DNA from: Sulfurovum sp. 16-42-52
GTDB taxonomy: Bacteria; Campylobacterota; Campylobacteria; Campylobacterales; Sulfurovaceae
Length of the DNA stretch: 55,271 nt
Assembly: GCA_002281755.1 (NCBI GenBank)
Contig: NCHB01000020.1
Span: forward strand, 1 to 55,271
Direction: 5' to 3'
The notes below the pieces were generated by a model. The model saw only the letters and a list, made by a program, of their open reading frames with translations. It did not search any database and was not told the origin of the DNA. The position numbers and the translations under genes were made by a program. Of this stretch, positions 1-55,271 are shown in pieces. Position 1 is the first letter of the stretch. Every line of letters begins with the position of its first letter.

Positions 1-96
1 TTTGAATATTTTTTTCAAATACTCAAATTATCCAACAGGATATCTCTGTCTATAAAAAACAGCTACTTGTTTAAGCTATTCTTTATAGGATGGTTT

Positions 97-1440
97 TTAT
101 TTTTGATATTTTACCGCTTTTTCCATGCTTGCTGCACCGTCAAAAAGTGTTTTTTCATTAAATGCTTTAGCAATGAGTTGCAAGCCTACAGGCATCCCTT
201 CCTCATTTTTAGCCACAGGTAGCGAGATAGCAGGAAGTCCTGCTAGGTTGATGGCAATGGTGTACATATCACTCTTGTACATTTCAAGTGGACTATGAAT
301 GCTGCCTATTTTAGGTGCTACCGAGGGCGCAACCGGAGACAAGATAAGGTCAGCCTCTTCAAAAATCGCGTTAAATTCATCTCTGATGAGATGTCTTACT
401 TTTTGAGCTTTCACATAATACGCATCATAATATCCTGAGGACAATACAAAGTTACCCAGTAAAATCCGTCGTTTTACCTCTTCGCCAAAGCCTTCGCTAC
501 GCGTGTTATAAAACAACTCTTCGGTATTTTTAGCTTCTGCTCTTATGCCGTAACGCACCCCATCAAAACGCGCAAGGTTTGTCGCTGCTTCAGCAGTGGC
601 TAAGATGTAGTAGGTGGCGATGTCGTACTTTGTGTTTTGCATATTTTTATGCACGATGGTATGCCCCGCAGCTTTGAGTGCTTCCACTGTTTGCGCGTAA
701 GCTTTTTGAATGTCACTGTCTGCTTCGCTGATATAGTTATCTATCAGTGCAATAGTAAGTTTTACATCAGGATTAAGTGTGCTGACAATGTCTTCATTTT
801 CAAACGCTGCTGAAGTGGAGTCTTTGGCATCATGCCCTTTGATGGCATCATACAAGATAGCAGCATCTTCCACATTTTGGGCGATAGGCCCTATCTGATC
901 CAAACTGGACGCATACGCAGCCAAACCAAAGCGGCTCACACGTCCGTAAGTAGGTTTCATCCCTACCACACCGCAGTATGCTGCAGGCTGACGGATGGAA
1001 CCGCCCGTATCTGAACCCAGTGCTGCTATGGCGATGCCTGCAGCTACCGCAGCCGCTGAGCCACCAGAACTTCCACCTGGGACACGGTCTGTGCCATGTG
1101 GGTTTTTGGTGGGTCCGTAAAATGAACTCTCCGTGGTTGAACCCATCGCAAACTCATCCATATTGGCTCTACCAAATGCCATCATGCCGTGTGCTTTTAA
1201 GTTAGTAATGGCAGTTGCTTCATAGGGAGCGATATAACCCTGAAGTATCTTAGAAGCCGAAGTAACCGACCAATCCTTGACTTGAATGTTATCTTTTATC
1301 AAGATAGGCACACCCTCACCTGAACTTTCAAACCCTACATAGGCATTGAGTTCGGAGGCTTTTGCTTTGGCTTCAAGCTCTACTCGAAGTGCCACCATCT
1401 CTTCTTTGCTTTTTGTTAATGCTTCTTTGAGCGTAATCAC
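97..1440 (-). CDS. gatA: Aspartyl/glutamyl-tRNA(Asn/Gln) amidotransferase subunit A
   Basis: Amidase of the GatCAB complex, which converts Glu-tRNA(Gln) and Asp-tRNA(Asn) to the correct amidated forms in the cytoplasm by releasing ammonia from glutamine. The amidase-signature core is complete: catalytic Lys49 (ILIKDN), cis-Ser124 in PGGSSGG and nucleophile Ser148 in DTGGSIR, with the usual 24-residue serine spacing. The 447-residue length is normal. The start is GTG at 1440, whose GTGA overlaps the stop of the small upstream gene, so translation is probably coupled. It is third in the ileS operon. gatB and gatC are not in the window. Confidence 0.97.
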
Positions 1441-1562
1441 GACTTGCTCCCTTTTTGCTTATAAAATTCAACTATCGCCAATCCGATGCCAACCAACCCC
1501 ATAATAAACACGATAGAGCCGATAATCACTTCTATCTGAATAGGTTGTGACATATCAAACAT
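1437..1562 (-). CDS. Small single-span membrane protein (41 aa) between ileS and gatA
   Basis: I do not recognise this gene by name. The reading frame starts ATG TTT GAT ATG and encodes 41 residues. A short polar N-terminus ([11 protein letters not shown]) precedes one hydrophobic helix of about 20 residues ([20 protein letters not shown]) and a basic tail ([10 protein letters not shown]). Both junctions overlap: its ATG shares a base with the ileS stop (TGATG) and its TGA overlaps the gatA GTG. Such tight coupling on both sides supports it as a real gene. The positive tail suggests an N-out, C-in inner-membrane peptide. Its function is unknown. Confidence 0.7.
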
Positions 1563-4315
1563 CAAGCGACTACTTTGGCACAACGTTCACAGGCACAATT
1601 CTCAGACACAGAGGTGAACCTCCAGCATCTAGGGCATTTTGCCCCACTTGCTTTATGGACTGTAAATGTTTTTTCTTCAACTTCAAAAGAAGCCAGTTGT
1701 TCTGCCAAAGAGCTTGATTTCATACCCGAAACCACAAACCAGTCTTCAAGGTTTTTAGCTTCATCAATAGCAAATGCGCTGATGTCGCCTACTATCTCTA
1801 CTTCAAGCGTCGATTTAATGACTTTTTCTTTTTTGAGTTTATCGACTGCTTCAGAGAATTTTTCACGCGCAACACTCAGCATCGCATCATCAAAACTTGC
1901 TGTCACTTCAGGCACTTCAACATACACCAAATCAAACACGCTTTGCATCTCTCCCTTAAAGAGTGCTGGTGCATACTCAAGTATCTCATCTACTGTGTAG
2001 GTAAGAACAGGTGCTACAAGACCTAACATCGCTTTGGCAATGTGTGCCATCGCTGACTGTGTTGCCCTTCTTGTAAGACTGTCTATTGCATCACAATAAA
2101 GCCTATCTTTGGTGATATCCATATAGATACCACTAAGTTCATTGGTGATGAAGTGGTTAAGCGTGGCAAAACCTCTCAAGAAATCATAAGCATCGAAAGA
2201 GCTTTTAACTGAGGCAAATACCTCTTTGGCTTTCGCAAGTATCCATCTATCGAGCTCACCATACTGTTGGGGTAAAACATACGCTTCAAGATCATCTACA
2301 TTGGCCAGTAAAAATCTAAAGGTATTACGTATCTTTCTATATTGCTCGGCGGTTTGTTTCAAGATACCATCAGAGATTTTGAGGTCTGACTGGTAGTCTG
2401 AAAGTGCAACCCACAGCCTGAGTATCTCTGAGCCATACTCCTTGATGACTTTATCGGGAGCAACGACATTGCCCTTTGACTTAGACATCTTTTCACCTTT
2501 TTCATCAACAGTGAAGCCGTGCGTGATGAGTGTTTTATATGGTGATTTTTCATGAATAGCCGCACTTAAAAGTAGTGAAGACTGAAACCAGCCTCTGTGT
2601 TGGTCTGAGCCTTCGATATAAATAGATGCTGGGTAATTACCTGCATCATAATTTCCACTTTTTAAAACTGCGTTCCATGTAGATCCTGAATCAAACCATA
2701 CATCCAAGATGTCTTCTATCTTTTCGAGTTCGTCTGGGTTGTACTTGCTCCCTGCCGGTAACAGTTCTGCATTACTCATGGCGTACCACGCATCTGCACC
2801 ATGTGCATCAAATAGTGCTGCAATATGCTCCAGCACCTCTGTATCGAGTATCACTTCTTTCGTGCTTTTGCGCCTAAAAAAGGCTATAGGAACACCCCAT
2901 GAACGCTGACGAGAGATACACCAGTCTGGTCGCCCTTCTATCATCGGTTGTAGTCTGTTTTTGGCACTTTTAGGGTAAAAATCTACATTTTCTATGGCTT
3001 TGAACGCAGAGGTTCTAAGTGTATCATTTGCGCTTTCGGGTTTCTCATCTATCGCGATGAACCATTGGTTTGTCGCTCTATAGATAAGCGGTTTTTTAGT
3101 TCTCCAACAGTGTGGGTAAGAGTGCACAAATTTACTGACTTTGAGCAGATTGTCACCCAAAAGCGCCAAGATGGATTCATTGGCCTTAAAGATATGCATT
3201 CCCACAAAGGTTTGCGCATCAGGTAAAAGGTTTAGTCCCACAACAGACTCATCATAACATCCGCGCTCATCCACTGGCATGACAACATCCAGCCCGTACT
3301 TCAACCCTACTTTATAGTCTTCTTCGCCATGCCCTGGGGCGGTATGTACCGCTCCCGTACCGCCATCCATCAAAACGTGTGACCCAAGCACTACTCTTGA
3401 AGGACGTCCATTGAGCGGGTTGATTGCCAAGAGATTTTCCATCTCAGTTGCAGCGATTTTTCTGCTGGCATGCCCAGAGACTACGCCCTCTTCTATCATC
3501 TTATCATACCGTGCATCTGCAACGATATGACCATCATCTGTAAGAACATACATCTCTTCAGGATTGAGTGCGATACCCGTATTTGCCGGTAATGTCCAAG
3601 GTGTTGTCGTCCAGATTACGATGCCTGCTTTGCCTTCAAGTCCCAACTTCTCTTTAGCTGCATCCGAAAGCTCAAAATGTACATAAATCGAATAATCTTC
3701 TTTGTCCTCATACTCCACTTCTGCATCTGCAAGTGCTGTTTGTGCAGCCCATGACCAAAAGATAGGTTTATGCCTCTCAACCAGCAAGCCTTTTTTTGCC
3801 ACTTCACATAAAGTACGGTAGATATTGGCTTCAAATTTAAAGTCCATCGTCACATAAGGATTTTTCCAATCCGCCATTACACCAAGACTCTTAAACCCCT
3901 CTTTTTGAATCTCCACATATTTTGCTGCATGTGCGCGGCAGAGTGCTCTAAATTGCTCTGTAGGTATAGACTCTTTTTTCTCTTTACCAAGCCCCTCTTC
4001 TACTTTTTGCTCGATTGGCAATCCATGACAGTCCCAACCTGGCGTCATACGCACTGCTTTGCCTTGAAAATAGTTATATTTTAAAATGATGTCTTTAAGG
4101 ATTTTATTAAGTGCATGACCGATGTGAATGTCACCATTGGCATAAGGAGGACCATCATGCAGCGTAAACATCTCAGCTCCAACACGTTTTGCTTTCATTT
4201 TTTCATACATGTCAGCATCAAACCATGCTTGATATTTTTTGGGTTCATTTTGAGGAAGATTTCCGCGCATCGGGAAGTCAGTTTTTGGAAGAAGCAGTGT
4301 GTCTTTAAAATCCAT
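1562..4315 (-). CDS. ileS: Isoleucyl-tRNA synthetase
   Basis: Class I aminoacyl-tRNA synthetase charging tRNA(Ile). The 917-residue protein has the HIGH motif at residues 64-67 (GDIHIGHALN) and KMSKS at 609-613. An editing (CP1) domain lies between them, with the TTTPWTLPAN and GTGAVHTAPGHG motifs. A C-terminal zinc ribbon carries the four cysteines of CPRCW and CACERC. Length and domain order are those of bacterial IleS. It is the first gene of a leftward operon with the 41-residue membrane peptide and gatA. A TACAAT-type -10 box sits in the 80-base divergent region shared with pncC. Confidence 0.98.
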   Translation of the reverse strand: MDFKDTLLLPKTDFPMRGNLPQNEPKKYQAWFDADMYEKMKAKRVGAEMFTLHDGPPYANGDIHIGHALNKILKDIILKYNYFQGKAVRMTPGWDCHGLPIEQKVEEGLGKEKKESIPTEQFRALCRAHAAKYVEIQKEGFKSLGVMADWKNPYVTMDFKFEANIYRTLCEVAKKGLLVERHKPIFWSWAAQTALADAEVEYEDKEDYSIYVHFELSDAAKEKLGLEGKAGIVIWTTTPWTLPANTGIALNPEEMYVLTDDGHIVADARYDKMIEEGVVSGHASRKIAATEMENLLAINPLNGRPSRVVLGSHVLMDGGTGAVHTAPGHGEEDYKVGLKYGLDVVMPVDERGCYDESVVGLNLLPDAQTFVGMHIFKANESILALLGDNLLKVSKFVHSYPHCWRTKKPLIYRATNQWFIAIDEKPESANDTLRTSAFKAIENVDFYPKSAKNRLQPMIEGRPDWCISRQRSWGVPIAFFRRKSTKEVILDTEVLEHIAALFDAHGADAWYAMSNAELLPAGSKYNPDELEKIEDILDVWFDSGSTWNAVLKSGNYDAGNYPASIYIEGSDQHRGWFQSSLLLSAAIHEKSPYKTLITHGFTVDEKGEKMSKSKGNVVAPDKVIKEYGSEILRLWVALSDYQSDLKISDGILKQTAEQYRKIRNTFRFLLANVDDLEAYVLPQQYGELDRWILAKAKEVFASVKSSFDAYDFLRGFATLNHFITNELSGIYMDITKDRLYCDAIDSLTRRATQSAMAHIAKAMLGLVAPVLTYTVDEILEYAPALFKGEMQSVFDLVYVEVPEVTASFDDAMLSVAREKFSEAVDKLKKEKVIKSTLEVEIVGDISAFAIDEAKNLEDWFVVSGMKSSSLAEQLASFEVEEKTFTVHKASGAKCPRCWRFTSVSENCACERCAKVVA

Positions 4316-4383
4316 AATCGATAATACCTTTGGTTTTATTATCTCGTGATTGTACCTAAAAGAGCATTAGAAGCTACTTTTGC

Positions 4384-4389
4384 TACAAT
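4384..4389 (+). promoter_or_regulatory. -10 box of pncC, leaderless arrangement
   Basis: TACAAT ends six bases before the pncC ATG at 4396. With a normal -10 to start-site distance, transcription would begin at or next to the start codon. No Shine-Dalgarno sequence fits in the gap. Confidence 0.5.
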
Positions 4390-4395
4390 GAGCTT

Positions 4396-4887
4396 ATGAA
4401 AAATTTATCCGATATAACTGAAAAAATCATACAAGAACTCAGCAGACAAAAAAAGACTGTCACCTTTGCAGAAAGCTGTACAGGAGGGCGGATTGCAGCA
4501 GCATTTACAGCCGTATCTGGAGCATCTGCTGTACTGAATGGTTCTTGCATCACCTATTCAAACGAGATCAAGCATCTATGGCTTGGTGTGAGCCAAGAAG
4601 TGCTTGAACTTTACGGAGCAGTAAGTGAAGAATGTGTGAAACAAATGCTCACGGGTGTGCAAAAAATGGCGGCTTCAGACTACGCCATCGCCGTCTCTGG
4701 GATAGCCGGCCCCACAGGTGGCACAGACCTCAAACCTGTGGGTACAGTCTATATAGGTCTGCTGACACCTCAGGAACAAAAAGTGTTTCATTGTCACTTT
4801 AAAGGTTCAAGAAAAAGTATACAAGAAGAGTCCACGTGCTTTGCCATCGAAAAATTTGCAGAATTATTAAACATAAAGCCTATTTAA
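4396..4887 (+). CDS. pncC: Nicotinamide-nucleotide amidohydrolase (CinA C-terminal domain)
   Basis: Stand-alone CinA C-terminal domain of 163 residues, the length of PncC enzymes. These deamidate nicotinamide mononucleotide to nicotinic acid mononucleotide and recycle pyridine nucleotides. The family signatures are visible: AESCTGGRIAAA near residue 26, SNEIKHLWLGV, and AVSGIAGPTGG near residue 100. There is no N-terminal molybdopterin-binding CinA domain. It diverges from ileS and lies just upstream of the tRNA array, which has its own promoter. It may be translated from a leaderless message. Confidence 0.93.
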   Translation: MKNLSDITEKIIQELSRQKKTVTFAESCTGGRIAAAFTAVSGASAVLNGSCITYSNEIKHLWLGVSQEVLELYGAVSEECVKQMLTGVQKMAASDYAIAVSGIAGPTGGTDLKPVGTVYIGLLTPQEQKVFHCHFKGSRKSIQEESTCFAIEKFAELLNIKPI

Positions 4888-4888
4888 C

Positions 4889-4917
4889 TTGACAATAAAA
4901 GGTTTCTGAGCTATAAT
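4889..4917 (+). promoter_or_regulatory. Consensus sigma-70 promoter of the tRNA array
   Basis: TTGACA at 4889-4894 and TATAAT at 4912-4917 are separated by 17 bases, a perfect match to consensus in both boxes. It lies immediately after the pncC stop and about 38 bases before the first tRNA. This strength is expected for stable RNA genes. Confidence 0.85.
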
Positions 4918-4954
4918 TCCGTCCACTTATTCGAGTAATGGGTGCAAAATGTGT

Positions 4955-5030
4955 GTCCTGTTAGCTCAGTTGGTAGAGCAATTCCCTTTTAAGGAATGGG
5001 CCCTAGGTTCGAATCCTAGACAGGACACCA
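4955..5030 (+). tRNA. tRNA-Lys (TTT), copy 1
   Basis: Cloverleaf with 7-bp acceptor stem GTCCTGT/ACAGGAC, D-arm TAGCTCAGTTGGTAGAGC, anticodon loop CTTTTAA (anticodon TTT) and T-arm GGTTCGAATCC. The 3' CCA is encoded. It is the first gene of the array. Confidence 0.97.
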
Positions 5031-5045
5031 CCTTAAAAAAACCAT

Positions 5046-5121
5046 GGTCTCTTAGCTCAGTTGGTAGAGCGCTACCCTTACAAGGTAGATGTCGCAAGTT
5101 CGAGTCTTGCAGGGACCACCA
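5046..5121 (+). tRNA. tRNA-Val (TAC), copy 1
   Basis: Acceptor GGTCTCT/AGGGACC, anticodon stem CTACC/GGTAG with loop CTTACAA (anticodon TAC), T-arm GTTCGAGTC and encoded CCA. A terminator-like hairpin follows it in this copy only. Confidence 0.97.
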
Positions 5122-5137
5122 TTAAACAGAACGAAAA

Positions 5138-5157
5138 ATGAACAAAGTTCATCTTTT
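5138..5157 (+). terminator. Terminator-like hairpin between tRNA-Val and tRNA-Asp (copy 1 only)
   Basis: ATGAAC-AAA-GTTCAT forms a 6-bp stem with a 3-base loop, preceded by five A residues and followed by CTTTT. This resembles a short bidirectional intrinsic terminator. The equivalent segment is deleted from the second Val-Asp spacer. Confidence 0.4.
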
Positions 5158-5253
5158 CTACGCTAACGCTGTGTTTACTTCAGCAGTAGGCTCACGAAAC
5201 TGGTTTCGTAAGTGTTTTATTTATTCAGTGACAAAAAGTAAAATTTATTCGGT

Positions 5254-5330
5254 GCGGTGGTAGTTCAGTTGGTTAGAATACCTGCCTGTCACGCAGGGGG
5301 TCGTGGGTTCGAGCCCCATCCACCGCGCCA
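5254..5330 (+). tRNA. tRNA-Asp (GTC), copy 1
   Basis: Acceptor GCGGTGG/CCACCGC, anticodon stem CCTGC/GCAGG with loop CTGTCAC (anticodon GTC), T-arm GGTTCGAGCC and encoded CCA. Confidence 0.97.
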
Positions 5331-5345
5331 CTTTTTAGTATGTGT

Positions 5346-5421
5346 GTCCTGTTAGCTCAGTTGGTAGAGCAATTCCCTTTTAAGGAATGGGCCCTAGGTT
5401 CGAATCCTAGACAGGACACCA
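5346..5421 (+). tRNA. tRNA-Lys (TTT), copy 2
   Basis: Identical in sequence to the copy at 4955-5030, including CCA and the short upstream ATGTGT. It lies 15 bases after tRNA-Asp copy 1. Confidence 0.97.
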
Positions 5422-5455
5422 CTTTTGACTGTTATATGTTTTGTGGTATTCTACT

Positions 5456-5531
5456 GACCCTTTCATCTAGTGGCCAAGGATATTACGTTTTCAACGTAAA
5501 AACAGAGGTTCAAATCCTTTAAGGGTCGCCA
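5456..5531 (+). tRNA. tRNA-Glu (TTC)
   Basis: Acceptor GACCCTT/AAGGGTC, D-arm TCATCTAGTGGCCAAGGA typical of Glu tRNAs, anticodon stem TTACG/CGTAA with loop TTTTCAA (anticodon TTC), T-arm GGTTCAAATCC and encoded CCA. It is the only tRNA of the array present once. Confidence 0.95.
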
Positions 5532-5548
5532 TTCTGTTCAACAAATAT

Positions 5549-5624
5549 GGTCTCTTAGCTCAGTTGGTAGAGCGCTACCCTTACAAGGTAGATGTCGCAA
5601 GTTCGAGTCTTGCAGGGACCACCA
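5549..5624 (+). tRNA. tRNA-Val (TAC), copy 2
   Basis: Identical to the tRNA-Val at 5046-5121. Confidence 0.97.
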
Positions 5625-5730
5625 TTAAACAGAACAAACCTAACGCTGTGTTTACTTCAGCAGTAGGCTCACGAAACTGGTTTCGTAAGTGTTTTATTTA
5701 TTCAGTGACAAAAAGTAAATTTTATTCGGT

Positions 5731-5807
5731 GCGGTGGTAGTTCAGTTGGTTAGAATACCTGCCTGTCACGCAGGGGGTCGTGGGTTCGAGCCCCATCCAC
5801 CGCGCCA
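5731..5807 (+). tRNA. tRNA-Asp (GTC), copy 2
   Basis: Identical to the tRNA-Asp at 5254-5330. It is the last gene of the array. Confidence 0.97.
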
Positions 5808-5846
5808 CTTCTTCAATAACATCACATAAAAAATACTATTTTACTC

Positions 5847-5870
5847 AAGTAGCTAAAGATTTAGCCACTT
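5847..5870. terminator. Bidirectional terminator between the tRNA array and hisD
   Basis: A 24-base inverted repeat (AAGTAGCTAAAG facing ATTTAGCCACTT, one wobble pair) lies between the convergent tRNA array and hisD. Weak T-rich or A-rich runs flank it. It could end transcription from both sides. Confidence 0.5.
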
Positions 5871-5884
5871 TTCATAAACTATTC

Positions 5885-7177
5885 TCAATCCCTAAGTCTC
5901 ATTCTCACACTCTCTTCATGTGCTGTTAACCCTTCTGTATGGGCTATCATCGCGCACTGCTTTCCTATCTCCTGCATCCCTTGTTTTGACATACAGATAA
6001 TAGATGATTTTTTCAAAAAGTTCTCAACACTCAGAGGTGAATAGAACTTGGCGGTACCGCCTGTAGGAAGTGTGTGGTTTGGCCCTGCAACATAGTCACC
6101 TATGGGTTCAGGTGTGTTTTCGCCTAAAAAGATAGCCCCTGCATGTCTAATTTTTTCCAACAAGTTCATCGGGTCAGCAGTGATGACTTCCAAGTGTTCC
6201 GGTGCGATTTCATTCATCAGTTCTATGGCTTCATCCATACTCGATGCCACAATGATGGCACCTCTTTCTTCTATGGATTTTCGTGCTATGGTCTCGCGCG
6301 AAAGTGTGCCAAGAAACTCCTCTACTGTATCGCTCACTCTATTTGCCAGCTCGCCGTCTGTCGTAATGAGTATAGAACTTGCCATCTCATCATGTTCAGC
6401 CTGAGAGAGCAAATCCATCGCGATATAGTCTTCTCTTGCCGTCTCATCTGCTAGGATGCCGATCTCTGATGGTCCTGCAATCATATCGATGTTCACTTCT
6501 CCGTATACTAGCTTTTTAGCCGTAGCCACAAAAATATTTCCAGGCCCTGTGATGACATCTACTTTGGGTATTGTCTCTGTACCATACGCCATTGCGCCGA
6601 TAGCAGAGGCCCCGCCTACTTTAAACACCTGTGTCACTTTACAAAGGTGACAGGCTGCAAGTAGAAGTTCATTCAGTTCATTATCGGGTGCGGGTGTGCA
6701 GACTACGATTTCTTTCACGCCTGCCACTTGTGCTGGGATGACATTCATCAGCAAAGAAGAAGGATAAGCCGCTTTTCCTCCGGGGATATACAAGCCTGCT
6801 CTGTCAACCGCAGTGACCTTTTGACCTAAAATAGTGCCATTGGCTTCAGTATCCATCCAAGTTTTAGGCATAAGTTTTTGATGGTAGGCTTCGATGCGAT
6901 CATACGCCAAATGGAGGGCATCACGCAGCTCGGCATCGATATTTTCATACGCTCTTGCCATGGCATCGGTAGAGACCAAAAGTTCACTATCCTCTTTAGG
7001 CTCCCATCTGTCAAACTTGGCTATCTGCGCTTTGAGTGCTGTGTTACCGTCTGTTTGTATTTCTTTAAGTAACCCTGAGACAATACCTGTCACGCCCTCT
7101 ATATCCATCTTTCCGCGTGCTAAAAGCGCTTCAAAATTAGCTTCAAAGGTGTCATCACCACTGTAAAAAATTTTCAC
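5885..7177 (-). CDS. hisD: Histidinol dehydrogenase
   Basis: Catalyses the last two steps of histidine synthesis, L-histidinol to L-histidine with two NAD+. The 430-residue protein is full length. It retains zinc ligands Gln259, His262, Asp361 and His420, and the catalytic Glu327-His328 pair in IAPEHLEV. These positions match the E. coli enzyme within one residue. The NAD-site signature runs through ITGPGNIF and IAGPSEIG. Its start overlaps the 3' end of the PLP-enzyme gene by four bases, so it is last in the operon that begins with the PEB4-like gene. No other his genes are in the window. Confidence 0.97.
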   Translation of the reverse strand: MKIFYSGDDTFEANFEALLARGKMDIEGVTGIVSGLLKEIQTDGNTALKAQIAKFDRWEPKEDSELLVSTDAMARAYENIDAELRDALHLAYDRIEAYHQKLMPKTWMDTEANGTILGQKVTAVDRAGLYIPGGKAAYPSSLLMNVIPAQVAGVKEIVVCTPAPDNELNELLLAACHLCKVTQVFKVGGASAIGAMAYGTETIPKVDVITGPGNIFVATAKKLVYGEVNIDMIAGPSEIGILADETAREDYIAMDLLSQAEHDEMASSILITTDGELANRVSDTVEEFLGTLSRETIARKSIEERGAIIVASSMDEAIELMNEIAPEHLEVITADPMNLLEKIRHAGAIFLGENTPEPIGDYVAGPNHTLPTGGTAKFYSPLSVENFLKKSSIICMSKQGMQEIGKQCAMIAHTEGLTAHEESVRMRLRD

Positions 7178-8049
7178 ATTTTATCCTTATATTTTCGTTC
7201 GTATCTTGCAAGCATGCTCTCATTGCCCAGTACACCACCCTGATGGATGTAAAGCAAAGGCTTTGAAAACAGTTCAGGGTGCTTCAGTACTACACGCCAT
7301 CCCAAAGGATCGTATAACAGATCAAAAACCACGCCTGTTTGTTCTTGCAATTTTAGCCAAATTGTATAGTTTTCTTTATAAAGTTTCCCTAAATGGTGTT
7401 TTTTTGCCATACTCAAGATACGCGGATGATTTTTTTCATTTGTTTCCAACATCAAAAACTGTTCCTTCAAATACTCCGCATCGCCGACACAAGGTGTTGT
7501 ATAGACCGTACAATTTGGCAGATGTTTTTGTAAAAAGAGTGCGGTTGTTCCCGTACCTGCAGGCAAGAAAATGTTAACCGTATCAAGAAATGCACTTTTC
7601 TGCCACACTTCTATCTCCTCTGCGAGTTTTTGTATGCCAAATTCAGCTTCTTTTTGTCGTCCGCCTTCTTCTATAAACAAGGTATCATCACCAAATCTCT
7701 TCTTATCAAAAGAGGCTTCATGTAACTGCATCCCATTGTTTAAAGCTGCCTGATAATTTCCGTGTGGATGTGCTTTGAGATACTCCGCCACGTGATCCAC
7801 ATAATACTCAAAACACCATCTTTTCATCTTCGCTAACACAGAGAGTGAATACATGGCATTGGACTGTGCTGAACCGTAAGAGACCAAAGTAGAGATGTGG
7901 GGGAAATCATGATGAAGATAGTAGTAGAATTTTCGTGCTTTATTGCCTGAGAAATCAGGATGAAGAAGGTCATCTCTTTTTAGAAAAAAAGTCTGCCCTT
8001 CAAAGGTGTATTTTTCAACAGGCGAGTTCAGATCAGTTGCACTATCCAA
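7174..8049 (-). CDS. PLP-dependent enzyme, ACC deaminase/D-cysteine desulfhydrase family
   Basis: A 291-residue fold-type II PLP enzyme. The likely PLP lysine is Lys37 in HPDFSGNKARK, preceded by FFLKRDD. The phosphate-binding stretch SYGSAQSNAMYS is at about 57-68, and a C-terminal YIHQGG also fits this family. Members include 1-aminocyclopropane-1-carboxylate deaminase and D-cysteine desulfhydrase; the substrate cannot be assigned from sequence alone. The only plausible start is TTG at 8049, seven bases after the fbaA stop codon begins, with no clear ribosome-binding site, so it may depend on coupling to fbaA. The 3' end overlaps hisD by four bases. Confidence 0.8.
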   Translation of the reverse strand: MDSATDLNSPVEKYTFEGQTFFLKRDDLLHPDFSGNKARKFYYYLHHDFPHISTLVSYGSAQSNAMYSLSVLAKMKRWCFEYYVDHVAEYLKAHPHGNYQAALNNGMQLHEASFDKKRFGDDTLFIEEGGRQKEAEFGIQKLAEEIEVWQKSAFLDTVNIFLPAGTGTTALFLQKHLPNCTVYTTPCVGDAEYLKEQFLMLETNEKNHPRILSMAKKHHLGKLYKENYTIWLKLQEQTGVVFDLLYDPLGWRVVLKHPELFSKPLLYIHQGGVLGNESMLARYERKYKDKM

Positions 8050-8053
8050 AAAA

Positions 8054-9127
8054 TTAGTTACGCCCTATACAATTTAAATCATCAAAGGCTTTTTCAAGTC
8101 TTGCTACCATGCTAAGTTCACCTGCTCGTAGCCATTTGCGAGGATCGTAATAATTTTTATTGGGTTTATCTTCACCTTCTGGGTTACCGATTTGTCCTTG
8201 AAGGTAGGCTTTATTTTTAGCTTCATACCCTCTTACACCATCCCAAAATGCCCATTGTGTATCGGTGTCGATATTCATCTTCACTGCACCATAAGAGATG
8301 GCTTCACGGATATCTGCAAGCTCAGAGCCGGAACCACCATGAAATACAAAATTAACTGGTTTAGATGCAGTGTTGAATTTTGCTTCAATAAATTTTTGTG
8401 AATTGTCCAATATCTTTGGAGTCAGTGTCACGTTACCAGGCTTATAAACCCCATGCACATTGCCAAAAGAGGCTGCGATGGTAAACCTCGGAGATACCTT
8501 CATAAGCTCTTCATACGCATAAGCGACCTCTTCAGGTTGTGTATAGAGCAGTGCATTGTCGACATCTGAATTGTCTACACCATCTTCTTCTCCACCTGTC
8601 ACGCCCAACTCAATCTCAAGTGTCATGCCCATTTTAGACATACGTGCCAAATAGGTTTTGCAAATTTCTATATTTTCCTCAAGTGGCTCTTCTGAAAGGT
8701 CTAGCATATGAGAAGAAAAAAGCGGGATGCCGTGTGTCTTAAAATGCGCTTCACTGGCATCAAGCAATGCATCGATCCATGGAAGGAGTTTCTTTGCTGC
8801 GTGGTCAGTATGAAGTACGACAGGCACGCCATAAGCTTTTGCAACGGTATGCACATGTTGTGCACCGGCAATCGTTCCTACCACTGCGCCAACAGCAGAG
8901 GGTAAACCTTGCCCTGCATAATACGCCCCACCCCCGTTTGAAAACTGGACAATCACAGGCGAATTGACATTTTTAGCAGCTTCAAGCACTGCATTGATAG
9001 AGAGCGTACTCACTACATTCACAGCAGGTATCGCAAACCCGTCTTCTTTTGCTATACGAAAAAGAGTCTGAAGATTATCTCCCGTCACGACACCTGCATC
9101 CATACTCTCTAAAACTTTTGTCGGCAT
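8054..9127 (-). CDS. fbaA: Fructose-bisphosphate aldolase, class II
   Basis: Zinc-dependent aldolase of glycolysis and gluconeogenesis, interconverting fructose 1,6-bisphosphate with DHAP and glyceraldehyde 3-phosphate. At 357 residues it is the long (type A, E. coli FbaA-like) form. VVLHTDHAAKK carries the zinc and catalytic His/Asp residues, and VFHGGSGS and NIDTDTQWAFWDGVR are typical phosphate-binding and C-terminal motifs. The start at 9127 follows an AAGGAAGGG ribosome-binding site. It lies directly downstream of two SurA-like genes; peb4 next to fba is also the Campylobacter arrangement, as I recall it. Confidence 0.96.
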   Translation of the reverse strand: MPTKVLESMDAGVVTGDNLQTLFRIAKEDGFAIPAVNVVSTLSINAVLEAAKNVNSPVIVQFSNGGGAYYAGQGLPSAVGAVVGTIAGAQHVHTVAKAYGVPVVLHTDHAAKKLLPWIDALLDASEAHFKTHGIPLFSSHMLDLSEEPLEENIEICKTYLARMSKMGMTLEIELGVTGGEEDGVDNSDVDNALLYTQPEEVAYAYEELMKVSPRFTIAASFGNVHGVYKPGNVTLTPKILDNSQKFIEAKFNTASKPVNFVFHGGSGSELADIREAISYGAVKMNIDTDTQWAFWDGVRGYEAKNKAYLQGQIGNPEGEDKPNKNYYDPRKWLRAGELSMVARLEKAFDDLNCIGRN

Positions 9128-9149
9128 GTAGCCCTTCCTTTTTGTGGCT

Positions 9150-10193
9150 TTATTTTACGTTTATTTTTGCATTTTTCATCAAGCTACTCACCACTTTTTC
9201 CTGTGCCAATTGCATTTTGATGTTATTTTTTACGCTTTCAAATGAAGGTATTTTCTGTTTACTTTTAGCAGCTTTTGCTGCTTTTATCATTTTATCATAT
9301 CCCTCTTGCGCCATTTTATCAGATATCTCAGTGGTTGACATTTTTTTCTGCATCCAAAACCCTGCAAGGGCTGATTCTTTTTCTTTGGTACTCAGGCTTT
9401 TCTTCGCTTCAGCCGTCATTAGCTTTGAAGGTGCCATCACCTCTAGCAGTTTCTTTTTGTCATTATCCGGAAGTGCTGCCCAGGTCATTTTACCTTTAGT
9501 CATTTGCTCCAGTGCTTTATTGGCTTCTTCTACACTGATAGTGATGCCGTTTACACTGCCTGCACTGGTATTGCCGTCAACTTTAATATCAGCATCCTTC
9601 ATCACTTTGGTCACAATTGCCTTCTCAAGCATTTGCATCTTCATCCTGTCTTTAACCTGATCAAAAGGCGGTATAGGTGCAGAGCTGTTGTTTTCTCTTG
9701 CTTGAAAACTCAAACCATTGTACACTTCTTTTGCCTGTTCATCCGTGATTTTGATCGATTGCGCCTCTTTTCTCATCCATGTACGCGTATAGACCATCTC
9801 TTTTTCAACTTCTGAGAGTTCTTTTTGGGCGACATCCACCACAAGCAGCGGCAAAGAGAGTTCTTTGACTAGTTTTCCACGTTGTTCTGGGGGTAAAAGA
9901 TCAAAATCTGTCACTTTACCCTGTGTACGCTGCTTCAGATAGGCATCAGCATCTTTTTTAATGATTTTACGTCCATTGACTGTAGCAATCACGGTAGATG
10001 AGGGTCTTGTTTTGATGGGTTTTGGCGTAGGTGCCTGTGGGTTATTGAGGTTGATGCCTCCAAGGTTTACCATAGAGGAGCTGTCTTCTTTTTCGTTCAT
10101 CATGTTTGTCAAAGAATTTTTCAAGGCATCAGCGTAAGCCGTACCTTGAAATAATCCTACCGTTATTCCCAAGAGAATAAAATATTTCTTCAT
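9150..10193 (-). CDS. Periplasmic SurA-N-like chaperone with two repeats and no PPIase domain
   Basis: A 347-residue secreted protein with a Sec signal peptide (cut near residue 21, GTAYADA). After a Pro/Asn-rich linker come two similar halves. Each opens with an edge strand (VIATVNGRKI at about residue 67 and GSVNGITI at about 213), continues with Lys/Glu-rich helices, and ends with a Val-Lys-x2-(Met/Ile)-Lys-Met-Gln helix (QVKDRMKMQM, SVKNNIKMQL). This matches SurA/PrsA N-terminal chaperone domains duplicated in tandem. No parvulin signature (HARHIL or GGDLG) is present. It lies between the PEB4-like gene and fbaA, so an outer-membrane-protein holdase role is a reasonable inference. Confidence 0.65.
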   Translation of the reverse strand: MKKYFILLGITVGLFQGTAYADALKNSLTNMMNEKEDSSSMVNLGGINLNNPQAPTPKPIKTRPSSTVIATVNGRKIIKKDADAYLKQRTQGKVTDFDLLPPEQRGKLVKELSLPLLVVDVAQKELSEVEKEMVYTRTWMRKEAQSIKITDEQAKEVYNGLSFQARENNSSAPIPPFDQVKDRMKMQMLEKAIVTKVMKDADIKVDGNTSAGSVNGITISVEEANKALEQMTKGKMTWAALPDNDKKKLLEVMAPSKLMTAEAKKSLSTKEKESALAGFWMQKKMSTTEISDKMAQEGYDKMIKAAKAAKSKQKIPSFESVKNNIKMQLAQEKVVSSLMKNAKINVK

Positions 10194-10224
10194 AGTCTAG
10201 TGTCCCTATTTAAATCCCTTGAGA

Positions 10225-11073
10225 TTATTTTTGTGTTGCATTCACGTCTGGCAGCATATTTTCAATTTTTGCTTTGCTTTTTAGCTCTTTGGCTATCTCG
10301 CCTACTTTAGCTGTAAACTGTTGTTGTTTAAGCATCGTGAGGATTTTATCTTTTACTTCATCGTAAGAAGTTGGTTTTGCAGGTGTTTTTTCTTCAAGAA
10401 AGATGACATGGTAACCAAACTGCGTTTTAACCGGTTTTGTTGTGATTTGACCCACTTCAAGTGCCCATGCTGCATCTGAAAACTCCGGAACCATCTGACC
10501 TTTTGCAAATGTTCCAAGATCGCCGCCTTTTGGACCTGAAGGACCTGTTGATTTTGTTTGCGCTACTTCGATAAATTTGGTTTTGAGTGCATCACCTTTG
10601 AGTGATTTGAGTGAATCGATAATGGCTTGTGCTTCTTTTTCATCTTTTACCAAAATGTGTCTTGCATGCATGGAGTCTTGTTGCATGAATTTTGCACTGT
10701 TTTTATCATAAAATGCTTTTGCATCGCCGTCACTGACTACGATGCTGTCCATTTGCGCTTTCATCCACATATTGACGAGCAATTCATTTTTCAATTTTTC
10801 CATATTGCGTTGAAACTCAGGTTTTTTCTCAAACCCTTCTTTGGCTGCAAGTTCAGTAAAAAGTTCTTTCTCTACGAGTCTGTCTGTAACCATTCTCTGC
10901 TCTTGTGGCTTGAGTTGCATAAAACTTGAATTGGGTGCTGCTGCAGTCACAAATGCCTGTGCATCTTCTTTTGTAATGTTTTTTCCATTGACTGTTGCGA
11001 GTATGTCTGATGCGGCAACAGATGAAGCCATAACAGCAACAGCAAGTAGTGAAGTTTTTGCGAGTTTTAACAT
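10225..11073 (-). CDS. Periplasmic parvulin-type peptidyl-prolyl isomerase (PEB4-like)
   Basis: A 282-residue exported chaperone/PPIase that helps outer-membrane proteins fold. It has a signal peptide (residues 1-21, MASSVAAS), an N-terminal SurA-like chaperone region starting at ILATVNGKNI, and a parvulin domain at about 135-245. That domain has the signatures HARHILVKDE, GPSGPKGGDLGTF and FGYHVIFLEE. It resembles C. jejuni PEB4/Cj0596, which from memory also lies between nth and fba. First gene of a five-gene leftward operon, divergent from nth. Confidence 0.9.
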   Translation of the reverse strand: MLKLAKTSLLAVAVMASSVAASDILATVNGKNITKEDAQAFVTAAAPNSSFMQLKPQEQRMVTDRLVEKELFTELAAKEGFEKKPEFQRNMEKLKNELLVNMWMKAQMDSIVVSDGDAKAFYDKNSAKFMQQDSMHARHILVKDEKEAQAIIDSLKSLKGDALKTKFIEVAQTKSTGPSGPKGGDLGTFAKGQMVPEFSDAAWALEVGQITTKPVKTQFGYHVIFLEEKTPAKPTSYDEVKDKILTMLKQQQFTAKVGEIAKELKSKAKIENMLPDVNATQK

Positions 11074-11186
11074 GGTAAATCGTCCTTGATTACATAAATT
11101 TAAGCCTGAAGTATATCCCGATTGGGTAAATCATTTGTTAATGTGCTACTATTTTAGACTAGATTAGATGAGACAAAGGCAAAGAG

Positions 11187-11858
11187 ATGGTAAAAGCAGA
11201 ACACACGACAAAAAAGATTAAAAAAGCGACACAAAAAGAAGTGGGAGAGATTAAACAGATTTTTCTTGAGCACTATCCTGACTCAGTAACGGAGTTACAC
11301 TATCGCAATCTTTATGAGCTGCTCATTGCCGTGATGCTCTCAGCGCAATGTACCGATAAACGGGTCAATATCATCACGCCTGCACTCTTTGAAGCCTATC
11401 CTGATCCTGTCTCGTTGGCAAATGCTGATTTGGATACGGTAAAATCCTACATCAACACCTGTTCATTTTTTAACAACAAAGCCCAGAACCTCATCAAAAT
11501 GGCACAATCGGTCGCAGAAAATCACAATAATGAAATACCACTCGAACGAGATGAACTCGTTAAACTCGCGGGCGTAGGACAAAAAACTGCCAATGTCGTC
11601 ATGATAGAGTACGCCGGAGCCAACCTAATGGCAGTCGATACCCATGTCTTTAGAGTTGCACACCGTTTAGGCTTGAGCGATGCAAAAACAGCGGTAAAAT
11701 GTGAAGAAGAACTGAGTAAAAAATTTAAAACCGACCTGCATCTGCTTCATCAGGCGATGGTACTTTTTGGCAGATACCGATGTAAAGCGCTCAGTCCGGA
11801 ATGTGAAGACTGTTTTATGAAAGCACATTGTAAAACGACACAAACCTTTAAAGTTTAG
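11187..11858 (+). CDS. nth: Endonuclease III (DNA glycosylase/AP lyase)
   Basis: Base-excision repair enzyme removing oxidised pyrimidines. The helix-hairpin-helix LAGVGQKTANVV carries catalytic Lys133, followed by Asp151 in AVDTHVFRVAHRLG. A [4Fe-4S] cluster is bound by Cys199, 206, 209 and 215 (C-x6-C-x2-C-x5-C). At 223 residues it is slightly longer than E. coli Nth because of a Lys-rich N-terminus. The ATG at 11187 has AAAGG upstream. The stop overlaps the convergent ppk2 stop by four bases. Confidence 0.97.
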   Translation: MVKAEHTTKKIKKATQKEVGEIKQIFLEHYPDSVTELHYRNLYELLIAVMLSAQCTDKRVNIITPALFEAYPDPVSLANADLDTVKSYINTCSFFNNKAQNLIKMAQSVAENHNNEIPLERDELVKLAGVGQKTANVVMIEYAGANLMAVDTHVFRVAHRLGLSDAKTAVKCEEELSKKFKTDLHLLHQAMVLFGRYRCKALSPECEDCFMKAHCKTTQTFKV

Positions 11859-12742
11859 TGATACGGATAGACTATCTTGGGGTCATATTCAAGCCCGATG
11901 GGTGCGTTTTTTTTGCCCTCATAGTCTATCGTTGAGAGCACATAGCGTATAGACTCAAGCCTTGTTTTGATTTTGTCATTACTGTCAACGATGATCCACG
12001 GTGAGTGTTCTGTGTGTGTAAGCTCAAACATGGCTTCTTTGTACTGTGTCGCTTGAGACCACATTTTATGGGCGTGCTGATCAAGAGAACTGAGTTTCCA
12101 CTGCTTCAGCGGATTTTTCATACGCTTTTCAAAGCGTTTCTCCTGTTCTTCCTTGGTGATATCAAGCCAGAACTTAATGAGTATAATACCGTCATCAATA
12201 AGAGCCTCTTCAAACTGAGGGACTACTTTCATAAATTTTTCGTACTCCTGGGGCGTACAAAACCCAAAAACAGGTTCTACAATGGCACGGTTATACCAGC
12301 TTCTGTCAAAAAATGTGATCTCTCCGGCATTTGGCAGATGCTGAAGATAGCGTTGAAAATAAAACTGTCCCTTTTCAACTTCTGTTGGCTTTTGCAGTGC
12401 GGCAACTCTAAATTTTCTGGGGTTGAGATACTGAATGAACCGTTTGATGGTTCCGCCTTTTCCTGCAGCATCGCGCCCTTCAAATAGTATCATCACCCGT
12501 TTGTTCTTCTCATACACCCAATCTTGAAGCTTGATAAGTTCAGCCTGCACCGCTTTGAGTTCTTTTTCAGAACGGACATGACGCACAATCTTTGCCAGTT
12601 TTTTTTCACTCAGCAACTGAGATAATCCGCTTTTAGTTCCCAACAGATCAATATCTGCCTCAAGTTTTTTTAAAACCTTTTTTGCTTCTTCCTCTTGCAC
12701 AGTCTCTTTTAGGTAAGCTAAATATTCATCGATGGTTTTCAT
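11855..12742 (-). CDS. ppk2: Polyphosphate kinase 2
   Basis: PPK2-family phosphotransferase using polyphosphate and nucleoside phosphates. A Walker A motif (FEGRDAAGKGG, about residues 87-97) and Walker B/lid (FFDRSWYNRA, Asp about 146) are both intact, with the family stretch GQFYFQRYLQHLP between them. It is 295 residues from the ATG at 12742, chosen because AAGGA sits seven bases upstream; two GTG codons just before it are alternatives. It overlaps the 3' end of pepD by 17 bases, suggesting co-transcription. A Ppx/GppA-type phosphatase is encoded elsewhere in the window. Confidence 0.93.
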   Translation of the reverse strand: MKTIDEYLAYLKETVQEEEAKKVLKKLEADIDLLGTKSGLSQLLSEKKLAKIVRHVRSEKELKAVQAELIKLQDWVYEKNKRVMILFEGRDAAGKGGTIKRFIQYLNPRKFRVAALQKPTEVEKGQFYFQRYLQHLPNAGEITFFDRSWYNRAIVEPVFGFCTPQEYEKFMKVVPQFEEALIDDGIILIKFWLDITKEEQEKRFEKRMKNPLKQWKLSSLDQHAHKMWSQATQYKEAMFELTHTEHSPWIIVDSNDKIKTRLESIRYVLSTIDYEGKKNAPIGLEYDPKIVYPYH

Positions 12743-14033
12743 CACCACTTCCTTTGTTTACCCCAACAGCATGGATGATTTTTTTTACGACTTCAAAGGT
12801 TTTTTCAACCGAAGCCAACTCTACTTTCTCCCGTGTGGAGTGTGGATAGCGTATGGTGGGCCCGATGGAGGCAAATTTCATCGCAGGATATTTCTCAGCG
12901 ATGACCCCGCACTCAAGCCCTGCATGGATTGCCATCAACTTGGTTCTTCCAAAAACGGCTTCCATCTGCGCACTGACAAGGTTTGTAAACTCGCTGATGT
13001 CAGGTTTCCATGCAGGGTATTTGTCTTCAAGCGTGGTTTCAAAACCGTAGGCATGAAAAAAATCTAAAGTTTCTTTTGAAAGTGCTGCTAATTTTTGTGC
13101 ATCCATCGCTCTGGCACTGGTTTCTACCACGATACCACCCTTTTCGTCGGTGGTGATGATAGCAAGATTGATACTGGTATCGGGGATGTTCAGCGTTTTA
13201 TTGTGTGTGTGTACCCCGTGCTTGAAAGCCTCTATCATCGCGATAATTTTTTCGCCCTCGTTCAACACTTTAGGCGATTCATTCAAGCATCGTACTTTCA
13301 CCATCTCTTTACTCTGTAACTCTGTTTGGCTATAAACGATGGTGACAGCGTTAGCGGGAATCGAGTTACGCCGCTCTCCTGCATAGAAAGAGGCTAACTG
13401 GGTAATGCCGTGTTGATGCAAATACGCACCCAAAACTTTAATAGCAGAAGGGATACCCTTGTCAATATCAACCCCTGAATGTCCTCCCACCAGTCCTTTG
13501 ACTGCTACTTCATAACAAACACCTTTACCCTCCACGAACACATCTTGCTTGCTTGCTGTTATGTCTACACCGCCAGCACACCCTATGTAAACTTCAGCTT
13601 CATCTTCACTGTCAAGATTGAGCATATAGCTACTTTTGAGTGCAAAATTCACCGCATTGGCACCGATGAGCCCCACTTCTTCATCTGAAGTGAATAAAAA
13701 CTCCAACTCTGCACCTTCATCCATCAACTGCATCATCATCGCGATGCCCATGCCGTTATCTGCGCCCAAAGAAGCTTCTTTGGCGCTCATCCAACCTTCT
13801 TCTTCATAGGTTTCCAGCACAGGTGCTTTACCCATACATACCATATCGTAGTGGGCTTGGAGGCATAAACTTGGATTTCCTTTGCAGATATAAATGTTTT
13901 TCATTTCATCTACCTCTACCGTATAACCTCTTTCCTGAGCAAAAGCAACTAAAAAATGCAACAACTTATCTGCTTCTTTACTACAACGGGGTATCTGAGT
14001 GAGGGTTTGAAAATGGCTTATAATGTTTGACAT
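12726..14033 (-). CDS. pepD: Cytosol non-specific dipeptidase (aminoacyl-histidine dipeptidase)
   Basis: M20-family zinc dipeptidase of 435 residues. Metal-site motifs are visible: LQAHYDMVCMG (first His/Asp), LGADNGMGIAMMM (bridging Asp), FTSDEEVGLIGA (catalytic Glu-Glu) and GLECGVI. A longer open frame extends upstream, but MSNIISHF at 14033 is the start, because AAGGAG lies five bases before it and the extra residues are not family-like. It precedes ppk2, with overlap. A TATAAA-type -10 box lies about 20 bases upstream. Confidence 0.93.
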   Translation of the reverse strand: MSNIISHFQTLTQIPRCSKEADKLLHFLVAFAQERGYTVEVDEMKNIYICKGNPSLCLQAHYDMVCMGKAPVLETYEEEGWMSAKEASLGADNGMGIAMMMQLMDEGAELEFLFTSDEEVGLIGANAVNFALKSSYMLNLDSEDEAEVYIGCAGGVDITASKQDVFVEGKGVCYEVAVKGLVGGHSGVDIDKGIPSAIKVLGAYLHQHGITQLASFYAGERRNSIPANAVTIVYSQTELQSKEMVKVRCLNESPKVLNEGEKIIAMIEAFKHGVHTHNKTLNIPDTSINLAIITTDEKGGIVVETSARAMDAQKLAALSKETLDFFHAYGFETTLEDKYPAWKPDISEFTNLVSAQMEAVFGRTKLMAIHAGLECGVIAEKYPAMKFASIGPTIRYPHSTREKVELASVEKTFEVVKKIIHAVGVNKGSGDENHR

Positions 14034-14107
14034 GACACTCCTTATTTTATACAATACGAGAAGTATAGTACAATGAGATAAAAATTGCCAAAGAAAAAGG
14101 ATGAAGT

Positions 14108-15016
14108 TTGGAACAGCATGAAACGCTAAAAGCACATTACAAGTTTACGGAAGAAGAGGCAATGATTTTACAAAATTTACGTCCAAGAATGGAAAAAATT
14201 GCAGATATCTTTGTGGATGAGTTTTATGATTATATTTGGGGGTTTGGTGCAACGGCACAATTTTTAAAAAATAAAGCCATCATAGAGCATCATCGAATGA
14301 AGATAAAAGAGTGGTTTATAAACCTTTTTTCCGGGAAATACGATACTTTTTATTTTCTAAACCTCTACAAAATTGGGGAAATCCACGTAAAGATTGGATT
14401 ACCCACGCATTATGTGAATTCTGCCTTTACCTTTGTCCGTACTTTTGTTTTACGAAGCATAGAAGAAAACTTTGAAAATAAAGATCAACACGTTAAGGAG
14501 ATAAAGGCGATTGAAAAAATTATTGACATGAATTTAGACACACTTACAAGTTCTTATCGTGAAGAGGAGCTTGGAAAGTTTTTATCTTTATCAAAAACAG
14601 AGAAAAACATCTTATCTGGTTTGAAAAATTTCAACTCTTATATCAATTACTTTTTAGCAGTTGCATTAGCACTTGTTGCATTTTTTGCAATAGGGCTTTT
14701 CTTGTATGACATTTATTTACTTTTTTTCAGTGATATGAAAATAGAAAAGGGGATCCTAACCGTTCTTGGTTCACTGTTGGTTTTATGGGCAGCAATAGAA
14801 CTCATCCACGAAGAGATAAATCATTTACAGGGCAAAGGTTTTGCTATAGGAGCCTTTATCATGCTTGCCATGGCAGCGCTCATTAGAAAAGTACTGATTT
14901 ATTCACTGTCGTCAGAAAAATCATCTGAGTTATTGGTCATTGGTGTTGTTATTGTCGGTTTAGCGTTGGCATATTGGCTTGTGGGTCGAAAAAAACATGA
15001 AGGTATTCATTCATAA
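14108..15016 (+). CDS. Protoglobin-like sensor domain fused to a PsiE-like membrane domain
   Basis: A 302-residue protein in two parts. Residues 1 to about 160 look like a globin-coupled-sensor/protoglobin domain. IGEIHVKIGLPTHYV supplies the proximal His93, preceded by FSGKYDTFYFLNLYK. Residues about 175-297 hold four hydrophobic segments with ELIHEEI and MAALIRKVLI, resembling the phosphate-starvation-inducible PsiE family. It starts at TTG 14108 with AAAAAGGA about seven bases upstream; the nearer ATGs are out of frame. There is no kinase, cyclase or methyl-accepting output domain. Oxygen or nitric oxide sensing is inferred from the fold only. Confidence 0.7.
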   Translation: MEQHETLKAHYKFTEEEAMILQNLRPRMEKIADIFVDEFYDYIWGFGATAQFLKNKAIIEHHRMKIKEWFINLFSGKYDTFYFLNLYKIGEIHVKIGLPTHYVNSAFTFVRTFVLRSIEENFENKDQHVKEIKAIEKIIDMNLDTLTSSYREEELGKFLSLSKTEKNILSGLKNFNSYINYFLAVALALVAFFAIGLFLYDIYLLFFSDMKIEKGILTVLGSLLVLWAAIELIHEEINHLQGKGFAIGAFIMLAMAALIRKVLIYSLSSEKSSELLVIGVVIVGLALAYWLVGRKKHEGIHS

Positions 15017-15036
15017 AAATCACCAAAGGAAGCGTT

Positions 15037-15219
15037 ATGGAGCACTTTTTTACCTGCCCTTACTGTTGGGAGCGTATCTCTATGATTCTTGACGAAACAG
15101 AAGAATCAAGCGATTACATCGAAGATTGTGAAGTGTGTTGTCGTCCTATAGAGCTGATTTTTAGATTTTCAGGTGAAATATTGGTGAGTTTTGAAGCAAG
15201 AAAAATAGAAGGCATTTAG
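15037..15219 (+). CDS. CPXCG-type cysteine-rich zinc-ribbon protein
   Basis: A 60-residue protein with Cys7-x2-Cys10 (FFTCPYCWERIS) and Cys31-x2-Cys34-Cys35 (IEDCEVCCRPIEL). This is the pattern of the small CPXCG cysteine-rich family, with Trp in place of the usual Gly after the second Cys. It probably binds one zinc. Function is unknown. ATG 15037 has AAAGGAAG upstream, and the gene follows the globin fusion by 20 bases, so the two probably share a transcript. Confidence 0.85.
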   Translation: MEHFFTCPYCWERISMILDETEESSDYIEDCEVCCRPIELIFRFSGEILVSFEARKIEGI

Positions 15220-15320
15220 CCCTGGGTCTGCAAATGATGTACTGCAATACACTGCATATCAATTCATAGATAGTTCATTGTACTTGACTATACTCTCTCT
15301 CATATTTAAAAGGATAAGAA

Positions 15321-15715
15321 ATGAAAAAATGGCGATTTGATTTTAGAATTTGGCACTGGGGTATGCTTTGGTTGTACTGCTTTTGTGGCGGATAATACTC
15401 TTTTTTACCAAAAGTGGTTCTGCTAATTACAAAAATTTTAAAGCTAAAACTCTACATAAAAAACTTGTGACAGTGGGGTATATAGGCATTTATGGCACAC
15501 TCTTCATCATGGCACTTTCAGGACTTTCACTGACGTTTCATGAATCATTGGCATTGAGCAAAGAACTTACCCATACGATTAAAGAGGTTCATGAATGGTT
15601 ATTTAATCTTGTTCTTTTATTTGTTGTATTACATGTAACTGGTGTTGTTATTGCAGAAACAAGAGATGAGGCGGGTATTATCTCTGATATGATTCATGGT
15701 AAAAATATGGCTTGA
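15321..15715 (+). pseudogene. Broken b-type cytochrome (cytochrome b561-like) gene
   Basis: A promoter and ribosome-binding site (AAAGGATAAGAA) lead into ATG 15321, MKKWRFDFRIWHW, the expected first-helix haem-His start of this family. The frame then ends at 15395. The rest of the protein is in another frame from about 15350: GYALVVLLLWRIIL, a second block with SGLSLTFHE, and HEWLFNLVLLFVVLHVTGVV with two more His. Relative to the family, the end of helix 1, the following loop and the start of helix 2 (roughly 60 residues) are missing, and the frame changes at the junction. The downstream part could be translated only from a TTG without a ribosome-binding site. Confidence 0.75.
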
Positions 15716-15785
15716 GAAACGCATGTCAATTGAAAACCTTTTGCTCGTATAGCGCTCAACACACCATTATTTTGACAAATATCAA

Positions 15786-15813
15786 TTGTTTTCACTTTTA
15801 CATTGACTATACT
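15786..15813 (+). promoter_or_regulatory. Promoter of the hemerythrin-cupin pair
   Basis: TTGTTT (15786-15791), a 16-base spacer and TATACT (15808-15813). The start codon lies 21 bases downstream with GGAG between. The 11-base string TTGACTATACT around the -10 box is repeated exactly at 15284-15294, upstream of the broken cytochrome b gene. Confidence 0.55.
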
Positions 15814-15834
15814 TTTTAAAAAAGGAGTGAGACC

Positions 15835-16248
15835 ATGATAGACAAATCTACCATACCCCAAGTAGCGTTCCAGATGATGAATGAGGTACATAATGAAGAG
15901 GCTGATCTACTCAATACACTTGAATCCTTGTTAAAACAGGAACACATAGATACCCAAACGGTAGATGACACCCTGCAAGCCTTACTTACCCATACGCAGG
16001 GGCATTTTGCCAATGAAGAGCGGTTGATGCAAGAGGTCTCTTTCCCCGCATTTATGATGCATCAGGGTGAACATCTGCGGGTACTGGATGAGATGAAACA
16101 CACTATCAGCCGTTGGCAGACAGAACAAGACACAGAGCTTTTAAGCGCGTATTTTCTAGGAAGTTTGCAAGAGTGGCTCATGCTTCACATCAGCACGATG
16201 GACACCATGACGGCACAATTCATCTGCGCCCATAAAGGATGCGCATGA
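15835..16248 (+). CDS. Bacteriohemerythrin
   Basis: A 137-residue di-iron oxygen-binding protein of the hemerythrin family. The ligand set is complete: His19, His53 and/or His57 with Glu61 (HFANEE), His76-x3-His80 (HQGEH), and His118-x4-Asp123 (HISTMD). It is a single-domain soluble protein. A strong AAGGAGTGAG ribosome-binding site precedes ATG 15835. The TGA overlaps the ATG of the cupin gene, so the two are translationally coupled. Oxygen storage, delivery or sensing is the family role; the exact use here is not visible. Confidence 0.88.
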   Translation: MIDKSTIPQVAFQMMNEVHNEEADLLNTLESLLKQEHIDTQTVDDTLQALLTHTQGHFANEERLMQEVSFPAFMMHQGEHLRVLDEMKHTISRWQTEQDTELLSAYFLGSLQEWLMLHISTMDTMTAQFICAHKGCA

Positions 16249-16586
16249 CCATCCTCTCATTTTTAAGTGACCTAAGCTTTAGCAGCAAACCGCAGATCAA
16301 AGTGATGGCTGATGGCACAACCTCAAAAGAAATACGCATCTGTATGGATGCGGGCAACATCATGAAAGAACACAAAGCCCCAGGGGCTATTAGCATCATG
16401 CTTTTAAAAGGTTCTGTGCGCATCAGCTCCAACAGTGAAGAAGTCACACTGACTGAGGGAGACATGCTCTACTTTGAAGCCAATGTGCCCCACTCACTCG
16501 AAGCAGACGAACAAGCCGTCATTCGTCTCGTGCTTTCCAAAAACGACACAACACAACGCGTACAAAATCTTCTGAAACCCCTATAA
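16245..16586 (+). CDS. Small cupin-domain protein
   Basis: A 113-residue single-domain cupin. The second cupin motif (GDMLYFEANVPHSLEA) is clear. The first (KEHKAPGAISIMLLKGSVRI) retains only one of the usual two His residues, so the metal site is weak or altered. The start at 16245 is preferred: ATGA overlaps the hemerythrin stop and AAAGGA is correctly spaced. An in-frame ATG at 16239 is the alternative. It may be a sensor or small-molecule-binding partner of the hemerythrin; this is inference from coupling only. Confidence 0.75.
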   Translation: MTILSFLSDLSFSSKPQIKVMADGTTSKEIRICMDAGNIMKEHKAPGAISIMLLKGSVRISSNSEEVTLTEGDMLYFEANVPHSLEADEQAVIRLVLSKNDTTQRVQNLLKPL

Positions 16587-16594
16587 AAATATCT

Positions 16595-16703
16595 GTCGTG
16601 GCGAACGCCCTCGTAAGCGAAGCGATTCGAGAGCCACGACGACTTTTGCATACTTTTCTAGAAAAGTATGGAGAGAAACAACGCCTCAATGAAGAGAAGA
16701 GGC
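16595..16703. repeat. Cluster of three hairpins between cupin and metH (REP-like)
   Basis: First, GTCGTGGC (16595-16602) pairs perfectly with GCCACGAC (16633-16640), with an inner CTCG/CGAG. Second, 16649-16670 is a perfect 22-bp palindrome centred on TTTTCTAGAAAA. Third, GCCTC (16683-16687) pairs with GAGGC (16699-16703). The genes on both sides converge here, so it may terminate transcription. The GC-rich first hairpin with an AT-rich palindrome also looks like an interspersed repeat. I found no second copy in the window. Confidence 0.6.
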
Positions 16704-16721
16704 AGCTTGAAAAAAATACGC

Positions 16722-19700
16722 TTACACCGAATAATACGTCGCCTTAGAGTGATGCACCACCAACGCAGTCGTACTCTGCTCGGGGTGTATCTGAAATGTC
16801 TCACTTAACTCTATGCCAAACTCTTCAGGTTTAAGCAGATCAAAGATGAGTTTACTCTGCTCCAAGTCTGGACAGGCAGGATACCCAAAGCTGTACCGTG
16901 CGCCCTGATAACGGTTCATCCGCACATCACGAAGCGATGAGCCTTCATTGTCTGCGATGTTTAAGTCTAAGCGTACTTGCTTGTGTACCACTTCAGCGAG
17001 TGCTTCTGCGAGTTCTACGGAGAAGCCGTGCACCATGTTGTATTCTAGGTACTTACCCGCATCATACAGCTCTTTTTCGTATGCTGAGAATTTAGAGCCT
17101 GCACTCACACAGGTAAGCGCGATAACATCATCCCTGTCATGATGGAAGAAGTCAGAGAGTGCACGGTGTGGTTTTTTGCTCTGTCTTGGGAAGCTAAATA
17201 CCCCTACGGCTGTACCGATGCGCTTATCTAGGGCTTCACGGTTGGCATTGGCATCCACATTCCACCCCTCACTCTCATCAAACAAGTAAAGTTCTTGGTC
17301 TTGACTCCTACACGGGTAATAGCCATAGAGTATCGTCGGTTCAAACAAGCCTTTTTCCAAAAACTCTCGTTTAAGCCGCTCGTACGCAGGGTACACTGTG
17401 GTGTCCAAAAGCTTTTTATAGGCTTCTTTTGTCATGCCCTTAGACTTGTAACCCCAGTGAAATTTGATAACCGTTTTTTGATTGACCCAGTTAAAAATCA
17501 TGTCCAAATCAAGGTCTTCTTTTAAAAGCACCCGTCTACCCCAAAATGGTGGTGTGGGCACTGCTTGAGGCTCTGGCATTTTGAGCTCTGCAAAGGGTGG
17601 GATGATGACCTCTTTTTCTTCTTTTTTAACATGCTCTACCATGTCACCTGCTAGGCGTGTGTCTAGCCCGATGCTAGTGTCTTCATTGTACTTTTCGATG
17701 CGACTCATGGCGATGACCCCATCAAAAGCATCACGGCAGTAAAAAATGGGACCCTTATAGACAGGACGGCAAAAATCATCGACAAAGGAACGCGTCAGTG
17801 CTGCCCCACCCAAAAGAACGGGTATGGTGAGCCCCATCTCTGCCATTGCTTCAAGATTGTCTTTCATCACCGCTGTAGATTTTACCAAAAGACCGGACAT
17901 CCCGATGGCTTGAATAGGCTGTCGCTCGACTACATCAAGATACTCCTGCAAATCTGTTTTGATGCCGACATTGACCACTTTAAAGCCGTTGTTAGAGAGG
18001 ATGATGTCGACCAGATTTTTACCCACATCGTGCACATCTCCTTTTACCGTACCGATGACCAGTGTGGTATCGGTATCTTTTTCCTGTTTGCTAAGATAGG
18101 GGTTAAGATAGTCCACGGTTGTTTTCATCGTCTCTGCGGATTGCAAAACAAAAGGCAATTGCATCTGACCCGAACCAAAAAGCTCACCTACGACTTTCAT
18201 CGCATCGATGAGTATCTCATTGACGATGCGATCCGCTTCTATCTCGTGGCGCGCTTCTTCTACGAGGGGTATCATACGCTCTTTGTCACCATCAAGTAGC
18301 AGTCTGGCTATCTTCTCTTCACTGCTCATCGCTTCATACGCTTCATCATTCGCATCATCGTCTATCACCGCATCTGAAAAGTGTTCGATGAACTTAAAAA
18401 GTGACTGGTCATCGGGTGTGAAAAGCAACTCTTCACAAATAGCCTTATCGGCTTCACTCATCTTTGCCAAGGGGATGATGTGTTTTACGTTGATGATGAC
18501 TGTGGTAAGCCCGACTTCTAAACAGTGGTGCAAAAACACAGAGTTCAGATAACGCCTTGCATTGGCATCTAAACCAAAAGAGATGTTAGAAAGTCCCAAG
18601 GTCGAACCCACTTCGGGATGACGGATATGCAGTTCACGGATGGCTTCAAGTGTCTGTATCGCCGCGTCACGGTACTCCAAATCACCAGAACCCACCGTAA
18701 ATGTCAGCACATCAAAAATGAGGTTTCGTGGATCAATGCCGTGTCCGTTTACCGCCATGTCGTACATGCGTTCAGCTTGAGCCACTTTGTCTTCTGTGGT
18801 TTTTGCCATCCCGACTTCATCGATGGTCAAACACACCAGAGCCGTACCAAATTTTTTCGCCAGTTTACAAATCGCATCAAACTTCTCGATGCCGTCTTCA
18901 AGGTTCACGGAGTTGATGATGGGTTTTCCGCCAATGCACTTCAAACCTTCTTCCATCGTATGCACACGCGTCGCATCAGGCATCAGTGGCAGAGGGATTT
19001 TTTGGTTATACAGCTCCATAATGACTTTCATATCCACAGCGCCGTCACGCCCTGCAAACTCTACATTCACATCCAAACAATGTGCGCCGTCTCTGACTTG
19101 CGCCTGACCAACCGTTAAAGTACCCTCGTAATCACTGGCAATGATCAACTCACGAAACGCCTTAGAACCCGTAGAGTTAGAACGCTCCCCTATGAGTAAC
19201 GGGGCTGGTTTTTGAAAAAGCTCAGTGGTAGCAAACAAAGAGGCAATACTTGGCTCTATCTTCCCTGTTGGCTTCTTAGGTACCAGTGTTCCCACTGCCT
19301 TTTTAAGTGCTTGGATGTGTTGAGGGGTAGTACCACAACATCCGCCCAGAAAGCTTACCCCGTCAAAAGCAGTAAACTCCAACTGCTTAGCAGTAAATTC
19401 ATCGGGTCCCATCGGGTAGTAAGTGTATCCGCCGCGGTTTTGAGGAAGTCCTGCATTGGCATGTACCGAGATGGGTATGGCGCAGAGTTCAGAAAGGGTT
19501 TTGAGATGCTTTTTCACTTGATCTGGGCCTGTACCACAGTTAAAGCCCAGAGAGAGGATGTCAAAAGGCTCGAGAATGGTAGCAATGGTCATAGCATCTG
19601 TGCCGATGAGCATCGAACCGCTGAGTTCAATGGTCACCGATACCATAATGGGTAATTTTGCCCCTCTCTCTTCGTTCGCTGCTTCACAGCCATGCAATGC

Positions 19701-20225
19701 AGCTTTGATTTGCAAAGGATCTTGACAGGTCTCCAACAAAAAGACATCACACCCCCCGTCTATAAGCCCTAAAGCAACAACCTTATAGCCCTCAAACATC
19801 TCATCATAATGAATGTGCCCCAGTGAAGGCAATTTTGTCCCTGGCCCAATGGCGCCTAATACAAAACGAGGTGCCTCGGGTGTAGCATACTCATCACAAA
19901 TAGCCTTGACCAGCTCTGCCCCTTTTTTAGAAAGCTCATACGCTCGCTCACCCATCTGATACTCATCAAGCACCCAAGGCATCGTGCCAAATGTATTGGT
20001 CTTGAGTAAATCTGCACCCGCCATCGCATAGCGTTTATGGATGCGGCTGATGAGTTCTGGGGCGGTGTGGTTGAGTAGTTCATTACACCCCTCCTGATCA
20101 ACCCCTTTATCATCTATCCACGCTTCAGACGGTACTGTTAGGTCTTGTATCTGTGTACCCATAGCACCGTCAATGACAAGAATACGCTGTTCTAAAAGTG
20201 ATTTGATTGTTTGCGTTATAGACAA
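16722..20225 (-). CDS. metH: Cobalamin-dependent methionine synthase
   Basis: Transfers a methyl group from 5-methyltetrahydrofolate to homocysteine through cobalamin. All four modules are present in 1167 residues. The homocysteine domain has zinc ligands Cys230 and Cys296-Cys297 (GGCCGTTP). The pterin-binding domain (about 340-600) includes IGERSNSTGSKAF and DVNVEFAGRDG. The B12 domain has DVHDVGKN, with His732 as the cobalt ligand. The C-terminal reactivation domain has NRYQGARYSFGYPACPD. It starts at TTG 20225 behind AAGGGG. A TACAAT -10 box lies about 35 bases upstream, leaving no room for a B12 riboswitch. Confidence 0.97.
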   Translation of the reverse strand: MSITQTIKSLLEQRILVIDGAMGTQIQDLTVPSEAWIDDKGVDQEGCNELLNHTAPELISRIHKRYAMAGADLLKTNTFGTMPWVLDEYQMGERAYELSKKGAELVKAICDEYATPEAPRFVLGAIGPGTKLPSLGHIHYDEMFEGYKVVALGLIDGGCDVFLLETCQDPLQIKAALHGCEAANEERGAKLPIMVSVTIELSGSMLIGTDAMTIATILEPFDILSLGFNCGTGPDQVKKHLKTLSELCAIPISVHANAGLPQNRGGYTYYPMGPDEFTAKQLEFTAFDGVSFLGGCCGTTPQHIQALKKAVGTLVPKKPTGKIEPSIASLFATTELFQKPAPLLIGERSNSTGSKAFRELIIASDYEGTLTVGQAQVRDGAHCLDVNVEFAGRDGAVDMKVIMELYNQKIPLPLMPDATRVHTMEEGLKCIGGKPIINSVNLEDGIEKFDAICKLAKKFGTALVCLTIDEVGMAKTTEDKVAQAERMYDMAVNGHGIDPRNLIFDVLTFTVGSGDLEYRDAAIQTLEAIRELHIRHPEVGSTLGLSNISFGLDANARRYLNSVFLHHCLEVGLTTVIINVKHIIPLAKMSEADKAICEELLFTPDDQSLFKFIEHFSDAVIDDDANDEAYEAMSSEEKIARLLLDGDKERMIPLVEEARHEIEADRIVNEILIDAMKVVGELFGSGQMQLPFVLQSAETMKTTVDYLNPYLSKQEKDTDTTLVIGTVKGDVHDVGKNLVDIILSNNGFKVVNVGIKTDLQEYLDVVERQPIQAIGMSGLLVKSTAVMKDNLEAMAEMGLTIPVLLGGAALTRSFVDDFCRPVYKGPIFYCRDAFDGVIAMSRIEKYNEDTSIGLDTRLAGDMVEHVKKEEKEVIIPPFAELKMPEPQAVPTPPFWGRRVLLKEDLDLDMIFNWVNQKTVIKFHWGYKSKGMTKEAYKKLLDTTVYPAYERLKREFLEKGLFEPTILYGYYPCRSQDQELYLFDESEGWNVDANANREALDKRIGTAVGVFSFPRQSKKPHRALSDFFHHDRDDVIALTCVSAGSKFSAYEKELYDAGKYLEYNMVHGFSVELAEALAEVVHKQVRLDLNIADNEGSSLRDVRMNRYQGARYSFGYPACPDLEQSKLIFDLLKPEEFGIELSETFQIHPEQSTTALVVHHSKATYYSV

Positions 20226-20319
20226 AAAATACCCCTTATCTTAATGGTGCAATTGTAGCAAAGTATAGTTGATGCGGGGTTAATGTAATAAGAGTATAAG
20301 CTGGCGCTAGGTATTATAT

Positions 20320-20346
20320 GTGTGTATAATCTAAAGATATACACAC
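20320..20346 (+). promoter_or_regulatory. Perfect 9-9-9 dyad over the -10 box of the PAS gene
   Basis: GTGTGTATA (20320-20328), nine bases, then TATACACAC (20338-20346). The TATAAT -10 box occupies 20325-20330 inside the left arm, 36 bases before the start codon. This geometry is that of a repressor operator blocking RNA polymerase. Confidence 0.7.
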
Positions 20347-20365
20347 TACATACTCTGGAGAGACG

Positions 20366-20818
20366 ATGGGCAAAACAACCAAAAATACGATTACCGGCGA
20401 AGAGATTATCAAGCCTGATCCTGTAGATATCGAAGTCCCATTTGATGGTGGTGTGATGATAACTGAAACAGACACAGCAGGCATCATTACCTATGCCAAC
20501 CGTAAGTTTTGCACTCTCACGGGCTACACCAAAGAGCAACTCATCGGTTCACCCCATAACATCAACAGACATCCAGATATGCCCAAAGCAGCCTTTAAAG
20601 GCATGTGGGAAACTATCAAAAGTGGCAAATACTGGGAAGGTTTTGTTAAAAATATGACCAATGAAGGAAAACACTATCATGTCGTCGTATTTATCAAACC
20701 CAAACTGGATGAAGAAGGGAATATCGTAGGCTACATCGCCGGAAGAAAGATCCCAGACAAAGACCTGCTCCAAAGAGCCCTCGATCAATACAAAGTCATG
20801 AAAAATGATGAGCATTAA
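20366..20818 (+). CDS. PAS-domain redox/energy-taxis sensor (Aer/CetB-like)
   Basis: A 150-residue soluble protein made of one PAS domain, with ITETDTAGIITYANRKFC, TGYTKEQLIG, the family stretch HPDMPKAAFKGMW, GKYWEGFVKN and GYIAGRKIP. This is the FAD-binding PAS type of E. coli Aer and Campylobacter CetB. CetB works with a separate membrane signalling protein, CetA, but no chemoreceptor gene is adjacent here. ATG 20366 is preceded by GGAGA. Transcription probably depends on the dyad over its -10 box. Confidence 0.8.
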   Translation: MGKTTKNTITGEEIIKPDPVDIEVPFDGGVMITETDTAGIITYANRKFCTLTGYTKEQLIGSPHNINRHPDMPKAAFKGMWETIKSGKYWEGFVKNMTNEGKHYHVVVFIKPKLDEEGNIVGYIAGRKIPDKDLLQRALDQYKVMKNDEH

Positions 20819-20821
20819 GTA

Positions 20822-20838
20822 AATGGGGGTTACCCATT
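20822..20838 (+). terminator. Short hairpin after the PAS gene
   Basis: AATGGG-GGTTA-CCCATT, a 6-bp stem just after the PAS gene stop. It lacks a T run, so termination is uncertain. Confidence 0.3.
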
Positions 20839-20859
20839 ACTTCGATGTTCATGTCACTG

Positions 20860-21090
20860 CTACAAACTCTTTTTAGCTTCTTGCAAAGCTGCAATGACCG
20901 CATCAATATTCGCTTTTGGGATATGGACTTTCCAGTCTGGTTCTGTTGCGCTTGCTTGCAAAGCAATACCGATACTTGCTACACTTTCACTCTTTGGTCC
21001 ATAAGGCTGTTCGATGGTACTGATAGTTATTTTTCCGTCTTTTGTACCGCTTAGTGTCAGTTCGTCTATTTTTGTGATGGTTCCGCTCAT
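20860..21090 (-). CDS. Conserved-looking small protein of unknown function (76 aa)
   Basis: I do not recognise the family. The 76-residue acidic soluble protein begins with beta-type sequence (TITKIDELTLSGTKDGKITIS), has a central Gly/Ser/Ala stretch, and ends in a helix (NIDAVIAALQEAKKSL). There is no signal peptide, Cys or membrane segment. A good ribosome-binding site (AAAGGA, six bases before ATG 21090) supports translation. It lies 39 bases after the broken lpxD on the same strand. Confidence 0.6.
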   Translation of the reverse strand: MSGTITKIDELTLSGTKDGKITISTIEQPYGPKSESVASIGIALQASATEPDWKVHIPKANIDAVIAALQEAKKSL

Positions 21091-21129
21091 GTTGTATCCT
21101 TTAAAGTAATGTGTGAAAATTATATCACA

Positions 21130-21949
21130 TTATTGGCGTTTTAAAAGTCCTGCAATTTTCGCTTGTAAACGCAGCCACAGTTTGTGTTCTATAGCCGGAA
21201 ATCCTGCATAGGTTTTACCGCCCTCAAGCGATTTGGTGACACCGCTTTTGCCTGCGATAGTTGCAAAATCACCTATTTTTAAATGTCCAGCAGTCCCACT
21301 CTGACCCCCCATGACGACATTTCTGCCCAACACCGTAGAGCCGGCAAGCCCCACCTGTGCTGCACAAAGCGTATGTTCACCCACATCACAGTTATGTATG
21401 CTCACCCTGCTTTGTGTGCGCAAAACCGTAGCCGTCACATCCTACGACCGTTCCACTGTGGATAATGCATCTTTTACCGATGCGTGTATGATGGTACACC
21501 GTTACATTGGGGTGCAGAAGTGTGCCTGAGTCTATAGTGACATGATCACCTACATAACAGCCTGCTAGAAGCGTAACATCATCACCTAAAGTCACATTTT
21601 TACCAAAACGTACACTCGAATCGATATCACAACCATTTCCCACTGTAGGTGTTTCTGCCTTGCTCTCAAGTTTATAGGCAAAGAGCTTTGAAGCTAAAGC
21701 CAGTTTTAAATACGGTTCGTCTGTAATGAGTGCCTGCGATGACTGGGGTAATAAATGGGCATATTTTGCTTGTATGAGGACAGCTGCAGCTTTAGTATGT
21801 GGAAGCTGATCCAGATATTTTTCTGTGTTGAAAAAGCTAAGCTGTGATGCGCTTGCTTCAGTAAGGGTATGAATGCCCTCTATATCAATATCAATACCAT
21901 CAAAATCAACTTGAATGGCTTGAGCGATGTGGGATAGTTTGTACATCAT
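21130..21949 (-). pseudogene. lpxD: UDP-3-O-acylglucosamine N-acyltransferase, broken by internal deletion
   Basis: LpxD adds the second 3-hydroxyacyl chain in lipid A synthesis. The first part (21949 to about 21440) has the N-terminal uridine-binding domain and left-handed beta-helix repeats up to HSGTVVGCDGYGFAHTKQGEHT, then a stop. The remainder is in a different frame from about 21406: HNCDVGEHTLCAAQVGLAGS, GGQSGTAGHLKIGD and a normal C-terminus. Compared with the family, about 46 residues are missing, from the KIPQ region to QIAHN, roughly the IDRGAL coils. The junction has short homology (CATA). The reassembled length would be about 318, normal for LpxD. It lies in the ilvB-ilvH-lpxD order I recall from Campylobacter. 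Confidence 0.85.
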
Positions 21950-21978
21950 ACAAAGATACCTTTTTGGTTAAAGTCGCC

Positions 21979-22000
21979 GTTTCCACCGGGCGATGGAAAC
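21979..22000 (-). terminator. Hairpin between ilvH and lpxD
   Basis: GTTTCCA (21979-21985) pairs perfectly with TGGAAAC (21994-22000) around a GC-rich 8-base loop, 14 bases after the ilvH stop. No U run follows on the transcript strand. It is more likely an mRNA-stabilising or attenuating structure than a classical terminator. Confidence 0.4.
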
Positions 22001-22013
22001 ATCATTTAAAAGA

Positions 22014-22493
22014 TTAACGCTCGATTGCAACCACACCGCCACGTACAATCTCACAAGGATTGTAACGCTGCGCTGCTTCGATGAAATGTTGAACACGCAA
22101 AGGCTCATCTGCTACTTGCGCGATTACCATCTCTTTGCCTACATTGACGATACCGCCATTATATGCACCGCATAAAGCAGCAATGTCGGAAAGATTTTCT
22201 GCAATGGGGAACTTAACAAGCACCATCTCTTTTTCAACCATCTCTTCATGCTCAATGACCTTATAGACAGGGATGAGCTTATGGAGCTGTTTGGTGATCT
22301 GCTCCATCACTTTGGGTGAACCGTTGGTTGCTATAGTGATGTGCGACATACTGCTGTTTGGAATAGGCGCAACCGTAAGTGACTCGATGTTGTAACCGCG
22401 CCCTGCAAACAAAGAGGTAACACGCGCAAGAACAGAGCTTTCATTGAGGACAATAACCGAAATAACACGTCTTTCGTTAAGTGGATTTGCCAT
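22014..22493 (-). CDS. ilvH: Acetolactate synthase small (regulatory) subunit
   Basis: Regulatory subunit that activates acetolactate synthase and gives valine feedback inhibition. The N-terminal ACT domain (VISVIVLNESSVLARVTSLFAGRGYNIESLTVA) and the C-terminal ALS-ss domain (VEKEMVLVKF to EIVRGGVVAIER) are complete in 159 residues. The ATG shares a base with the ilvB stop (TAATG), so the subunits are translationally coupled. Confidence 0.97.
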   Translation of the reverse strand: MANPLNERRVISVIVLNESSVLARVTSLFAGRGYNIESLTVAPIPNSSMSHITIATNGSPKVMEQITKQLHKLIPVYKVIEHEEMVEKEMVLVKFPIAENLSDIAALCGAYNGGIVNVGKEMVIAQVADEPLRVQHFIEAAQRYNPCEIVRGGVVAIER

Positions 22494-24199
22494 TATTTTG
22501 TCTCCTTGTTCTCTATTTTTGGAGGCAACATCATATTAAACAGTGCTCCACCCGATGGAACCATCGGAAGTACATCTTCAAAACGATTGACCATAACATT
22601 CATAAAACAAACTCTGTCTTGTGCGATAGCATCTTTGATAGCTTCATCAAACTCTTTTTTGGTCGTAACATCATACCCTATACCGCCACAAGCCTCCGCT
22701 AAGGCTTTCCAGTTCGGCTGGAAGGTTAAGTCTGTTTCAGAATAGCGTTTTTCATAGAAAAAGGTTTGCCACTGTCGTACCATCCCCAAAAATTGGTTAT
22801 TGAGAATGAGGTTGATGACAGGTATCTTATACTCAGCTGCCGTGACAAGCTCTTGCATATTCATCAAAATCGAACCGTCACCTGTGATGTTGATAACCGT
22901 TTTTTCAGGAAAAGCCATCTTAGCGCCCAACGCTGCAGGAAAACCAAAACCCATCGTCCCCAAACCGCCTGAGTTGATCCACTGTCGAGGTCTGTCAAAG
23001 GGGTAATGTTGCGCTGCCCACATTTGATGTTGTCCGACATCTGAGGTGATGATGGCATTCTCGCCTACCAGCTCACCAATACGCTCTATCGCCCACTGCG
23101 GTTTGATGACCTCATCGGAGTCTACATAAGACTGAGGATGAAGCGCATCATAGCGTTTAAGTATCTCTCTCCATGCCTGATATCTGTCTGTATTGACCCC
23201 ATCAAGAAGCGGTATCATTACTTCAAGCACTTCGGTTACATCACCAACAATCGGGTAATCCACATCTACCAATTTGCCGATGTTAGCCGCATCAATATCG
23301 ACATGAATGATGTCTGCATATTTGGCAAATTCTGAAAGTTTACCTGTTACCCTGTCATCAAACCGTGCGCCCAAAGAGATAACCAAATCCGTCTCAGACA
23401 TCGCCATGTTTGAGGCATAATTACCATGCATACCGAGCATACCAAGTAGCAAGGGGTTTTTCGCACCCATAACCCCTCGTGCCATCAAAGTCTCAACAAC
23501 AGGAATCTGTGTTTTCTCTGCTAAGGCGCGCACCTCTTCACTTGCATTGGAAAGAACTACCCCTCCACCAATATATAACAAAGGCTTTTTCGCGGTTTTA
23601 ATGGCTTCAACAGCTTTTTCGATCTGCTTTTGATTGCCTTTGTAAGTCGGTTTATACGTTGCGATATTGACCGAATCAGGATAGACAAACTCACCGATAT
23701 CGACCGTGATATCTTTAGGGATATCGACCAAAATGGGTCCCGGTCTGCCTGAACGTGCGAGATAAAATGCCTCTTTAAGTATGCGTGGAAGTTCTTCGAG
23801 TGAGCGTACCAAAAAGTTATGTTTGGTGCAGGGTCGTGAGATACCCACCGCATCGATCTCTTGAAAACCATCTGTTCCAATCAGAGACATAGGTACTTGC
23901 CCAGAGATAACCACCAAAGGAATAGAGTCCATATATGCTGTAGCTAGACCCGTGACGGCATTGGTAAAGCCTGGTCCGGAGGTTACCATCGCAACCCCTA
24001 CTTCGCCTGTAGCTCTTGCATACCCGTCTGCTGCATGTACAGAAGCCTGCTCATGGCGGTTCAAGATATGCTTAAACCCGTTTTGTTTGTAGATCTCATC
24101 ATATACGTGCATAATAGCCCCGCCAGGGTAACCAAATACGGTTTTAACACCCTCGGCGATAATCGCTTCACACACCATTTGTGCACCAGACATTTGCAT
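22493..24199 (-). CDS. ilvB: Acetolactate synthase large (catalytic) subunit
   Basis: Thiamine-diphosphate enzyme making acetolactate or acetohydroxybutyrate, the first common step to valine, leucine and isoleucine. The 568 residues include GYPGGAIMHVYDEIY, catalytic-Glu region RHEQASVHAADGYARATG, the FAD/middle domain (LGMLGMHGNYASN) and the ThDP-Mg motif GDGSILMNMQEL with NNQFLGMV. The ATG at 24199 is chosen over one five codons upstream because GGAG then sits nine bases before it. Also called ilvI in Campylobacter-type annotation. Confidence 0.96.
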   Translation of the reverse strand: MQMSGAQMVCEAIIAEGVKTVFGYPGGAIMHVYDEIYKQNGFKHILNRHEQASVHAADGYARATGEVGVAMVTSGPGFTNAVTGLATAYMDSIPLVVISGQVPMSLIGTDGFQEIDAVGISRPCTKHNFLVRSLEELPRILKEAFYLARSGRPGPILVDIPKDITVDIGEFVYPDSVNIATYKPTYKGNQKQIEKAVEAIKTAKKPLLYIGGGVVLSNASEEVRALAEKTQIPVVETLMARGVMGAKNPLLLGMLGMHGNYASNMAMSETDLVISLGARFDDRVTGKLSEFAKYADIIHVDIDAANIGKLVDVDYPIVGDVTEVLEVMIPLLDGVNTDRYQAWREILKRYDALHPQSYVDSDEVIKPQWAIERIGELVGENAIITSDVGQHQMWAAQHYPFDRPRQWINSGGLGTMGFGFPAALGAKMAFPEKTVINITGDGSILMNMQELVTAAEYKIPVINLILNNQFLGMVRQWQTFFYEKRYSETDLTFQPNWKALAEACGGIGYDVTTKKEFDEAIKDAIAQDRVCFMNVMVNRFEDVLPMVPSGGALFNMMLPPKIENKETK

Positions 24200-24255
24200 G
24201 ATCACACACTCCATTGGTAGAATTTTTTTTGATTATATCCAAAAAAGATTAGAGT

Positions 24256-25152
24256 TTATTTGCAGGCATCCAAGGCTACACCCTCACGCAAACCGTCATC
24301 AATGACGATGCAGGTCTCAAATCCGAGTAGCCTATAGAGTTGTTTGTAGATGAGTATGCCTGCAGCGACCAAGTCAGAACGTCCTGTTCCTACGGCTATC
24401 TGTCTCTCTTCGGGGTTAAGCGAGAGTAGTTTTTCAAGGTAGATATCTAACTCATGGATTTCTAGAGAAGTGCCATTTATTTTTGAAGCATCATAACGCT
24501 CATAGCTCTGTCCGAGTTTCATCGCGGCCACTGTAGTAGGTGTACCTGCTGTGGCGACATACGCGTGTACTTTACCTTTGGCTTGATACACCTTTTGACA
24601 AAATAGGTTCATCTCTTGCATCGCTATAGGCAATGCATCAGCTATGGCTTCCAAAGTCCCATACGTTTGTGCGATGGTTACGATACCCACAGGAAAACTT
24701 TGAAAAAATGTTTCCGCACCATAATGAAAGATAAGTTCGGTAGAACCACCGCCTATATCGGCAACCACAAAAGAATCTGAAGCATACGCTAAAGCAGCAA
24801 GCCTGTGTTTAACTGCTTTTAAAGTCAGTCTTGCTTCTTCTTCTCCTGATATGATTTCAAAAGCCACCCCTGTTTCTTTTTTGATTTCATCCAGTACCTG
24901 CACACTGTTAGATGCCCTTCGCATGGCTTCAGTGGTAACTGCTTTAACTTCCGAGGAACTAAAATCAATCTTCGCTTGTGCTTCTTTGATGGTGGCTATA
25001 ACCCTGGCTGTGGCTTCCTTGCTTATGATGCCTGATTGCACAAGACCATCGGCAGTTCTGACCACTTTTTCAAATTCAAAAATCCGTGTACCGCTTAAAC
25101 ACTCATATGCCAATACACGAAGCGTATTGGAGCCTAAATCAATCGCTATCAT
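24256..25152 (-). CDS. Ppx/GppA-family exopolyphosphatase
   Basis: Ppx/GppA phosphatase of 298 residues in the actin/Hsp70-like sugar-kinase fold. Phosphate-1 motif IAIDLGSNTLRVL is at the N-terminus, the SGEEEARLT motif is at about 100, phosphate-2 VADIGGGSTELIF at about 130, and ATAGTPTTVAA and VIDDGLREGV lie further on. It is the short single-catalytic-unit form common in Campylobacterota, acting on polyphosphate and/or pppGpp. ATG 25152 shares a base with the ilvA stop (TGATG); a TTG one codon earlier is the alternative. Confidence 0.9.
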   Translation of the reverse strand: MIAIDLGSNTLRVLAYECLSGTRIFEFEKVVRTADGLVQSGIISKEATARVIATIKEAQAKIDFSSSEVKAVTTEAMRRASNSVQVLDEIKKETGVAFEIISGEEEARLTLKAVKHRLAALAYASDSFVVADIGGGSTELIFHYGAETFFQSFPVGIVTIAQTYGTLEAIADALPIAMQEMNLFCQKVYQAKGKVHAYVATAGTPTTVAAMKLGQSYERYDASKINGTSLEIHELDIYLEKLLSLNPEERQIAVGTGRSDLVAAGILIYKQLYRLLGFETCIVIDDGLREGVALDACK

Positions 25153-26363
25153 CAATGGGCTTCTTTAAACGAAAATCCGGCTTTTTGAAGTTCCTCTCTG
25201 ATCTGCATCTGATGCTCCACCCCTTTGGTCTCCAGTGACACTGAGACATGCGCATCACCAAACTCCAAATCGGTCGATGTTCTGTCATAGCCTATCTGTA
25301 CGATATTGGCTCCGATCTCTTTGAGTATGCCCGTCAAAGACTGTAAAGATCCGGGTTTATCGATGAGTGTGACGATGAGCTTCATTTTTCGTGCCGATTT
25401 CATCAGACCTTTTTCGATAATCAATGAGAGCATCGTGACATCTATATTGCCGCCGCTGAGTACAATACCTACTTTGGAGCCTTTTGGCAAATCGATTTTA
25501 CCATGTAAAAGTGCTGCGACACCCACTGCCCCTGCGCCTTCGACCAACACTTTTTGTTTTTCAAGTAAAAACAAAATTGCCGAGGCTATCTCATCTTCGC
25601 ATACCGTCTCAAAAACATCGACATTTTTTAACACATACTCCAAAGTAATAGGTGAGGTATCGCGCACAGCGATGCCATCAGCGATGGTTCTCACTGAAAG
25701 CGTATCTAAAGCTGTTTTTGCATCATAAGAGTTTTTCATCGCAGGTGCACCCGCTGCGGATATACCGATGATTTTTATAGCCGGCTGCAGTGCTTTTGCC
25801 GCCACAGACATACCCGAAATAAGTCCGCCGCCGCCCACACATACCACCATAGCATCAAGATCGCTGACTTCTTCAAGCATTTCAAGCGTGATTGTCCCTT
25901 GACCTGCCATCACTTCATCATCTGCAAATGGATGCACAAAAGCAAACTGTCTTTCTTTGGCAAACTCCACCGCATACGCATACGCTTCATCATAATTGCT
26001 TCCGTGAAGTATCACCGTTGCACCAAACTCTTTGACACCCAATACTTTCGTTAGTGGCGTAGACTCAGGCATGACAATCGTCGCTTCAATACCGAAATGT
26101 TTTGCCGCAAAAGCGACACCCTGGGCATGATTTCCTGCTGAAGCAGCCACCACACCGCCCCGCTCGCCTGCTTCAATAAGTGTGGCAAGTTTGTTAAATG
26201 CGCCTCGTATCTTAAATGCACCCGTACGCTGGAGATTTTCTTTTTTCAGGTAGACTTCATAGCCGCTTAACTGACTCAAAATAGGAGCATAGCTAAATGG
26301 TGTGCGATGCGCTACATCCGATACCCTTTCATAGGCTTTTTGAATCTTTTTTAAGTCTAACAT
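25152..26363 (-). CDS. ilvA: Threonine ammonia-lyase (threonine dehydratase) with ACT domain
   Basis: PLP enzyme deaminating threonine to 2-oxobutanoate for isoleucine synthesis. The PLP lysine is Lys51 in QRTGAFKIRGA. The substrate loop is AASAGNHAQGVAFAA, and the Gly-rich phosphate site is CVGGGGLISG. A single C-terminal ACT domain (from about residue 325, KLIVTLIDKPGSLQSLTGIL) fits the short 403-residue form. The frame is open 28 codons further upstream, but ATG 26363 has AGGA seven bases before it and a TATAAT box about 28 bases upstream. It heads the ilvA-ppx-ilvB-ilvH-lpxD cluster. Confidence 0.95.
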   Translation of the reverse strand: MLDLKKIQKAYERVSDVAHRTPFSYAPILSQLSGYEVYLKKENLQRTGAFKIRGAFNKLATLIEAGERGGVVAASAGNHAQGVAFAAKHFGIEATIVMPESTPLTKVLGVKEFGATVILHGSNYDEAYAYAVEFAKERQFAFVHPFADDEVMAGQGTITLEMLEEVSDLDAMVVCVGGGGLISGMSVAAKALQPAIKIIGISAAGAPAMKNSYDAKTALDTLSVRTIADGIAVRDTSPITLEYVLKNVDVFETVCEDEIASAILFLLEKQKVLVEGAGAVGVAALLHGKIDLPKGSKVGIVLSGGNIDVTMLSLIIEKGLMKSARKMKLIVTLIDKPGSLQSLTGILKEIGANIVQIGYDRTSTDLEFGDAHVSVSLETKGVEHQMQIREELQKAGFSFKEAH

Positions 26364-26391
26364 TAAGTTTCCTAGATATGATATTGACTGA

Positions 26392-26397
26392 ATTATA
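26392..26397 (-). promoter_or_regulatory. -10 box of ilvA
   Basis: TATAAT on the minus strand inside the 52-base divergent gap between ilvA and the CoA-binding protein gene. It gives a leader of about 20 bases before ATG 26363. No clear -35 box. Confidence 0.55.
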
Positions 26398-26415
26398 TCA
26401 CAAAGGATAACAAAG

Positions 26416-26847
26416 ATGGAATGTGAACTACCGCGAATCAACAGCAACGCTGCAGAGATGAAACGCTATTTTGAAGAGGCAAAAACCATTGCCGTTTTAG
26501 GCGCATCTCCGGACAGCACAAAAGCATCCAACCATGTGGCAGAGTACTTAAAAAATGTGGGCTACAAGATGATACCGGTCTACCCCAAAGAAGACTTTAT
26601 CTTGGGTGAAAAGGTTTACAGAAGCCTTGCGGAGATCGATGTGCCTGTAGATATGGTGGTGGTTTTCAGAAAACCCGATGCGCTCCCTGCCATCGCAGAT
26701 GCGGTCATCGCAAGAGGTGATGTGAAAACCTACTGGACACAGCTTGAACTCATACACAATGATGCCGCACAAAAAGTAAAAGACGCAGGCATCAATGTGG
26801 TACAAAACTACTGTGCGATGGTGGAACACCGCCGTTTATTTTCCTGA
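26416..26847 (+). CDS. CoA-binding domain protein (YccU-like)
   Basis: A 143-residue Rossmann-fold protein of the CoA-binding-2 family. The nucleotide motif AKTIAVLGASPDSTKASNHVAEYL leads into IPVYPKEDFILGEKVYRSL, then VDMVVVFRKPD and TYWTQLELI, ending in NVVQNYCAMVEHRR. Homologues bind coenzyme A, but their role is unsettled. ATG 26416 has AAAGGA upstream. The 3' end overlaps the convergent trmA stop by 12 bases. Confidence 0.9.
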   Translation: MECELPRINSNAAEMKRYFEEAKTIAVLGASPDSTKASNHVAEYLKNVGYKMIPVYPKEDFILGEKVYRSLAEIDVPVDMVVVFRKPDALPAIADAVIARGDVKTYWTQLELIHNDAAQKVKDAGINVVQNYCAMVEHRRLFS

Positions 26848-27960
26848 TTTTTTACGCAGAAAAACACCGCTTTCCACATGTTCGGTATGGGGAAACTGGT
26901 CAAACATCGCTGCACTTACAACCTCATGTGTCTGAACAAGTCTCTGCAAATCTCTTGCTAGGGTATGAGGGTTGCATGAGATATAGATGATATTTTCTAT
27001 GGCTGAGATGAGTGTGATCGTGCCTTCATCAAGACCGGCTCTGGGGGGGTCTACCAATACAGTACTGAAACGATAGTTTTTTAAATCTATCCCTTTGAGT
27101 CTGGAAAACACTCTTACCTCATTTAAAGCATCTGTCATCTCTTCGGAAGACAGACGTGCAAAAGTAATATTTTGCACACCATTGAGCGCACAATTCTCCA
27201 AAGCTGCCTGTATGGAGCGTTTGCTGATCTCAGTTGCCAGTACAGTGTCAAAATAGTGTGAAAGGGGCAGGGTAAAATTTCCCAGCCCGCAATAACTCTC
27301 AAGTAAATCCCCATGACCGACTCTTTTTGCCTGAGTGATTGCCCACTCGATCATCTTCACATTCACAGCAGGGTTGGGTTGGGTAAACCCGCTTTCGTAC
27401 TGCTTGTAGACAAATGTTTTTCCGTCAATGTTCAATTTTTCGATGACAAATTCATCGCTTAATATCACTTTTTGATTACGGCTGCGACCCATGATTTTGC
27501 ATTCAAGTTCCTGTTCTAAGACTTTAGCTTCTGCACTCCATTCTTCATCCAGCTTTTTGTGGTACAGCATCGTAATAAGGCATTCATCGGTGGTGGTTGC
27601 CAAGAACTCCACTGCAAAAAGTTTATGTCCCAGTGTCTTGTTTGAAGCATTGATGTGTTCCAAAAGTTTCCACATACGCTTTTCTATGGGTGCAATGACT
27701 TTAGGACACTCTTCTATGGTGATGGCACCATTTTTTTGGCTGTTTCCCATCGCATAGGTACACACATCACCCTCATGCCAAATACGAAATTCTGATCGTG
27801 CCCTGTAATGAGAAGTAGGTGAATCAAACACTTCAATTTCTTTGTCATAAAAAGGGTTGAGCAATCCTGATACCATCTGCTTTTTTTGTGTTAACTGCTC
27901 TATATACGTACTTTCATACAGCCCACACGATCCACAGGCTCCAAAATGTTTACACGTCAA
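26836..27960 (-). CDS. trmA: tRNA (uracil-5-)-methyltransferase
   Basis: SAM-dependent enzyme of the TrmA/RlmCD family; TrmA makes m5U54 in the tRNA T-loop. In 374 residues it has the SAM-binding motif [15 protein letters not shown], the motif [11 protein letters not shown], and the catalytic Cys in [15 protein letters not shown]. The N-terminus carries [14 protein letters not shown], a three-cysteine cluster more usual in the iron-sulphur RlmCD branch, but length and overall sequence fit the TrmA type of this phylum. It is convergent with the CoA-binding gene and divergent from glmU. Confidence 0.88.
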
Positions 27961-27986
27961 ATTTCATACCTTTAATTTGCATTGGA

Positions 27987-27992
27987 TATAAT
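27987..27992 (+). promoter_or_regulatory. -10 box of the glmU operon
   Basis: TATAAT preceded by GGA, about 45 bases upstream of the glmU ATG at 28038, in the gap divergent from trmA. It would drive the glmU-coaBC-uppS-prepilin peptidase-lptF/G-truA run. Confidence 0.55.
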
Positions 27993-28037
27993 CACAATAC
28001 TCATAGTTTCTATGCAATTTTACCCAAAAGGTTCAAA

Positions 28038-29342
28038 ATGTCTCTAAGCGTTGTCATACTCGCAGCCGGTCAAGGTACAAGAATGAAGTCCGCAACTCCC
28101 AAAGTTCTTCATGAAATCTCCGGAAAACCGATGCTTTTTCATGCTATCGATGCGGCACAGCAGATCTCTGATGATATCACCGTTGTACTCTACCATGAAG
28201 CGGTACGTATACAAAAAGCCATAGATACCAACTATAACAACATAAAATTTCATACCCAAGACGTAGCACAATTTCCGGGTACAGGCGGCGCTTTAAAAGG
28301 TGTCCATACTACTCACGACAAAGTACTCATACTCAACGGCGATATGCCGCTTGTGACCATGGAGGCACTCTCACTGCTCATCCAAGGTGATGCCGATATC
28401 AACATGTCTGTCATTACTCTAGAGAACCCCTCAGGATATGGACGTGTTGCCATCACTAATGGAAATGTACTTGAGATCATAGAAGAAAAAGATTGTACCG
28501 AGTCTCAAAAAAAGATAGAGACGGTCAATGCAGGCGTATACTGTGTGAAAAAAGAAGTACTGGAGCGCTACATCCCAACAATCAAAAATGACAATGCCCA
28601 AAAAGAATATTACCTCACAGACATCATCAAAATGGCGGTAGATGAAGGCAAGATTGTACACTCTGTGATGGTGAATGAAGAAGAATTTAAAGGGGTTAAT
28701 TCCAAACTTGACCTTGCCCACGCTGAAGAAATACACCAAAGACGCATTAAAGCAGCATGGATGAAAGCCGGAGTAAGTATGCGCCTGAGTGAGACCATCT
28801 ACATCGATACACATGCAACATTTGAGGGTGAATGCATCGTAGAGAATGGCGTCACTATTTTGGGGGCTTCGCACATCGTATCTTCACACATCAAAGCGCA
28901 GAGCGTCATCGAAGATGCCACGATTGAAAACTCAGATGTAGGGCCTATGGCACGAATCAGACCTGCTTCAATCCTATCTGATTCTCATATCGGAAACTTT
29001 GTGGAAGTCAAAAAATCAACCCTAAAAGGTGTCAAAGCGGGTCATTTGAGCTATCTTGGTGATGCCACTATTGAAGCGGGCACAAACATCGGTGCGGGGG
29101 TTATCACCTGCAATTATGACGGAAAAAAGAAATACCAAACCATCATCGGCAAAAATGTATTTGTGGGTTCGGACACGCAACTGATCGCCCCTGTTGTCAT
29201 AGAAGACGATGTCATGATAGCTGCTGGCAGTACGATCAATAAAAATATAGCAAAAGGTGAACTTGCCATCTCAAGGACACCCATCAAAACGGTCAAAAAC
29301 TTTTTTTACAAATTTTTCACAGAGAGCCACAATGCAAATTGA
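28038..29342 (+). CDS. glmU: Bifunctional UDP-GlcNAc pyrophosphorylase / glucosamine-1-phosphate N-acetyltransferase
   Basis: Makes UDP-GlcNAc for peptidoglycan and lipid A. The N-terminal uridylyltransferase starts with [22 protein letters not shown] (residues 4-25), with FPGTGGAL and LNGDMPLV. The C-terminal left-handed beta-helix contains [26 protein letters not shown] and [15 protein letters not shown], the acetyltransferase active-site region. It is 434 residues from ATG 28038. A longer open frame upstream lacks family sequence. coaBC overlaps its end by 11 bases. Confidence 0.97.
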
Positions 29343-30573
29343 TTTACAGGGGAAAACCATCCTTTTGGGTGTCACAGGAAGTATATCGGCGTATAAAGCC
29401 TGTGAATTGGCGCGTCTTTTCATCAAAGCAGGCGCATCTGTCCATGTCGTCATGACCCCTTCAGCAGAACGTTTTGTCTCTGCACTGACCTTCGAGGCTC
29501 TCACACGCAATGCCGTACTGAGTGAAAAAACCGAATCATGGAGTTCTGAGCTTAACCACATAGAACTGGGCAGGAAGTGTGATGCCTTCATCATCGCACC
29601 CGCCACTGCCAATACCCTCAATAAAATAGCACAAGGCATCGCAGACAACATCCTCACCCAAACTGCCTTGGCATTTAAAGGTACTATCCTCCTTGCCCCT
29701 GCTGCCAATACACAGATGCTTGCAAAAACACCCACCATGAACGCGCTTGCCTTTTTACAAACTAATCACTACACCATCATACAGCCACAAGACAAACTTC
29801 TGGCGTGTGGAGATGTGGGCAGTGGGGCATTGGCAGAACCTATGGAGATATTTTTTGAGGTAACAAAAGTACTCTGCAGGGATACTTTTTGGGAAAACAG
29901 ACCCGTCATCGTCACGGGGGGTGGTACACGCGAAAAACTGGATGAAGTACGCTATATCTCCAACTTTTCCTCAGGTAAAATGGCAAAAGCACTGTGTCTG
30001 GCACTCTATCTTAGAGGGGCAGAAGTCACCTACATCTCTACGATGGGATTTGAGGGTCTGCCTTTGGGTATCAAAACCATCGAAGCGCAAAGTGCGCAAG
30101 ATATCTTCACTGCCACCAAAGAAGCAGTCGAAAAAGTAAGTGGTCAAGATGATTGTAAAACACCGTATCTGTTTATGGCTGCAGCAGTGGCGGACTTCAC
30201 TCCCAAAGAAATACACACAGGCAAACTGAAAAAATCCGCATTGGGTGAGAGCTGGGATATCCGCTTAAAACAAACGACTGATGTACTCACATCCATCAAC
30301 AAAAGTGCTATCAAAACCATAGGTTTCAAAGCAGAAATGGATTCTGAGGAGGGACTGGCTAATGCGGTGGCTCTCTTCGAGAAAAAAGGCGTTGATGCCG
30401 TGTGTTACAACCTACTTGAAGATGCCAAAAGTTTTGGCGGTGATGAAAATGAGATCACCTTCATTACCAAAGAGACACAGAGAGTATTGGGACGCAGCGA
30501 TAAACTCACCCTTGCAGGTAAAATAGTAAACGAAGCCAAAAAACTTCTCTCCACTGAGTCAGCCCATGTCTAA
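29332..30573 (+). CDS. coaBC: Bifunctional phosphopantothenoylcysteine decarboxylase/synthase
   Basis: Two consecutive coenzyme A steps in one 413-residue protein. The N-terminal CoaC flavoprotein domain has [36 protein letters not shown] and the active-site region LAPAANTQM. The C-terminal CoaB domain has [31 protein letters not shown] and [11 protein letters not shown] 29332 is chosen because it begins the conserved domain. It lies inside the last codons of glmU (11-base overlap); the frame is open further upstream inside glmU without family similarity. Confidence 0.96.
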
Positions 30574-31255
30574 AAACACCATGAAACACCTCGCTATCAT
30601 CATGGATGGAAATGGAAGATGGGCAACCAAGCGGGGACTTAGCCGCACCAAAGGACATGAAGCGGGTGCAGAGACGATTCGCGATATCACCACCTATTGT
30701 GCAGCAAATCCAAACATACAAACTGCTACTTTTTATGCCTTTAGTACCGAGAACTGGAAACGCCCCAAGCTTGAAGTGGAATTTTTAATGAAGCTGCTCG
30801 ACCGCTATCTACAAAAGGAGCTAGAAACTTACCAAAGACACAATATCCGTTTTTTAGCCATTGGCGATACGGAAGCTTTTAGTGCTCCCTTACGCAAACG
30901 CATTAGGCTCACACAGGAGCTTACCCAAAACAATACCAATCTCACACAGATACTGGCGTTAAATTATGGCGGGCGTGCAGAGATTACCTCTGCAGTGAAC
31001 AGACTTATCAAAGAAGGCAAACAACACATTAGCGAAGAAGATATCTCAGGAGCATTGCAAACACCCTACAGCGATATCGATCTGCTGATCCGAACCAGCG
31101 GAGAAGAGCGGATTTCCAACTTTTTACTCTGGCAGATCTCTTATAGCGAACTCTATTTTACCCCGACACTTTGGCCCGATTTTACCAGTAAAGAACTCGC
31201 AGAGATTATCAAAAATTTTGAACAGCGTACACGACGTTTTGGAGGTGTTAAATGA
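30566..31255 (+). CDS. uppS: Undecaprenyl diphosphate synthase
   Basis: cis-Prenyltransferase making the C55 carrier for peptidoglycan and O-antigen. The catalytic aspartate is Asp14 in IIMDGNGRW, with GHEAGAETIRDI, YAFSTENWKRP and the C-terminal signature DLLIRTSGEERISNFLLWQISYSELYF. It is 229 residues, full length for the phylum. It overlaps coaBC by eight bases and the prepilin peptidase gene by four. Confidence 0.97.
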   Translation: MSKNTMKHLAIIMDGNGRWATKRGLSRTKGHEAGAETIRDITTYCAANPNIQTATFYAFSTENWKRPKLEVEFLMKLLDRYLQKELETYQRHNIRFLAIGDTEAFSAPLRKRIRLTQELTQNNTNLTQILALNYGGRAEITSAVNRLIKEGKQHISEEDISGALQTPYSDIDLLIRTSGEERISNFLLWQISYSELYFTPTLWPDFTSKELAEIIKNFEQRTRRFGGVK

Positions 31256-31989
31256 TAGAAATCACTATTGGGCTTATGGTGTTTATACTGGGGATTATGA
31301 TAGGGTCTTTTCTCAATGTAGTCATCTACCGCATACCCAATGATGAAAGCATCGTCTTTCCTGCCTCCAAATGCCAAAGCTGCCAAACACCCCTAAAGTG
31401 GTACCACAACATACCGCTTGCTTCTTGGCTGTTACTAGGAGGCAAATGCGGATTTTGTAAAACAGCCATCTCCAAACAATACCCACTGGTAGAATTACTC
31501 ACAGGGGTTATCTTTTTGGCACTTTATTTTAAACTGGGACTTGTCTGGTATCTGCCTTTTGTAGCTGCTTCTTTTACTGCACTTTTTGCTTTGGTCATGA
31601 TAGACTTTAAATATATGGCAGTTCCCGATTCAGTCAATTTTGCAGCCCTGCTCTTTGCTCTGGTACAACCTGACATCATCACCGCACTCCTCAATACAGC
31701 AATGGCTGCAGGTGGACTTTACCTCATCGGACTGCTCTCTTCGCTTCTAGCCAAAAAACAGGCTATGGGTGGGGCTGATGTGATTGTGGCAGGAACCATG
31801 GGTGCGCTTTTGGGTTTTCCCAACTTCTTTGTAGCCATCTTTCTTTCTGCACTCCTAGCGATGATCCCTGCACTGCTCAACCGTGAAAACGGCGTGCCTT
31901 TTGTACCCTTTTTAGCCTTGGCAACGTTGATTGTCTACCTTTATGATACACAGGCAACACAGCTGTTGGAAACCATCATCTATGGTTAA
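31252..31989 (+). CDS. pilD: Prepilin peptidase (type IV leader peptidase)
   Basis: Polytopic aspartic protease cutting and N-methylating type IV pilin-like leaders. GSFLNVVIYRIP (residues 18-29) precedes the two CxxC pairs (Cys41/44 and Cys66/69) of the N-terminal domain. Catalytic aspartates are Asp118 (MIDFKYMAVPD) and Asp176 in AMGGADVIV, where GGAD replaces the usual GxGD. Seven or eight membrane helices in 245 residues. No pilin or secretion genes are adjacent, so it serves systems encoded elsewhere. The start overlaps uppS in ATGA. Confidence 0.92.
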   Translation: MIEITIGLMVFILGIMIGSFLNVVIYRIPNDESIVFPASKCQSCQTPLKWYHNIPLASWLLLGGKCGFCKTAISKQYPLVELLTGVIFLALYFKLGLVWYLPFVAASFTALFALVMIDFKYMAVPDSVNFAALLFALVQPDIITALLNTAMAAGGLYLIGLLSSLLAKKQAMGGADVIVAGTMGALLGFPNFFVAIFLSALLAMIPALLNRENGVPFVPFLALATLIVYLYDTQATQLLETIIYG

Positions 31990-33001
31990 TATCAAAGGGT
32001 ACCTCTCGTCACACTTTAGCAAGTCGTTTTTAACGATATTTTTGCCTTTTTTTCTGATTATCTCGCTAGTTTATCTGGTTAGAATCGCTGCATTGACAGC
32101 TAAGATACAGATCAGTTTTCCAGAGCTCTTGCTTTTATACAGCTATTCGATTCCCGATATTGTCTTTTATACGCTGCCTCTTTCTTTTGTCACTGCTTTA
32201 GCCAATGCGCTGATACGACTTTCACAAGACAATGAACTCATTGCACTCTATGCGCTGGGGTTTAAAGCAAAAAATGTATTGGGCACGATGATCGTGCTGG
32301 GGGTTCTCTTTTCACTGCTCTTACTCAGTATCTCCTTTTTGGCGATGCCCCTGAGTAAACAGTTTTATAAAGCTTTTAAAGAAGAAAAGCAAGCCCAGGC
32401 CAAACTCAACATCATCCCCGGCAAACTGGGGCAAAAATTTGGCAACTACTATGTCTATGTCAAAGAAAAAGAGGGGTCTTTGCTCAAAGATATTGTCATC
32501 TACAACCGAACCGATAAAAACAATGAACAATTTTTCTCTTCTCAAACCGGAAAAATTCAGAACAATCCCTCAGGTGCTTCACTTCTACTAAACGACGGCT
32601 ATGGCTATACTTACTCACAAACCAAACTGCAACAGGCGCAATACAAAACCCTTGAAGTCTATGACAGTAGTCGCAAAAACGGATTTGTGTTTGAAGAGAT
32701 TGCAGCATACTGGACTAAGGCAAAAACAGATCCTGCATGGATGCGTAAAATACTCTTTTTTGTCTTTGTCAGCCTGATTCCCCTTCTATCAGTTTATCCC
32801 ATCGCCTCCTTTAGTATGATCAATCCACGCTATGAATCCAACCGTTCCTTTCTTGTTGTTTTCAGTACTGCAATGGTGCTTTATGTGATTGCTAGTTCTC
32901 TGAGTAAATGGGGTACACCGCTTGTTTTGGTGCTCACGCTTGGATTTATCATTGTAGGTGGCAGGTGGCTCTTTAAACAGCGTGTCTCCCGATACTTTTA
33001 G
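31982..33001 (+). CDS. LptF/LptG (YjgP/YjgQ) family lipopolysaccharide export permease
   Basis: Inner-membrane component of the Lpt machine that moves LPS to the outer membrane. The 339-residue protein has the expected plan: three N-terminal helices (SFLTIFLPFFLIISLVYLV and following), a periplasmic beta-jellyroll region from about residue 120 to 245 (PGKLGQKFGNYYVYVKEKEG), then three C-terminal helices. ATG 31982 overlaps the prepilin peptidase end by eight bases; an upstream in-frame ATG is less family-like. Only one member is here, so LptF and LptG cannot be told apart. Notable beside the broken lpxD. Confidence 0.88.
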   Translation: MVNIKGYLSSHFSKSFLTIFLPFFLIISLVYLVRIAALTAKIQISFPELLLLYSYSIPDIVFYTLPLSFVTALANALIRLSQDNELIALYALGFKAKNVLGTMIVLGVLFSLLLLSISFLAMPLSKQFYKAFKEEKQAQAKLNIIPGKLGQKFGNYYVYVKEKEGSLLKDIVIYNRTDKNNEQFFSSQTGKIQNNPSGASLLLNDGYGYTYSQTKLQQAQYKTLEVYDSSRKNGFVFEEIAAYWTKAKTDPAWMRKILFFVFVSLIPLLSVYPIASFSMINPRYESNRSFLVVFSTAMVLYVIASSLSKWGTPLVLVLTLGFIIVGGRWLFKQRVSRYF

Positions 33002-33008
33002 CAGATAC

Positions 33009-33734
33009 ATGATACGCATCAAAGCAGTCATAGCCTACGACGGCAGTCACTATCAAGGGTTTCAAAAGCAAACATCCACTAAAGCAACTGTTGCCACCGC
33101 CTTAGAAGAAGCACTGAGTGCTTTGCAGATACACTCCCCCGTCACGGCAAGTGGCAGAACCGATGCCGGTGTGCATGCCACAGGTCAAGTCATACACTTT
33201 GACCTACCCGATTTTTGGCAAGACCTGCACAAACTCAAAACCGCCCTGAACCGAAAACTCAGTGACATCCATATCAAGCATCTTAGTGATGTGCCAGTGG
33301 ATTTCCATGCACGATTTTGCGCAAAAAGAAGAGTCTACCGTTATGTATTTAAAACGTATCAGCCTTCGGTCTTTGAGCAAGCGTACATTGCTAAGTATGA
33401 ACCATTTGATTCCCTGATACTCCAACAGGCACTGGGGTGTTTTGTAGGCAGGCATGATTTTAACTACTTCCATAAAACAGGCTCACTCACCCATACCACT
33501 GTGCGCGAGATCTATCGTGCGTATTACCGACACTATAAGGGATACCATTGTATCTATTTTGAAGCAAACGGATTTTTACGTTCACAGGTACGTATGATGG
33601 TGGATGCGGCATTGGTGTGCGCAAGAGAAGAGATGGACATAGAAGCGTTGCAGGAACAACTGGCGTGCCAAAAAAAGCACCGAAGCCAACTCGCTCCTGC
33701 CTCGGGGCTCTATTTAGCGAGAATTATCTACTAA
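33009..33734 (+). CDS. truA: tRNA pseudouridine(38-40) synthase
   Basis: Isomerises uridines 38-40 in the tRNA anticodon arm. Catalytic Asp52 is in ASGRTDAGVHATGQVIHFD. IAYDGSHYQGFQKQ at the N-terminus and GRHDFNYFHKTGS, FLRSQVRMMV and LAPASGLYL at the C-terminal half are all TruA signatures. It is 241 residues from ATG 33009, seven bases after the LPS permease stop. Last gene of the rightward run; its end is four bases from the convergent DUF2231 gene. Confidence 0.96.
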   Translation: MIRIKAVIAYDGSHYQGFQKQTSTKATVATALEEALSALQIHSPVTASGRTDAGVHATGQVIHFDLPDFWQDLHKLKTALNRKLSDIHIKHLSDVPVDFHARFCAKRRVYRYVFKTYQPSVFEQAYIAKYEPFDSLILQQALGCFVGRHDFNYFHKTGSLTHTTVREIYRAYYRHYKGYHCIYFEANGFLRSQVRMMVDAALVCAREEMDIEALQEQLACQKKHRSQLAPASGLYLARIIY

Positions 33735-33738
33735 AACT

Positions 33739-34491
33739 TTAGTGTGTAGCGATTTTGGGCTGTACCATAGGCTCAGGCATCCCTTCTACCTCATGTGTAT
33801 TGGCAACCGGAGGTAGAACAACTGCTGGCAAAGGCTGAGTTTGGTTTGCCTCTGTTGCGTTGGTATCTGGTATTTTTACCTCACTAGGCGCGTCTGTTGA
33901 TGGCGTCTGCTCTCCCTTTGGCGTTGTTTCTGTTTCAGGGTCTTCATCTGTTTGCGGGGCTGCTTCTTCAAGCGCTTCTTCGCAGTCAAACAGTTTGTCA
34001 TCCAATGTTTTTACACGTTCAACGTTGGCACCATACTCATACACAAGCTCACCACCTTCTTCACCCTGCTTAAACAGACCAGCGACCAACGCGATCAGTA
34101 AAAGCATATAAAGTGTTTTACTCCATGTTCTGCCCAGCATCATAGAAAGCAGTTTAAAGACCAACACGATTGCCGTAGCGATGAGCAGATAGGTTCCCAA
34201 AAGTTTATGTCCTTTGAGTTCAGCCTGACCCGCTTCACTGAGTGCATCAAATGCTTCTTTGCCATCCACGCTGCCTGTCAGATAGGCTGCTGCGATTGCT
34301 AAGGTAGCCACAACCATCAAAAACAAAGCTATCATAGAGAGTGATCTTCTTTTAATGACAAGATTGATGAGCTCCAAAAGCAAAATCACCACAGGCAAAG
34401 CGATCGCAAAATGATCCACAGGAGGGTGCAGAAGTACAGGAATATCAAAGGGTAGTTCTATATTGGGGAGGGAGATTGCTGGTAATTCCAT
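33739..34491 (-). CDS. DUF2231-type membrane protein with long acidic Pro/Thr tail
   Basis: A 250-residue inner-membrane protein. Residues about 20-145 carry four hydrophobic segments and the DUF2231-like LHPPVDHFAIALPVVILLLEL, with His in the first segment and KGHKLLGTYLL in the third. From about residue 160 the sequence is low-complexity: acidic, rich in Pro, Thr and Glu (TDEDPETETTPKGEQTPSTD), and without Cys-pair or signal features. Function unknown; some DUF2231 proteins are predicted redox or haem-associated. A ribosome-binding site (AAAGGA) precedes ATG 34491. Confidence 0.7.
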   Translation of the reverse strand: MELPAISLPNIELPFDIPVLLHPPVDHFAIALPVVILLLELINLVIKRRSLSMIALFLMVVATLAIAAAYLTGSVDGKEAFDALSEAGQAELKGHKLLGTYLLIATAIVLVFKLLSMMLGRTWSKTLYMLLLIALVAGLFKQGEEGGELVYEYGANVERVKTLDDKLFDCEEALEEAAPQTDEDPETETTPKGEQTPSTDAPSEVKIPDTNATEANQTQPLPAVVLPPVANTHEVEGMPEPMVQPKIATH

Positions 34492-34536
34492 TCTATTTTT
34501 CCTTTATTTAAAGTGAATGATTATAACACAACTGGA

Positions 34537-34971
34537 CTAAAAAGGCTTGATGACGACCATAATCACGATTCCTATCATCAGCAAAGTAGGCACTTCGTTG
34601 TAGAGTCTGAAATATTTACTGCTTTTATAGCGAGGATTTGTGATGAGTATCTTGCGTATCTGCTCTAAAGAAAAATGATAGGCAATCAAAAAAACCAGCA
34701 AAAACAGCTTCACATGTATCCATCCCCCGCTAGAGAGGATGGCTGAGTTCAAGTAGAGCATCACAGACCCTGAGAGCAGCGTTGCCCACATCGCAGGTGC
34801 ACCGATATACTTAAACAGTTTATACTCCTGTATCTGTACAATGTCTGTAAATGCTTTGATGTCTGCATTTTCACGGTGGTAAATGAACAAACGCGGCAGA
34901 TAAAACAACATCGCCATCCAACTCACAAAACTCATCACATGAAACGCCAGTATCCAACTATAATACGCCAT
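34537..34971 (-). CDS. hemJ: Protoporphyrinogen IX oxidase HemJ
   Basis: A 144-residue, four-helix membrane protein of the HemJ/CopD-like family that oxidises protoporphyrinogen IX in haem synthesis. The conserved N-terminal His in LAFHVMSFVSWMAMLFYLPRLFIYH, the Arg/Lys-bearing segment KLFKYIGAPAMW, and SSGGWIHVKLFLLVFLIAYH are visible. ATG 34971 overlaps the stop of the upstream nuclease-fold gene (TGATG), with GGAGGA as ribosome-binding site. Confidence 0.88.
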   Translation of the reverse strand: MAYYSWILAFHVMSFVSWMAMLFYLPRLFIYHRENADIKAFTDIVQIQEYKLFKYIGAPAMWATLLSGSVMLYLNSAILSSGGWIHVKLFLLVFLIAYHFSLEQIRKILITNPRYKSSKYFRLYNEVPTLLMIGIVIMVVIKPF

Positions 34972-36533
34972 CACTCCTCCAAAATTTCAAAATCTCCGGC
35001 ATCATAAATCACCAGTTGCAACTTTTTATAATAGCCAAGATGTCCATAGTCTATCTTGAGACGGCTGCCGTTTTGAGGGGTCAGTTTTCTCTTTTTAAAA
35101 TAGAGTGGGATTTTGATGCCTTCAGTGTAGAGAAAACCATCTTTGTACACACCTTTTAGGTTTCGTACGACTTCATTTTGACGTAGGTTTTTTGCGTTAA
35201 AGTCATCTGCATAAACAGAGTAAGTCTCAAGATTGACCCTTGCTTTCTCTTTAAGCACAGAGACATTGGTCACTTCTTTTAAGCCTTTATAGGTACTAAT
35301 CCCCTCAACCAACACATCATAACTGCGTCCTTCTTCAAGCGAACCTGCACAGCCATACAAAAAGATGCCCCGTGAGGTGCTTGTTTGTTTGATAAGAGCA
35401 TTCTGGCCTCTTTTGAGTACCACAACCACATCCTCAAGCACTACGGGCTGGGCAAGTGACTCCACAGTGTACAAATCATCAACCGTTTTTTTTAGAAGCT
35501 GTTTGGGGTCTGTTTTGGCAACTTCAGCCACATACGCTTTGGTATCAAACAGAGCATAGACGGGCAAATGATCGGAGTATCCTTTGCCGGTATGTTTTTT
35601 GTTTTTATACTCCCAGCGGTTGATGTAGCCTTTTGGGGTGAAAAGGTAGGGTGCTTTAAAAACGCCAAAAGAGTTATTGACATACTCTATGCCTCTGCTG
35701 TCAAAGAGTTGTTGGGGTAAGACGATTTGGTCGATGCTGGATTTTTTTCCGTAAAAGTTATGGCTCCAGCGTTTATGGGATGGTAACTCCTGCCATAAGC
35801 TAAAATGAACTCCCCTACTTGCTTTACTTATCTGTGATTCTTCCACAAGGTATTGACCTACTTTGGTTTGTAACACATCATTAAAAGCCGTTTTGCCGTT
35901 GGTGTCATTGTGTTTAGGCTCAAGCGTGATGTAGGCGTTGTAGTCACTGTTAAAATCACCCAAGATGATATATTCTTTTCCCTCTGGCATCCTAGCGATA
36001 CGCTCCTGCAAGGCTTTAGCATAGGCGATACGTTTGCTCTCATACCCTTTATAGGCTCTGGATTTCCAATGGTTGACAAAAAAGGTGAGAGGGTATCCCT
36101 TTACCTCTACTTCGACTTCCAAAATATTTCTCACACGTGGTGCAAAACTGACCTGTATATCGTGTTTTTTTACGATGGGAAAACGAGAGAGCAGCGCCAC
36201 TTGAATGGACGAACCTTTTTTATGACTCACCGCACTGTACACGTAAGGACAGCCTACTTTTTTAAGTTTCTCGACAAGCTGACCTAAAATTCGCTCATTT
36301 TCTATCTCCTGAAGCCCCAGTACATCTGCATCCAGATCACAAATCACTTCCGCAGTGTGGTTCAGTTTTGTCTCAACCATACGCCTATTCCAGTTATGTT
36401 TTCCCGGAGTATAGTCTTCATACTCTGTACCGTCATAGACTGCATCAAAAAGGTTTTCAACATTATACGTAGCCACTTTAAACGGTGTACCATACAGCAA
36501 AAAGGGAAGGATTATCAATAAAACATAGCGCAA
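34971..36533 (-). CDS. Secreted endonuclease/exonuclease/phosphatase-fold protein with C-terminal OB-like domain
   Basis: A 520-residue protein with a signal peptide (MRYVLLIILPFLLYG, cut near residue 16). The EEP catalytic domain (about 17-345) is intact: VATYNVENLFD, LGLQEIEN, FVNHWKSR, ILGDFNSDY, SIDQIVLP and GYSDHLPVYALF supply the metal and catalytic residues. Residues about 370-520 form a beta-rich region resembling OB-fold extensions of extracellular nucleases. Probably a periplasmic or secreted nuclease or phosphodiesterase. It starts at TTG 36533 behind AAGGGG. It is coupled to hemJ, with no obvious functional link. Confidence 0.82.
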   Translation of the reverse strand: MRYVLLIILPFLLYGTPFKVATYNVENLFDAVYDGTEYEDYTPGKHNWNRRMVETKLNHTAEVICDLDADVLGLQEIENERILGQLVEKLKKVGCPYVYSAVSHKKGSSIQVALLSRFPIVKKHDIQVSFAPRVRNILEVEVEVKGYPLTFFVNHWKSRAYKGYESKRIAYAKALQERIARMPEGKEYIILGDFNSDYNAYITLEPKHNDTNGKTAFNDVLQTKVGQYLVEESQISKASRGVHFSLWQELPSHKRWSHNFYGKKSSIDQIVLPQQLFDSRGIEYVNNSFGVFKAPYLFTPKGYINRWEYKNKKHTGKGYSDHLPVYALFDTKAYVAEVAKTDPKQLLKKTVDDLYTVESLAQPVVLEDVVVVLKRGQNALIKQTSTSRGIFLYGCAGSLEEGRSYDVLVEGISTYKGLKEVTNVSVLKEKARVNLETYSVYADDFNAKNLRQNEVVRNLKGVYKDGFLYTEGIKIPLYFKKRKLTPQNGSRLKIDYGHLGYYKKLQLVIYDAGDFEILEE

Positions 36534-36552
36534 TGAGACCCCTTAATCTGTC

Positions 36553-37419
36553 TTAGAGTAATGTGAGACCATCGTCTGAAAGCTGTATCTGTTTACTCTC
36601 TATAAGCTCTGTCAGTGTACGTTTAAAATTTTTCTTACTCATACCAAAGACTTTCTGTATCTGCTCTGCATCACTTTTATAGGTAAAGGGCAGTGTTCCG
36701 TTGGCTTCTTTAAGCAGTTGCAAGATGGTCGCTTCAGCTTCGTTTATCTTGGCTTTTTTTCCTATGGGCTGCAAGGAGCAATCGAGTTTAAAATCTTTTC
36801 TCACGCTCTTAATATAGACTTTTTTTCTGTCTCCGATGCGCAGTTCTTCAAAAATTTCATTGTCAAACAACATACCTTCATATTGGTTATCGGCTACTAT
36901 TTTATACCCCAGCGGTGTTTTAGCGATAACTATGGAATCTAAGACCTTGTTCTGATGCAACCCCTTCATATCACGGTTAAAGTGCTTTCCTATTTTTTGC
37001 GTGCCATAAAGCCGTCCTGTCTGCTCGTCCAAACAGATACGAAGCACATATTTTTTACCGATGTTAAAATGCTCTTTTTGTTGTGACAGCGGTACGAACA
37101 AGTCTTTGGGAAGTCCCCAGTTGACAAATGCCCCATAGGATTTATAGTCCACCACCGTAAAGTACCCGTACTCACCTAGCTTGGCGTAGGGCATCTTGGT
37201 CGTAGCCACAGGACGGTCTTCACTGTCAGTATAGACAAAGACATCCAGAAGCGAGCCCATAGGCATCTCATCTTCCATCACGTAAACATTGGGAAGCAGT
37301 ACCTCTTTGCCGTCTTTGGCTTCAAGGAAGTAGCCATAATCCGTGTCGCGCATCACCTCAAGGGTGTTTAGTTCACCGATGGCGATACTGAGGTTTTTTG
37401 ATTTTTGAATCTCTTGCAT
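36553..37419 (-). CDS. S1-like RNA-binding protein, CvfB family
   Basis: A 288-residue protein of the CvfB/YitL type. Successive S1-like beta-barrels cover about residues 10-215 (LPNVYVMEDEMPMGSLLDVFVYTDSEDR; YKSYGAFVNWGLPKDLFVPLSQQ; GYKIVADNQYEGMLFDNEIFEELRIGDRKKVYIKSVRKD). A C-terminal winged-helix follows (KSDAEQIQKVFGMSKKNFKRTLTELIESKQIQL). Homologues bind RNA and affect virulence-factor expression in Staphylococcus; the role here is unknown. It lies 19 bases upstream of the secreted EEP-fold gene. Confidence 0.85.
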   Translation of the reverse strand: MQEIQKSKNLSIAIGELNTLEVMRDTDYGYFLEAKDGKEVLLPNVYVMEDEMPMGSLLDVFVYTDSEDRPVATTKMPYAKLGEYGYFTVVDYKSYGAFVNWGLPKDLFVPLSQQKEHFNIGKKYVLRICLDEQTGRLYGTQKIGKHFNRDMKGLHQNKVLDSIVIAKTPLGYKIVADNQYEGMLFDNEIFEELRIGDRKKVYIKSVRKDFKLDCSLQPIGKKAKINEAEATILQLLKEANGTLPFTYKSDAEQIQKVFGMSKKNFKRTLTELIESKQIQLSDDGLTLL

Positions 37420-37486
37420 GTGTTATTCCGTTGTTGTTAGATAGTGTGATACACTCACATCTTTAGATTATAACCAAAAAGCCCTC

Positions 37487-39271
37487 TTATCGTTCAATAC
37501 CCTGCAAATGTTTGGCAAAATCTTCAGGCGGCACAAAGCCCGTTAAACTTTTCTCCGGCAAATACTTATCATATTTATCAAAAAAGATGATGTTGGGTGT
37601 ACCAAAAAGTTCAAACTCTTTGAGTAGTGCCTGATCTTCTTTTGTATTGTCTGTAAGGTCTATCTTGATGAATGTAAAGTCTTTGAGCTCTTTTTGTACA
37701 GCCGCATTCGGAAAAGTAATCTCTTCCAGTTCAGTACACGCCGTGCAGGATTTCTTGCCAAAGTCAACCACTACGGGTTTTTCTGATGCGACAACCTCTT
37801 TCATCAGACGCTCTATGCTGTAGCCTTTATGGTTTGTTTCTGCACTCATGGGTACAGCGTTTGCCACAGCACTATTGGCTTGTGTAAATTTTTCAAACGG
37901 TCTGAGTATCGATGATGAACCGCTAAGCGCACCTATAAAAAGCGAAGCGCCATACAGCAAAAACACGAGTGCCATAAGCTGAGTCAGTTTTTTTGCCCCC
38001 TGTGTGCTACTACTAGGGTTAAACACGCCCATGTAAAGCGCTGAACCCATAAACAGCAACGCCCAAAGTATCATGCTCACACCCTGCGGAAGTATGCGAG
38101 AGAGCATAAATATCCCAAGCCCCAGCATCATCACTCCAAAGATTTGTGAAATGGCTGTCATCCACCCACCCGGTCGTGGCATAAATTTACCCGCACCAAG
38201 CCCGACAAGAAGCAAAGGCATCCCCATCCCCATACTCATCACAAACAAAGCAGACCCGCCAAGCAGTGCATCACCCGTTTGCGAAATAAACAGTATCGCT
38301 CCACCCAGTGGCGGTGCCACGCATGGTCCTACAATAAGTGCAGAAAGCAGTCCCATAACTGCAGTTCCCATGATGCCTTTGCCTTGAGCGTTATCACTGG
38401 CTTTACTTATCTTAGATTGCCATGAAGAAGGCAGTCCGATCTCATAATACCCAAAAAGAGAAAGCGCCAAAGCCACAAACACAGCTGAAAAAACCACTAA
38501 CACCCAAGGTGTCTGCATGGCTGTCTGTATATCTGCACCCAATTTCCCTGCAACCACGCCAACAACCGTGTATGTCAATGCCATAGACAAGACATAAACC
38601 AAAGAGGTAAAAAACGCCCCGGCAACACTCGGTTTTTCACTGCCTCCGTGTTTGGAGACGATGATGGATGACAAGATAGGTATCATAGGAAAGATACACG
38701 GTGTAAGTGCCAACAATAGCCCGAAGATAAAAAACAAAAACAGAATAAAAAATGAACTTTCATTCACAAGAACGTCGGCTATTTTTGCTGTATTGCCTTC
38801 TTTGATAAGCGCTGATATTTTATCAAATACACCGAGCTCTGCGCCCTTAAAGGTAAAGCTTTTTTGTATCGGCTGATAACAGATGCCCGTATCTGAACAC
38901 CCTTGAAACTCTATCTCTAGGGTATAGTCGCCTTTAACTTTCGCTTCTATCTCTGCTACAGGGATACCCACAGAGACCTCTTTCTCATACACCATATCGC
39001 CATCAAAATCATGGGCTTTAGGTTTGTTGACTGCCAGTTCAACCTTTGAAGGAGAGGTGATTCTGTAAAACAGTGTGTTTTCATAGATATGGATTTTATC
39101 TGCCATGGTGATTTTGGTCTGCAGGGTGCCGTCTTGCAAAACGGCTGTCACGCCGAATGCCTCTTCTGGGGAGAGGAACTTCTGTTTTTTGAGCGCAGAG
39201 TCAAAACCGGCAACAACAAAGGTGCTCAAGAGCAGACTTAAAATGAGTAACTTTTTGGTCAAAATATTCAT
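37487..39271 (-). CDS. dsbD: Thiol:disulfide interchange protein DsbD
   Basis: Carries electrons from cytoplasmic thioredoxin across the inner membrane to periplasmic reductases. All three domains are present in 594 residues: signal peptide and alpha domain with Cys125/Cys131 (GCSDTGICYQP), eight-helix beta domain with Cys192 (LTPCIFPMIPI) and a second Cys in GPCVAPPLGG, and a C-terminal thioredoxin-like gamma domain with Cys509-Thr-Ala-Cys512. It diverges from the DUF255 thioredoxin-fold gene and could supply reducing power to periplasmic redox proteins encoded nearby. Confidence 0.95.
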   Translation of the reverse strand: MNILTKKLLILSLLLSTFVVAGFDSALKKQKFLSPEEAFGVTAVLQDGTLQTKITMADKIHIYENTLFYRITSPSKVELAVNKPKAHDFDGDMVYEKEVSVGIPVAEIEAKVKGDYTLEIEFQGCSDTGICYQPIQKSFTFKGAELGVFDKISALIKEGNTAKIADVLVNESSFFILFLFFIFGLLLALTPCIFPMIPILSSIIVSKHGGSEKPSVAGAFFTSLVYVLSMALTYTVVGVVAGKLGADIQTAMQTPWVLVVFSAVFVALALSLFGYYEIGLPSSWQSKISKASDNAQGKGIMGTAVMGLLSALIVGPCVAPPLGGAILFISQTGDALLGGSALFVMSMGMGMPLLLVGLGAGKFMPRPGGWMTAISQIFGVMMLGLGIFMLSRILPQGVSMILWALLFMGSALYMGVFNPSSSTQGAKKLTQLMALVFLLYGASLFIGALSGSSSILRPFEKFTQANSAVANAVPMSAETNHKGYSIERLMKEVVASEKPVVVDFGKKSCTACTELEEITFPNAAVQKELKDFTFIKIDLTDNTKEDQALLKEFELFGTPNIIFFDKYDKYLPEKSLTGFVPPEDFAKHLQGIER

Positions 39272-39383
39272 ACTTTCTCTTTTTTATTAAACTTTATGCA
39301 CTATTTTATTGTACCATTGGTGTATAAACTGTGTAATACTAGCTAAAAATCAATAATAAATCATTTTGCAATAAAGGTCAAGC

Positions 39384-41315
39384 ATGGCAAATCACCTACA
39401 ACATGAACTCTCCCCCTATTTGCAACAGCACGCACACAATCCTGTTGACTGGTACCCCTGGGGCGAAGAAGCGTTTGCAAAAGCGCGCAGTGAAAACAAA
39501 GCCATTTTTCTCTCCATTGGCTACAGTTCCTGTCACTGGTGTCACGTCATGGAGAAAGAATCTTTTGCCCATGAAGCCACCGCAAAGCTCCTCAATGCGC
39601 ATTTTATAGCCATCAAAGTAGATAAAGAAGAGCGTCCCGATATAGACAAATATTTCCAAAATGTCTATCAGCTGATGAATGGGCGTCCAGGTGGATGGCC
39701 AACTTCTATTTTTTTGACTGATGACTTAAAACCTTTTTACTCCGCAACCTACATCCCTGATGAGCCATGCTACGGGATGATGAGTTTTTCCAGTCTGCTC
39801 GAAGTCATCGCCGACAAATACCGCAACGAAAAAGCACTTCTGGTAGAAAAAGCTGAAGAGATACTGCGTTTTTTAAACCCAAAAGAAGACAAAATCCAAG
39901 CAACCAAACTCGATTTGAGCATCATCAGCCGCGTCAGCGATCAGGCAAAACAGCTTTTTGACACCCAGCATGGCGGCTTTAACAAAGCGCCCAAGTTTCC
40001 TCAAGCCTCTTTGTTGGATCTGCTTTTGGATGTCTATCGTATCACCAAAGAAGAAGAAACGCTACATATGGCGCTATTCTCACTTCGATGTATGGCAAAA
40101 GGCGGACTCAGAGATGTCATTGATGGCGGATTTTGCAGGTACTCAACCGACAATGAATGGCTGGTGCCCCATTTTGAAAAGATGATGTATGACAACGCGC
40201 TCTTGTGTGAAGTCTATCTTAAAGCCTACCATATCTCTGGGGATGATTTTTATAAAAAAGTTGCCTTTGAAGGCATCGATTTTATGCTCAAGCAGATGAG
40301 CGACAACCATCTCTTTTATGCGGCTTCAGATGCCGATACAGATGACAAAGAGGGTAAATATTTTGTTTTCACGTATGAAAAAGCCTTAAAATCTTTTACA
40401 AAAGCGGGTATCCCCGAAGAACATCATGACGCTCTTGCTACAGCACTGAACATCACGCAAGAAGGCAATTTTGAGGGTAAAAATATCATTCGTATCAGTG
40501 ATTCTGCCGATGAAAATATACCCTATTTTGACGAAGCCATCACCGCACTGAAAAAACGCCGAGAAAAACGTACCTACCCTTTTATAGATACAAAAATCAT
40601 TGTTTCTTGGAATGCGATGATGATAAAGACGCTTTTTAAAGCAAGCCGTATCGACAGTAGCTACCTCAAACCTGCACTGAAATCGCTTGATGCCCTGCTT
40701 GAAAATATGTATATCCATTCAGAGCTTTTTCACTCGAGCATTTTGGGCAAAAAACCAAAAATAAAAGCCTTTTTGGAAGACTATGCCTATCTGACGGAGG
40801 CACTAATTGAGGCGTATGAGAGTACGCTGGATGAGACCCATCTCATCACGGCAACCAAACTAGCCAATGCGGCGATAGAAAAATACTACGAACAGGGCAA
40901 ATGGAAATTCTCGCGAGGGGAATTTGAAGTAGATGAAGATATCCATGATATCTCCTACCCTTCTTCGGTTGCTACGATGCTCTGGGCACTCTACAGCATC
41001 TCTTCATTGGTCGATACAGTTTATAAAAAATTTATCTTTAAAACGCTTGAGCGCTACTCTTATGATGTCATGCGCCAACCTATCTCAACTCCGCGTATGA
41101 GCCATATGGTGATACGTTATCTCAAAGATGACATTATCATCAAAGCAAAAGAAGAAAAGTTACACAAACATATCGCAGAGCTTGACACACTTGCCCATCC
41201 TTTTTCGCTTCTTAGAAATGACAGCAATGACGGCTTTATGCTCTGTAACTCCAGTGCCTGTTTTGGACATGAAAAGCATTTTTCAGATATCGTAGAACTA
41301 CTCGAAAAAAGATAA
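39384..41315 (+). CDS. DUF255 thioredoxin-domain protein (YyaL/SSP411 type)
   Basis: A 643-residue cytoplasmic protein. The N-terminal DUF255 thioredoxin-like domain carries CHWC (Cys50-Cys53, [17 protein letters not shown]). A six-hairpin-like alpha/alpha barrel follows ([65 protein letters not shown]). Similarity to N-acylglucosamine epimerase-type folds is known for the family, but the physiological reaction is not. Full length. Its stop overlaps the apbE ATG (TAATG), so the two are translationally coupled. Confidence 0.9.
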
Positions 41316-42361
41316 TGCCTTATCTCTTTTTTTTCCTCTTCCCTCTTCTTCTTTTTGCCGAAGTGGAGATGATAACACGTACACAGGTACTCATGGGAAC
41401 TTATGTGAGTATCGCCCTTGAGGCAGAGCAGAATGCACAGATTACACACGCCTTTGAACACATCAAACAGATAGAAGCTTCGCTCTCCAACTACGATTCT
41501 GACGCATCTTTATCGAAGCTCAATGCAACACACCGCATAGACCATGACCCTCTTTTAGCTGAAGCACTTTCACTGTCTGTGGTATATTACAACCAGACCA
41601 ATGGGTATTTTGATGTCACCATCGGGTCTATCTCAAAAGAGTTGTACCATTTTGGCGAGGACAAAACCTTTTCCCCCTCCAAAGAAGCCTTAAAGGCTGC
41701 CCATCTTGACATCCACGGTATCCACATCAACCCCCAGAGCATTAGCACAGAGGCAAATATCAGCATCGACTTAGGAGGTATGGGCAAAGGCTATGGCGCA
41801 GACAAAGTCGCAGCGTATCTGAAGGAGCAAAATATCTCTAAGGGGATTATCGCGCTGAGCGGTGATGTCAGATGTTTACACCGCTGTGAAATCGACTTAC
41901 AATCACCCTACTCTGAACAGACATTTGCCACGATACAGAGCAAACACCCTAACCTCTCAGTCTCTACAAGCGGTACCTACAGAAGATTTGCCACCACGAA
42001 AGCAGAACACCACCTCATCAACCCCAAAACTGCCCGGCAAGGATGTGAATTTGTCTCGGTTTCACTGTTTACTACGGCCAATAATAGCCAAATCGATGCC
42101 TACGCTACGGCGATTTCTGTCATGCCAAGAGACAAAGCACTGAGCTTTCTCAAAGATATGCAAGGCATTGCCTATGTACTGGTAGATAAAAAAGGGAAGA
42201 TACTCTACGGAAACACAAAAGACCTGATAGAGATACGTTGGCTGGACTACAAGGAAAATGCAAGTAAAGAAAGCAAAAGCGTAAGAGCTGAGACAAATGA
42301 AACCATCGCCAAAAGCTTCATCCATCCCGACACAAGCCATCCAAAAGAAATCATAAAGTAA
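41315..42361 (+). CDS. apbE: FAD:protein FMN transferase (ApbE)
   Basis: Periplasmic enzyme attaching FMN through a phosphoester bond to Thr/Ser in a [S/T]GA[S/T]-type motif. It has a signal peptide (1-15, FLFPLLLFAE), then GTYVSIALEA, IDLGGMGKGYGADKVA (152-166), STSGTYRRF and the metal site DAYATAISVM (Asp261, Thr265). The catalytic domain ends near residue 305. The remaining 40 residues are polar and overlap, on the opposite strand, the last helix of the convergent membrane-protein gene by 115 bases. An FMN-binding target protein with an SGST site is encoded 0.8 kb away. Confidence 0.92.
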   Translation: MPYLFFFLFPLLLFAEVEMITRTQVLMGTYVSIALEAEQNAQITHAFEHIKQIEASLSNYDSDASLSKLNATHRIDHDPLLAEALSLSVVYYNQTNGYFDVTIGSISKELYHFGEDKTFSPSKEALKAAHLDIHGIHINPQSISTEANISIDLGGMGKGYGADKVAAYLKEQNISKGIIALSGDVRCLHRCEIDLQSPYSEQTFATIQSKHPNLSVSTSGTYRRFATTKAEHHLINPKTARQGCEFVSVSLFTTANNSQIDAYATAISVMPRDKALSFLKDMQGIAYVLVDKKGKILYGNTKDLIEIRWLDYKENASKESKSVRAETNETIAKSFIHPDTSHPKEIIK

Positions 42362-42690
42362 GCCAAGATATCAAAAAGAGCAAAACCAAAAACCATCAAA
42401 GCAACGATCGCTGTCGTTTTTTTTGAAACCCTAGTACTAAAAAGCATAAAATGGGCCGCTACAAAGATAAGCATACCCATGGCAAAAAGATGGGGTGTTG
42501 CGACCTCTATGAGCCCGCGTACACTCTTGGCTTCAGGCGTGTAAAATATATCTTTGAGTGTTTGCATGAGACTTTGAGCGCTATCAAGTCCTTGTGAAAG
42601 CAAAAAAAGCCACACACCGCTAGCTACAATCAACACACTATAAGGTAGTAGATAGGCTATGGGTATCTTGTAGAATTCGCTGTCTTTCAT
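42247..42690 (-). CDS. Four-helix membrane protein B of the FMN-binding/porin operon
   Basis: I do not recognise a named family. The 147-residue protein has four hydrophobic segments (about 13-33, 64-86, 93-115, 124-146). Helix 2 has the conserved-looking sequence ATPHLFAMGMLIFVAAHF, with His67 and His80 thirteen residues apart. That is close to the 13-14 spacing by which cytochrome b helices hold two haems. ATG 42690 overlaps the stop of membrane protein A (ATGA). The last 37 codons overlap the apbE 3' end on the other strand. A b-haem quinol-interacting role is inference. Confidence 0.6.
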   Translation of the reverse strand: MKDSEFYKIPIAYLLPYSVLIVASGVWLFLLSQGLDSAQSLMQTLKDIFYTPEAKSVRGLIEVATPHLFAMGMLIFVAAHFMLFSTRVSKKTTAIVALMVFGFALFDILAYFMISFGWLVSGWMKLLAMVSFVSALTLLLSLLAFSL

Positions 42691-43160
42691 GAAAACAACA
42701 GTGTTTTTAGGACACTCACCCCCAAGACAAATGCAAACACATGCCATGCTACAAAAACAGCTATCCACACGGGGATAAGCCATGTTCCAACAAAATAGGC
42801 AACAAGGAGCATCACAGCAGAAAGCATCCCTAAAACAAACACAAGATGCACCGCCCACCGAATGATGCGTGTGCCGCCATACATACGAATGCCAATCGAA
42901 GTGAGTATCAGCAAGGAAAATAAGCTCATAAACAAATCACTATGCACCTGCAACAGCAAGGTATCAAGAAGGATGGGTTCAACAAAATTCTCTGCATCAC
43001 CAAAAAGTGTCAGTGCGATACCATGTCTATCTGTACCGATCACATAGGCATGAAGCGCAACATCAAATACCAGATAAAGCAGGATAAAAAAAACCACCGC
43101 AGACATTAAAATAGTCAAGAGCCTTGTGTGTCCTAGCTCTTTTGTGATTAAAAATTTCAT
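42687..43160 (-). CDS. Four-helix membrane protein A of the FMN-binding/porin operon
   Basis: A 157-residue protein with four predicted membrane helices (about 14-40, 72-92, 103-124, 129-151). His37, His73, His105 and His140 all sit in or near helices (VALHAYV, LQVHSDLFM, WAVHLVFV, VAWHVFAF), as in small b-type cytochromes. No family is recognised. It begins three bases after the FMN-binding gene and overlaps protein B by four bases. Co-translation with both suggests a membrane complex. Haem ligation is inferred only from His placement. Confidence 0.6.
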   Translation of the reverse strand: MKFLITKELGHTRLLTILMSAVVFFILLYLVFDVALHAYVIGTDRHGIALTLFGDAENFVEPILLDTLLLQVHSDLFMSLFSLLILTSIGIRMYGGTRIIRWAVHLVFVLGMLSAVMLLVAYFVGTWLIPVWIAVFVAWHVFAFVLGVSVLKTLLFS

Positions 43161-43163
43161 AGA

Positions 43164-43694
43164 CTACTGCTTTAAAACAATTTCATAAATTGCTCTGGCG
43201 ATCCTCGCACCCTCGGTAACAGACCGCGCAGAAAGCGTTGAACCGCTGACTGTGGGTATATCTTTGCCTACTGTCAGCAGCGCCGAAGTCTCTTTATTTT
43301 GCAGTTGAGACATCCAAGCTTTACCGGGGATATACTCCGGCGGTTCACCAAATGCCATGATTTCAGTGAACCGCAATGTACCATTTGGCTCAAACGCATA
43401 CAGCACCGTTGCTTTTTTAGAACGTACTTCTCTTGCGATGAGTACTGCCACACCCAAACGTTTGGCTTCACCTCTAATATCATAATAGCGGTATACCTTA
43501 GTTCTCAAGGCTGTCTTCGCTCTATTTTGCACCTGTGAAAATTGTTCTTGAGTGAGTATAAGTTGTTTGGGTTCTACGGCACTCACGCCGCCAAATGAGC
43601 TTTTAATCACTTCATCAACCGAAGCATTGGTTTGGGCTGCAATGCTTTGGGAGAGGAGTATCCCAAGCATCATCGCAAAGAAGAGTTGTTTCAT
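43164..43694 (-). CDS. Exported FMN-binding-domain protein with flavinylation site
   Basis: A 176-residue periplasmic protein with signal peptide (about 1-20, LLSQSIAA). Its C-terminal segment DIPTVSGSTLSARSVTEGARIA resembles the FMN-binding domain of RnfG, NqrC and NosR-type proteins. SGST (Ser150-Thr153) corresponds to the SGAT site where ApbE attaches FMN to Thr, with Ala replaced by Ser. The preceding segment (VLYAFEPNGTLRFTEIMAFGEPPEY) matches the usual pattern before it. It lies between the porin and two His-bearing membrane proteins. It is likely an electron carrier between membrane and periplasm. Confidence 0.8.
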   Translation of the reverse strand: MKQLFFAMMLGILLSQSIAAQTNASVDEVIKSSFGGVSAVEPKQLILTQEQFSQVQNRAKTALRTKVYRYYDIRGEAKRLGVAVLIAREVRSKKATVLYAFEPNGTLRFTEIMAFGEPPEYIPGKAWMSQLQNKETSALLTVGKDIPTVSGSTLSARSVTEGARIARAIYEIVLKQ

Positions 43695-43708
43695 TATCTG
43701 TCCGCGTA

Positions 43709-44977
43709 TTAAAATATAAAGCCAAGTCCAAAAGAAAATGTATTGTACTCATTGTTACCGACCTCTTTCATCGCATAATCAGTTTTAAGTACCACTTGAT
43801 CTGCAGGGAAAAAGTTTAGACCAATTGTAACAATATCTGTCTGATATTTGTCTTCATTGAGTCCATCCACTGTATCTTCTACAGGGTTATAGTTTTCATA
43901 CTGTGCAAAAATTGGCATCTTGTACTCTATGCCAACCAGACCTGAAAGATCATAGGCAACATTTCCATAGTATCCGCTTGCACTCTGCGCTGCTTCTGGT
44001 GCCAATTTTTCTGCACCGTCGAGTTGTGTTTGCGTGTAGAGTCCATAGGCTGAGAATGGGCCATTTTCATACCTTGCATGGATGTCAAATATCGTGGTAT
44101 CAAGTCCTGATACATCGTTAATAGGATCATTTTTAAGGTTTGAGCCACCGCCATAATAAAATGAAGCACCCGCCATCAAACCATTAATACCTGTATAATC
44201 AGCACGCGCTACAAAAGCAGGGTCAAAAGGTGCTTTTGAGTGTGAACCTTGTCTACCCTCTCTTATCCATTGACTTTGGTTAAAATACTTATTAGTATCA
44301 GGATCAAGTTTACGTGCAGTAAACCCACTATTTAGATTCAGTGTATTGATCACTCCTGCTGTATACTCTATGTTTGCAGTATCAAATCTACCATATACCA
44401 AAGCACCGTTTTCATTCCATGTACTTGGCAAAAGGTATGTTTCCACCTCGGGTCTTTGAACCGTATTGAAGAGTGTCGGTTCATGTCTGATGTTCACTAG
44501 ACCCATCGGCACAAGTACATTTCCCAGTCTCAAGTTTGCCTCTTTACTAAGTAAAAAGTCAAGATACAAAAACTCTACAACAACCTTACCACCGTCTTCA
44601 GCATTGGCACCATGCTCAAATTCTATCTCTGTGTTTAAGACGATCCAGTCATTGAACTTGTAACCAAAATAGGTGATAAATCGATACACATCTGCAAAAT
44701 CATCTCCATTATCCGGATTGGCATAATACATCTCACCATAGCCACCGATAGAAAGCGGGTTTTTGGAAAAGTAAACTTTAGAAGCTGCGGGTCCCATGCC
44801 GTTGTAGCTTTTTTCTGTATCTACCAGTGTAAATCCGCCAGTTTGTGTTGCTAAAACCTCTTCAGTCAGTGTAGCGTTTTGACTCTCAAGTGCCTTAACT
44901 CTCTCTTCTAGTGTTGCTGCCTGTGCACCCAGAGCCAGAACGGCTGCCATACTCAATACGCTTGTCATTTTTTTCAT
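43709..44977 (-). CDS. Outer-membrane porin (phosphate-selective porin O/P-like)
   Basis: A 422-residue beta-barrel protein. A signal peptide (1-20, LALGAQA) is followed by a short coiled coil (ATLEERVKALESQNATLTEEV), then alternating amphipathic strands. The C-terminus (NTFSFGLGFIF) ends in Phe, the outer-membrane insertion signal. LRLGNVLVPMGLVNIRHEPTLFNTVQRPEVE resembles OprO/OprP-like and related porins. It is first in the operon with the FMN-binding protein. AAGGAA precedes the ATG, and an upstream 10-bp tandem repeat may regulate it. Substrate unknown. Confidence 0.82.
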   Translation of the reverse strand: MKKMTSVLSMAAVLALGAQAATLEERVKALESQNATLTEEVLATQTGGFTLVDTEKSYNGMGPAASKVYFSKNPLSIGGYGEMYYANPDNGDDFADVYRFITYFGYKFNDWIVLNTEIEFEHGANAEDGGKVVVEFLYLDFLLSKEANLRLGNVLVPMGLVNIRHEPTLFNTVQRPEVETYLLPSTWNENGALVYGRFDTANIEYTAGVINTLNLNSGFTARKLDPDTNKYFNQSQWIREGRQGSHSKAPFDPAFVARADYTGINGLMAGASFYYGGGSNLKNDPINDVSGLDTTIFDIHARYENGPFSAYGLYTQTQLDGAEKLAPEAAQSASGYYGNVAYDLSGLVGIEYKMPIFAQYENYNPVEDTVDGLNEDKYQTDIVTIGLNFFPADQVVLKTDYAMKEVGNNEYNTFSFGLGFIF

Positions 44978-45042
44978 GTCATTTCCTTGTTTTTAAGTTT
45001 TTAACTTTTGATAGTTGTTATCGAAATCGTAATGTAGCAAAT

Positions 45043-45062
45043 TAAACTTAAACAAACTTAAA
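45043..45062. promoter_or_regulatory. Two 10-bp tandem direct repeats between porin and cytochrome c peroxidase
   Basis: TAAACTTAAA at 45043-45052 is followed directly by CAAACTTAAA at 45053-45062 (nine of ten identical). One-helical-turn tandem repeats are the usual binding-site form for OmpR/PhoB-type regulators. The site lies 66 bases upstream of the porin start and 109 upstream of the peroxidase start. Confidence 0.45.
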
Positions 45063-45170
45063 ATGAAAATAAATATCAATATCTTACATTTTATGTTCTT
45101 TTTTAATCTTTATTTAAATCTTTTCTGCTTTAATTGCACTTGATAACCATTATTAATATTAGGAAATACT

Positions 45171-46295
45171 ATGAAACACCATGCACTACTTGTTACGACA
45201 CTCGCCAGCCTTCTTCTTATAGGGTGTGGCTCAACCGATACTGAGGGCTTTGGATACGACCAGATAGCCTTAGGCGAACAACTCTTTCACGACACCACGC
45301 TTTCACAAAACAAAACCATGTCTTGTGCCACTTGTCATGTGATTGATGCCGCGATGATAGACCCTCGCGAAACTTCCAATACTCTAGGGGCATCTTTGGG
45401 TGACGACGGCTTCTCCATCGCAGACAGAAATGCGCCGACTGCAGCCTATGCATCCTTTGCACCCGCATTTCACTTTGATAGTGAAGAAGGACTCTTTATC
45501 GGCGGGCAATTTTTAGACGGCAGGGCTGCAGACCTAACGGCACAGGCAAAAGGACCCTTCCTCAATCCAGTTGAGATGCAGATGCCTGACGCAGCCTCAG
45601 TCATAGAAAGAGTCAAAGAAAACAGCAGCTATGTAAGCGCATTTAAAAGTATCTACGGAGAGGATATCTTTGATGATACCGACAGAGCCTATGAAGCGCT
45701 TGCACAGACCATTGCCAAGTTTGAAAAAAGCAAGACATTCTCGCCTTTTGACTCCAAATACGACAGAGCACAAAAAGGGCAAGCAACACTCACGGATTCT
45801 GAAAAAAGAGGACTTGATCTCTTTAACGGCAAGGCAACCTGCAGTGCGTGTCACCCTGCAGAAGGTGAAAATGCACTCTTTACCGATTTTTCTTACGATA
45901 ACTTAGGCGTACCTGTCAATCATGCTTTGCGCGAAGCCAACGGTAAAGGAGCTGATTTTATCGATAATGGTCTCTATGACAACCCGATGGTAAAAGATAC
46001 AACACTCAAAGGCGCCTTTAAAGTATCGACGCTAAGAAACATCGCTGTGACGGGTCCCTATATGCATAACGGTGTGTTTAAAGATCTCAAAACAGTCATA
46101 CACTTTTATAACACCCGAGATGTCGCAGGGGCTATCAACCCAGAGACAGGTGAAGTGTGGGAAAAAGGCGAAGTAGATATTAATAAAAATACTGAAGAAT
46201 TGGGCAATCTGAAACTCAGTGAAGCAGAAGAAAATGATTTACTTGCCTTCTTGCTGACCCTTACTGATGCACAGTATGAGCACCTTGTTCCCTAA
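45171..46295 (+). CDS. Di-haem cytochrome c peroxidase (lipoprotein)
   Basis: A 374-residue periplasmic enzyme of the CcpA/MauG family reducing H2O2 with electrons from cytochrome c. The N-terminus has a lipobox (LLLIGC, Cys19), so it is anchored rather than free. High- and low-potential haem sites are MSCATCH (Cys52-His56) and TCSACH (Cys224-His228). GGQFLDGRA, KGPFLNPVEM and GPYMHNGVFKDLKTVIHFYN are family signatures. It diverges from the porin and FMN-binding operon. Confidence 0.93.
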   Translation: MKHHALLVTTLASLLLIGCGSTDTEGFGYDQIALGEQLFHDTTLSQNKTMSCATCHVIDAAMIDPRETSNTLGASLGDDGFSIADRNAPTAAYASFAPAFHFDSEEGLFIGGQFLDGRAADLTAQAKGPFLNPVEMQMPDAASVIERVKENSSYVSAFKSIYGEDIFDDTDRAYEALAQTIAKFEKSKTFSPFDSKYDRAQKGQATLTDSEKRGLDLFNGKATCSACHPAEGENALFTDFSYDNLGVPVNHALREANGKGADFIDNGLYDNPMVKDTTLKGAFKVSTLRNIAVTGPYMHNGVFKDLKTVIHFYNTRDVAGAINPETGEVWEKGEVDINKNTEELGNLKLSEAEENDLLAFLLTLTDAQYEHLVP

Positions 46296-46352
46296 AAAGA
46301 GATGACATAGTGCTTTTACATCGCGGTAAGATTGAACTCTTGAGACACTGAT

Positions 46353-47564
46353 TTAGCGGTGAGTGCTTTTGGGGAATGTGAGTATGAAGGTACTCCCTTC
46401 TCCTTTTTTCGACTCCAAATCCAGCTTTATCTTATACTGCTTGCAAACTGAAAGTACAATGTTCAGTCCTATACCAAACCCGCCCCGTTCTTCATTTGCC
46501 CTGTAGTAGCGTTTGAAAATATCATCTTGTACATTCTTGTCTATGCCGATACCTGTGTCTTTGACCTTAAGGATATGGTCTTGCAGGCTAATCGTGATGC
46601 TGTCACCCAGATCAGAATACTTGATGGCATTGGAGAGTAAATTATCAATCAGCCTGCTTGCAGAGGTTTTGGGCATAAACACTTCAGTTGGCTCAAGACT
46701 CAGTGTCACATTTAAGCGTTTGGACTCTATCAGCTCTTTGACATACTCAACACGCTCCTCTATGATAGTAGCAAAGTTCAGGTGCTCAGCAGGCTCTATC
46801 TTGCCCTCGAGTCTATAGGTGAGTGAACTGTACATCACCGAGAGTCTTTTTGCCGATGCTTCGAGACGTTTGAGTTTTTTAGGCTCAACACCCTTTAAAG
46901 ACTGTATTGTCATCAGTATGGCAGAGATAGGGGTATTGAGTTCATGGGTGGTATCGGAGATAAAATTGTCCAAAGACTCTATCTGCTCACGCACCGGTCT
47001 TAAAAAGAGCCGACCCAAAAAGTACCCCACTGCCCCCATCAGCAAAAAAGACAAAATCAGATACCCGATGATGCGGATACGCAACTCCTGAAAGGACAAC
47101 ATCAAATCATACTCTTTAAGTACGATATACCGCACGCCCAGATGCTCACTCTTGTCTTCCATCACCGTAAAGCAATTTTTACCTTCACTGTAAAAAACTT
47201 CATCAAAATTTTTAACACTTTGGATTTCTGTATAAAGCGGTTTTTTCTTGCCATCATAATACCCCACTTCAAAACGGCAATGATTCAATGCCCTTAAAAA
47301 GGGGAGTAACTGCTCTTTTTTGAGTATTTCTTGTGATTTATCTTCCATCGCTTTCATCGCAATCTCAGAAGAGAGCATACGCGCACGGTACATCATCTCA
47401 AATTTCATCGCTTCCTGCATAGAGGCGCGGTTGTTTTCAAAGAAAAGATACCCGATGATGCCAAGCAGTATAAAGACCGATACCAGATAAACCGCCAAAA
47501 AACGAAACAGCGATTTGCGCTCATACGATGTTAAAACGATAACCCTCTCCTTTGATGTTCTCAA
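46353..47564 (-). CDS. Sensor histidine kinase
   Basis: A 403-residue membrane kinase. One helix at about 20-41, a periplasmic sensor of about 120 residues with two Cys (NHCRFEV, GKNCFTV), and a second helix at about 164-186. The HisKA site is FISDTTHELNTPIS (His207). The HATPase domain has the N box (LIDNLLSNAIKYS), G1 (KDTGIGID), F box (IFKRYYR) and G2 (GGFGIGLNIV). The start is uncertain: the 5' end overlaps the regulator gene by 44 bases, with TTG 47564 the only usual candidate. The ligand is unknown. Confidence 0.88.
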   Translation of the reverse strand: MRTSKERVIVLTSYERKSLFRFLAVYLVSVFILLGIIGYLFFENNRASMQEAMKFEMMYRARMLSSEIAMKAMEDKSQEILKKEQLLPFLRALNHCRFEVGYYDGKKKPLYTEIQSVKNFDEVFYSEGKNCFTVMEDKSEHLGVRYIVLKEYDLMLSFQELRIRIIGYLILSFLLMGAVGYFLGRLFLRPVREQIESLDNFISDTTHELNTPISAILMTIQSLKGVEPKKLKRLEASAKRLSVMYSSLTYRLEGKIEPAEHLNFATIIEERVEYVKELIESKRLNVTLSLEPTEVFMPKTSASRLIDNLLSNAIKYSDLGDSITISLQDHILKVKDTGIGIDKNVQDDIFKRYYRANEERGGFGIGLNIVLSVCKQYKIKLDLESKKGEGSTFILTFPKSTHR

Positions 47565-48174
47565 AATACTCTTTATCGAACATTTTTCTCAGATTTTTAA
47601 TGTAGGTGCGTATGGTGGCATGCGCTGGGATATTGTCATCTTCCCATATATTTTCAATGATCTCGTCACAGGAGATAATCTTACCGGCATTGCGGATAAA
47701 ATACTCCAAAACCTGCGCCTCTTTTTGTCTCATCTCTATCACTTTATCCTGCATGATAATCTGATGCGCCTTAGGAATAAACTTCATCCCGTCAAATTCT
47801 ATCTCTTCTTGCAAACGGTAACGCTTGATGATATATTTGATACGTGCATTAAGCTCTTCAAGCTCAAAAGGTTTCTTAAGATAGTCATCTGCACCAAGCT
47901 CAAACCCTTTTTTAAGGTCATCCACACCCGCTAGAGAGGTAATATAAATCGCCGGAGTGGTATTGCCTATATCCCGTAGGTACTTGAGTATCTCAAACCC
48001 GTCTATATTGGGTACGTTCACATCCAAAAGCAGCATATCGTATCCACCCACCGCGATGGCATCAAGTGCTTTTTCTCCATCAAAAAAACTCTCTACTTCA
48101 TACCCGTTTTCGACAAGAAACTCTTCTATGATTTCCTGTAAAATCACATCATCTTCAAGCAGCAGTATCTTCAT
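47521..48174 (-). CDS. OmpR/PhoB-family response regulator
   Basis: A 217-residue regulator. The receiver has acidic Asp8/Asp9, phospho-acceptor Asp51 (LLLDVNVPNIDGFE) and Lys in DDYLKKPFELEEL. The C-terminal winged helix (from about 125) ends with the typical HATIRTYIKNLRKMF and GEGYRFNIV. It is co-transcribed with the overlapping kinase gene. The adjacent porin/peroxidase region carries 10-bp tandem repeats suitable for such a protein, and its own upstream region has repeats of GTGTAACA, so autoregulation is possible. Confidence 0.93.
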   Translation of the reverse strand: MKILLLEDDVILQEIIEEFLVENGYEVESFFDGEKALDAIAVGGYDMLLLDVNVPNIDGFEILKYLRDIGNTTPAIYITSLAGVDDLKKGFELGADDYLKKPFELEELNARIKYIIKRYRLQEEIEFDGMKFIPKAHQIIMQDKVIEMRQKEAQVLEYFIRNAGKIISCDEIIENIWEDDNIPAHATIRTYIKNLRKMFDKEYFENIKGEGYRFNIV

Positions 48175-48203
48175 TTTAAACCTTTAACCAATCTTTAGAA
48201 AGA

Positions 48204-48227
48204 GTGTAACACATCCACTGTGTAACA
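48204..48227. repeat. Direct repeats upstream of the response regulator
   Basis: GTGTAACA occurs at 48204-48211 and 48220-48227, a 16-bp period, in the divergent gap between the regulator gene (-) and the small lipoprotein gene (+). Confidence 0.4.
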
Positions 48228-48248
48228 TAGGTGTAGAAAAATTTATGA

Positions 48249-48254
48249 TACAAT
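48249..48254 (+). promoter_or_regulatory. -10 box of the small lipoprotein gene, leaderless arrangement
   Basis: TACAAT ends six bases before ATG 48261, the same spacing as at pncC. Transcription would start at about the start codon. There is no standard ribosome-binding site. Confidence 0.4.
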
Positions 48255-48260
48255 TCGGGC

Positions 48261-48413
48261 ATGAAAAATTCTATACCTTATCTTATAATGATGTTACTTC
48301 TGTCAGGATGTACGCAGATGGTCACTGCACCTATTTCAATCGCAGGAAGTGCTGCAAGCGCAACCATCGATGTAGCAGGAAGCACTGCAGGGGCACTTAC
48401 CTCAGACGATTAA
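48261..48413 (+). CDS. Small lipoprotein (50 aa)
   Basis: ATG 48261 opens a 50-codon frame: MKNSIPYLIMMLLLSGC, a signal peptide with lipobox LLSGC (Cys17), then about 33 residues rich in Ala, Ser, Gly, Thr and Ile (VTAPISIAGSAASATIDVAG) ending in SDD. Signal peptidase II processing and membrane anchoring are predicted. I cannot assign a function. It ends in a four-base convergent overlap with the chorismate mutase gene. A longer open frame in another register over the same DNA has no protein-like features. Confidence 0.7.
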   Translation: MKNSIPYLIMMLLLSGCTQMVTAPISIAGSAASATIDVAGSTAGALTSDD

Positions 48414-48709
48414 TACCGTTGGGCATTCTTAAATTCTGATATCTCACTCTCTATCATCTCATCTATCATGCGCACATAGAGATCATTGATGAGATTGGGA
48501 GACAAGTCATGAGAAATCGCTTCAGCTCTCACATGTGCAATCACATCTGCAATCCTGTCATCTGCCTTAATCGCTTCAACACTCGTCTTAAAATGTGCTA
48601 TCTGCTTAATATACGCATTGCGCTTTGCTATCAATTCGACTATTGCACTATCAACTTTATCAATCTCATCTCTTGCTTCTTTAAGCGTACTACACTGTTT
48701 AATTTCCAT
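48410..48709 (-). CDS. Chorismate mutase, AroQ/PchB type
   Basis: A 99-residue all-helical protein of the AroQ fold. The first helix (ARDEIDKVDSAIVELIAKRNAYIKQIAHFK) carries the Asp-x2-Asp, Arg and Lys pattern. ADDRIADVIAHVRAEA and NLINDLYVRMIDEMIESEI complete the active site. It fits both monofunctional chorismate mutase (prephenate synthesis) and the related isochorismate pyruvate-lyase PchB; in this phylum the former is more likely. AAAGG precedes ATG 48709. Confidence 0.82.
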   Translation of the reverse strand: MEIKQCSTLKEARDEIDKVDSAIVELIAKRNAYIKQIAHFKTSVEAIKADDRIADVIAHVRAEAISHDLSPNLINDLYVRMIDEMIESEISEFKNAQRY

Positions 48710-48844
48710 GCATAAACCTTTTTGAGAATGTCTGAATTATTATAACCTAAAAAATCCTGATATGTTTGAAGAATGTGTAAGTTTTACGAAGAGGAAGTAT
48801 CGAAAATAGAGCAGTTTTGTAACCCTGTCTGATCTCAGTGCATA

Positions 48845-48861
48845 ACAGGGCAAAGCCCTGT
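48845..48861 (-). terminator. Hairpin downstream of dnaK
   Basis: ACAGGGC-TTT-GCCCTGT, a perfect 7-bp stem, lies about 50 bases past the dnaK stop. The U run is poor. It is the only clear structure in the 199 bases between dnaK and the chorismate mutase gene. Confidence 0.45.
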
Positions 48862-48908
48862 ATATTGCTTTATTGTTTAACGTTTTTAGTAAAGTCTGAC
48901 TACCTGAA

Positions 48909-50783
48909 TTACTCTACTTCAGCATCGATAACATCGTCATCGTCTGCTTTTTTTGCTTCAGGGTTTGCACCGCCTTGCTCTTTGGCGTACATCGCTTCAG
49001 CCAACTTATGTGACTTTTCAGTCAATGCTTTAACTTTCTCTTCGATCTGCTCTTTGCTTGCAGAGTCATCTTTGAGTATCGCTTCAAGGTCTACTATGGC
49101 TGACTCGATGCCGGCTTTTTCGCCTGCATCAAAGTTTTCACCCAAATCAGCCAACGATTTTTTCGTTTGGTGCACCAAAGCATCTGCTTGGTTTCTTATC
49201 TCAACCACTTCTTTTCTCTTAGCATCTTCAGCTTTGTGTGCTTCTGCATCTTGTACCATTTTTTCTATCTCTTCATCAGAAAGACCGCTTGAACCGGTGA
49301 TCTTGATCTCTTGAGATTTACCTGTTCCTTTATCTGAAGCCGATACTGTCAAGATACCGTTTGCATCAATGTCAAAAGTAACTTCAATCTGTGGCACACC
49401 GCGTGGTGCAGCAGGGATGTCTCTAAGCTCAAACATACCCAAAGATTTGTTATCTTTAGAAAACTCTCTTTCACCTTGGAGAACATGGATGCTCACCGCT
49501 GGCTGATTATCCTCTGCTGTTGAGAATGTTTGTGACTTTTTGGCTGGAATCGTCGTTCCTTTTTCGATAACCTTAGTCGTCACTCCACCCAATGTTTCGA
49601 TACCCAAAGAAAGTGGTGTAACATCAAGCAATAAGACATCTTTCACATCACCTGCAAGTACCCCACCCTGAATCGCTGCACCCAGTGCTACAACTTCATC
49701 TGGGTTTACAGACTTGTTGAGGTCTTTAGCAAAGAATTTTTTCATCTCTTCTTGTACGAGTGGGATTCTTGTCGATCCACCGACCATGACGATTTCATTG
49801 ATGTCAGACTTACTGAGACCTGCATCTTTAAGTACACCCTCAACAGTTTTGATGGTACTTGCTACCAAGTCACCGATGAGTGATTCAAATTTTGCTCTTG
49901 TAATCTTCGTTACCAAGTGTTTTGGCCCGCTTGCATCAGCCGTGATAAACGGCAGGTTTATCTCTGTCTCAGTTGAGCTTGAAAGCTCTTTTTTAGCTGT
50001 CTCTGCAGCATCTTTTACTCTTTGAAGTGCCATCACATCTTTTTTGATGTCGATACCTGTATCTGATTTGAACGCATCAGCGACAAAGTCGATGATTTTA
50101 TTATCAAAGTCATCCCCACCAAGGAACGCATCCCCGCCAGTCGCCATAACTTCAACAACCCCATCACCTGTCTCAAGAGCCGTCACGTCAAATGTACCAC
50201 CACCCAAGTCATAAACTACTATTTGCTCTGCATTTTTCTTATCTAGTCCATACGCAAGCGCAGCAGATGTCGGCTCGTTGATGATACGAAGTACATTAAG
50301 CCCCGCAATCGTTCCAGCCTCTTTAGTTGCTTTTCTTTGCGCATCATTAAAATATGCCGGAACGGTGATAACTGCGTCCGTAACCGTCTCACCAAGATAC
50401 GCTTCTGCATCTTCTTTCATCTTCATCAACACTTTGGCGGAAATCTCTTGTGGTGTATAAGTCTTACCTGCTACCTCAATCGCACATGCCCCTGCTCTAT
50501 CGATAACATGGTACGGCAGTTTGCCCTGCGCTTCTTTGGCTTTCTCTTCGCTCATCATTAGACCCATGATTCTCTTAATGGAGTAAATCGTTTTTTCAGG
50601 GTTGGTAATGGCTTGTCTTTTTGCAGACTCACCCACAAGCACTTCACCTTTATCTGTAAATGCCACAATCGAAGGTGTTGTATTTTTACCCTCTTTGTTT
50701 GCAATAATCTTTGCTTCACCGTTTTCATACACTGCCATCGCAGAGTTTGTTGTTCCTAAATCTATTCCTAATACTTTTGCCAT
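48909..50783 (-). CDS. dnaK: Chaperone protein DnaK (Hsp70)
   Basis: ATP-driven protein-folding chaperone, 624 residues and full length. The ATPase domain starts [13 protein letters not shown], with [14 protein letters not shown] and [14 protein letters not shown]. The substrate domain has [18 protein letters not shown]. The C-terminus ends in the usual acidic [10 protein letters not shown]. It is 25 bases after grpE, in one operon controlled by HAIR-like sites. dnaJ is not adjacent. Confidence 0.98.
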
Positions 50784-50808
50784 CTTATTTTCCTTTATTT
50801 ATTTCAAA

Positions 50809-51363
50809 TTATTTACAAGTTGAAACCATTGCTGGTCTCAATATGCGGTCTTTAATCATATACCCTTTTTGCATCACCTGCACCACATCACCGACTTCAT
50901 GCCCGTCGCTTTCAACCTGCATAATCGCCTGATGTACTTCAGGGTCAAACTCACCTGTACAGTCAACCTCTTTGATATGATTTTTTTCCAAAATCTTTTT
51001 GAGTTGATCGTAGGTAAGATTTACCCCTTCTTTCATCTTCTCTAGCACTTCAGAAGCATTCTCCTGCGTCACACTTTCCATAGAACTCAGCGCACTCTCA
51101 AAAGAATCCATCACGGCTAAGATGTCTTTTGCAAAACTTTCATTTGCATAGGACACTGCATTCATTTTATCTTTTTCAAGTCTTTTTTTTGCGTTTTCAA
51201 AATCTGCATGTGCTCTGAGGTATTTATCTTTGTACTCTGCCGCTTCAGCAAGAGCAACATCCAGTGGATCCACTTCTGACTCCCTGCCAGTCTCACCCTC
51301 TTCTTGCATATTTGCTACTTCTTCAGTCTGAGACTCTTCAAGGTTTTCATGCTCTTGACCCAT
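50809..51363 (-). CDS. grpE: Nucleotide exchange factor GrpE
   Basis: Releases ADP from DnaK. The 184-residue protein has an acidic, disordered N-terminus (EEVANMQEEGETGRESE), a long coiled coil (AEYKDKYLRAHADFENAKKRLEKD) and a C-terminal beta domain with EFDPEVHQAIMQVESDGHEVGDVVQVMQKGYMIKDRILRPAMV, the family signature. It begins the operon; in many relatives hrcA precedes it, but here gdhA (opposite strand) does. AGGAGGT precedes ATG 51363. Confidence 0.97.
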   Translation of the reverse strand: MGQEHENLEESQTEEVANMQEEGETGRESEVDPLDVALAEAAEYKDKYLRAHADFENAKKRLEKDKMNAVSYANESFAKDILAVMDSFESALSSMESVTQENASEVLEKMKEGVNLTYDQLKKILEKNHIKEVDCTGEFDPEVHQAIMQVESDGHEVGDVVQVMQKGYMIKDRILRPAMVSTCK

Positions 51364-51419
51364 AAACAGACCTCCTTTTTATGTTAAATACTGCATCTCA
51401 TCTCTCAATGCTTAAAATA

Positions 51420-51449
51420 ATTATACAACATTGAGTGAATGTTTGTCAA
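51420..51449 (-). promoter_or_regulatory. Sigma-70 promoter of grpE-dnaK
   Basis: On the minus strand TTGACA (51444-51449), an 18-base spacer and TATAAT (51420-51425). Both boxes match consensus. The -35 box lies within the proximal HAIR-like site. Confidence 0.8.
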
Positions 51450-51450
51450 G
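51430..51450. promoter_or_regulatory. HAIR-like operator 1 (HspR-type) over the grpE promoter
   Basis: ATTGAGT-N7-TGTCAAG against the HspR consensus CTTGAGT-N7-ACTCAAG: three mismatches in 14 positions. It covers the -35 box and most of the spacer. Confidence 0.55.
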
Positions 51451-51455
51451 TACTA

Positions 51456-51476
51456 CTTGAGTGAATATGACTAAAG
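51456..51476. promoter_or_regulatory. HAIR-like operator 2 (HspR-type) upstream of the grpE promoter
   Basis: CTTGAGT-N7-ACTAAAG, one mismatch in 14 against the HspR-associated inverted repeat. It sits just upstream of the -35 box, with its left arm 26 bases from that of operator 1. Confidence 0.65.
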
Positions 51477-51544
51477 TATAATTTTGTTGCGCTTGTTTAC
51501 GCTTTTAGGCTAAAATAACCATCCATAAACACAAAGGATGAAAC

Positions 51545-52856
51545 GTGCCAGTCAATCAAAAAATCGAAGAAATACTCACCTATGTACAAACATGCAGCCC
51601 TGGTCAAGAAGAATTTTACCAGGCAGCCCACGAAGTCCTACATTCTTGAAAGCATCGTCGTACCTGAACGAAGTATCATCTTTCGCGTCAACTGGGTAGA
51701 CGATGCAGGTAAACGAAGAACCAACGTCGGGTATCGTGTACAGTTTAGTTCAGCCATAGGCCCCTATAAAGGAGGACTGCGTTTTCATCCCAGTGTCAAT
51801 TTGGGGATTATCAAATTTTTAGGATTTGAGCAGATATTTAAAAACGCGCTTACCGGACTGCAAATTGGTGGGGCAAAAGGGGGAAGTAATTTTGACCCCA
51901 AAGGAAAAAGTGACAATGAAATCATGCGATTTTGCCAAGCCTTTATGTCTGAGCTTTACAAACACATAGGCAAACAAAGAGATGTCCCAGCAGGCGATAT
52001 CGGTGTAGGAGCCAGAGAGATAGGCTATCTGTTCGGTCAATACAAAAAACTAACCGGTGAGTTTGAAGGGGTGCTGACAGGCAAAGGGCTCAACTGGGGC
52101 GGCTCAAAACTAAGAAAAGAGGCAACAGGATACGGTTCGGTGTATTTTGCAGAAAATTTTTTGAAAGTCTATGACAAAGATTTAAAAGGAAAACGCTGCA
52201 CGGTATCTGGTTCGGGGAACGTAGCCATCTACACTATAGAAAAACTCTATGATGTAGGGGCAATTCCCATTAGTTGCAGCGACAGCAGAGGAACCATTTA
52301 TCATAAAAGCGGCATAGAACTCGCTTCGCTCAAAGCCGTCAAAGAGATACAGCAGCAATCACTTGAAGCCTATGCTGCCTTACATCCGGATGCTGTCTAT
52401 ACCTGTGCGTCACATTACCCAAAAGACGGACATGCCGTGTGGCACATTCCTTGTGATGTAGCTTTTCCTTCTGCAACACAGAACGAACTGACACTTGTCG
52501 ATGCACAAAAACTGGTAGAAAACGGCTGTATGCTTGTCAATGAAGGTGCCAATATGCCCACCACGCCTGAAGCTGTCGAGTATCTGCGCCTGCATAATGT
52601 GCTTTTTTCTCCGGGCAAAGCAGCAAACTCAGGCGGGGTTGCCACATCACAACTTGAAATGAGTCAAAATGCCAGCATGTCCAATTGGAGTGCTGAAGAA
52701 GTGGATATCAAACTGCGTACCATTATGAAAACCGTTTTTAAAACTGCCTACGATACTTCGGTAGAGTTTGGGTGTGAAGGTGATTTGGTCAAAGGGGCAA
52801 ATATTGCGGGGTTTAGAAAAGTTGCAGATTCGATGATAGAGCAAGGATCCGTCTAA
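51545..52856 (+). pseudogene. gdhA: NADP-type glutamate dehydrogenase, frameshifted near the N-terminus
   Basis: Hexameric GdhA interconverts 2-oxoglutarate and glutamate. A GTG at 51545 with AAAGGATG upstream starts MPVNQKIEEILTYVQ through AAHEVLHS, a normal GdhA N-terminus, but ends at TGA 51647-51649. The remainder is in another frame: ILESIVVPERSIIFRVNWVDD, FSSAIGPYKGGLRFHPSVN, GGAKGGSNFDPKGK (catalytic Lys), AGDIGVGARE, SGSGNVAIY and NEGANMPTTPEA to the end. About 14 residues equivalent to the LxPxLExxPxY helix are missing at the frame change, around CATTCTTG. An ATG at 51582 in the downstream frame would give a wrong N-terminus without a ribosome-binding site. Confidence 0.8.
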
Positions 52857-52860
52857 GAGG

Positions 52861-52893
52861 AAAAAAAGAGATGGTGAGCAAATGCCCCATCTC
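52861..52893 (-). terminator. Intrinsic terminator of rpsO
   Basis: On the minus strand GAGATGG pairs with CCATCTC around a 12-base loop and is followed directly by seven T residues. It lies about 10 bases past the rpsO stop. Confidence 0.85.
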
Positions 52894-52903
52894 CCAAAAG
52901 GAA

Positions 52904-53173
52904 TTAGTTTCTAATCCCAAGATCTGTTTTGATGATATTCCATCTTGCAAGATCTGTGTTTTTAAGGTATCGCATCAATCTTCTTCTTTGACCTACGAGT
53001 TTAAGTAGTCCAAGTCTTGAAGAGTGATCTTTTTTATTTGTCTTAAGGTGCTCTGTAAGATAAAGTATTCTGTCTGTAAGAATTGCTACTTGAACTTCTG
53101 TTGAGCCCGTATCATTCTCGCTTCTTGCATATTTAGCAATAATTGCCGCTTTTTTCGCCTGATCCAAAGCCAT
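52904..53173 (-). CDS. rpsO: 30S ribosomal protein S15
   Basis: Primary 16S rRNA-binding protein of the small subunit, 89 residues and full length. [47 protein letters not shown] and [15 protein letters not shown] are the S15 signatures. AGGAGGT precedes ATG 53173. It is monocistronic here, with its own promoter and terminator. pnp, a frequent neighbour elsewhere, is absent. Confidence 0.98.
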
Positions 53174-53223
53174 GATGACCTCCTGATTGGTAATTTATTT
53201 CCAAAATTCAATTTGGGAACGCA

Positions 53224-53229
53224 ATCATA
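53224..53229 (-). promoter_or_regulatory. -10 box of rpsO
   Basis: TATGAT on the minus strand, preceded by ATGC (close to an extended -10). It gives a leader of about 40 bases. That leader contains an imperfect hairpin from TTCC/GGAA arms, which could be an S15 autoregulatory structure. Confidence 0.45.
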
Positions 53230-53270
53230 GCATATTAAACTTAGACATTTCCCTGCCTACTTTAATAGAA

Positions 53271-53292
53271 ATTAGAGTAAAATACTCCTAAT
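53271..53292 (+). promoter_or_regulatory. Dyad over the -10 box of the rrf2-type gene
   Basis: ATTAGAGTA (53271-53279) faces TACTCCTAAT (53283-53292), nearly perfect apart from one inserted C. A TAAAAT -10 box (53278-53283) sits at its centre, 30 bases before ATG 53313. This fits autorepression by the Rrf2 protein. Confidence 0.5.
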
Positions 53293-53312
53293 TAAGCTTA
53301 GAAGGTTATCTC

Positions 53313-53711
53313 ATGTTATTAACCCGTGTCAGTGAATATGCGTTACTCTCTTTGGACGCTATTCGAAAATCAGATTTACCCATAGGTGCAGAACAGTTAG
53401 CTACCGAGCTTTGCATACCCAAAAGCTTTCTTGCAAAAATCCTGCAAGGGTTGGCAAGACAAGGCATACTCGAGTCACGCAAAGGTGCACATGGTGGCTT
53501 CATCCTTGCACGGGAGATTGACCAGATCAGCGTACGTGACATCATCATTGCGGCTGAAGGAAAAGCGCCTGCAGTGTTTGACTGCACAAGTTATGCCGCC
53601 AGCTGCCCCAATGGCTCAATCGGCACCTGCGCCATCTCACCTTTTTTGATGACCTTCCAATCCAAAATAGACGATTTTTTAAACGGACTTATGTTAAGCG
53701 ATATACTCTAA
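53313..53711 (+). CDS. Rrf2-family transcriptional regulator
   Basis: A 132-residue winged-helix regulator. The N-terminal DNA-binding domain has EYALLSLDAI, QLATELCIPKSFLAKILQGLARQGILESRKGAHGGF and the wing. Three cysteines follow, Cys91-x6-Cys98-x7-Cys106 (FDCTSYAASCPNGSIGTC). This is a wider spacing than IscR (x5, x5) but consistent with an iron-sulphur-sensing Rrf2 protein. AAGGT precedes the ATG. The DHH phosphoesterase gene begins two bases after its stop. Target genes are unknown. Confidence 0.9.
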   Translation: MLLTRVSEYALLSLDAIRKSDLPIGAEQLATELCIPKSFLAKILQGLARQGILESRKGAHGGFILAREIDQISVRDIIIAAEGKAPAVFDCTSYAASCPNGSIGTCAISPFLMTFQSKIDDFLNGLMLSDIL

Positions 53712-53713
53712 TC

Positions 53714-54757
53714 ATGAAGCAACACATTTACCATCTTTCACATATAGACCTTGACGGCTACGGATGCCAATACCTTACCCAACACTGTTTTGATACGCTT
53801 GCGTGTTATAACGCCAACTATGGCCCAGAGGTCACGGCGCGTCTTTCTGAGATCATCAAAAAGATTGAACAGGATAGATTTCTTCATGGCAATGCCTTTG
53901 AAGCGCTTATCCTCATAACTGATTTGAACCTAACCACCAAAGAAGCAGGTTGGATAGAAAAAGAAGTGATGCGTATCAGCGCAAAACTGCAACTGCTTGA
54001 CCACCATGCCTCAGGGAGCCAAGCCGCAGAACGATTTGCATGGTACAAGCTTGATACCACCCGTTGTGCGACACGCATTACTTATGATTGGTTGCAACAG
54101 CATTATGCCTTTGATGCAGAGCAACATTTTGCCAAAATCGTGCAAGCCATCAACGCCATCGATATCTGGGTCGATAGCGACCCACTTTTTGAGTACGGCA
54201 AAGTGATGCTCGGGATGATTTCAGGTGCAAGGGAGATAAATCGTACTTTATTTCCAGAGCAAGACAGAGCGCTCAAACTCTCTCTCATCGAAGCAGCCAA
54301 AGAGATACTCCCAGATGGAGATGCACCGATAGTGCTTGATGACAGCATCCATCAATTCAAAAAACGTTTTTTCCTCCAAAAAGAAAATAACACAAAAGAC
54401 AATCTTGTTGCCCTCTATGTCACCGATCTGTTAACTGCAGACAAACAGCGTCTCACCATCACCTACAAAGGTTACAAAGGTATCTTGGGCTATAACATCG
54501 GTAACACATCCATCATCGGAAATGCCTGCATGGTGCATAACCCCGACTATGATTTTTATATGGATGTCAACTACAGAGGGAATTTTTCACTGCGAAGCAA
54601 CAACAAGCTTGATGTCTCCAAAATGGCAGAACACATTGGAAACGGTGGCGGACACCCCAACGCAAGCGGCGGTAAAATAGAAAACTACAAAGACTCATTT
54701 GTCTATGCCGAAGTGCGTGCTTTTGTACAGAACTACATTGACGAGAAGTGCCAATAA
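53714..54757 (+). CDS. DHH-family phosphoesterase
   Basis: A 347-residue enzyme of the DHH/DHHA1 superfamily (nanoRNases, cyclic-dinucleotide and pyrophosphate phosphodiesterases). Motif I is HLSHIDLDGYG at the N-terminus, motif II LITDLNLT, motif III LLDHHASG near residue 95. The C-terminal DHHA1 substrate site is HIGNGGGHPNASGGKI near residue 310. No CBS, GGDEF or membrane domain is present, so the substrate is open. It is co-transcribed with the rrf2-type gene and ends two bases from the convergent recR stop. Confidence 0.85.
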   Translation: MKQHIYHLSHIDLDGYGCQYLTQHCFDTLACYNANYGPEVTARLSEIIKKIEQDRFLHGNAFEALILITDLNLTTKEAGWIEKEVMRISAKLQLLDHHASGSQAAERFAWYKLDTTRCATRITYDWLQQHYAFDAEQHFAKIVQAINAIDIWVDSDPLFEYGKVMLGMISGAREINRTLFPEQDRALKLSLIEAAKEILPDGDAPIVLDDSIHQFKKRFFLQKENNTKDNLVALYVTDLLTADKQRLTITYKGYKGILGYNIGNTSIIGNACMVHNPDYDFYMDVNYRGNFSLRSNNKLDVSKMAEHIGNGGGHPNASGGKIENYKDSFVYAEVRAFVQNYIDEKCQ

Positions 54758-54758
54758 C

Positions 54759-55271
54759 CTAAATACTCACCCGTGACTCTAACGCACGGGAGAGAGAGAC
54801 AATGTCTATGTTTTCAAGCTCTACACCAGTAGGGACACCTTGGGCAATCTTGGTAAAATGTATAGCAAGCCCTTTGAGTTTATCTTCGATGTAGAGGATC
54901 ATCGTATCCGTAGCGATGCTAGGAGGAAAGGCAAATATGACCTCCTCCACACCGCCTACCGCATAAAACAGATGCGCCTCATCCAAATCTCGCACTTCTG
55001 AGACGACATAATAGACACCTGAAAACTGCCTACTCTCTTCAATGGTCAAAATATCTTTTGCGCTCTGTACAATACAGAGCTTTGTATTGTCTCTGTACGG
55101 ATCAGAACAGATGCTGCAGAGTTCATCTTCACTCATATTATGGCATTTGCTACATTTTTGGATGGTATTGACACCCGTCTCTAGGGCGTGTGCTAGTTTC
55201 ATCGCAGCAAAACCATCTTCCATCACGGCATGATACGCCAAACGAATAGCCGTTTTTTTGCCAATAGAAGG
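54759..55271 (-). CDS. recR: Recombination protein RecR (5' end beyond the window)
   Basis: Partner of RecF/RecO in loading RecA. The visible 170 residues begin inside the helix-hairpin-helix (PSIGKKTAIRLAYHAVM). They continue with a zinc finger of four Cys (CSKCHNMSEDELCSIC), the Toprim domain (KLCIVQSAKDILTIEES, and a shortened middle) and the C-terminal IAQGVPTGVELENIDIVSL. The frame remains open to the last base, so about 20 N-terminal residues are missing. The compact Toprim is the short form typical of Campylobacterota. Confidence 0.94.
   Translation of the reverse strand, partial: PSIGKKTAIRLAYHAVMEDGFAAMKLAHALETGVNTIQKCSKCHNMSEDELCSICSDPYRDNTKLCIVQSAKDILTIEESRQFSGVYYVVSEVRDLDEAHLFYAVGGVEEVIFAFPPSIATDTMILYIEDKLKGLAIHFTKIAQGVPTGVELENIDIVSLSRALESRVSI

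Follow-up and report, generated by a model that had tools for sequence, protein, structure and literature searches.

The window analyzed here, i.e. the whole stretch of 55,271 nucleotides from the sulfur-oxidizing bacterium Sulfurovum sp. 16-42-52, contains the heat-shock genes grpE and dnaK on the minus strand and, divergently oriented upstream of them, the NADP-glutamate dehydrogenase gene gdhA. This window is part of contig C36 in a genome assembly of 1.99 Mb (99.1% complete, 66 contigs), whose nearest named relatives are Sulfurovum. Between grpE and gdhA we identified a promoter and two candidate operators of the repressor HspR, which resemble the HAIR inverted repeat CTTGAGT-N7-ACTCAAG. 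The features of the locus are as follows.

48909-50783, minus strand: dnaK
50809-51363, minus strand: grpE, nucleotide exchange factor
51420-51425, minus strand: -10 box TATAAT of the grpE-dnaK promoter
51430-51450, minus strand: proximal HspR operator (HAIR-like, candidate), three mismatches to the consensus, left arm holding the -35 box
51444-51449, minus strand: -35 box TTGACA of the grpE-dnaK promoter
51456-51476, no strand assigned: distal HspR operator (HAIR, candidate), one mismatch to the consensus, best match in the genome
51545-52856, plus strand: gdhA, divergent, with the frame broken near 51641 and the listed open frame starting at 51582

All 12 positions of the two boxes of the grpE-dnaK promoter, TTGACA-N18-TATAAT, agree with the sigma-70 consensus, an observation that bears on possible sigma-32 (RpoH) control. 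The proximal repeat spans the -35 box and most of the spacer between the -35 and -10 boxes, so that the right arm ACTCAAT falls inside the spacer; it reads CTTGACA-AACATTC-ACTCAAT on the coding (minus) strand and ATTGAGT-GAATGTT-TGTCAAG on the plus strand, and two of the three positions (out of 14) at which it departs from the HAIR consensus are demanded by the -35 box. The distal repeat is located directly upstream, at a start-to-start distance of 26 bp, and reads CTTTAGT-CATATTC-ACTCAAG on the coding strand and CTTGAGT-GAATATG-ACTAAAG on the plus strand. The sequence-only reading of this DNA, which placed two inverted repeats with one and three mismatches over and beside the -35 box of a consensus promoter, is thus confirmed at the level of the motifs.

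A single HAIR-like site with three mismatches means little, since the 90 such sites in the genome equal the background expected from base composition (89.7). The distal operator, by comparison, is the sole site in the genome with at most one mismatch, where 0.36 would be expected genome-wide and 3e-5 in the grpE-gdhA intergenic region. Among 20,000 dinucleotide shuffles of this 182-bp region, a site with at most one mismatch appeared in one, and two sites with at most three mismatches appeared in none. Four sites with at most two mismatches were found in the whole genome, two of them preceding grpE and groES; the other two, each with two mismatches, lie within long open frames and were set aside as background. 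The occurrence of the CTTGAGT-N7-ACTCAAG motif at chaperone promoters exceeds chance, as expected of an HspR regulon.

HspR control presupposes an HspR homologue in the genome, and a search for the repressor and for further HAIR sites recovered both. The genome encodes one HspR of 123 aa (NF047375 equivalog, 125.1 bits against a cut-off of 105), and HspR is present in 369 of the 399 genomes of the order. The hspR gene directly follows a cbpA-type dnaJ gene on a different contig from grpE-dnaK, and HAIR-like sites are found upstream of each of the four chaperone units, namely grpE-dnaK, groES, clpB, and cbpA-hspR. The cbpA-hspR site, CTTGATT-N7-ACTAAAC (three mismatches), lies over a TTGACA-N18-TATACT promoter and is conserved in the genus; hspR with a DnaJ-type gene under a HAIR site is the arrangement expected for a putative autoregulated repressor operon. 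The clpB site, CTTGACA-N7-ACTAAAG (three mismatches), repeats the design seen at grpE, with the -35 box in the operator arm. At groES, the site CTTTAGT-N7-ACTAAAG (two mismatches) is located 47 bp upstream of the -35 register. The groESL control region (L048, positions 1042-1156 of contig C35 in the source genome) has perfectly matching HAIR arms upstream, with neither a HAIR site on the core promoter nor a CIRCE element, and this upstream HAIR alone makes groESL the weak spot of a model in which HspR acts by itself.

The sequence-only reading also held that CIRCE, the operator of the repressor HrcA, is missing from grpE-dnaK, and no CIRCE element with three or fewer mismatches was found in the window or in the whole source genome; the best match at groES has seven mismatches, and no hidden or degenerate CIRCE turned up near grpE or groES. 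For the hrcA gene, a search of the source genome with the Pfam model PF01628 gave no match. This negative says nothing on hrcA and was discarded as a test, because the model is blind across the order: its cut-off is reached by none of the 399 genomes. In other families, an HrcA-family gene is located just ahead of grpE (NF003033, up to 281 bits; the cut-off of 248 is exceeded by two of the four HrcA-family genes scanned). We therefore used a replacement profile built from eight hrcA genes found beside grpE in relatives, which detected hrcA in 247 of the 399 genomes. That the Pfam model recognizes none of these proteins above its cut-off makes Pfam-based claims of hrcA absence in Campylobacterota unsafe. 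With the order-specific profile no hrcA was found in the source genome, and among 47 sampled genomes of the Sulfurovum family the gene was detected in a single one (G326), being missing from the source genome and from 45 of the 46 others. Fragmentation of the assembly into 66 contigs is a caveat to this absence, though the single-contig Sulfurovum genomes likewise lack hrcA by the same profile. No hrcA was seen beside grpE in 79 grpE loci of the family, within the retrieved sequence; an eightieth locus (L174), which does have hrcA beside grpE, is an Arcobacteraceae record. The idea that hrcA persists elsewhere on the chromosome, with CIRCE sites at other chaperone genes only, finds neither its gene nor its operator in this genome.

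The earlier suggestion that hrcA had been replaced by the divergent gdhA stands in so far as gdhA is divergent and hrcA is missing. It fails as a local replacement, because hrcA is missing from nearly the whole family and the gene upstream of grpE varies among its members, being gdhA, rpsO, or others. Several lineages beyond the Sulfurovum family have no hrcA either. Compared with four relatives, the gdhA gene of the window has a 50-bp deletion near 51641 that puts it out of frame some 32 codons in; the gene may be truly broken, or the assembly may be at fault here.

We compared the operators across the family in a set of 91 distinct grpE promoters, obtained from 111 loci of two sources, all of them hrcA-less. 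The composite element CTTGACA-N7-ACTCAAT, or a close form with ACTAAA, directly precedes TATAAT in 89 of the 91 promoters, a few of which have N6 in the HAIR site and a promoter spacer of 17 bp. In the remaining two (L126 and L155), the available upstream sequence is shorter than 100 bp, so that the promoters themselves probably fall outside it. A second, upstream HAIR site is present in 83 promoters at a threshold of four mismatches and in 54 at three, where the chance of a site with at most three mismatches in a shuffled 75-bp stretch is about 0.001 per promoter. The distal site starts 26-27 bp before the proximal one in 35 promoters, 47-52 bp in 46, and 72-73 bp in two; across loci L095-L173 it thus occupies mostly two discrete positions, for which helical phase or a lost middle site may be responsible. 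This family-wide conservation is the decisive evidence that the two repeats are no chance matches.

Taken together, these data make it very probable, as judged from comparative sequence analysis, that the grpE-dnaK control region is run by HspR alone and has lost its HrcA/CIRCE layer. At normal temperature, HspR would occupy the strong distal operator and then, probably cooperatively, the weaker proximal operator 26 bp downstream. Since the latter holds the -35 box (CTTGACA in place of CTTGAGT) and most of the spacer, bound HspR would keep the sigma-70 RNA polymerase off this near-consensus promoter. Upon heating or protein misfolding, HspR would be released and transcription would start from the strong promoter. 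The HrcA/CIRCE layer, which is found on the same promoter in most relatives, would have been lost as gene and operator together. The sequence-only proposal of HspR-alone control is upheld in its components, i.e. an encoded HspR, the absence of hrcA and CIRCE, and HAIR sites at four units, from which we infer HspR binding, cooperativity, repression (also by HspR alone), and heat release at grpE-dnaK.

Each part of this scheme has a competitor. The proximal repeat could be merely a conserved strong promoter, with HspR acting from the distal site alone; its -35 and -10 boxes are indeed near consensus, and HspR occupies far-upstream positions at Pgro and Phrc of Campylobacter jejuni and Helicobacter pylori. 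In the family alignment, however, conservation of the right arm ACTCAAT almost reaches that of the -35 box, even though the arm lies in the promoter spacer, in which sigma-70 does not require particular bases, and the adjacent N7 is free: most arm columns carry 1.4-2.0 bits, as against 0.1-0.3 bits in the four central columns of the N7 spacer. Fixed arms around a free spacer look like a dimeric repressor site, and a promoter alone would need no ACTCAAT arm. The same type of arm recurs at clpB and cbpA, and a full ACTCAA arm was absent from all further sigma-70-like sequences (10 or more of 12 positions matching) in the window and the other scanned stretches of the same genome. We therefore regard the promoter-only explanation as unlikely. 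That the distal operator serves gdhA, exclusively or in addition, is suggested by a TATAAT at 51477-51482 that abuts it on the plus strand and by the same divergent layout in the nearest relatives, and it is quite unlikely in view of three observations: the distal site is conserved where the upstream neighbor is rpsO or another gene, three of four gdhA-bearing relatives in the comparison keep the HAIR site without the gdhA-side TATAAT, and gdhA has no good -35 box.

Control by HspR together with a second partner, either an unrecognized repressor or a diverged HrcA, draws on the facts that repressors diverge, that the Pfam model misses every HrcA of the order, and that something else could act at groESL, which keeps its distal HAIR only and has no operator on the core promoter. 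Against it speak the empty result of the order-specific profile in the source genome and in the single-contig Sulfurovum genomes and the lack of any remaining CIRCE; an unsystematic inspection of the relatives' alignment noticed no further inverted repeat between the -10 box and grpE. Such a partner appears very improbable, and sole control by HspR remains the preferred reading of the grpE-dnaK region.

Comparison with the rest of the order suggests what is shared in this arrangement and what is derived. Of the 52 distinct promoters in the order with hrcA as the first gene, 48 have the composite -35/HAIR element, which by itself is thus no marker of HspR-only control. CIRCE (at most four mismatches) is present in 32 of these 52 promoters, near the hrcA start and some 35 bp downstream of the first HAIR position, and at the same threshold in none of the 111 loci of the hrcA-less family set. 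In G326 (locus L193), the single family member where hrcA was detected, grpE has a CIRCE as well (two mismatches), in a layout of HAIR followed by a downstream CIRCE. The hrcA gene and the CIRCE operator thus appear to have gone missing together, and the composite HspR site is common to the order, the derived feature of the Sulfurovum family being the loss of the HrcA/CIRCE layer. On a GrpE+DnaK tree, the hrcA-less part of the family forms one supported clade; hrcA presence changes at least eight times on the best tree and at least three times on well supported branches, although gains and losses cannot be told apart on a tree of two genes with long branches. Since hrcA is the first gene of the operon in the other lineages, its loss is the natural interpretation. 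Locus L193 is placed outside the hrcA-less clade, on a long branch.

The distal HAIR site is common in the hrcA-less families f1, f6, f11, and f16, absent in f23 and f3, and weak in f13/g13; it is also found in the hrcA-bearing family f10 and partly in the hrcA-bearing f20 and f9. The idea of compensation, by which a distal HAIR would appear when HrcA is lost, received no support from independent tree pairs (three pairs, p = 1). A separate case is the grpE promoter of G042 (locus L181, family f7), which has a near-perfect CIRCE (one mismatch) and lacks HAIR, in a 96% complete genome where searches for HspR and HrcA were both negative. As a tentative generalization, which we consider possible and on balance doubtful, Campylobacterota may have repeatedly reduced a two-repressor switch to HspR alone on DnaK, using a shared promoter whose -35 box serves as an HspR-operator arm and a second HspR dimer at 26 or 48-50 bp that takes the role of HrcA.

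What is known of the heat-shock circuit in this phylum comes from two pathogens, C. jejuni and H. pylori, in both of which dnaK is under the joint control of HspR and HrcA. In C. jejuni, the HspR targets are cbpA, clpB, groESL, and grpE-dnaK; HspR alone controls cbpA and clpB from the core promoter, the groESL and hrcA-grpE-dnaK promoters require both repressors, with HspR far upstream of the core and HrcA over the start site at Phrc and Pgro, and HspR fills weak sites cooperatively from a strong one (PMC7464140). In H. pylori, HspR binds Phrc at -150 to -82, also far upstream of the core (PMC6102357). HspR is further reported to control the dnaK operon of Streptomyces coelicolor (PMC7464140). 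The sequence-only reading took HspR-only control as the scheme known for other heat-shock genes, which is correct for C. jejuni cbpA and clpB and does not extend to groESL and hrcA-grpE-dnaK; HspR acting alone on dnaK would therefore be a departure within the phylum, and binding to the core promoter is not established by analogy, given the far-upstream position of HspR on the hrcA-grpE-dnaK promoters of both pathogens. A search of the open-access literature on HspR and HrcA in Sulfurovum, Sulfurospirillum, and Arcobacter, with subscription papers outside its scope, returned nothing on the grpE-dnaK control region. What is new here is the HspR-alone arrangement that we infer for the DnaK operon, HspR control of heat-shock promoters itself being already known. 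The Sulfurovum family offers a natural HrcA-less version of the circuit with the HAIR sites left, which can show the contribution of each repressor and whether HspR alone is a full switch; our analysis also suggests a usable rule for the order, namely that promoters with their -35 box inside a HAIR arm are likely to be under HspR control.

Sulfurovum shares with the dual control system of C. jejuni (PMC7464140) the HspR repressor, its four target units, and multiple HAIR sites with one strong site among weak ones; it differs from that system in having no hrcA or CIRCE and in the position of HAIR, on the grpE core promoter versus far upstream. Its grpE promoter is closer in layout to Pcbp and PclpB of C. 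jejuni and Pcbp of H. pylori (PMC7464140, PMC6102357), which have HAIR over the core and are controlled by HspR alone, as would be the case here; unlike in these promoters, the core-overlapping layout is found on the DnaK operon. A further parallel is found outside the phylum. In S. coelicolor, HspR controls the dnaK operon without HrcA, via several HAIR repeats, with hspR as the last gene of the operon and DnaK as the HspR co-repressor; the Sulfurovum dnaK operon likewise combines several HAIR sites with the absence of HrcA, while its hspR is located with cbpA on another contig.
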